This document shows positions 1 to 32,352 of a stretch of DNA of 32,352 bases, piece after piece. Position 1 is the stretch's first letter. Every line of letters begins with the position of its first letter. This DNA is from an uncultured Bacteroidales bacterium (GTDB lineage: Bacteria > Bacteroidota > Bacteroidia > Bacteroidales > WCHB1-69), in contig CAJOQK010000143.1 of NCBI GenBank assembly GCA_905236885.1, forward strand, positions 1 to 32,352. Direction: 5' to 3'. Below the pieces are notes generated by a model, which searched no databases, was not told the origin of the DNA, and worked only from the letters and a program-made list of their open reading frames with translations. Position numbers and translations under genes: made by a program.

Positions 1-1
1 G

Positions 2-1129
2 CGGCGGGTGGTGAATGAGGATAGCCTGCATTTGCGGCTTTTCTTTTCGGAGCCGATGTTGCCTGTCTCATTGGCCGCACACGCGGCCTACCGCTTGGGC
101 GAAGCCCAAGCGGTGGACAGCCTCTGCGAGGTGGCGGCGGACTGGCGGTCAGTCAGACTACGTCTTTCAGTACCTCTGCAATACGGGACGGTTTATGAAC
201 TCAAGGTTGACAGCTCGCTTTGTGACTGTGTTGGAAATAGGGTTGGGAAAAATAACAGTGCCTTTTTCGGTCGGGCAGAAAATATTGATTCTTTTGACAT
301 TGTTATTAATGAGCTGCTGACCCATCCCTACAGTGGTGGAAGTGATTTTGTGGAAATTTACAATCGATCCGACAAAATTTTGGATTTAAAGGACTTACGT
401 ATTTCCACACTCAAAAGCAACGGAAGCGTGGACAGTGGAAAACGGGTTGCTCCGGAAGGTTACCAGCTTTTTCCGGGAAAGTATTGCTGCCTTTCAGCAG
501 ATTTGGCGGCTATAAGCGCCTATTACCAAGGTGTTCAGGAGAATAACGCATGGGAAATGACCTCATTTCCAGCCTATTCCAACTCTTCGGGTAGGGTGCT
601 GCTGCTGAGCAAGGGGGCGGTTATTGACGATTTCTCCTATGATGAAAGCCTGCATTATCCCATGTTACGCTCCTTGGAGGGGGTAAGCTTGGAAAAGGTG
701 TATCCTGATTTGCGCACCCAAGATGCCTCCCATTGGCATTCGGCGTCGGCTTCAGCCGGTTTTGCAACGCCGGGGCAACCTAATTCCTGTTTCGAGGAGT
801 GTGAAAATACCAGCGAGGAGGAACTCTGGGTGGAATCAACCCTTTTTTCTCCGGACGGGGATGGCTATCAGGATTTGTTGAAAATCCATTATTCAATGCC
901 GGAAGCGGATTGTCGTGGCAGTCTCTGGGTATTTAACGCACAGGGCGTCCGTCTCCGCCAGCTGCTGAACAATGTGCTGTTGGAACGGGATGGGATGGTT
1001 GCTTGGGACGGCCTTATGGAGAACCGTCTGCCCGCTCCGCCAGGATATTATCTGCTCTTGTTGGAATATTGGACATTGTCCGGCAAGGTGAAAAGGCTGA
1101 AAAAGGTGGTTACCATTGCCATCCGCTGA
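2..1129 (+). CDS. Lamin-tail-domain (LTD) surface protein with Ig-like (Big_5/SbsA-like) region and FlgD/CHU_C-like C-terminus; 5' end truncated by the window
   Basis: Frame is open from base 2. LTD-like motif FDIVINELLTHPYSGGSDFVEIYNRS; C-terminal FSPDGDGYQDLLKIHY...WDGL...PPGYYLLLLEYWT resembles gliding-motility/T9SS-associated C-terminal domains. Confidence 0.8.
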   Translation, partial: RRVVNEDSLHLRLFFSEPMLPVSLAAHAAYRLGEAQAVDSLCEVAADWRSVRLRLSVPLQYGTVYELKVDSSLCDCVGNRVGKNNSAFFGRAENIDSFDIVINELLTHPYSGGSDFVEIYNRSDKILDLKDLRISTLKSNGSVDSGKRVAPEGYQLFPGKYCCLSADLAAISAYYQGVQENNAWEMTSFPAYSNSSGRVLLLSKGAVIDDFSYDESLHYPMLRSLEGVSLEKVYPDLRTQDASHWHSASASAGFATPGQPNSCFEECENTSEEELWVESTLFSPDGDGYQDLLKIHYSMPEADCRGSLWVFNAQGVRLRQLLNNVLLERDGMVAWDGLMENRLPAPPGYYLLLLEYWTLSGKVKRLKKVVTIAIR

Positions 1130-1161
1130 CAGTGGTAATGATCGGAATTGAAAGAGGACTT

Positions 1162-1365
1162 TTAAAAACTTTTCATGTTTTCGTCAATTCGCTGTTCCTC
1201 TTCCAGCTGCCACAGCAGGTAGGCGGATTGCTGTTCCATGTAGTTCAATATGTCCACTTTGATGTTCAGGTCGTTGATTTTTCCAAGATCCTGAATGATT
1301 TGGTCGATGCGGATTTTGAAGTTATTGTCCATTTTCTTTGCTTTAAGCGGTTCGTTTCTTTTCAA
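1162..1365 (-). CDS. Small (67 aa) charged, probably helical hypothetical protein
   Basis: Intergenic ORF not shadowing another CDS, convergent with the LTD gene and divergent from porP; amphipathic composition. Confidence 0.5.
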   Translation of the reverse strand: MKRNEPLKAKKMDNNFKIRIDQIIQDLGKINDLNIKVDILNYMEQQSAYLLWQLEEEQRIDENMKSF

Positions 1366-1411
1366 AATGCAAATATCGTCAAAAATCTTATATCTGCATT
1401 GATTTTTTGCC

Positions 1412-1419
1412 TATTTTTG
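1412..1419 (+). promoter_or_regulatory. Bacteroidota -7 promoter element TATTTTTG upstream of the PorP/SprF-like gene
   Basis: Matches TAnnTTTG about 40 nt before the ATG at 1461. Confidence 0.5.
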
Positions 1420-1460
1420 CAAATTATTATGTGGAGCGATTATATTAATTTAATGTAAAG

Positions 1461-2489
1461 ATGCGGATCCTGAAATGTGAACGTGCCTGGTTGTGCCTGT
1501 TTTTAGGGCTCTTCTTCCGGATGGCGGAGGCGCAGGATTTGCATTGTTCCCAATTCTGGATGAATGCGATGCGTATCAATCCGGCCACTACCGGACTTAT
1601 TGAAGGTCAGATCAGGGCGGGACTTTACAGCAGAACCCAGTGGATTTCGGTGACCAAACCATATCAGACCAATGGGGTATGGGTGGAAGCACCTGTCTGG
1701 AAACGTAAGGTTTACCAGGATATTTTCGGAGCCGGTTTGTCAGTGGACCGTGATCAGGCCGGAGACTCCAAGTATCGCACGTGGCAGATGTATGGCTATT
1801 TTTCTTATTCTAAATCATTGAATTACAGAAATAACCATTTTCTTTCCATAGGGGCTTCCGCCGGATTGTCGCAACGGCAGTTCAATGTGTCGGATTTGAC
1901 TACGGACGAGCAGTTCCAGGGTGGAATTTTTAATCCGGAAATTCCGTCAGGGGAGGTTTATCCGCAAACCAGTTTCTTTTATCCTGATTTGGGTGTTGGG
2001 GTGCGCTGGTTTTACAAACCAAACCTCTGTGCTTTTGATGCCGGTCTCAGCCTGTGGCACCTCAATCGTCCGCCGCAGTCCATGCTAAAAGATCCGAATA
2101 TCCGTCTTCCGATGAAATACACCGCACAGTTCCAGCTGCATTTTCCCATAGCCGCCACCTTTTCCCTGACACCGGCACTCTATTATAGCCGGCAGCAGCG
2201 CTACAATGAGGTTATGTTCGGATTTCTGGCCTCCTATCTGTACCGTGTGGATCCCAGAGGGGATGGCAGACGCTGTTTCTTTGGGCTGGATTACCGGGTG
2301 CTCGATGCAATATATCTGGTGACTGGGCTGCAATGGAAACAGTTCCGTCTGCAAATGAGTTATGATTTCAATGTCTCAGCCTTGTCTAAAGCCTCCCATG
2401 GGAGGGGCGGTTTTGAGTTGAGTGCTGTCTATTTGTACAAAAGACCATATTCCCAACATTATTATAAAATGCCATGTCCAATATTTTAA
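1461..2489 (+). CDS. PorP/SprF family type IX secretion system outer-membrane protein
   Basis: Signal peptide, then QDLHCSQFWMNAMRINPATTGLIEGQIRAGLYSRTQW, typical of the PorP/SprF N-terminus; beta-barrel-like remainder. Confidence 0.88.
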   Translation: MRILKCERAWLCLFLGLFFRMAEAQDLHCSQFWMNAMRINPATTGLIEGQIRAGLYSRTQWISVTKPYQTNGVWVEAPVWKRKVYQDIFGAGLSVDRDQAGDSKYRTWQMYGYFSYSKSLNYRNNHFLSIGASAGLSQRQFNVSDLTTDEQFQGGIFNPEIPSGEVYPQTSFFYPDLGVGVRWFYKPNLCAFDAGLSLWHLNRPPQSMLKDPNIRLPMKYTAQFQLHFPIAATFSLTPALYYSRQQRYNEVMFGFLASYLYRVDPRGDGRRCFFGLDYRVLDAIYLVTGLQWKQFRLQMSYDFNVSALSKASHGRGGFELSAVYLYKRPYSQHYYKMPCPIF

Positions 2490-4756
2490 GAATGAAACGG
2501 AAAGGATTTTGGACTTGGATGTGCAGCTGTCTGTGCATGTTGCAGGTACAGGCGCAGGTTAGCGACTTGCAGCAGGCCGCCTATTGGGAGGGGAAAGGGG
2601 ATTTTGCAACAGCCGCCGCCTATTACGAGGATTACTTGCGGGTTGCCGCCGAGCCTGGAATGGAAATCCGCTTTGCATACGCGCACTGCTTGCGACGGTT
2701 GTATGAGTACCGGCAGGCGGAACGACCGTATGCCATGGTCTGGGAAAATGCCGGGACGCAATATCCTGATGCCCTTTTCTACCTTGCACTTATGAAAAAA
2801 CACCGTGCTGTATATGATTCCGCACTTATGCAGTTCCGGCTTTATGGCCAGATGCCGTCGGGGGATGCTGTCCTGAAGCGGCGTGTGCCGATTGAGATTG
2901 AGGGATGTCAGCAGGCCGTGGAGGATTTGAAGCGTCCTGCGGATTGCAGGATATGGGCTCCGCCGGTAAATTCGGGCTATTCGGAGTTCAATGCGCGGCT
3001 TTCGGATGATTCGCTGCTCTATTTTTCCGCCATGCGCCATATGACACAGAATGGAGCTGTGCAATGGATTGGGGATTATTACCAGTCGCAGATTTACAGT
3101 TATTCTTTGCGGAATGGTGGACAACCGAAACCGCTTCCGCGTGTGTTGAACCATCCTAAATACCACAATGCAAATGCTTGTTTCAACGCAGCACAGACCC
3201 GTATCTATTTCACCCGTTCTCCGTTGGAAGGTGCGACAGATGGTGCTGCTGAGATTTGGGTGTCAGAAAAAAAAGAGGGGAAATGGCAAAAGGCCTGGCG
3301 TTTGGATGAGCCGGTGAATCTTCCGCAATCGGTCAGCACGCATCCTTTTGTGTGTCAGATTAATGGAAGAGATGTGCTTTATTTTGTCTCTGACAGGGCC
3401 GGAGGTAGGGGCGGCTTGGACATTTGGTATGCCGTGCAGGATACCGATGGAAGGTTCCGTGAGGCGACCAATGCCGGTTCCGTCATCAATTCCGAAGGAA
3501 ATGAAATCACCCCTTTCTACCATTCTGCCACTCATACGCTCTATTTCAGTTCCGACCATTATGCGGGTATGGGCGGCTATGATATTTTTGCGGCGGAGGG
3601 AGGCCTCAGTGCTTGGAAACAGCCGTTGCGTCATCTGCCGCCTCCATTTAATTCACCTGCAAATGACCTCTATTTTATACTGACGGAGAAGGAGGGGAAT
3701 GGCTTTTTCTCCTCTAACCGCCATTCCCCTTACGCCTTAAGCGATGCAGCCTGCTGCAATGACATTTACGCCTTTTCCCTGCCAGAAAAGAAGAGACGGG
3801 TGGTTCGCAGGGATACCTTGTGGGCGGAAAGCGCGGCCACAGTTTCAGCCAAATCCTTGCTGCCTCTGACCTTGTATTTCCATAATGACGAACCGGATCC
3901 CCGTTCCCTTTCTGACACTACTTTGTTGGACTACCAACGCACATTGCAGGACTATTTGGCGTTGCAGCAACGATATGAAAAGCAGTCAGCACAGGGTTAT
4001 GAGGATGCCGCCGCAGTGTATGCTGTGGTTGCGGTCCGGCGTTTTTTTGAGGATTCCCTTTCCGGTGCCTACCGCAAATTGCAGGATTTCATGGATTACT
4101 TACGGCAGGATCTTACCGCAGGACACCATGTCTACATCCAAATCGACGGTTTTGCCAGCCCCCTTCACACCTCCGAATACAACAGGCATCTCTCTTCCCG
4201 GCGTATCCAGTGCCTGTGGAACAGCCTTTGCGGTTACAGGCAGGGCTTTTTCCTCCCTTACCTTCGTAGCGGACAGCTTAAAGTGGCCAAACGGCCGCAG
4301 GGCAAGGAGCTGGCTAAGGCTTCGGTGAGCGAAGATCCGGGTGACCTTTCCCGCTCGGTCTACAGTATTCCGGCTGCTTTGGAACGACGTATCCAGATTA
4401 CCCGTTATGAGTCGGATGCCTCTTTGGGAGAATCCGAAGAGTTCCCCCTCAGTATGCCTGACACCAATCTGTCGCTTCTTGAACACAAGGGAACCGATCT
4501 CTACGAACTCTCCCTGCAGCTGAAGAACCGGGGAGGGGAGACGATACAGTTGGACGGATTCCGTGCTGATGGGGAAAACGTAAAAATCCGTTGTGAACAA
4601 CTTCAGATAAAACCGGATGAATATCTGTTTCTTACAATAGAATATCCGGCAGAAGTCTTTGATGACCATTCTTCAATTGCTATTGTTTTTAATTGTAAAT
4701 CAAATAATTGTATAAGAAAAATCCGCTTCCACACCACCTTTTTAAAACAAAAATAA
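2474..4756 (+). CDS. TPR / PD40 (WD40-like) / OmpA-like envelope protein with C-terminal ASH/DUF1573-like domain
   Basis: Signal peptide (alternative start at 2492), TPR-like N-terminus, PD40-like FVSDRAGGRGGLDIWYA and YFSSDHYAGMGGYDIFAAEGG, OmpA-like IDGFASPLHTSEYNRHLSSRRI, final Ig-like region LQLKNRGGETIQLDGFRADGENVKIRCEQLQIKPDEYLFLTIEY. Confidence 0.8.
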   Translation: MSNILRMKRKGFWTWMCSCLCMLQVQAQVSDLQQAAYWEGKGDFATAAAYYEDYLRVAAEPGMEIRFAYAHCLRRLYEYRQAERPYAMVWENAGTQYPDALFYLALMKKHRAVYDSALMQFRLYGQMPSGDAVLKRRVPIEIEGCQQAVEDLKRPADCRIWAPPVNSGYSEFNARLSDDSLLYFSAMRHMTQNGAVQWIGDYYQSQIYSYSLRNGGQPKPLPRVLNHPKYHNANACFNAAQTRIYFTRSPLEGATDGAAEIWVSEKKEGKWQKAWRLDEPVNLPQSVSTHPFVCQINGRDVLYFVSDRAGGRGGLDIWYAVQDTDGRFREATNAGSVINSEGNEITPFYHSATHTLYFSSDHYAGMGGYDIFAAEGGLSAWKQPLRHLPPPFNSPANDLYFILTEKEGNGFFSSNRHSPYALSDAACCNDIYAFSLPEKKRRVVRRDTLWAESAATVSAKSLLPLTLYFHNDEPDPRSLSDTTLLDYQRTLQDYLALQQRYEKQSAQGYEDAAAVYAVVAVRRFFEDSLSGAYRKLQDFMDYLRQDLTAGHHVYIQIDGFASPLHTSEYNRHLSSRRIQCLWNSLCGYRQGFFLPYLRSGQLKVAKRPQGKELAKASVSEDPGDLSRSVYSIPAALERRIQITRYESDASLGESEEFPLSMPDTNLSLLEHKGTDLYELSLQLKNRGGETIQLDGFRADGENVKIRCEQLQIKPDEYLFLTIEYPAEVFDDHSSIAIVFNCKSNNCIRKIRFHTTFLKQK

Positions 4757-4773
4757 TAAAACTATTTTATTAT
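4753..4773. repeat. Perfect AT-only inverted repeat ATAATAAAA-CTA-TTTTATTAT
   Basis: Read directly; 9-bp arms, 3-nt loop, spanning the end of the OmpA-like gene and the dnaA upstream region. Confidence 0.7.
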
Positions 4774-4797
4774 ATTCAGTTTTTTAACATATTGGTT

Positions 4798-4806
4798 TTA
4801 TTCACA
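4798..4806 (+). promoter_or_regulatory. DnaA-box-like TTATTCACA
   Basis: Exact match to TTATNCACA in the AT-rich region upstream of dnaA. Confidence 0.5.
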
Positions 4807-4893
4807 ATTGATTGTTGAAAAATGGCCGTTTTTAATAGCAAAAAATTCTTTTGTTTTTTTCTAAAATGATTTTTTTCTGCACTTTTTTTTTGT

Positions 4894-4901
4894 TACTTTT
4901 G
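4894..4901 (+). promoter_or_regulatory. Bacteroidota -7 promoter element TACTTTTG upstream of dnaA
   Basis: TAnnTTTG match in TTGTTACTTTTGCATATACC, upstream of the dnaA start. Confidence 0.6.
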
Positions 4902-4996
4902 CATATACCAATTAGTGTGTGAACAAAAAAAATAAAAATTTATTTATCAAGTAATTGCATTTATTTGAGAGAATAAATGCGGCGATGCGAAAAAGT

Positions 4997-6475
4997 ATGA
5001 TTGTAGAGGAAATGAAGGAAGTAAAAACTGATTATCAGATAATTTGGAATGAATGTCTGAAGATTGTCAAGGCCAATATCAGCAAGGAGCATTTCGAGAC
5101 ATGGTTCCGTCCTATCGAGCCAGTCTCCATCGACCAGCAGAAACTGACCATCCAGGTGCCGTCGATGTTCTATTACGAATTTATAGAAGGAAACTTTTGG
5201 CAGCTGCTGAAAACCGCAATCCACCGTGTCATGGGGCCGGATGGAAAATTGGCCTACAGCGTTGTTGTGCAGAATGGGAAAACCAATAAGGACAAGAAGA
5301 CGCTGACGTTACCGCATTCCTCTACCGGTGTCAGCCAAAACCAGTCCGCCTTGCCGCCGATGCTGTCGGATCCCATGGATGAAAACAAACAGGGGAGGCA
5401 GATTGTCAATCCGTTCGTCATTCCTGGTATACGCCCTCTGAACATCAATTCCCGCCTGAACAAAGAGCTGAACTTTGACAATTTTATCGAAGGGGAGTGC
5501 AACCGTCTGGCTCGCGCCGCAGGTTTTGCCGTTGCGAAGGATCCCGGAAAAACAGCCTTCAATCCTCTTTTCATCTATTCGGATGCGGGGTTGGGCAAAA
5601 CACATCTGCTTCATGCCATCGGATTGGAAACCAAGGCCAATTTTCCAGAAAAAACAGTTCTTTATGTGGATGCGGAAACGTTTCTGCAACAGTATGTTGA
5701 AGCTGTCAAAAGCAACAATGTCAATGATTTCGTCCATTTTTACCAGGTTATTGACGTGCTGCTCATTGACGATATCCAGTTTTTGTCGGGCAAAACCAAG
5801 ACCCAGGAGGTTTTCTTTCATCTGTTCAATTTTTTCCAACGGGAGAACCGCCAGCTGGTCATAACTTCCGACAAGGCTCCTTCCGCCATCGTGGGTTTTG
5901 AGCAGCGTCTGGTTTCACGCTTCAAATGGGGGCTTTCCGCCGATTTGCAGATTCCGGACAAGGAGACAAGGGTGCGCATCATCCGCAGCAAACTGGTCAA
6001 TAATGGTTTCGCTGAAATAGATGAAGAGGTGATCAACTATCTGGCCTACCGTATTGTGACCAATGTGCGGGAAATCGAAGGTGCCCTGATCTCCATTTTG
6101 GCCCAGTCCTCCCTCAATAACCAGACTATCACAGTGGATTTGGCCAAGCAGATGATAGACAAGTTCGTTCAGAATACCATCCATGAGATTTCCATTGACT
6201 ATATCCAGAAAGTGGTGTGTGACTATTTCAATATTCCGGTATACCAGATGCTCTCCAATTCGCGGAAAGGCGAAATTGTGCAGGTGCGTCATACCTCCAT
6301 GTATTTTGCAAAAAAATACACCAACCTCTCTTTGGCGCAAATAGGTGCCCGTTCAGGGGACAAGGACCATGCGACGGTGCTGCATGCCTGCCGTTCCGTT
6401 GAGAACCAAAAGTCCACCAATGCCAAATATGCGGCTGATTTGAACAATATTGACAAAATATTAAAGAACGCATAA
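4997..6475 (+). CDS. dnaA: Chromosomal replication initiator protein DnaA
   Basis: N-terminal IWNECLKIVKANISKEHFETWFRPI; Walker A YSDAGLGKTHLLHAIG; LLIDDIQFLSGK; C-terminal DKDHATVLHACRSVE. The ORF extends to 4955; an internal Met start is likely. Confidence 0.97.
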   Translation: MIVEEMKEVKTDYQIIWNECLKIVKANISKEHFETWFRPIEPVSIDQQKLTIQVPSMFYYEFIEGNFWQLLKTAIHRVMGPDGKLAYSVVVQNGKTNKDKKTLTLPHSSTGVSQNQSALPPMLSDPMDENKQGRQIVNPFVIPGIRPLNINSRLNKELNFDNFIEGECNRLARAAGFAVAKDPGKTAFNPLFIYSDAGLGKTHLLHAIGLETKANFPEKTVLYVDAETFLQQYVEAVKSNNVNDFVHFYQVIDVLLIDDIQFLSGKTKTQEVFFHLFNFFQRENRQLVITSDKAPSAIVGFEQRLVSRFKWGLSADLQIPDKETRVRIIRSKLVNNGFAEIDEEVINYLAYRIVTNVREIEGALISILAQSSLNNQTITVDLAKQMIDKFVQNTIHEISIDYIQKVVCDYFNIPVYQMLSNSRKGEIVQVRHTSMYFAKKYTNLSLAQIGARSGDKDHATVLHACRSVENQKSTNAKYAADLNNIDKILKNA

Positions 6476-6545
6476 CATAGGTTTTACATTTCCTTTTTTT
6501 GACCGTTTGGCACAGTGTTTGTAATATCCGGCGAAAAATTACGGA

Positions 6546-9014
6546 ATGAGAAGGATTATTTTAGTTTTGTTATTGTGTGGTCTGAGCTGGATTTCCAATG
6601 CCCAGGAAGGTGGTGTTCGTGCTTTTGTAAGTGACGGAAAAACCTCTGAGCCGCTTGAATACGTTTCAGTGCGTGTAATGGATTCCAAAACGAATACTTT
6701 GGTCAAGGGCGCCTTCACAGATGGGAAGGGTTATTTCCATATTGACGGACTGGCGGAGGGCAAATATGTGCTGTTGGTTAAATCCGTGGGTTACGATTCT
6801 TTACAAATTCCCTTTGTGATTTCCTCCCAATCTCCCATTGTTAATTTCAAACATTTGAAAATAAATCAAAACCAAAAAGTGTTAGGGGCTGTGGATGTGG
6901 TTTCCCAACGGTCGCAGATGAGCTTGGAGGTGGACAAGAAGGTCTTCAATGTGGATCAGGCACTGACTACGGCGGGCAGTTCAGCCAGTGAACTGCTGGA
7001 GACTATCCCTTCGGTGGAAGTGGATAATGAAGGCTCCATCTCTTTGCGTGGAAACACAAATGTCACGATTTGGATTGACGGAAAGCCTTCTGGCCTGACG
7101 GCGGATAATCAGGGACAGATTCTGGAGCAGATGCCAGCCGAAAATATTGAGAAGATTGAGGTAATTACCAATCCTTCCGCAAAATTCAGTCCGGAGGGGA
7201 GCAGCGGCATCATCAATATTGTGCTTAAAAAGGACAAACGCAAAGGCTATTACGGAAGCGTGCAGGCCGGCAGCAGTGTGGACAATGACGGGCACTTTGG
7301 AGCCAATCTGAACGCCAACATCAACTATAATTCGTCCAAATGGGACGCCTATTTGAATGTCGGGTTCCGGCACGGAACCTTTTCTCGGCATGAGCGTACG
7401 GACCGTACCAATTTGGATGCCAACGGGGATTCTGTCTCATTCGTCAACCAAAGCGCACACCATGTCTCTCCGGGAAACCACCTGTTTGCCCGCGGCGGAG
7501 TGACCTATCATTGGACCGACAGGGATCAGATAGGATTGGATTTGATGGGTAACGTGGGCGGACGCGGAGGAAACAACCTCAACCTTTATACCTCCAATGT
7601 GGTGGGTTTGTACGACACCAGCTGGCGTTACAACAATTCTGATAATTCAAATTACGGAGGAAGCGTCTCTTTGACATACCGGCACAAATTCAATTCCCAA
7701 TCCACATTGGATCTCTTGGGTTCGTTCAACCGATGGAATATGGATAGGGATGCCTTTTACCAGCAGACATACAATGCCTCTTTTTCCTCAGACACTACGG
7801 TTCAGGAGCAAAAAAGCAATGTTTTTTCCAATTTCTGGACTTTGCAGGCGGACTATTCCAACCAATTGTCTGAGAAAATCAAGCTGGAGGCCGGATACAA
7901 GGGGGAATGGCAGGGGGAGGAGAGTCCTGTCTCCACTTTCAATGGCCCTCGAAAATCTGCCTTGACTGAGGATTATTCACTCTACAATGACTATTTCTAT
8001 GACCGGAATGTGCAGGCGTTGTATGCCACCTTTTCCCATAAAATCAGCCAGTTCTCCTATCAGTTGGGTTTGAGGGGCGAGTTGACCGATGTGCACACGC
8101 AGTCATTGGCTTATGGCCAAACCAGGAGTACAGCACCCACCTACGACACTACCTATTTCAACTTTTTTCCAAGCCTGTTCTTGAGTTATGCGCTACCGGG
8201 CAACCATGAGGTGCAGGTGAACTATACACGCCGTATCAGCCGTCCGAGAGGGGACCGTTTGAATCCTTTTGTACAGTTGCAGGACACCATGAACATCTCG
8301 TTTGGAAACCCCTATCTGTTGCCGGAATATTCCAATTCATTGGAATTAAATTATTTGAAAAATTGGAATCTGCACACCATATCGGTTTCGCTCTACTATC
8401 GCAACACGGATAATGTCATTCAGCGCATCCGTTACAGGGACGGGCAGGTGATGAAGAGCACCCATGTGAATGTGGCGCACGAGCAGCGTACCGGTTTGGA
8501 ACTGATTTCTAAGAACACCCTTTTCAAAGTGTTGGATTTGACCACCACGCTGAACTTTTTCTATAATGTGATGGATTCATTCGCCTACTGGCCGGAAAAC
8601 AATCCTTCAATGGCGGTGACAGATCCGGGAAGCGAGACTTTTGCCTGGAATGCGCGTATGATGGGGAGCATTATGCTGCCGGCCAATTTCACCTTGCAGC
8701 TGACGGGACATTACGATGCTCCGAGGCTGGTGGCACAGGGCAGGCGGATGGCCAGTTTCGGCTTTGACGCCGGTTTGAGAAAATCATTCTGCAACAGGAA
8801 GTGGAGCCTTAATGTCAATGTGCGCGACCTGTTCAACACCCAGCGTTGGCATACCATTACCGAGGGAGCCGGTTTCTATCAGGATTATGAGGGATGGCGT
8901 GGGCGCAATGTACGCATTTCCCTTACCTACAGCTTTGGTAACATGCGGGCCAAACCTGACATGAAACGGATGGAAAACAGTTCCACCGGATATGAGGAAA
9001 GTGAGGATATGTAA
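6546..9014 (+). CDS. TonB-dependent-receptor-like outer-membrane beta-barrel protein with CarboxypepD_reg-like N-terminus
   Basis: Signal peptide; VRAFVSDGKTSEPLEYVSVRVMDSKTNTLVKGAFTDGKGYFHIDGL; plug-like LLETIPSVEVDNEGSISLRGNTNVTIWIDGKPSGL; IEKIEVITNPSAKFSPEGSSGIINIVLKK; barrel C-terminus. Confidence 0.92.
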   Translation: MRRIILVLLLCGLSWISNAQEGGVRAFVSDGKTSEPLEYVSVRVMDSKTNTLVKGAFTDGKGYFHIDGLAEGKYVLLVKSVGYDSLQIPFVISSQSPIVNFKHLKINQNQKVLGAVDVVSQRSQMSLEVDKKVFNVDQALTTAGSSASELLETIPSVEVDNEGSISLRGNTNVTIWIDGKPSGLTADNQGQILEQMPAENIEKIEVITNPSAKFSPEGSSGIINIVLKKDKRKGYYGSVQAGSSVDNDGHFGANLNANINYNSSKWDAYLNVGFRHGTFSRHERTDRTNLDANGDSVSFVNQSAHHVSPGNHLFARGGVTYHWTDRDQIGLDLMGNVGGRGGNNLNLYTSNVVGLYDTSWRYNNSDNSNYGGSVSLTYRHKFNSQSTLDLLGSFNRWNMDRDAFYQQTYNASFSSDTTVQEQKSNVFSNFWTLQADYSNQLSEKIKLEAGYKGEWQGEESPVSTFNGPRKSALTEDYSLYNDYFYDRNVQALYATFSHKISQFSYQLGLRGELTDVHTQSLAYGQTRSTAPTYDTTYFNFFPSLFLSYALPGNHEVQVNYTRRISRPRGDRLNPFVQLQDTMNISFGNPYLLPEYSNSLELNYLKNWNLHTISVSLYYRNTDNVIQRIRYRDGQVMKSTHVNVAHEQRTGLELISKNTLFKVLDLTTTLNFFYNVMDSFAYWPENNPSMAVTDPGSETFAWNARMMGSIMLPANFTLQLTGHYDAPRLVAQGRRMASFGFDAGLRKSFCNRKWSLNVNVRDLFNTQRWHTITEGAGFYQDYEGWRGRNVRISLTYSFGNMRAKPDMKRMENSSTGYEESEDM

Positions 9015-9027
9015 GGAAAAATCTTCC

Positions 9028-9056
9028 AAAATCCGCCGTCAGGACGGCGGATTTTT
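9028..9056 (+). terminator. Rho-independent terminator of the TonB-receptor-like gene
   Basis: AAATCCGCCGT-CAGG-ACGGCGGATTTTT hairpin plus T-tract just after the stop codon at 9014. Confidence 0.85.
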
Positions 9057-9148
9057 CGTTTGTATGCTTCATATTCGGATACTAAAAAATTAAAAGATAG
9101 TGAAATAAAAATATTTTCAAAGAAAGGGTTGCGTATTGGTAAAATGAC

Positions 9149-9156
9149 TACTTTTG
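9149..9156 (+). promoter_or_regulatory. -7 promoter element TACTTTTG of tRNA-Gln
   Basis: TAnnTTTG match 14 nt upstream of the tRNA; TTG at 9129-9131 is a plausible upstream element. Confidence 0.65.
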
Positions 9157-9169
9157 CATATCAAAAAAA

Positions 9170-9240
9170 TGCCCAATGGTGTAATGGTAGCACTACAGAT
9201 TCTGGTTCTGTCTGTATGGGTTCGAATCCTATTTGGGCAA
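9170..9240 (+). tRNA. tRNA-Gln (anticodon CTG)
   Basis: Acceptor TGCCCAA/TTGGGCA; anticodon stem ACAGA/TCTGT with loop TTCTGGT; T-loop GGTTCGAATCC. Confidence 0.9.
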
Positions 9241-9241
9241 C

Positions 9242-9272
9242 AAAAAAGAGATGTGACAAGCATCTCTTTTTT
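9242..9272. terminator. Bidirectional terminator between tRNA-Gln and the PHP gene
   Basis: Perfect 12-bp stem AAAAAAGAGATG / CATCTCTTTTTT with 7-nt loop TGACAAG. Confidence 0.85.
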
Positions 9273-9999
9273 ATTTTTTAGAAGTCCCCTTATCAGCCAA
9301 AAATTGTTTGAATTTTTCCGGCCAAAAGTTCATGACAAGGGCATCGGGAAAATCAGTCTCCGCCAACAGCGGCCAGATTCTTTCATAATCGGCCACCTGG
9401 TAGGAGACATGTGCGTCACTGCCCAATATGACTGGCACATCATATTTCTTGCAATAGCGTAAAATATCCAGATTATTGGGGCGTGACGTCAGTTTGTCGC
9501 GGAAAGGTGCCATGGAATGGTTGTTGATTTCCAGCAGGGTGTGTGCGGCTTTGGCGGCCAGGACAATGGGCTCGAAATCCAAATCAGCCGTTCCGTCTCC
9601 CGGATGGGCGATGATTTGTATGTAAGGGTTCTTTATGGCGGCAATCATGCCTTTTGTGTTCTCTTCCCGGCTGCCTCCTTTCCAACAGATTGAATGGATG
9701 CCCGCAATGCGGATTTCCAGTTTGTCCATCATCTCTTCCCCAATGTCAATGTGGCCTTCTGTGTCCAAAATGTTGATTTCGCATCCCATCAGGAGTCTGA
9801 CCCCATTGATTTCTTTCGGGATGACTCCCATATTCTTGAAATAGAGCAGGGGACAGGTGCCGGGGATTGATGGACCGTGTTCGGTGATGCCCAACATTTG
9901 CAAACCCTTGTCCGCCGCAGCCTGTACCATCTCCTGCAAGCTGCTGTAAGCGTGTCCGGAAGCGACAGTATGTGTGTGTATGTCTAATAATGGTCTCAT
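9271..9999 (-). CDS. PHP-domain phosphatase/phosphoesterase (YcdX-like)
   Basis: DIHTHTVASGHAYSSLQEM, GITEHGPSIPG, IIAHPGD, ILGSDAHVSYQV metal-binding motifs. Confidence 0.9.
   Translation of the reverse strand: MRPLLDIHTHTVASGHAYSSLQEMVQAAADKGLQMLGITEHGPSIPGTCPLLYFKNMGVIPKEINGVRLLMGCEINILDTEGHIDIGEEMMDKLEIRIAGIHSICWKGGSREENTKGMIAAIKNPYIQIIAHPGDGTADLDFEPIVLAAKAAHTLLEINNHSMAPFRDKLTSRPNNLDILRYCKKYDVPVILGSDAHVSYQVADYERIWPLLAETDFPDALVMNFWPEKFKQFLADKGTSKK
9277..9292 (-). repeat. Copy A of the dispersed repeat TAAGGGGACTTCTAAAA, within the 3' end of the PHP gene
   Basis: Reverse complement of TTTTAGAAGTCCCCTTA; shares TAAGGGGACTTCTAAAAA with copy C. Confidence 0.75.
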
Positions 10000-10017
10000 G
10001 GTTAATCTTATTCAAAT

Positions 10018-10785
10018 TTATTTTACCAAATGCTGTGTCAGATGGACAAAATCGGCCACAGACAACTGCTCCGGTCTTTTCTGGAAAATCGGTTCTTCGG
10101 TAAAGCTCTCCTCAAACCGGAAACCCTTCAGGGAGTTCCGCAAGGTTTTTCTCCTTTGGTTGAAGGCGGTTTTGATAAGCGTTTTCCATTGCTTCTCATT
10201 GCAGTCCAAATGGGTGCAGCTGTTGCGCCTCAGCCGGATGACAGCGGATTTCACTTTTGGTGGCGGGTTGAACACCTCTTCATGTACCGTAAAAAGGTAT
10301 TCTATGTCGTAATAGGCCTGGAGCAGAACGCTCAGGATACCGTAATCGCGGCTGCCCGGTTTGGAGGCGACACGTTCGGCCACCTCTTTTTGGAACATAC
10401 CCACAAGCTCTGGAATCTCCTCTTTGTAATCCAACAGCTTAAACAGGATTTGGGAGGAAATGTTATAGGGAAAGTTGCCGATAATGGAAAAAGGCGGCTG
10501 CATAAACAGGGTAAGGTCTGTTTTCAGAAAATCCTGCGCGTGGAGCCGCGAGCCCAGTTCGGGGAAATGCTGCCGCAGATAGGCGACCGACTCCTCGTCC
10601 AATTCAATGGCATGCACCTCCGTGTTAGGGAGTTGTAGCAGATATTGGGTCAGCACACCCATACCCGGGCCGATTTCCAGCACCCTTTCCGTCTCAGGGG
10701 CGAGTGCTGCCACAATCTCCTGAGCTATACCCAAATCGGTCAGAAAATGTTGTCCCAAACGTTTTTTTGCTTTTACCTGATACAT
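10018..10785 (-). CDS. rsmA: 16S rRNA (adenine1518-N6/adenine1519-N6)-dimethyltransferase
   Basis: KKRLGQHFLTD; VLEIGPGMGVLT; IIGNFPYNISSQILFKLL; NPPPKVKSAVIRL. Confidence 0.96.
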   Translation of the reverse strand: MYQVKAKKRLGQHFLTDLGIAQEIVAALAPETERVLEIGPGMGVLTQYLLQLPNTEVHAIELDEESVAYLRQHFPELGSRLHAQDFLKTDLTLFMQPPFSIIGNFPYNISSQILFKLLDYKEEIPELVGMFQKEVAERVASKPGSRDYGILSVLLQAYYDIEYLFTVHEEVFNPPPKVKSAVIRLRRNSCTHLDCNEKQWKTLIKTAFNQRRKTLRNSLKGFRFEESFTEEPIFQKRPEQLSVADFVHLTQHLVK

Positions 10786-11999
10786 TGTTCAGTTGTTTTT
10801 TTGTGGTATTGGAAGCAGCTGTCCAGTTGCGGAATCCGTTTTTGGATGTAGGCTGTCATAATATCCAGTTCTTGCGTGTAACTGTTGGAATCATAGTATT
10901 GTGGCGCATTATATGGCCATTTTTCCGCATTGTGCAGGACGGCTTCCCTAATTATTTTGTCATTATTTGCCACCATTTCCTTGAAATGGGAGACGGAGAA
11001 AATACCATTGTCCCGCAATTCTTTCCATCGTGTTTTCAGCTGTTCTTCATAATTTAGGTCCGGAATCTGCCGGAGCCGTTTCAGCAATATGGAGCGTTCG
11101 CAATCCACGTTACGTTCCAGCATGTTAAGTTCGTTATCCCCATCCCTGCCGAAGCTGTGGTCGTAATCCCAGGGTACGATGCGGAACGGGGTCTGCTCCG
11201 ATTTTTTGTAGAGATAGAAATTTTTCATCACACCGTCCCCATTGTTGGTGTAAAGCAGCAGCAAATGCCAGTCAATGACATTGGAAATGTCAATCCATTG
11301 GCCGATTTCTTTGGCAAACAGGCTGTCCGGTGCATTGAAAAGGAAATCCATGAAGGATTCCATGTAGGCGTTCATGTCCGCTTTTTTCAGTTTCGGATAG
11401 GTCTGTTGGAAATAGTTGTCCGGCTCCTGCGGGGTGATCCGGTTTTCTCCCCAGAAAAGTGGCGGATCCTTGAAAATCATGGCCATGCTCTCTTTTTTGT
11501 CAAGACCGAGCCGTTGGGCGTTGATTTTATCCATAATCACATAAAGGCCTTCATACTGGCCGTTGAGATACAGGTTGGCATAGCTGCATTCCGCCGCTTC
11601 GTTTTCGGGGCTCATGGCGCGGAATAGGTCATAACTGATTTTGTGCCGCATCAGGGTTTTGTCAATATAGGTGGCGTTGATGATGAAGCTTTTGGCCTCC
11701 TTCAAACCGGCCAACGGGTATTTTTCCGTCAGTTTCAGGCTGAAGGAATGTTTGGGATAGCCGCTGGAAATGCCGCCCCTGAATTTGATGCTTCCAAAAA
11801 TGGTATCTGTAATGCCTTGATTGGTTGTAATGATGTCGCAATGTTCCTTTTTGTCCCAACATATCCCATCACTAAAAATGTAGATTGTGGGAATGCGGGG
11901 TTCTGTTTTGCCCTTGTTGATATTCCATATACAGATCGCTCCTCCTGATAATAGTATAAGGAGCAGAACAAATCCACATATTGTTTTATGCCGGCACAT
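10773..11999 (-). CDS. CotH-like kinase family protein, membrane-anchored
   Basis: N-terminal TM; IKFRGGISSGYPKHSFSLKL; NLYLNGQYEGLYVIMDKI; FRIVPWDYDHSFGRDGD. The 3' end overlaps the rsmA start. Confidence 0.88.
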   Translation of the reverse strand: MCRHKTICGFVLLLILLSGGAICIWNINKGKTEPRIPTIYIFSDGICWDKKEHCDIITTNQGITDTIFGSIKFRGGISSGYPKHSFSLKLTEKYPLAGLKEAKSFIINATYIDKTLMRHKISYDLFRAMSPENEAAECSYANLYLNGQYEGLYVIMDKINAQRLGLDKKESMAMIFKDPPLFWGENRITPQEPDNYFQQTYPKLKKADMNAYMESFMDFLFNAPDSLFAKEIGQWIDISNVIDWHLLLLYTNNGDGVMKNFYLYKKSEQTPFRIVPWDYDHSFGRDGDNELNMLERNVDCERSILLKRLRQIPDLNYEEQLKTRWKELRDNGIFSVSHFKEMVANNDKIIREAVLHNAEKWPYNAPQYYDSNSYTQELDIMTAYIQKRIPQLDSCFQYHKKTTEQCIR

Positions 12000-12108
12000 G
12001 TTTTGACATTTTTAATTATATATAACGGAGAAGAAAGGTGTTTAGTATCCTCAGGTAAAAAAAACTCATATTTTGTGGTCAAAACAAAAATCGTGTCGGA
12101 ATTTTATG

Positions 12109-12116
12109 TAAATTTG
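12109..12116 (+). promoter_or_regulatory. -7 promoter element TAAATTTG upstream of the GH3-fold gene
   Basis: TAnnTTTG match 28 nt before the ATG at 12145. Confidence 0.55.
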
Positions 12117-12144
12117 CAGCGGGAAATTTTAAAACAGAATTATC

Positions 12145-14454
12145 ATGAAAGAACATCAATCAGTGAAAATCCTGTCAGTCGTCTGTGGCCTGCTTTTCCT
12201 TTCCCTGTGGGTGAAGGCGCAAACTCCGGTCTCTTCTGTGGATAAAACCATATCCCAAATGAGTTTGGAAGAAAAAGTCTCAATTTTGCTCAACCAGTCG
12301 GAAAAGTATGCCATCCGATTTGCTGATGCCTCCTGTGGGGTGGCCCTCTATTCGTCAGAAGAACCAAATAAGCTTTCCGCAACAGCTTTCCCTGTTCCCT
12401 TTGTCCTCGCCTCCTCATGGAACAAGGAGCTGGCGATGCGGGTTGGCATGGCTGTGGCCAGGGAAGCGGCAGGAAAAGGGGTGAATGTGGTTTTTGCCCC
12501 CTCTTTGAACCTGATTCGGAATCCGCTTTCAGGGAACATTTGGGACTGTTATTCGGAAGATCCGGTGCTGGCCGGCTGCATGGCCTATGCCTTCCAAAAC
12601 GGGCTCCATTCCCAAAAAATACCTTTTTGTATCCGTTATTTCGGACTGAACAATCAGGAAAAATGGTGTGTCAATCTGAATCTGCTGATTGACCAACGCA
12701 CTTTGAAAGAATTTTACCTGTATCCTTTCGAAAAGGTGTGCAATGGACAACCGCAGCCATGGGGCATACTTGCTGCCTGCCCACATATCAACGGGAAGCC
12801 TGTGGCGGAGAGTAAGGCACTGGTGTATGACTTGTTGCGCGTTGCCTGGAAATATGACGGATTGGTGCTGGCCGAAGCCTATGGAGGAGAGCATGTGGCG
12901 AATATGTTACATGCTGGTACTGACTGGATTTTGAAAAGTGGTGCCGGACAAAAAGACTCCCTGATTAGGGCGGTTCGTGATTCATTGCTGTCTGAGGAAG
13001 AAATAGACGCACACCTGCGCCGCTTCCTTATGGCACGTCAGTCCATGACAGGGAAATCTGCACGAAATGAGGAAAACGGACATTCGCTGGCAGTGGAGGC
13101 TGCGGCGGAAAGTGTGGTGATGCTTAAGAATTTGGATGCGGCACTGCCTTTGGCCTCTACGGTAAAAAAGGTGGCTTTTTTCGGAGTCTCTTCCTATCGT
13201 TTTATCCAAACTCCGAACTGCACTGCGGAAACAGGTGCCTATCGTGTGCAGGCTTCACAACATCCCTCTCTTGTGAACTTGTTCCTGCAGGCTGGATATG
13301 CGACGGATCAGGCATTGGTAAATGCCTATCTGAATCATTTGAAAACTTATCTTCCGGAAGAGAAAAAGGAGGAGAAGCCCCAAACGCCGATGAAAAGCGG
13401 AAATGCGACGCCGACACCTGCAAAAAATGGAACTGTTACGCCTGCTAACCGACCCAAACCGCTCTCCGGAGAGGAAAAAATGAAGGTAGACTTGAAAAAA
13501 GTGGCAGCTATCCCTTGCGACCAACCGTTGGCAGAAATGCGGGTCAGCAAATCCACAGCATTACAGTATGTTAAAACCACTCAAGCGGGTATTATCCTCA
13601 TAGGTCATCACCGTCAGGCGGGGCAGGACCGGACACTGGAGAACGGATACCGTCTTTCCGAGGAGGAACGGGAACTTATAAGGCAGGTTTGTGCCGCCTA
13701 CCACACCTGGGGTAAAAAAGTCATTGTGGTGCTGAATACGGACGGACCTGTGGAAATGACGGATTGGCAGGAATATCCGGATGCAATTCTCTTTTGCGGT
13801 CTTTCCGGTCAAGGAGGAGCGGAAGCACTCATGAAGATTATTACCGGAAAAATTTCGCCTTCTGGAAAACTGAATATGGTGTATGCCAAAAGTTATGAGG
13901 ACTATCCCTCCGCTGATTTCGTTCCTCACGGAGACGTGGCTGCACACAAAATTGGCTCTGAGGAGATGGTGGAGGAAATCAACTATGGGGAACGTTTCCG
14001 TAACGGTTACCGTTATTTTGACGAACATCAGGGAAAAGTGTTGTATCCGTTCGGTTTTGGCTTGAGTTACACTACGTTTGCCTATGACAAGATGAGCATG
14101 CAGCGCAAAGGGGATTCAGTGTTAGTCAGCGTTCGAGTCACCAATACTGGAAAGGTGACTGGTAAGGAGGTGGTTCAGCTGTATGTGAGTCCGCAGCGTA
14201 AAAACCTGAAAATAGAGCGTCCATTGAAGGAATTGAAGGATTTTGCCAAGACATCATGGCTGAAAGCAGGAGAGAGCCAACAGCTCACTTTGCGTTTTTC
14301 GATAGACGATTTGTCGGTGTTTGATGACAGCAGGGACTGCCGGATTACCTATGCGGGCAATTACACCTTGAAGCTGGGTTCCTCCTCCCAGGAGATCCAA
14401 TTGCAGTATCCGTTACAATTGACGGAAGACAAAATTATAGCGAACATTTTTTAA
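12145..14454 (+). CDS. Glycoside hydrolase family 3-fold secreted protein, probably with degenerate active site; C-terminal fibronectin-III-like domain
   Basis: Signal peptide; GH3 framework MSLEEKVSILL...FVLASSWNKELAMRVGMAVAREAAGKGVNVVFAPSLNL...YSEDPVLAG...NNQE...TLKEFYLYPFE; C-terminal YPFGFGLSYTTFAY...VTNTGKVTGKEVVQLYV. Confidence 0.9.
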   Translation: MKEHQSVKILSVVCGLLFLSLWVKAQTPVSSVDKTISQMSLEEKVSILLNQSEKYAIRFADASCGVALYSSEEPNKLSATAFPVPFVLASSWNKELAMRVGMAVAREAAGKGVNVVFAPSLNLIRNPLSGNIWDCYSEDPVLAGCMAYAFQNGLHSQKIPFCIRYFGLNNQEKWCVNLNLLIDQRTLKEFYLYPFEKVCNGQPQPWGILAACPHINGKPVAESKALVYDLLRVAWKYDGLVLAEAYGGEHVANMLHAGTDWILKSGAGQKDSLIRAVRDSLLSEEEIDAHLRRFLMARQSMTGKSARNEENGHSLAVEAAAESVVMLKNLDAALPLASTVKKVAFFGVSSYRFIQTPNCTAETGAYRVQASQHPSLVNLFLQAGYATDQALVNAYLNHLKTYLPEEKKEEKPQTPMKSGNATPTPAKNGTVTPANRPKPLSGEEKMKVDLKKVAAIPCDQPLAEMRVSKSTALQYVKTTQAGIILIGHHRQAGQDRTLENGYRLSEEERELIRQVCAAYHTWGKKVIVVLNTDGPVEMTDWQEYPDAILFCGLSGQGGAEALMKIITGKISPSGKLNMVYAKSYEDYPSADFVPHGDVAAHKIGSEEMVEEINYGERFRNGYRYFDEHQGKVLYPFGFGLSYTTFAYDKMSMQRKGDSVLVSVRVTNTGKVTGKEVVQLYVSPQRKNLKIERPLKELKDFAKTSWLKAGESQQLTLRFSIDDLSVFDDSRDCRITYAGNYTLKLGSSSQEIQLQYPLQLTEDKIIANIF

Positions 14455-14488
14455 GCTAAAGAACATATTTCTAAAACGAGAAGATTTG

Positions 14489-15547
14489 ATGAAGGAATTG
14501 AATGAAACCTCCGTAAAGGAAGCTCTTTCCCATGTCAATGACCCGGATTTGGGTCGGGATTTGGTGAGTTTGAACATGATTGATAATATCGTGATTCAAG
14601 GAAAAAAAGTAAGTTTTAACCTGGTGCTGACCACACCTGCCTGTCCCATGCGGAACCAGATGAGGGAAGAGTGTGTCGCTGCCATCCGCCAACACTTTGG
14701 CGATGAAGTGGAGGTGGAAGTGAATCTGACCGCCCAAGTGAAGGCGGCCGCTTCGGATAAAACTGCTTTGACAGGGGTGAAGAATGTCATTCTGGTCGCT
14801 TCCGGAAAAGGTGGCGTGGGCAAATCCACCGTTGCGGCAAACCTGGCGGTGGCTTTGGCAAAATCGGGTGCCAGGACAGGTTTGCTGGACGCCGATTTTT
14901 ACGGCCCCTCCATCCCTATGATGTTCCAGTTGGGACAGCAGCAGATCATGGGAGCCGAAAAGGATGGGAAAACCATGATGCTTCCAGTCGTGCGTTATGA
15001 TGTGCAGCTGATGTCTGTCGGTTTTATGATGGATCCCTCCAAAGCGTTGGTTTGGCGTGGTCCGATGGTCTCCTCCGCCTTGAAGCAATTGGCGGCGGAA
15101 ACCGCTTGGGACAGGGTGGATTATCTTGTGGTTGACCTGCCTCCCGGAACTGGGGATGTGCAGCTTACAATTGCGCAAAGTCTGCCGGTCAGCGGTGCTG
15201 TGATTGTGAGTACCCCACAGCAGGTTGCTTTGGCGGATGTGATACGTGCTGTGGAAATGTTCCAGGCACCGGAAATACATATCCCAATTTTGGGCTTTGT
15301 GGAGAATATGGCATATTTTACACCAGCGGAACTGCCTGATAACAAATATTATATTTTTGGAAAAAATGGGTGTCGGAATCTGGCTACCCGCATGGGCATT
15401 CCTTTTCTGGGGGAGATTCCGTTAGTCCAGTCCATTACGGAGGGTGGTGATGCTGGAGAACCGGTAGCCTTGAGGGAGGATACAGCCGAAGGCCGTGCCT
15501 TCCACCAATTGGCGGGTGAGGTGGCCAAACAGTTGGCCATGCGTTGA
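14489..15547 (+). CDS. Mrp/NBP35 family P-loop ATPase (iron-sulfur cluster carrier)
   Basis: N-terminal DUF59-like domain; VASGKGGVGKSTVAANLAVALA; DADFYGPSIPMMF; DLPPGTGDVQLTIAQ. ORF track starts at TTG 14486; ATG at 14489 is likelier. Confidence 0.95.
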   Translation: MKELNETSVKEALSHVNDPDLGRDLVSLNMIDNIVIQGKKVSFNLVLTTPACPMRNQMREECVAAIRQHFGDEVEVEVNLTAQVKAAASDKTALTGVKNVILVASGKGGVGKSTVAANLAVALAKSGARTGLLDADFYGPSIPMMFQLGQQQIMGAEKDGKTMMLPVVRYDVQLMSVGFMMDPSKALVWRGPMVSSALKQLAAETAWDRVDYLVVDLPPGTGDVQLTIAQSLPVSGAVIVSTPQQVALADVIRAVEMFQAPEIHIPILGFVENMAYFTPAELPDNKYYIFGKNGCRNLATRMGIPFLGEIPLVQSITEGGDAGEPVALREDTAEGRAFHQLAGEVAKQLAMR

Positions 15548-15556
15548 GATACAGTG

Positions 15557-16141
15557 TTATAAGGTTATTTCTCCTCTTTCTATTTGCTGCACAATGGTTT
15601 CGATTTCACGATCCTTGCCTTTGGGGTCGTATTGTTCCTTGAGGTTGTAGTGCCACAGTCGGGCAATGGATTGGTAGAAGAATGCGCGCATTTTTCCACG
15701 AAGCTCATCCACAATGTGGTAAGTTGTTTTTCCTGTTTCGCGATCCACAAGTTTCAGTAGGATAAGCCCTTGGGAGAAGGTGAGCTCCTCTATTGTTGGG
15801 GTGAATTCCTTCACAATGGCCTTCTCCACTTTTTTCATCTCCTTGTTGCGTCCCTCCTTGCTTGGAATTTCCGCCAGCATGCGGTCGTATTCCTCCAGTT
15901 TCTCAGCTGCCAGACGTGCGTATGGATACACTTTGACCACATTCCGGATCAGTTTGGTGCGCCGTTTCGCCTCTTTTTTGGAGATGTTTTTCTTGAATCC
16001 GAAGACATCCACCGTCTTTAAGGTGGTGCAGGGAAGAGTGTCGTTGCCTTCAATGACCGCTTTGACCAACACTCCTTGCCGGTTTTGCGCCAGCATGCCG
16101 TTACAGATGAAAAATGAAAATATGAAAAGTAGCGCTTTCAT
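15557..16141 (-). CDS. DUF4294 family secreted protein
   Basis: Signal peptide MKALLFIFSFFICNGMLAQ; VYPYARLAAEKLEEYDRML; ELTFSQGLILLKLVDRETGKTTYHIVDELRGKMRAFFYQSIARLWHYNLKEQYDPKGKDREIETIV. Confidence 0.82.
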   Translation of the reverse strand: MKALLFIFSFFICNGMLAQNRQGVLVKAVIEGNDTLPCTTLKTVDVFGFKKNISKKEAKRRTKLIRNVVKVYPYARLAAEKLEEYDRMLAEIPSKEGRNKEMKKVEKAIVKEFTPTIEELTFSQGLILLKLVDRETGKTTYHIVDELRGKMRAFFYQSIARLWHYNLKEQYDPKGKDREIETIVQQIERGEITL

Positions 16142-16218
16142 AACCATTTGTTTTAAACATACCGATATAAAGATTGCAAAAATTGTGCATTTTTGGAGAT
16201 GGGTATGTTTTTTTTTTC

Positions 16219-16226
16219 TAAATTTG
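16219..16226 (+). promoter_or_regulatory. -7 promoter element TAAATTTG upstream of the lipoprotein/DUF4301 operon
   Basis: TAnnTTTG match about 70-90 nt before the lipoprotein start. Confidence 0.5.
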
Positions 16227-16312
16227 CATTGGGGCAATTTGAATCGTTTCCCCTTGTATTATTGGATATACCATAAAATAATAAACGATTTTTTATGCTA
16301 AAAGAAGAAAAG

Positions 16313-17314
16313 ATGTGTAAAAAACTGCAATGGGGGGGATTTTTCCTCCTTGTGGGTTGTCTGCTACTGTCCGCCTGCAGACACAATCCAAACGAGAGCC
16401 GGCTGAATCTGGCCTATATTGCGCCACCATGCCGAATTGACTGCAACAGTGATCTTTCGGATACTTTATTTGCTCTTCCGGAGGAGATGGAGCATTTTGT
16501 GTATCGCTTTTTGAAGCAGGAAAAAGGAGAAAGCAAAAGGGTTGTGCTGCGTGCCGATTTTCCTGAGGAATGGCAGTTGGAGGCGGCCATTGAAACCCCT
16601 TATCCGGATCTTTTCCTATGGGTTGTGCGCAATTCAGGTGAGGTCAGCCATAAACTTTTGATGACGGTGAACAATCCCGGAAACGGGGTGGAACCTGAGG
16701 TCATCACCGGCATGCTGGTGGCATATAATGTGGCCGAAGAACAGCCTAACCGCATTGAAAGTGAGATGTGGACAGCGGAAGTGGATGCTGAATGCCATTT
16801 GTGCATCCACAAGAAATACGAGGTCCTTTATTCAATGGACGATACCACACATGCCGACCGCGATAATCTCTTACAGGAAGTTACCGACTGTTTCCACATT
16901 GATGGCAACGGACAAATCTTTTTTGAAAAGCCACAATTCATGGAATATTATCGTGCGGTTGTCCAGTTTATGGATACTGCGGAGTCGGGTCTGGCGGTGG
17001 ATGATGCGTGGTTGGAAAACGCCATGACGATGCAGGAGTACCTGGAACCGGAGGGAATTTGTTTTATGGAGGTTTTCCAACATTTTGACGAGGTGCTGCT
17101 TACCGACTACCATGGGGAGGTTCTGGATAAGGTGGACATCTCCTCCTTCCTGAAAACTTATGGAAAAGGCTATCTGCTGCTTGAAAAGGGAAAAAAACCG
17201 CGTTTTCTGCATTACGGACCGGCAGAGACAGTGCTTCGCAAGAACATTTTTGAACATTGGCATCTGCTTTGGCCAGTGATGGATGATGAAAATTGGTATA
17301 ATGTTGATGAATAA
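16313..17314 (+). CDS. Putative lipoprotein of unknown function
   Basis: Signal peptide with lipobox LLLSAC; the ORF extends upstream to 16295; no family recognised. Confidence 0.75.
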   Translation: MCKKLQWGGFFLLVGCLLLSACRHNPNESRLNLAYIAPPCRIDCNSDLSDTLFALPEEMEHFVYRFLKQEKGESKRVVLRADFPEEWQLEAAIETPYPDLFLWVVRNSGEVSHKLLMTVNNPGNGVEPEVITGMLVAYNVAEEQPNRIESEMWTAEVDAECHLCIHKKYEVLYSMDDTTHADRDNLLQEVTDCFHIDGNGQIFFEKPQFMEYYRAVVQFMDTAESGLAVDDAWLENAMTMQEYLEPEGICFMEVFQHFDEVLLTDYHGEVLDKVDISSFLKTYGKGYLLLEKGKKPRFLHYGPAETVLRKNIFEHWHLLWPVMDDENWYNVDE

Positions 17315-17318
17315 TGAG

Positions 17319-18839
17319 ATGATAGAAAATATGGAATTGAAAAAAGAGGATTTGAAACAGTTGGAGGCTAAAGGCATACAGCCTGAAACAGTCCGGCGGC
17401 AACTGCAATGCCTGCAGGATACGGCACATTTTGTGGAATGTGTACGGCCTGCTGTGGACGGGGATGGAATTATTACCTTGACAGATAAGGAGATGGACCG
17501 TTACGACACACAGTACGGACAACAAATAAATGGCATTGAGGTGGTGAAGTTTGTGCCGGCTTCCGGAGCGGCTACCAGAATGTTCAAAAAATGGTTCCAG
17601 TTATTGGAAAATGGGACAGAGGCGGATTTGCGTTGTGAGGCGGAACAGTTGCCGGAGTATCCGTTTTACCCTGTCTTGGCACATGAAATGGAGAAAAAAG
17701 GCCTTTCATTGGCGGATTTGTTGCAAAAAAAAGAATACCATACTGTTTTTAGCTTCATTTTGAAGGAGGATGGCCTGAATTACGGACAAATGCCCAAAGG
17801 TCTGCTTCCGTTCCATCGTTATGGTGATGGGATACGCTCCGCCTTTGAAGAGCATTGGATGGAAGGAGCCGTCTATGCCTGCGGCGGCGGCAAGGTACGT
17901 CTGCACTTTACGGTTTCACCAGAGCATCTATCTAATTTTCAAGCGTTGAGTGATCAGTTGAAATCAAAGTATGAGCGTGATGAATTGCTGTATGAGGTCT
18001 CTTTTTCGGAACAGATGCCTCAAACAGATACCGTTTCTTTGACAGAAAAAGGCGATTTGCTGCGTGACGGGCAGGGAAAGTTGCTTTTCAGGCCAGGCGG
18101 ACACGGAAGCCTGATTTATAACCTTAACCAGATGGATGCAGATGTCGTTTTTATAAAAAACATTGACAATGTGACCACCGATGCCTTAAAGCCGGACACC
18201 TACCGTTACAAGAAGTCTCTGCTTGGGCTTCTGCTGGAGCTGCAGAGGCAATGTTTCCAATATATGCACCTACTGGACAATGAAACCCTTTCTTTTGAAA
18301 AAGAAACGGAATTAAAACAGTTTATGCAAAACAAGCTGCACTGTATGTTTCCTGAAAATTTGGCCGGACAAACGCTTGCCGGGCGCATCGCCTGCTACCG
18401 TCGGCTTTTGGACCGTCCCATTCGTGTCTGCGGCATGGTGAAACGGGAAAACGAACCCGGCGGCGGTCCTTTCTGGACTCGTAACGGTCAGAAAGTCAGC
18501 CTTCAGATTGTGGAAACTGCTGAAATGAATTTGGATAATCCAGAACAGGGTCAATGTTTGGAGGAATCCCAGTATTTTAATCCTGTAGACTTGGTCTGTA
18601 GCCTGAAAAACTATCGGCAGGAAAAGTATAATCTGTTGGATTATGTGGACAAAGAGCGCTATTTCATAGCGGAAAAATCCTATAAAGGACAAAAAATACG
18701 TGTGTTGGAACATCCCGGACTTTGGAATGGAGCCATGTCCGCATGGCATACGCTTTTTGTAAAGGTTCCGCTTTCCACCTTCACACCAGTGAAGGAGGTG
18801 CGTGATTTGTTGCGTCCTGCACATTTAAATCGTGGATGA
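17319..18839 (+). CDS. DUF4301 family protein (possible UDPGP-like nucleotidyltransferase fold)
   Basis: VKFVPASGAATRMFKKW and GGHGSLIYNLNQMDADVVFIKNIDNVTTD; the ORF extends upstream to 17283. Confidence 0.82.
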   Translation: MIENMELKKEDLKQLEAKGIQPETVRRQLQCLQDTAHFVECVRPAVDGDGIITLTDKEMDRYDTQYGQQINGIEVVKFVPASGAATRMFKKWFQLLENGTEADLRCEAEQLPEYPFYPVLAHEMEKKGLSLADLLQKKEYHTVFSFILKEDGLNYGQMPKGLLPFHRYGDGIRSAFEEHWMEGAVYACGGGKVRLHFTVSPEHLSNFQALSDQLKSKYERDELLYEVSFSEQMPQTDTVSLTEKGDLLRDGQGKLLFRPGGHGSLIYNLNQMDADVVFIKNIDNVTTDALKPDTYRYKKSLLGLLLELQRQCFQYMHLLDNETLSFEKETELKQFMQNKLHCMFPENLAGQTLAGRIACYRRLLDRPIRVCGMVKRENEPGGGPFWTRNGQKVSLQIVETAEMNLDNPEQGQCLEESQYFNPVDLVCSLKNYRQEKYNLLDYVDKERYFIAEKSYKGQKIRVLEHPGLWNGAMSAWHTLFVKVPLSTFTPVKEVRDLLRPAHLNRG

Positions 18840-20290
18840 TGGAGAACAGTTTGCCCAAGTTGTGCCGTTATATCGGCCATTTTTCCTTTTTGGCTTTTCT
18901 CGCCTGTTCCATCTGGTGGATGTATGCCCGTGTCTGCAATATGGATCCGGCATATCAGGTTTTCGAAATGTTGAATACTGAGAATTTTGCCATTAGTGAC
19001 GGACGTTACAGTATGGTGGTTTCCCAGCTTCTTCCCTGGTTTGCAATCCGTTGCCATGCTTCGCTCCATACTGTAATGTTGATCTATTCCCTTTCGTTCG
19101 GCATCATGGCCTATCTCCTATATCTCCTCACACTGTATGTTTTGAAGGCGGATAAGGTGGCCTTTTGCATGGTGATGGTCTTTCTCTGCATGCGCCATAC
19201 CTTTATGCATGCCATTTCCGAGACTTTCCAACTGATGTTCTTCGCCATGTTCTGTTATGCTTTGCTCTCACATAAGCGGGAACGTGGAACACCGGCAGCC
19301 GGCCTTCTTTATTATGCAGTGCTGTTTTTCTCACTTGCATTCTGTTTGTTCATACATCCGGTCTCCGTTTTTTTTCTGGCTTTTATCTGGTTGTACACAT
19401 GGATTTCTGAAAATTTCAAATGGCGCAGGGAATTGGTCTGTAGTCTGGTTTTTCTGGTGGTCTGCTATCTGGTCAAGCCGCTGCTGCCAAAGGATGGGGC
19501 GCATGACGACACCTTTCTGATTCCAATTTCCGACTTGTTACGGCTTTTGCCGGACATCCTGCATTTCGGCAGTCTGAAATTTTTCATCCAGCACTTTTTT
19601 GATTTCTATTACCTGCCAGTACTGCTTTTTGTATGGACATGCATTTGTTACTTGAAGCGCAAAGAGGGGGTGAAAGCCGCTTTTTATGTCTTGTTCAATT
19701 TTATTTTCTTCTTCATTACCATTTGGATCTATCATGCTGGAGACGGCCCCATTGGTATGGAACGTTCTTTTCTTCCAATGCTTTTTTTCACAGGGATACC
19801 CTTTGTGAAGGAGGTGCTTCCTATGTGCAATGTCATTTTCCGGAAAGGATTTGTTTGTGTAATTTCTCTGCTACTGGTAGTCAGCATGGTACGTATGGCG
19901 GCAAAGGCCGAGAGCCGGCAGCGGGCTTTCCGGAGGATGGAAATGGTATTACAGGAGGCTCGTAGGCAGAATGTCTTTAAGATTTGGGTTTCCGAGGAGG
20001 ATGCCAAGGCCTTGCAAATTCCTACGGATTGGAGTGCCGGTATCTCATCCATTCTCTATTCCACTTGCAAATTCGGAAAGGAAAATACAATGAATCTGTA
20101 TGTTTATTCTCCAGATGTGGATTTGACCGGAGATGAGCTGCTCGTTAAGCGTTCGTTCGCTTTTGTGCCATGGTGGATTTATAGGGACAGCGGGGATATG
20201 AACGCCAGATATTTTGCTTTGAAAGAGGGGCCATACTGTCTCATGGAAAGAAATAAGGACTCTTTGATTTTCAATCCTTTTGCACCATAA
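18836..20290 (+). CDS. Polytopic membrane protein, possibly GT-C-like glycosyltransferase
   Basis: Many predicted TM segments; acidic residue in the first loop (NMDPAYQVFEML); ATGA overlap with the preceding gene. Confidence 0.65.
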   Translation: MMENSLPKLCRYIGHFSFLAFLACSIWWMYARVCNMDPAYQVFEMLNTENFAISDGRYSMVVSQLLPWFAIRCHASLHTVMLIYSLSFGIMAYLLYLLTLYVLKADKVAFCMVMVFLCMRHTFMHAISETFQLMFFAMFCYALLSHKRERGTPAAGLLYYAVLFFSLAFCLFIHPVSVFFLAFIWLYTWISENFKWRRELVCSLVFLVVCYLVKPLLPKDGAHDDTFLIPISDLLRLLPDILHFGSLKFFIQHFFDFYYLPVLLFVWTCICYLKRKEGVKAAFYVLFNFIFFFITIWIYHAGDGPIGMERSFLPMLFFTGIPFVKEVLPMCNVIFRKGFVCVISLLLVVSMVRMAAKAESRQRAFRRMEMVLQEARRQNVFKIWVSEEDAKALQIPTDWSAGISSILYSTCKFGKENTMNLYVYSPDVDLTGDELLVKRSFAFVPWWIYRDSGDMNARYFALKEGPYCLMERNKDSLIFNPFAP

Positions 20291-20306
20291 GAAAGATTTC
20301 TTTGCC

Positions 20307-21311
20307 ATGAACGGCTTTTCACATTGGTTTTTCAACTATTTTTGCAGACAGACAGAAAAAAACAATAAATTGAAGGAGAAACGTAAAAAAGGGAAAAAAC
20401 GGCGTCAGGGAAGCGATGTGCAAAAACGGCGGCAACGTTGGCTATGCGTCCTGTCGGTTTTACTGCTCGCATTGATTTACACCGCTTTCACACTGCAATG
20501 GATACCTCCTGTCTTCATAGGTGAGGTTCAGGTGGAAATTTTTATTTTGCTGGCCGGTTTTCTGCTATTGTTTGTTTTGGCATGCCATTTCTGCTTCAAA
20601 TACCGGAAACGCAGTCTGCTGGTGGCTGTTTTTTTGTTGCCTTTGCTGCTTTCCCTGCTGGGAATCGGCTGGGATTGCCGGACTGCCTGCCGGAATTTCT
20701 ACGGCAGTTTCACCCATGCCAGGAACCGAATCTCTTCAGAAGTGGGTATTAAGATTGCTAAAGGCGCGGTGCAGCCCCACATTTCTCTCCAGCAGCGTAT
20801 CCAACGAAAAGTGGACTACACCCATCCGGAGGTGCGCACATTTGCGGTAAAGAATTCCCTGCTCTATTTTGATGAGTATTATACCAAATATGGGCAGATC
20901 TGCCGGCAGTTCTCCCTGATAAAATATATAAAGGAAAACTTTAAATATGTTAAGGATCCTGCTGGTTTTGACTATTTTGCCTCTCCAGTGGAAAGCATGG
21001 GGCTCATGGCCGGTGATTGTGATGATTACAGCATACTTATGGCTTCCGCGTTGGAGGCCATTGGGGTGAAGGTCCGCATCATTTGGGCTCCCAACCATGT
21101 GTATCCGGAGCTGTATTGCGGTGATCAGGGCAGTTTTGAAAAGTATGTGAGTGCCGTATATGCCATGTTTGGCCGGGAAATAGGGGAAAAGCGCATCTAT
21201 TACCGTCTGGACAAGGAGGGCAATTACTGGATGAATATTGATTACACCGATTCCTATCCGGGTTCGGTCTATTTGTTGGAAGAGGTTTTATCCATTATAT
21301 ATATCAAGTGA
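20307..21311 (+). CDS. Membrane-anchored transglutaminase-like protein
   Basis: Three predicted TMs after a basic N-terminus; GDCDDYSILMASALEAIGVKVRIIWAPNHVYPEL...WMNIDYTDSYPG gives Cys/His/Asp candidates. The ORF track start at 20280 is TTG. Confidence 0.8.
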   Translation: MNGFSHWFFNYFCRQTEKNNKLKEKRKKGKKRRQGSDVQKRRQRWLCVLSVLLLALIYTAFTLQWIPPVFIGEVQVEIFILLAGFLLLFVLACHFCFKYRKRSLLVAVFLLPLLLSLLGIGWDCRTACRNFYGSFTHARNRISSEVGIKIAKGAVQPHISLQQRIQRKVDYTHPEVRTFAVKNSLLYFDEYYTKYGQICRQFSLIKYIKENFKYVKDPAGFDYFASPVESMGLMAGDCDDYSILMASALEAIGVKVRIIWAPNHVYPELYCGDQGSFEKYVSAVYAMFGREIGEKRIYYRLDKEGNYWMNIDYTDSYPGSVYLLEEVLSIIYIK

Positions 21312-22466
21312 ATGGCTGTAGATTTTGAACAAGTTCCCTCGCCCTGTTTTGTGTTGGATGAGGCTGCCCTGCGCATCAATCTGGAAATTCTGAAACTGGT
21401 CCGACAAGAGGCGGGCGTAAAGATTATTTGTGCCTTGAAAGGCTTCGCTTTTTGGAATGTGTTTCCGCTGGTTGGCAGCTATTTGGACGGTGCCGCCGCC
21501 AGTTCCCTGAATGAGGCCCGCCTGATTGCTGAGGAGATGAACGAGGAGGCCTTCACCTATTGCCCTGTATACGATGAGGAGAGTTTTGACACTCTGTTGA
21601 TGTATAGCAAACATTTGACATTTAATTCTTTGTCGCAATATCACCGCTTCAAGGAGAGGGTTCGTCGCAGCGGCAAGGCTGTTTCGATGGGCTTGCGCAT
21701 CAATCCGGAATACAGTGAGGTGGAAACGGCGTTGTATGATCCTGCGCAGCCCGGCTCGCGGCTTGGCATGACCCGCGAACAATGTGGGGATAGTCTTCCG
21801 GAAGGGATTGAGGGACTTCATTTCCACTGTCTGTGCGAGAACAACAGCGATGTGCTGGAGCGCACCCTGAAGGCGGTGGAGGAGAAGTTCGGTGACTGGA
21901 TCCGGCAGGTACGCTGGCTGAATATGGGCGGCGGCCACTGGATCACTCAGGAGGGCTATGATGTGGAGCGGCTGGTCAGCCTGTTGAAGGATTTCCGCAA
22001 ACGCTATCCCAACTTGGAGGAGGTCATTTTGGAGCCGGGAGAGGCTGTAGGTCTGCATACCGGATATCTGGTCGCCACAGTGCAGGACATTCTGCCCCGG
22101 AAAGATTTCCAGATAGCCATGCTGGATGTCTCGTTTGCCTGTCACATGCCCGATTGCCTTGAAATGCCCTACAAGCCTGTCATTTTGCATGCCAGAAATC
22201 CTGTTGTGGGAGACAAGTTCGTTTATAGGATGGGCGGAAATTCCTGCCTGGCAGGAGATTATATGGGAATGGGCGATTATGCCTTTGAGGAACCTTTGGA
22301 AATTGGGGAAAAAATAGTGTTTGACGACATGATTCATTACACCATGGTGAAAACAACCTATTTCAACGGGGTGCAGCATCCTTCCATCGCCTTATGGCGG
22401 GAGGAGGGGCGTCTGGACTTGCTGCGCACCTTCGATTATGAAGATTACAGGAACAAGCTTTCATAA
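21312..22466 (+). CDS. nspC: Carboxynorspermidine/carboxyspermidine decarboxylase
   Basis: VPSPCFVLDEAALRINL; ICALKGFAFW; LRINPEYSEVETALYDPAQPGSRLGM; GLHFHCLCENNSD; NMGGGHWIT; ILEPGEAVGL. Confidence 0.93.
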   Translation: MAVDFEQVPSPCFVLDEAALRINLEILKLVRQEAGVKIICALKGFAFWNVFPLVGSYLDGAAASSLNEARLIAEEMNEEAFTYCPVYDEESFDTLLMYSKHLTFNSLSQYHRFKERVRRSGKAVSMGLRINPEYSEVETALYDPAQPGSRLGMTREQCGDSLPEGIEGLHFHCLCENNSDVLERTLKAVEEKFGDWIRQVRWLNMGGGHWITQEGYDVERLVSLLKDFRKRYPNLEEVILEPGEAVGLHTGYLVATVQDILPRKDFQIAMLDVSFACHMPDCLEMPYKPVILHARNPVVGDKFVYRMGGNSCLAGDYMGMGDYAFEEPLEIGEKIVFDDMIHYTMVKTTYFNGVQHPSIALWREEGRLDLLRTFDYEDYRNKLS

Positions 22467-22517
22467 ATGGTGGTCTCTGTCTGGTGATTATTTCAAAATA
22501 AATTAAAAGTTTTTGTC

Positions 22518-23495
22518 ATGTTATATCCTTTGAAATTCAATGCCATTTATAAGGAAAAAATTTGGGGCGGGGAAAAAATCTCCTCCATTTTGCACCGTCC
22601 GACCGGAGGTTTGAAAAAATGTGGGGAATCGTGGGAGCTTTCCGGCTTTGACGAGGAACCCATCATGGTCAGCAACGGTTTTTTGGCCGGCAACAGCATC
22701 AATGAGCTGGTGGAAATCTATATGGGTGACTTGGTCGGAGAAAAGGTTTTCCATAAATTTGGACAGGTGTTTCCTCTGCTGATAAAATTCATTGACGCTC
22801 AGGATGATTTGTCTGTGCAGGTGCATCCTGACGACACTTTGGCGAAGCAGTTGGATGAGTTCAACGGAAAAACGGAGATGTGGTACGTCATCCAGGCGGA
22901 GGAGGGAAGCAGAATTAACATGGGGTTTGAGCGGCATGTGCAGAAGAATGAGTTGGGCAAGCTGGTTCAGGAAAACCGTTTGGAAGAGGTTCTGCACTAT
23001 GTGCCTGCCGAGGCGGGGCAGACCTTCTATATTCCAGCCGGTACTGTGCATGCAATCGGACGTGGAATTCTTTTGGCTGAAATTCAACAACTTTCGGATA
23101 TAACCTACCGGCTGTATGACTACAACCGCAGGGATGCTGAGGGTAAAACCCGTGACCTGCATGTCAAAGAGGCATTGGAAGCCATTCATTTTGAGGAAAA
23201 CAACAATACGCCCGTGGCTTATCAGCCGCAGCGGAACGCTACCGTTGAACTGGTGAAGTCACCCTATTTCATCACCAATATGATAGATTTTGACAAGCCG
23301 GTGGAGAAAATCTATGTCTCACTTGACAGCTTTGTGCTCTATATCTGTGTTGGGGGAAGCGCTTCGTTCTGTTATGACGACAATCGGACTGAATCCCTGT
23401 CATTGGGCGAGTGTCTGTTGAAACCGGCCAGCATGGAAAGTGCCGTGATTGTTCCTCACGGCACCTGCAAATTATTGGAAGTATATGTTCCTTAA
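22518..23495 (+). CDS. manA: Mannose-6-phosphate isomerase, class I type
   Basis: YKEKIWGGEKI; ESWELSGF; LLIKFIDAQDDLSVQVHPDD; KTEMWYVIQAE; YIPAGTVHAIGRGILLAEIQQLSDITYRLYDYNR. Confidence 0.93.
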   Translation: MLYPLKFNAIYKEKIWGGEKISSILHRPTGGLKKCGESWELSGFDEEPIMVSNGFLAGNSINELVEIYMGDLVGEKVFHKFGQVFPLLIKFIDAQDDLSVQVHPDDTLAKQLDEFNGKTEMWYVIQAEEGSRINMGFERHVQKNELGKLVQENRLEEVLHYVPAEAGQTFYIPAGTVHAIGRGILLAEIQQLSDITYRLYDYNRRDAEGKTRDLHVKEALEAIHFEENNNTPVAYQPQRNATVELVKSPYFITNMIDFDKPVEKIYVSLDSFVLYICVGGSASFCYDDNRTESLSLGECLLKPASMESAVIVPHGTCKLLEVYVP

Positions 23496-23500
23496 CTTAT

Positions 23501-23516
23501 GGGGACTTCTAAAAAT
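23501..23516 (+). repeat. Copy B of the dispersed repeat GGGGACTTCTAAAAAT, between manA and lpxD
   Basis: Exact 16-nt match to copy C, in the 26-nt convergent intergenic gap. Confidence 0.75.
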
Positions 23517-23521
23517 CTCCA

Positions 23522-24592
23522 TTATTCTGTTTTCTGCGGCTCGTCTGAAGCTTTTTCTTCCGGTATTACGCAATGGGATTCCAAATGGTTCAACCTTTCC
23601 AAAATGCTAGGAATATATTGCAGACTGCTGTAGGTGCGGATGCCCACACCGGCTGGGATGGCCGGTGTACCTATGAGCCGCACACGGTCCTTAACATTGC
23701 GATGGATGCCAGATTGGGAGGCAACCTGCACGTAGTTGCCTATTTTCACATGATCCTTCACACCTACCTGTCCGCCCATCACGCAATGATGACCGATATG
23801 GACAGAACCGGCAATGCCGCAGCCCGCCGCCAGAACAGAATGTTCCCCAATTTCGCAGTTGTGGGCCACCTGAATCAGGTTATCCAGTTTTACCCCCTTT
23901 TTGATGACTGTGGCTTCAAGCATGGCCCTGTCAATACAGGTATTGGCTCCAATTTCCACATTGTCCTCGATGATGACCGTTCCAATTTGCGGAATTTTGG
24001 AATAGCCTCCCTGTTCGTTGGGTATAAAACCGAATCCGTCGGCTCCGATGACGGCACCTGAATGTATGATGCAGTTGTTCCCAATTTTACATCCTTCGTA
24101 AATCTTTGCACCGGCGTAGATGATAGTGTTTTCACCTACGCTCACATTGTTGCCCAAATAGACCTGAGGATATATCTTCACATCATCTTTGATTTCCACA
24201 TCATCTTCAATCACTGCACCGTCACCCACATATACGCTTTGTCCGATTTGGGCTGATTTACTGATAATGGCATGTTTGCTGATGCCCAGACGCTGCGGTT
24301 TCAAGTCATCGTGCAATTGTAGCAGTTTTATGAAAGCCTGTTTAGTGTCATCCACATGAATCAGGGTGCAGGAGACCGGCTGCTGGGGTGTGAAATCTTT
24401 GGAGACAATGACAATTTTTGCTTTAGTGTCATAAATAAGAGGCTCCATTTTTGCAGTTTCCGTAAGAAAGGTGCAACAATTTTCATCACACTGGTCAATC
24501 TGTCCGAAACGGCTGACCACCACATCCTCGTTCCCCTCGATGTTTCCTTCAATGATTTTGGCGAGTTGTTTGGCCGAAAATTTGATATCCAT
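23522..24592 (-). CDS. lpxD: UDP-3-O-(3-hydroxymyristoyl)glucosamine N-acyltransferase
   Basis: Hexapeptide-repeat left-handed beta-helix; [59 protein letters not shown]. Confidence 0.94.
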
Positions 24593-24598
24593 GACCCT

Positions 24599-25054
24599 TT
24601 ATAAAAATGAAATGGTTTCTTCCTTGGTGATTTTTTGACAATAATGGCATTGTAGCTTAATATCGTGCGCATCCAGCACCCTGAATTTTGGCGTAACCTG
24701 CTCATGGTTGGTAATGCACTTGGGATTGAAGCATTTGACAATTCCTTCAAACTCATTGGGAATGGTTACAGCACGTTTTTCCACCACCTCATAATCTTTG
24801 ATAATGGTCAGGGTGGCGGTGGGGCATACCAAAGCGATTTTGTTGATTTCGTTAGTTTCAAAAAATTTGTCCTGAATCTTTATGATGGCCTTTTTCCCAA
24901 GTTTCTGACTGCTCAGGTTGGTGCCGAACAGGGTTTGGCTGTCGTTGTGGTCCAAATCCAGAATTCTCACCACTTGGAACAATTTGTCGGCGGGAATATG
25001 GTCAATGACTGTTCCGTTTTTAATGGCGGAAACCACTAATTCTTTCTTTTTCAT
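24599..25054 (-). CDS. pyrI: Aspartate carbamoyltransferase regulatory subunit
   Basis: SAIKNGTVIDHIPADKLFQVVRIL and C-terminal zinc site CFNPKCITNHE...CHYCQK. Confidence 0.95.
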   Translation of the reverse strand: MKKKELVVSAIKNGTVIDHIPADKLFQVVRILDLDHNDSQTLFGTNLSSQKLGKKAIIKIQDKFFETNEINKIALVCPTATLTIIKDYEVVEKRAVTIPNEFEGIVKCFNPKCITNHEQVTPKFRVLDAHDIKLQCHYCQKITKEETISFL

Positions 25055-25061
25055 GGCATTG

Positions 25062-25970
25062 TTATTTTAATCCTAAAATGGCGGCGATAAGCGCCTGACG
25101 AACATACACGCCGTTTTGTGCCTGTTGGAAATAATAGGCTTGCGGCAGGGAATCGACATCGGTGTTGATTTCATTGACGCGTGGCAGGGGATGCAGCACT
25201 TTCATGTTGGGTTTCACATTTTTCAACAGGGAGGCATCCAAAATGCAGGAATTCTTCACCCTCTCGTAGTCCTGGATGTCCAAAAAGCGTTCTCTCTGCA
25301 CACGGGTCATGTAAAGAATGTCCACCTTGTCCACCGCTTCAGCAATGGAGGTGTATTGGTAATAGTCCAGATTCTTCTCCTTGATGTGCATTTTGACCGT
25401 ACTCGGCAGTTTCAGGCTTTCGGGGGAGACCAGATGGAAGGTGGTGTTGAAGTTGCACATGGCTTCCACCAAAGAGTGTACCGTGCGGCCATACTTCAAA
25501 TCACCTACTAGGGCAATGTTAAGGTTGTCCAATGTTCCCTGGGTTTTCAGGATGGAATAGAGGTCCAGCATGCACTGGGTGGGGTGCTGGTTTGCTCCGT
25601 CACCTGCATTGATGACTGGGACGGTGGCCACCTCTGAAGCAAGGCGGGCGGTTCCTTCCAAGGGATGGCGCATGACAATCAGGTCGGCATAGCAGGAAAC
25701 TGTGCGGATGGTGTCCGCGAGACTTTCCCCTTTCGCTGTACTGGAATTGGATGCGTCTGAAAATCCGATTACTTTGGCTCCCATGCGGCAGGCTGCGCTT
25801 TCGAAACTCAAACGGGTGCGTGTGGAAGGTTCAAAGAATAGTGTGGCAATCACTTTTCCCTCCGCGATATTCTGCACCGGCTCTTTTTCAAAAGTCTCTG
25901 CAATCTTCAGGATGTGCATGTATTCCTCTTTGTTGTAATCAGTGATGGAAATCAGATTCCGGTTTTTCAT
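25062..25970 (-). CDS. pyrB: Aspartate carbamoyltransferase catalytic subunit
   Basis: LFFEPSTRTRLSFESAACRMGAKVIGF; VPVINAGDGANQHPTQCMLDLYSI; VLHPLPRVNEINTDVD. The ORF extends upstream to 26006. Confidence 0.96.
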   Translation of the reverse strand: MKNRNLISITDYNKEEYMHILKIAETFEKEPVQNIAEGKVIATLFFEPSTRTRLSFESAACRMGAKVIGFSDASNSSTAKGESLADTIRTVSCYADLIVMRHPLEGTARLASEVATVPVINAGDGANQHPTQCMLDLYSILKTQGTLDNLNIALVGDLKYGRTVHSLVEAMCNFNTTFHLVSPESLKLPSTVKMHIKEKNLDYYQYTSIAEAVDKVDILYMTRVQRERFLDIQDYERVKNSCILDASLLKNVKPNMKVLHPLPRVNEINTDVDSLPQAYYFQQAQNGVYVRQALIAAILGLK

Positions 25971-26013
25971 ATTCATTGTATCAAACAATTTAATATTTAT
26001 AATCAAACAATGT

Positions 26014-27228
26014 TTACCATATTACTTTTTCTCTATAGACGGGCATGGTCATGCAACGTGCGCCACCGCCACCTCTCGGCAGCTCGCTGCCGGAAAGCGT
26101 AACCACGTAGCGGTGGTCCGGATCCATCTGTACCTTTCCCTGGACAACCGATTTGGCCGGAATAACCTCAAAACCGGCTTTTGCCAATTGACCTATGGTG
26201 TGTTGGTTCCGTTCGTAGCCAATGATTTGGCCTGGTGCCATGGCAAAAAAGTTGGCCCCGCTGTGCCATTGTTCACGCTGCTGGTTCCATTCGTCGGCAG
26301 GATCGCCGCAACAAATTGGCTGCAAATCGAAATGCAGCTCCTGAAGTGCTTGCAGCAGGGTGGGTTTCTCAGTATACTGCACCTTTTCCCCTTCAATGGT
26401 TATGATGGTGGTGTGGTAGGCGGATTCCTTTGCGATAATCGGTTTGTAGCACATGCAGGCGTTTTTGTCCAAAAAGGTGAATACCATGTCCAAATGGATG
26501 AAACTGTCCGGTTTTTCGGGCAATTCCTGCACCACAATGTATTGCAGGCGTTTTTCTCCTTTAGCCTTTTGCACAAGAGCTTCAATGGCACTTTTGGAGG
26601 TGCGGCTTCCGTTGCCGACTAACAGCACATCCTCACGTGCAACCAGCAAATCCCCACCCTCAACATGTAGCGTGGAATCGCCTTGCAGCCTGAAAGTGTT
26701 GGCATTGAAGGCGTGTTGGAAAATCATATCCATCAAGTAGGCCTCACGGTCACGCACCGGATGGCGCATTCGGTTAACCAACACCTCATTGTGCAGGGAA
26801 ACTGAGGCATCCCTCGTGAAAAAGAAATTGTATAATGGCGGAATAGGGTACCGGCTTCCGGAAAAATCCCCTTTCTTTTCATAGCCAGAGATGAAAATGT
26901 CAGCTAAGGCCTCTGGTGTTAGGGAACACAGCTCATCTTTCAGAAATTCCGCATTATGCATGCCACAGACTGTATCAATCATGCGTTCTTTCAATGCTGT
27001 ATTCTTCAATATGCCAATCAGCAGATCCTCCACATAAAAAACGCGGGCACTCTTTTGCAGAACCCCTTCAAAAAAGGCATATTCCTCGCCTGCGATATGG
27101 CTGTTTAAAATGTCACTGTAAAGGGCTTCTTGAATGGTTTCAGGGGTCATCCGCTCCAACTCTTTTCCCGGTTTGTGCAATATAACACCCTGCAATTTAC
27201 CAATTTCGGAGTCTATGTTTATATCCAT
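26014..27228 (-). CDS. arcA: Arginine deiminase
   Basis: FTRDASVSLHNEVLVNRMRHPVRDREAYLMDMIFQHAF; EGGDLLV; HLDMVFTFLD; GANFFAMAPGQIIGYERN; GGGGARCMTMP with catalytic Cys. Confidence 0.9.
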   Translation of the reverse strand: MDINIDSEIGKLQGVILHKPGKELERMTPETIQEALYSDILNSHIAGEEYAFFEGVLQKSARVFYVEDLLIGILKNTALKERMIDTVCGMHNAEFLKDELCSLTPEALADIFISGYEKKGDFSGSRYPIPPLYNFFFTRDASVSLHNEVLVNRMRHPVRDREAYLMDMIFQHAFNANTFRLQGDSTLHVEGGDLLVAREDVLLVGNGSRTSKSAIEALVQKAKGEKRLQYIVVQELPEKPDSFIHLDMVFTFLDKNACMCYKPIIAKESAYHTTIITIEGEKVQYTEKPTLLQALQELHFDLQPICCGDPADEWNQQREQWHSGANFFAMAPGQIIGYERNQHTIGQLAKAGFEVIPAKSVVQGKVQMDPDHRYVVTLSGSELPRGGGGARCMTMPVYREKVIW

Positions 27229-27250
27229 AAAAATGCAATTCGTAATTTTG

Positions 27251-27258
27251 CAAAGCTA
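27251..27258 (-). promoter_or_regulatory. -7 promoter element TAGCTTTG upstream of arcA-pyrB-pyrI
   Basis: Reverse strand reads TAGCTTTG (TAnnTTTG) about 23 nt upstream of the arcA ATG. Confidence 0.5.
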
Positions 27259-27415
27259 CAAAAAATATGAATACGCATGACTTTTTTCTGTAAAAAAACA
27301 CTGTTTTTCCCTTTGGCGACATGACTGACAATACTTTTGAAAAAAAAACGCTATCGGTACAATATTTGTATCTTTTTGGCATTAATATGAATAATGTAAA
27401 GAAAAAAGATTTGTT

Positions 27416-27895
27416 ATGAGAAAATTATTTTTGGCAGCCCTGCTGCTTTTATGTGGAATTCCAGTACAAGAACTGATGGCACAGTCAATTGCATCGGCAA
27501 ATATGCCCGAACCGCCCTGTATCATCTACAAAACGAGGCATAACTATGATAAAAATGTTGCTGTCATTTTGTCAGCGGACAAAAGCAAAATCATTTCCTA
27601 TCCTCATCCAAGGGATGTGTTCAAAAACGGCACCTTGTGCGAACCGGTCCGTCTGGCCCGCCGTTACAGGTTGGACCGAAGGGGTATAGGCCCCAATGTG
27701 GCTTTCCTCTCCATAACTTATGAGGAATATTCCAAATTGCAGTCCGCTCCAAGTTTGGAGGAGCTGGAGGCCATGATTATTGACCGTAATCCTATCAAAA
27801 AAATGTACAGGTGCGACTTCCCTGACGCGGAAAACCGTATTGGTGAGTTGAACCAACTGATAAAAAAAGGGTGCAAGGCCTGCAAGGTTTTGTAA
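27416..27895 (+). CDS. Small secreted protein of unknown function with C-terminal CxxC
   Basis: Signal peptide MRKLFLAALLLLCGIPVQELMAQ; ends ...KKGCKACKVL. Confidence 0.75.
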   Translation: MRKLFLAALLLLCGIPVQELMAQSIASANMPEPPCIIYKTRHNYDKNVAVILSADKSKIISYPHPRDVFKNGTLCEPVRLARRYRLDRRGIGPNVAFLSITYEEYSKLQSAPSLEELEAMIIDRNPIKKMYRCDFPDAENRIGELNQLIKKGCKACKVL

Positions 27896-27977
27896 CATTT
27901 CCCTGCGGTTGCCCCGAATTCAATGGTTTTGCGGATTGCTTTTGGTATAATTAACTGAATTCCGATAAATTGATAAA

Positions 27978-29582
27978 ATGTCAAACAAAAACACCCCTCT
28001 CTATATTGTGACGGCAATGGCCATCGGTGTCCTGATCGGTTCCATTTTCTCGCCTAAGAAAAAAGAGTCGTCTCCTGCACTTTTTTCATCGGAACGTAAG
28101 GCGTTGTCAGAAAAGACGGCAGATGTGCTCTCACTGATCGATTCCTATTATTTTGACAGTGTGGACGGGGATTCGCTGCTTGACATTTCGCTCGCCGCCA
28201 TGCTGCAGGGGTTGGATCCACATTCCTCCTACATTTCCGCCAGGGACGCCCAACAGTACAACAGTGTCCTGACAGGAGAGTTTGAGGGAATTGGCATTTC
28301 CTTTAACGTGTTGAACGACACAATTGTAGTTATTAGCGTGAATGCGGGCGGCCCCTCCCAAAAAGCCGGTTTGCTGCCGGGTGACAAAATCATCAGGGTG
28401 GATACCGGAAACGTTGCAGGTGTCAATATTCAGAATACGGAGATCATCAGCCGTTTGCGCGGCCCAAAGGGAACAAAGGTCCAGGTTGAAATAAGCAGGG
28501 CAGGGGTAAGCCATCCTCTATCGTTTGAAATCATCAGGGACAAAATTCCCATCCATTCCGTAGAAGTGGCCTACATGCTTCGTCCAAAAATCGGCTACAT
28601 CCAGATTGAGAACTTCTCAAACAACACGGGCAGGGAATTTGATGCTGCACTGCAAAAGCTTTTAAGCCAGGGCATGGAGAAGCTGGTGCTTGATTTGAGG
28701 GGAAATTCCGGAGGTTCACTGCAAACTGCGGTGGAAGTGTGCGACGAATTACTGCAAAATCGCAAAATGATTGTGTATACACTGGGGAAATCTACGGGCA
28801 AACAGCTTTTCAGGGCCTCCTCATACGGACGTTTCCAGGATGAGGGACAGGAGGTGGTTGTGCTGATAGACGAATGGTCGGCCTCGGCTGCGGAAATTGT
28901 GGCTGGTGCCGTCCAGGATCAGGACAGGGGAATCATCATCGGAAGACGCTCGTTCGGAAAAGGACTGGTACAGAGAAGCTTCACTTTGAAGGACAGTTCC
29001 GAAATCCTGCTCACGGTAGCCCGCTATTACACGCCCACCGGACGCTGTATACAAAAACCCTTTGAAGACTATGACGAGGAGATTGTCAACCGTTACCTAC
29101 ATGGGGAAATGAGTCATTCGGACAGCATTCCCATCGCCGATTCCCTGAAATTCAAAACCCCAAAAGGCAAAACGGTTTATGGCGGCGGCGGTATCATTCC
29201 GGATTTGTTCGTTCCGGTGGACACCTCTTCCGACTACATCTATTTCAACCAGATTTCCCGTACCGGCATTTTGTTCAAACGGGCCATCTCCTTCACGGAC
29301 AAAAACCGTGAATCATTGACCAAATACCGGAGCATTGAACAGTTCAACAGCCAGTTTTCCGTACCTGACAGTGAGATTGAGGCCATGATTGGCGAAGGGG
29401 AGGAGAAGGGTATTGGCTGTCAAACACTTACTTCCGGAGCCAAAATAGAGATGAAAAAATGGTTCAAAGCTTACGTCGCACGCAACCTGTTCGGTGAAAA
29501 CGGCTTCTACTACCTGATTAACCGGGATGACAAAGTGGTGCAAAAAGCGTTGGAAATTTTAGAAAAATCTTCCATAAAATAA
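27978..29582 (+). CDS. S41 family C-terminal processing peptidase (CtpA-like), membrane-anchored
   Basis: N-terminal TM; PDZ region GIGISFNVLNDTIVVISVNAGGPSQKAGLLPGDKIIRVD; LVLDLRGNSGGSLQTAVEVCDELL; Ser/Lys dyad motifs EWSASAAEIVAGA and GRRSFGKGLVQ. Confidence 0.95.
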   Translation: MSNKNTPLYIVTAMAIGVLIGSIFSPKKKESSPALFSSERKALSEKTADVLSLIDSYYFDSVDGDSLLDISLAAMLQGLDPHSSYISARDAQQYNSVLTGEFEGIGISFNVLNDTIVVISVNAGGPSQKAGLLPGDKIIRVDTGNVAGVNIQNTEIISRLRGPKGTKVQVEISRAGVSHPLSFEIIRDKIPIHSVEVAYMLRPKIGYIQIENFSNNTGREFDAALQKLLSQGMEKLVLDLRGNSGGSLQTAVEVCDELLQNRKMIVYTLGKSTGKQLFRASSYGRFQDEGQEVVVLIDEWSASAAEIVAGAVQDQDRGIIIGRRSFGKGLVQRSFTLKDSSEILLTVARYYTPTGRCIQKPFEDYDEEIVNRYLHGEMSHSDSIPIADSLKFKTPKGKTVYGGGGIIPDLFVPVDTSSDYIYFNQISRTGILFKRAISFTDKNRESLTKYRSIEQFNSQFSVPDSEIEAMIGEGEEKGIGCQTLTSGAKIEMKKWFKAYVARNLFGENGFYYLINRDDKVVQKALEILEKSSIK

Positions 29583-29704
29583 AGGACAATAAGGGGCGTT
29601 TCCTGAAAGTACACTTCCATGATAGTTGTAAAGTATTCATTACAAGCGTGGAATGTTCATAAAAAAAAGATGGCAAAAAATTTTTTTTGCATTTGAAAAA
29701 TGAC

Positions 29705-29712
29705 TACTTTTG
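29705..29712 (+). promoter_or_regulatory. -7 promoter element TACTTTTG of the tRNA-Asn pair
   Basis: TAnnTTTG match 18 nt upstream of the first tRNA-Asn; TTTG at 29686-29689. Confidence 0.65.
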
Positions 29713-29729
29713 CACTTGCAAAAAAACAA

Positions 29730-29803
29730 TCCTCCTTAGCTCAGTTGGTTAGAGCATCTGACTGTTAATCAGAGGGTCGCTGGTTCAAGTCCAGCAGGGG
29801 GAG
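29730..29803 (+). tRNA. tRNA-Asn (anticodon GTT), copy 1
   Basis: TCCTCCT/AGGGGGA acceptor; CTGACTGTTAATCAG anticodon arm; GGTTCAAGTCC T-loop. Confidence 0.95.
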
Positions 29804-29836
29804 CAAGGAAATTTTGATTTGTTTTTGGCACTTTAT

Positions 29837-29910
29837 TCCTCCTTAGCTCAGTTGGTTAGAGCATCTGACTGTTAATCAGAGGGTCGCTGGTTCAAGTCCA
29901 GCAGGGGGAG
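29837..29910 (+). tRNA. tRNA-Asn (anticodon GTT), copy 2, identical to copy 1
   Basis: Same 74-nt sequence as 29730-29803. Confidence 0.95.
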
Positions 29911-29913
29911 CAG

Positions 29914-29940
29914 GGACATCGCAGAGATGTCCTTTTTTTT
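29914..29940 (+). terminator. Rho-independent terminator of the tRNA-Asn pair
   Basis: GGACATC-GCAGA-GATGTCC followed by eight T. Confidence 0.85.
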
Positions 29941-29963
29941 GTCCCAAATATTTCCGTATGATT

Positions 29964-29982
29964 TAAGGGGACTTCTAAAAAT
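29964..29982 (+). repeat. Copy C of the dispersed repeat TAAGGGGACTTCTAAAAAT, downstream of the tRNA-Asn pair
   Basis: Exact 18-nt match to copy A and 16-nt match to copy B. Confidence 0.75.
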
Positions 29983-30059
29983 TCCACGCTTTATAGCACC
30001 TGAAAGATTCTAAGGAAAAGCTTTTGCGTCAATTACGTTTTATTTCGCAATCTTTTGTT

Positions 30060-30209
30060 TCACTTTTCCTTTGACCGTTTCAGAATCCATCCACCTAAAA
30101 TAAGTAGACCGCCCCCTAGGAGGCACCCGCTGTATTCTCCGATATTTGCGGCATAAAAGACACAGAATGTGCCTAAAAATAACAATGTTACACTAATTGC
30201 CTTGCGCAT
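30060..30209 (-). CDS. 49-aa small membrane protein (not in the supplied ORF track)
   Basis: Reverse-strand translation MRKAISVTLLFLGTFCVFYAANIGEYSGCLLGGGLLILGGWILKRSKEK*; two hydrophobic stretches and a basic tail; ATG overlaps the aroQ 3' end. Confidence 0.6.
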   Translation of the reverse strand: MRKAISVTLLFLGTFCVFYAANIGEYSGCLLGGGLLILGGWILKRSKEK

Positions 30210-30630
30210 TTTTCAAATGTAACAGTGCCTCAATCCCCAGACGGTAGCTGTCCAATCCCAAGCCACAGATGCTGCCTCGGCAGACAGTTGAAAGGTAGGA
30301 ATGTTTTCGGAAGGTTTCTCTGGCGAAAATGTTGGATATGTGTACTTCAATCACCGGTATGGCAAGGCTGCGCACGGCATCCGCGAGAGCAATGGAGGTG
30401 TGGGTATAGGCACCCGCGTTCAAAATGATTCCGTCAGCAGATTCTTTGGAACTCTGCAGAATTCCGACAAGACGCCCCTCCTCGTCGGACTGGAAACAGG
30501 TGAGTTGGCATTGCGGATAGGCTTTCTGCCATGTTATTAACGCACTTTCAAAGGACTGTTTGCCATAAAAGGCAGGCTCACGGCTGCCTATGCTGGACAG
30601 GTTGGGGCCGTTGATGATGAGTATCCGCAT
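30193..30630 (-). CDS. aroQ: Type II 3-dehydroquinate dehydratase
   Basis: IINGPNLSSIGSREPAFYG; FQSDEEGRLVGILQ; GIILNAGAYTHTSIALADA; VIEVHISNIFARETFRKHSYLS; GLGLDSYRLGIEAL. Confidence 0.95.
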   Translation of the reverse strand: MRILIINGPNLSSIGSREPAFYGKQSFESALITWQKAYPQCQLTCFQSDEEGRLVGILQSSKESADGIILNAGAYTHTSIALADAVRSLAIPVIEVHISNIFARETFRKHSYLSTVCRGSICGLGLDSYRLGIEALLHLKNAQGN

Positions 30631-30632
30631 AT

Positions 30633-30935
30633 TTATCTCTTTTTGCTGTTTTTTTCTTCCGTAGGAATCATCCTGAAAATATCCTCGTTTGGTTTTTTAA
30701 GGTAGTAGTGGTTGCGAACGAACTCCTCCTGCATCACAGGGTCACGCTGGATTTGCAGGATGTATTGCTCAATCGCGTTGATTTTGTCCCGCTCTTCCTG
30801 CAAAATTTTGTTTTTGTCCTCAATTTGCTGCTGCAAGTCACGGTTGGTGCCGATATGGTTGTTGGCGATAAGGATGATCAAAAATATTGCGATGCTGATC
30901 ACATATTTGTTGGCAAGCAGGCGGATGATTCTCAT
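30633..30935 (-). CDS. FtsB/DivIC-like septum formation initiator
   Basis: Single N-terminal TM followed by a coiled coil and FVRNHYYLKKPNEDIFRMIP. Confidence 0.85.
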   Translation of the reverse strand: MRIIRLLANKYVISIAIFLIILIANNHIGTNRDLQQQIEDKNKILQEERDKINAIEQYILQIQRDPVMQEEFVRNHYYLKKPNEDIFRMIPTEEKNSKKR

Positions 30936-30956
30936 ATCTATTTGTTTTTAGATATG

Positions 30957-30964
30957 CAAAAGTA
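30957..30964 (-). promoter_or_regulatory. -7 promoter element TACTTTTG upstream of the FtsB-like gene
   Basis: Reverse strand reads TGACTACTTTTGCATATC; TAnnTTTG match. Confidence 0.6.
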
Positions 30965-31063
30965 GTCAAAATAAACATTACTTCGTCTCTCTTTCCAGTT
31001 GATTTATTCACTTCGTTTTGGTGAATAATTTCACAAACCTTATTTTCCTGTCGGAAAAAGTGT

Positions 31064-31071
31064 TATTTTTG
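31064..31071 (+). promoter_or_regulatory. -7 promoter element TATTTTTG upstream of the PCMD-like gene
   Basis: TAnnTTTG match 43 nt before the ATG at 31115. Confidence 0.5.
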
Positions 31072-31114
31072 CATTTTTGACAGATTGTTTCATTTTCACA
31101 AAACAAATGGCATC

Positions 31115-32352
31115 ATGAAGAGGAGAAAATCGGTGTGGAAAAAAGGCATGTATAAGGGAATATGCTGTTTCATAGGATTATTTGTCTCCGTTGTATTGCA
31201 GGCACAGCCATACCAAATCAGCAATGCAAATTTGGAATATTGGAGCAACGACAGCCTGAACCTGCCTTATGGATGGAATTCCTACGGCAATTCCAACTGT
31301 TATTTTTCGGGTGGCATGGCACACTACATCTGTGACATCATCACCAATACCAGTGTGCATGAGCGGACTGTCGGCTGCCATCCGGGAGGCAGTGGCAACA
31401 GCTATGTGACACTGCGCACCCAAAATGTGGCTGGTGGAGGCATAAGCATGGCTGTAAGCGGACTGATCAGCACCGGTTCGTTCAACATCGGTTCCATTTC
31501 CGTATATACGCCAAAAAATTATTTTGCCACGGAGCGTTCCGATACGGATTTCTGCCAGCCTTTGCAGGCTACGCCGGACTCCCTATATATGTGGGTGAAA
31601 TACTATGCCTTTGACGATGACACCTCCAAGGCACGCATCGTCGCCTATCTGCACGGTGACACTGATTTCCAATATATGAACCATATCCGGAACAAATCCC
31701 TTTATACGGCCTACATCAACCATCTTGTCACCCGCACCGACACGGCATTGCCTGCCACTCACTGGACACAGTTGAAAATGCCTTTCATCTATGACGGAAC
31801 GGCGGCTCCCAAATATCTGTTGCTCTATCTCTCCTCCGATTCCTGCATTTTGGGCGGGCATCTCGGCAATGAACTTTCTTTTGACGACATACAGCTTATA
31901 TATAGTTCCTGGCTGACCTCAATCCAGGTGGATTCCGTCCCGGTTCAGCAGTTCCGCAAGGACAGTTTCAACTACAAGGTGAGTTATCCGGCAGGAACAT
32001 CGCCGCAATACATTCCAACTGTCACCTATTGCAGTGAAGTGGCGGATGTGTATGATACAGTTCGCTTTTATCCCTCAGCCAAAGGGTTGGACGGCGCTCG
32101 CACCGAGATTACAGTTGTGGGGGAGGACCATATTGCCCGTCATACCTATACCATCCATTATGAAGTGCTGAAATCAACCAATGCAAAGGCTTCTGCAATT
32201 TGCTATGATTCCATTCCTGTAAGCGGATTTCACCCCGACAGCCTCAAATATGATATTGTGCTGCCTGCGGGCAGCCACATTCCGCCAATTGTCACTGCAA
32301 CAACGCAATGGCCCGGCCTGCAGGCGCAAATCACCCAAGCGGACACACTTCC
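31115..32352 (+). CDS. Secreted PCMD-domain-like protein with downstream Ig-like repeats; 3' end truncated by the window (absent from ORF track)
   Basis: Open frame to the window end: signal peptide MKRRKSVWKKGMYKGICCFIGLFVSVVLQAQ; YQISNANLEYWSNDSLNLPYGWNSYGN...; ELSFDDIQLIYSSWLTSIQVDSVPV. Confidence 0.78.
   Translation, partial: MKRRKSVWKKGMYKGICCFIGLFVSVVLQAQPYQISNANLEYWSNDSLNLPYGWNSYGNSNCYFSGGMAHYICDIITNTSVHERTVGCHPGGSGNSYVTLRTQNVAGGGISMAVSGLISTGSFNIGSISVYTPKNYFATERSDTDFCQPLQATPDSLYMWVKYYAFDDDTSKARIVAYLHGDTDFQYMNHIRNKSLYTAYINHLVTRTDTALPATHWTQLKMPFIYDGTAAPKYLLLYLSSDSCILGGHLGNELSFDDIQLIYSSWLTSIQVDSVPVQQFRKDSFNYKVSYPAGTSPQYIPTVTYCSEVADVYDTVRFYPSAKGLDGARTEITVVGEDHIARHTYTIHYEVLKSTNAKASAICYDSIPVSGFHPDSLKYDIVLPAGSHIPPIVTATTQWPGLQAQITQADTL

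Follow-up and report, generated by a model that had tools for sequence, protein, structure and literature searches.

The window analysed here, a stretch of 32,352 nucleotides, encodes a protein that is solidly a member of GH3 by fold and sequence family and whose most likely state, judged from its residues, is that of a pseudoenzyme, since it combines the fold of an enzyme with the loss of the catalytic residues. The best explanation, to which a probability of roughly 0.6 is assigned, is that catalysis was lost stepwise and in place, which would have left a GH3-fold protein that is exported, no longer catalyses a reaction and is retained for interactions made by its sandwich and FnIII domains. 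Of the elements of this explanation, homology, the loss of residues and its focus in the barrel, orthology, a graded series of relatives and coding constraint are shown directly.

The GH3 fold and the altered active site

The reading frame (Table 1) opens with ATG and contains no internal stop codon, and its product scores above the Pfam cut-offs for GH3_N (79 bits, residues 78-295), GH3_C (105 bits, residues 324-642) and Fn3-like (65 bits, residues 675-748); Pfam finds no carbohydrate-binding domain in it. The probable signal peptide, called by eye rather than with a predictor, is a hydrophobic helix ending in VKA-QT. The closest solved proteins by sequence are BglPcC1 (8IDZ, 365 bits) and Thermotoga neapolitana Bgl3B (TnBgl3B; 2X40, 346 bits), while none of the NCBIfam equivalogs of characterised GH3 activities passed, the best being NF041610 with 342 bits against a cut-off of 1300. 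AlphaFold was run on an alignment of the window protein with three congeneric orthologs and six viral-contig GH3 fragments; the resulting model has a pLDDT of 65 and a pTM of 0.69 (pLDDT 39 with a 4-row alignment), and its best fold matches are 2X40-2X42, with TM-scores of 0.70-0.76. Residues 59-79, 119-137, 166-185, 355-371 and 490-500 are of low confidence and include active-site loops, and the alignment is shallow, so the model is used for the fold only. The original prediction had described an intact reading frame, a signal peptide and a promoter-like element; the frame is borne out and the signal peptide is probable. The promoter-like element was rejected: a sigma-70 scan gave no plus-strand hit and a total number of hits as expected by chance, and the region preceding the GH3 gene contains no instance of the TTTG/TANNTTTG pattern of the Bacteroidetes type.

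The -1 subsite of the GH3 enzyme GlyA1 is formed by Asp532, Arg597, Lys630, His631, Arg641, Tyr677, the nucleophile Asp709, the stacking Trp710 and the acid/base Glu143, and the D709A change by itself brings activity below detection (PMC5104943). GlyA1 served as the reference for this subsite and for the variable loop treated below; its equivalence with TnBgl3B was set by motif, and the window protein was placed by alignment. The TnBgl3B residues, which we take to be Asp58, Arg130, Lys163, His164, Arg174, Tyr210, Asp242, Trp243 and Glu458, correspond in the window protein to D61, N131, R164, Y165, C175, C212, E244, A245 and A492, so that only Asp58 is kept (1/9). All nine positions are invariant in 13 canonical Bacteroidales GH3s, and the window protein keeps 91 of the 145 other columns that are invariant in this set against one of the nine (Fisher p = 0.003). 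With a subsite set of 12 residues, composed of the published nine and three additional positions, the counts are 1/12 against 91/142 (p = 0.0002), and among the columns kept by at least two of the three orthologs they are 1/7 for the subsite against 80/100 for the others (p = 0.0007).

Five motif changes had been read by eye in the original prediction, which proposed alignment to characterised GH3s. That alignment confirms all five at the stated residues (among them N131, R164-Y165, E244 and A492), finds eight of the nine subsite residues changed with D61 kept, and extends the list with A67, C175, L209, C212, A245, the missing GGTGSG glycine-rich loop and a deletion of about 29 residues. The deleted segment, VPGAAGxT..IPRLGIP in other GH3s, lies just before the DGPxGxR loop and is defined relative to the orthologs. 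The nucleophile motif of the family, (M/V)(S/T)DW, is replaced by E244 in the context LAEAY, and the window protein lacks the nucleophile Asp, the acid/base Glu of the sandwich domain and the -1 subsite that characterize a GH3 enzyme. With these residues, hydrolysis by the retaining mechanism of GH3 enzymes is highly improbable, because the nucleophile Asp, the acid/base residue and the glycon network are gone.

Table 1. Features of the GH3 locus and related genes; positions refer to the window except where another contig is named.
Feature	Position	Strand	Basis or remark
Degenerate GH3 protein: signal peptide, TIM barrel, alpha/beta sandwich, FnIII	12145..14454	+	769 aa
Probable Sec signal peptide, MKEHQSVKILSVVCGLLFLSLWVKA-QT	12145..12219	+	By eye; N-termini alike in 3/3 orthologs
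DGPxGxR loop as ADASCGVA; D61 kept, Arg (Arg64 of TnBgl3B) to A67	12322..12345	+	Alignment
CGRNFEYYSEDP motif as SGNIWDCYSEDP; Arg130 to N131	12529..12564	+	Alignment
KHFxxNNQETNR motif as RYFGLNNQEKWC; Lys to R164, His to Y165, Arg174 to C175	12634..12669	+	Alignment
MSSY motif as LAAC; Met207 to L209, Tyr210 to C212	12769..12780	+	Alignment
Nucleophile Asp242 to E244; stacking Trp243 to A245	12874..12879	+	Alignment
Low-complexity insert, residues 405-439, in variable loop of sandwich domain; genus-wide	13357..13461	+	Alignment
Acid/base motif SGEGxDR as RQAGQDR; Glu458 to A492	13612..13632	+	Alignment
FnIII-like domain, residues 675-748	14167..14388	+	Pfam; conservation equal to that of orthologs
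Mrp/ApbC-type P-loop protein, downstream neighbour in all four species	14486..15547	+	Orthology marker only
Sole other GH3 gene of the window genome, on separate contig C86	16305-17249	-	Counterparts in three congeners

The sandwich domain also departs from that of canonical GH3s in one loop. In active members of the family this loop lies next to the active site, is variable and mobile, and bears a Trp that probably forms part of the +1 subsite (PMC5104943). The region of approximately residues 400-470 is 69-89 residues long in all four orthologs of the genus against 28-37 in canonical GH3s. A TP-rich linker interrupting the sandwich, as first described for the window protein, is real but not unique to it, since a low-complexity insert is carried by 4/4 orthologs.

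Orthologs and graded loss within the genus

The genus comprises four species in the genome set, each represented by one genome (that of the window being a MAG) and each encoding one such GH3 protein. The three congeners, the MAGs UBA1195, RUG11939 and RGIG8373 (the latter from water-buffalo rumen), were located by an alignment search of the genome contigs, while a single-sequence search gave no relative; the source of the window is itself probably a rumen bacterium. In all four species the Mrp/ApbC gene follows the GH3 gene immediately and in the same orientation, and a tree places the four genus members on one side of a branch, opposite the canonical GH3s, with support of 100/100. Upstream of the window GH3, a CotH-kinase-like gene (10773-11999, minus strand) is divergently oriented, and a SulP-type transporter occupies this place in the three congeners. 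Near dnaA, an OmpA-like protein (2474-4756, plus strand) has a sub-cut-off match to PorE of the type IX secretion system (169 bits against 600).

Outside the genus, a family-level search returned one canonical-type homologue at E <= 1e-60, an order-level sample contained only ordinary GH3s, the highest at 367 bits where the window protein scores 1289, and a phylum sample gave no relative at E <= 1e-112. A search of other genera of the family for a GH3 beside Mrp, as a view of the ancestral state, gave no ortholog fit for use at the threshold applied. Within the four genomes, whose MAG completeness is 79-98%, neither a duplicate of the window GH3 nor any other beta-glucosidase-type GH3 gene was seen. 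One further PF00933 protein is present in each of them; the window genome's other GH3 protein has 969 aa, with a GH3 part that by eye is NagZ-like and not of the beta-glucosidase type, followed by an apparent beta-lactamase-type serine hydrolase.

The congeneric orthologs resemble the window protein in the Mrp locus, the domain order, the position of the insert and part of the losses: in all four members His164 is replaced by Tyr, Arg64 and the canonical glycine-rich loop are lost, and Trp243 is absent (Arg in the three congeners, Ala in the window). They differ from it in keeping the nucleophile Asp (3/3), the acid/base Glu (2/3) and four to seven of the nine subsite residues. The UBA1195 ortholog keeps six (Asp58, Arg130, Lys163, Arg174, Asp242, Glu458), that of RUG11939 keeps seven, with its acid/base Glu beside a one-residue insertion, and that of RGIG8373 keeps four, the aligned acid/base Glu being absent and a Glu lying one residue off. 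Judged by these residues, the UBA1195 and RUG11939 orthologs could have kept activity, perhaps on other substrates or with a changed preference among them. The original prediction had proposed a search for orthologs with the same substitutions, and its outcome is mixed: the glycon-site damage is genus-wide, but the loss of the nucleophile belongs to the window lineage only.

Selection on the gene and rival readings

What the window protein has lost beyond its orthologs lies in the barrel only, and its C-terminal domains match theirs. Counted over the columns invariant in the 13 canonical Bacteroidales GH3s, 41 of 87 barrel positions are kept in the window protein against 57 in UBA1195, 61 in RUG11939 and 52 in RGIG8373, whereas C-terminal positions are kept to 40 of 48 against 40, 37 and 39, respectively. 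The terminal branch of the window protein measures 1.09 changes per column, that of RGIG8373 0.46 and those of the other two 0.22-0.31, on top of a branch of 0.19 that these two share; for the neighbouring Mrp, dN between the window and each congener is about equal (0.18-0.19). Neutral drift to just 90% identity would introduce, on average, four to five stops, which makes the open frame incompatible with such drift. The GH3 gene appears to have been under purifying selection over the whole branch, most strongly in the sandwich and FnIII domains, in agreement with the original view that this does not look like random decay. Since dS between the window gene and its relatives is saturated, selection may nevertheless have relaxed recently.

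The gene also evolves fast between UBA1195 and RUG11939, with dN of 0.26 and dN/dS of 0.14. DNA identity in this pair is 92-97% on both sides of the GH3 gene and mostly 55-77% within it. An allele-exchange island at the GH3 gene was considered and rejected, as its dS of 1.78 is near the background in the approximately 31 kb compared, where many ordinary genes have dS of about 0.6-1.7. A block of about 8 kb from Mrp to UvrD (RUG11939 contig, approximately 3050-10950) has dS of only 0.13-0.28 against UBA1195; one of its edges is the GH3/Mrp boundary, and it probably reflects recent recombination.

A dying beta-glucosidase gene, in which selection on the whole gene is already relaxed and the intact frame is temporary, is favoured by the branch of the window protein, the longest in the clade, by the deletion of about 29 residues with the additional barrel-invariant losses, and by the low need expected for a GH3 once catalysis is gone. 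This reading is improbable given that the C-terminal invariants stand at the level of the orthologs and that the stop codons expected under drift are absent. Less probable still is a lectin that binds carbohydrate in the former active-site pocket. Such a role is the fate usually proposed for secreted pseudo-glycosidases, and it would suit the predicted export and the intact FnIII domain; it is opposed by the Pfam result on carbohydrate-binding domains and by the loss of the glycon-holding residues (Arg130, Lys163, His164, Arg174, Tyr210 and Trp243). These losses make it unlikely that the old pocket binds sugar, and they also weaken the sugar-binding role suggested at the outset.

The least probable of the readings, and a very doubtful one, is an active enzyme of altered chemistry or specificity, using E244 as the nucleophile or a new pocket with cysteines 162, 175 and 212. 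E244 does keep a carboxylate at the nucleophile position, which counts against the best explanation, and C162 and Tyr165 are fixed in 4/4 orthologs. On the other hand, the acid/base residue and the glycon-binding network are both absent, and the Cys content of 1.6% equals that of neighbouring proteins, which makes the cysteines a weak signal; the new chemistry raised in the original prediction found no positive evidence. A cysteine-lined pocket as a metal or redox site was set aside as speculation for the same Cys content.

With the sandwich, FnIII domain and signal peptide preserved, the most economical reading is that the protein is exported, has no catalytic function and works through its C-terminal domains, whose role is suggested by their conservation. 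We infer the inactivity of the protein, its export and the order of the losses from sequence. The starting point would have been an exported, single-copy gene of the beta-glucosidase type adjoining Mrp in the genus. Losses common to the genus would have taken away the His and Trp that bind the glycon, together with the DGPxGxR and glycine-rich loops, and a low-complexity insert would have taken the place of the loop that bears the +1-subsite Trp in active GH3s. In the window lineage, Glu would have replaced the nucleophile Asp and Ala the acid/base Glu, and the Arg, Lys and Tyr residues still left to bind sugar would also have disappeared. The end product would be a periplasmic non-catalytic protein engaged in protein- or envelope-level interactions through its sandwich and FnIII domains. 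A broader version, possible but held only tentatively, is a genus-wide change in place and without duplication, in which none of the four pockets is a glucosidase site any longer, the insert loop, sandwich and FnIII domain carry a new envelope function, and the orthologs represent successive steps of catalysis loss.

Relation to known proteins and significance

TnBgl3B (2X40-2X42) and BglPcC1 (8IDZ) have the same order of barrel, sandwich and FnIII as the window protein, but they possess the Asp/Glu pair and the full -1 subsite, and differ from it in having the segment before DGPxGxR and in lacking the low-complexity loop insert. GlyA1 is a ruminal GH3, like the presumed source of the window, but is active and has a permuted domain order (PMC5104943). 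The viral-catalogued contig IMGVR_UViG_3300027864_000896 carries apparent tandem GH3s with the sandwich/FnIII part ahead of the barrel, as in GlyA1. Glycosidase pseudoenzymes as such are already known: GH28 pseudoenzymes of Phytophaga beetles have lost activity, are still important to the organism, and belong to multigene families in which duplication placed them beside active paralogs (PMC6549527). The window GH3 is of another family and fold, and the four genomes yielded no active paralog from its subfamily. Among the open-access papers searched, GH3 and pseudoenzyme are named together in one only, an effector screen.

The congeneric series at one syntenic locus, with partial, partial, further and nearly complete loss, constitutes a natural experiment. 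It would represent a route from glycosidase to non-enzyme without the usual gene duplication, in four proteins of which each step is testable. It is also a warning for annotation, as Pfam or GH3 counts would label the window protein a beta-glucosidase. Since relatives in the genus stand at earlier stages of the same loss, this GH3 gene has apparently been retained for a role different from the sugar cleavage of its ancestors.
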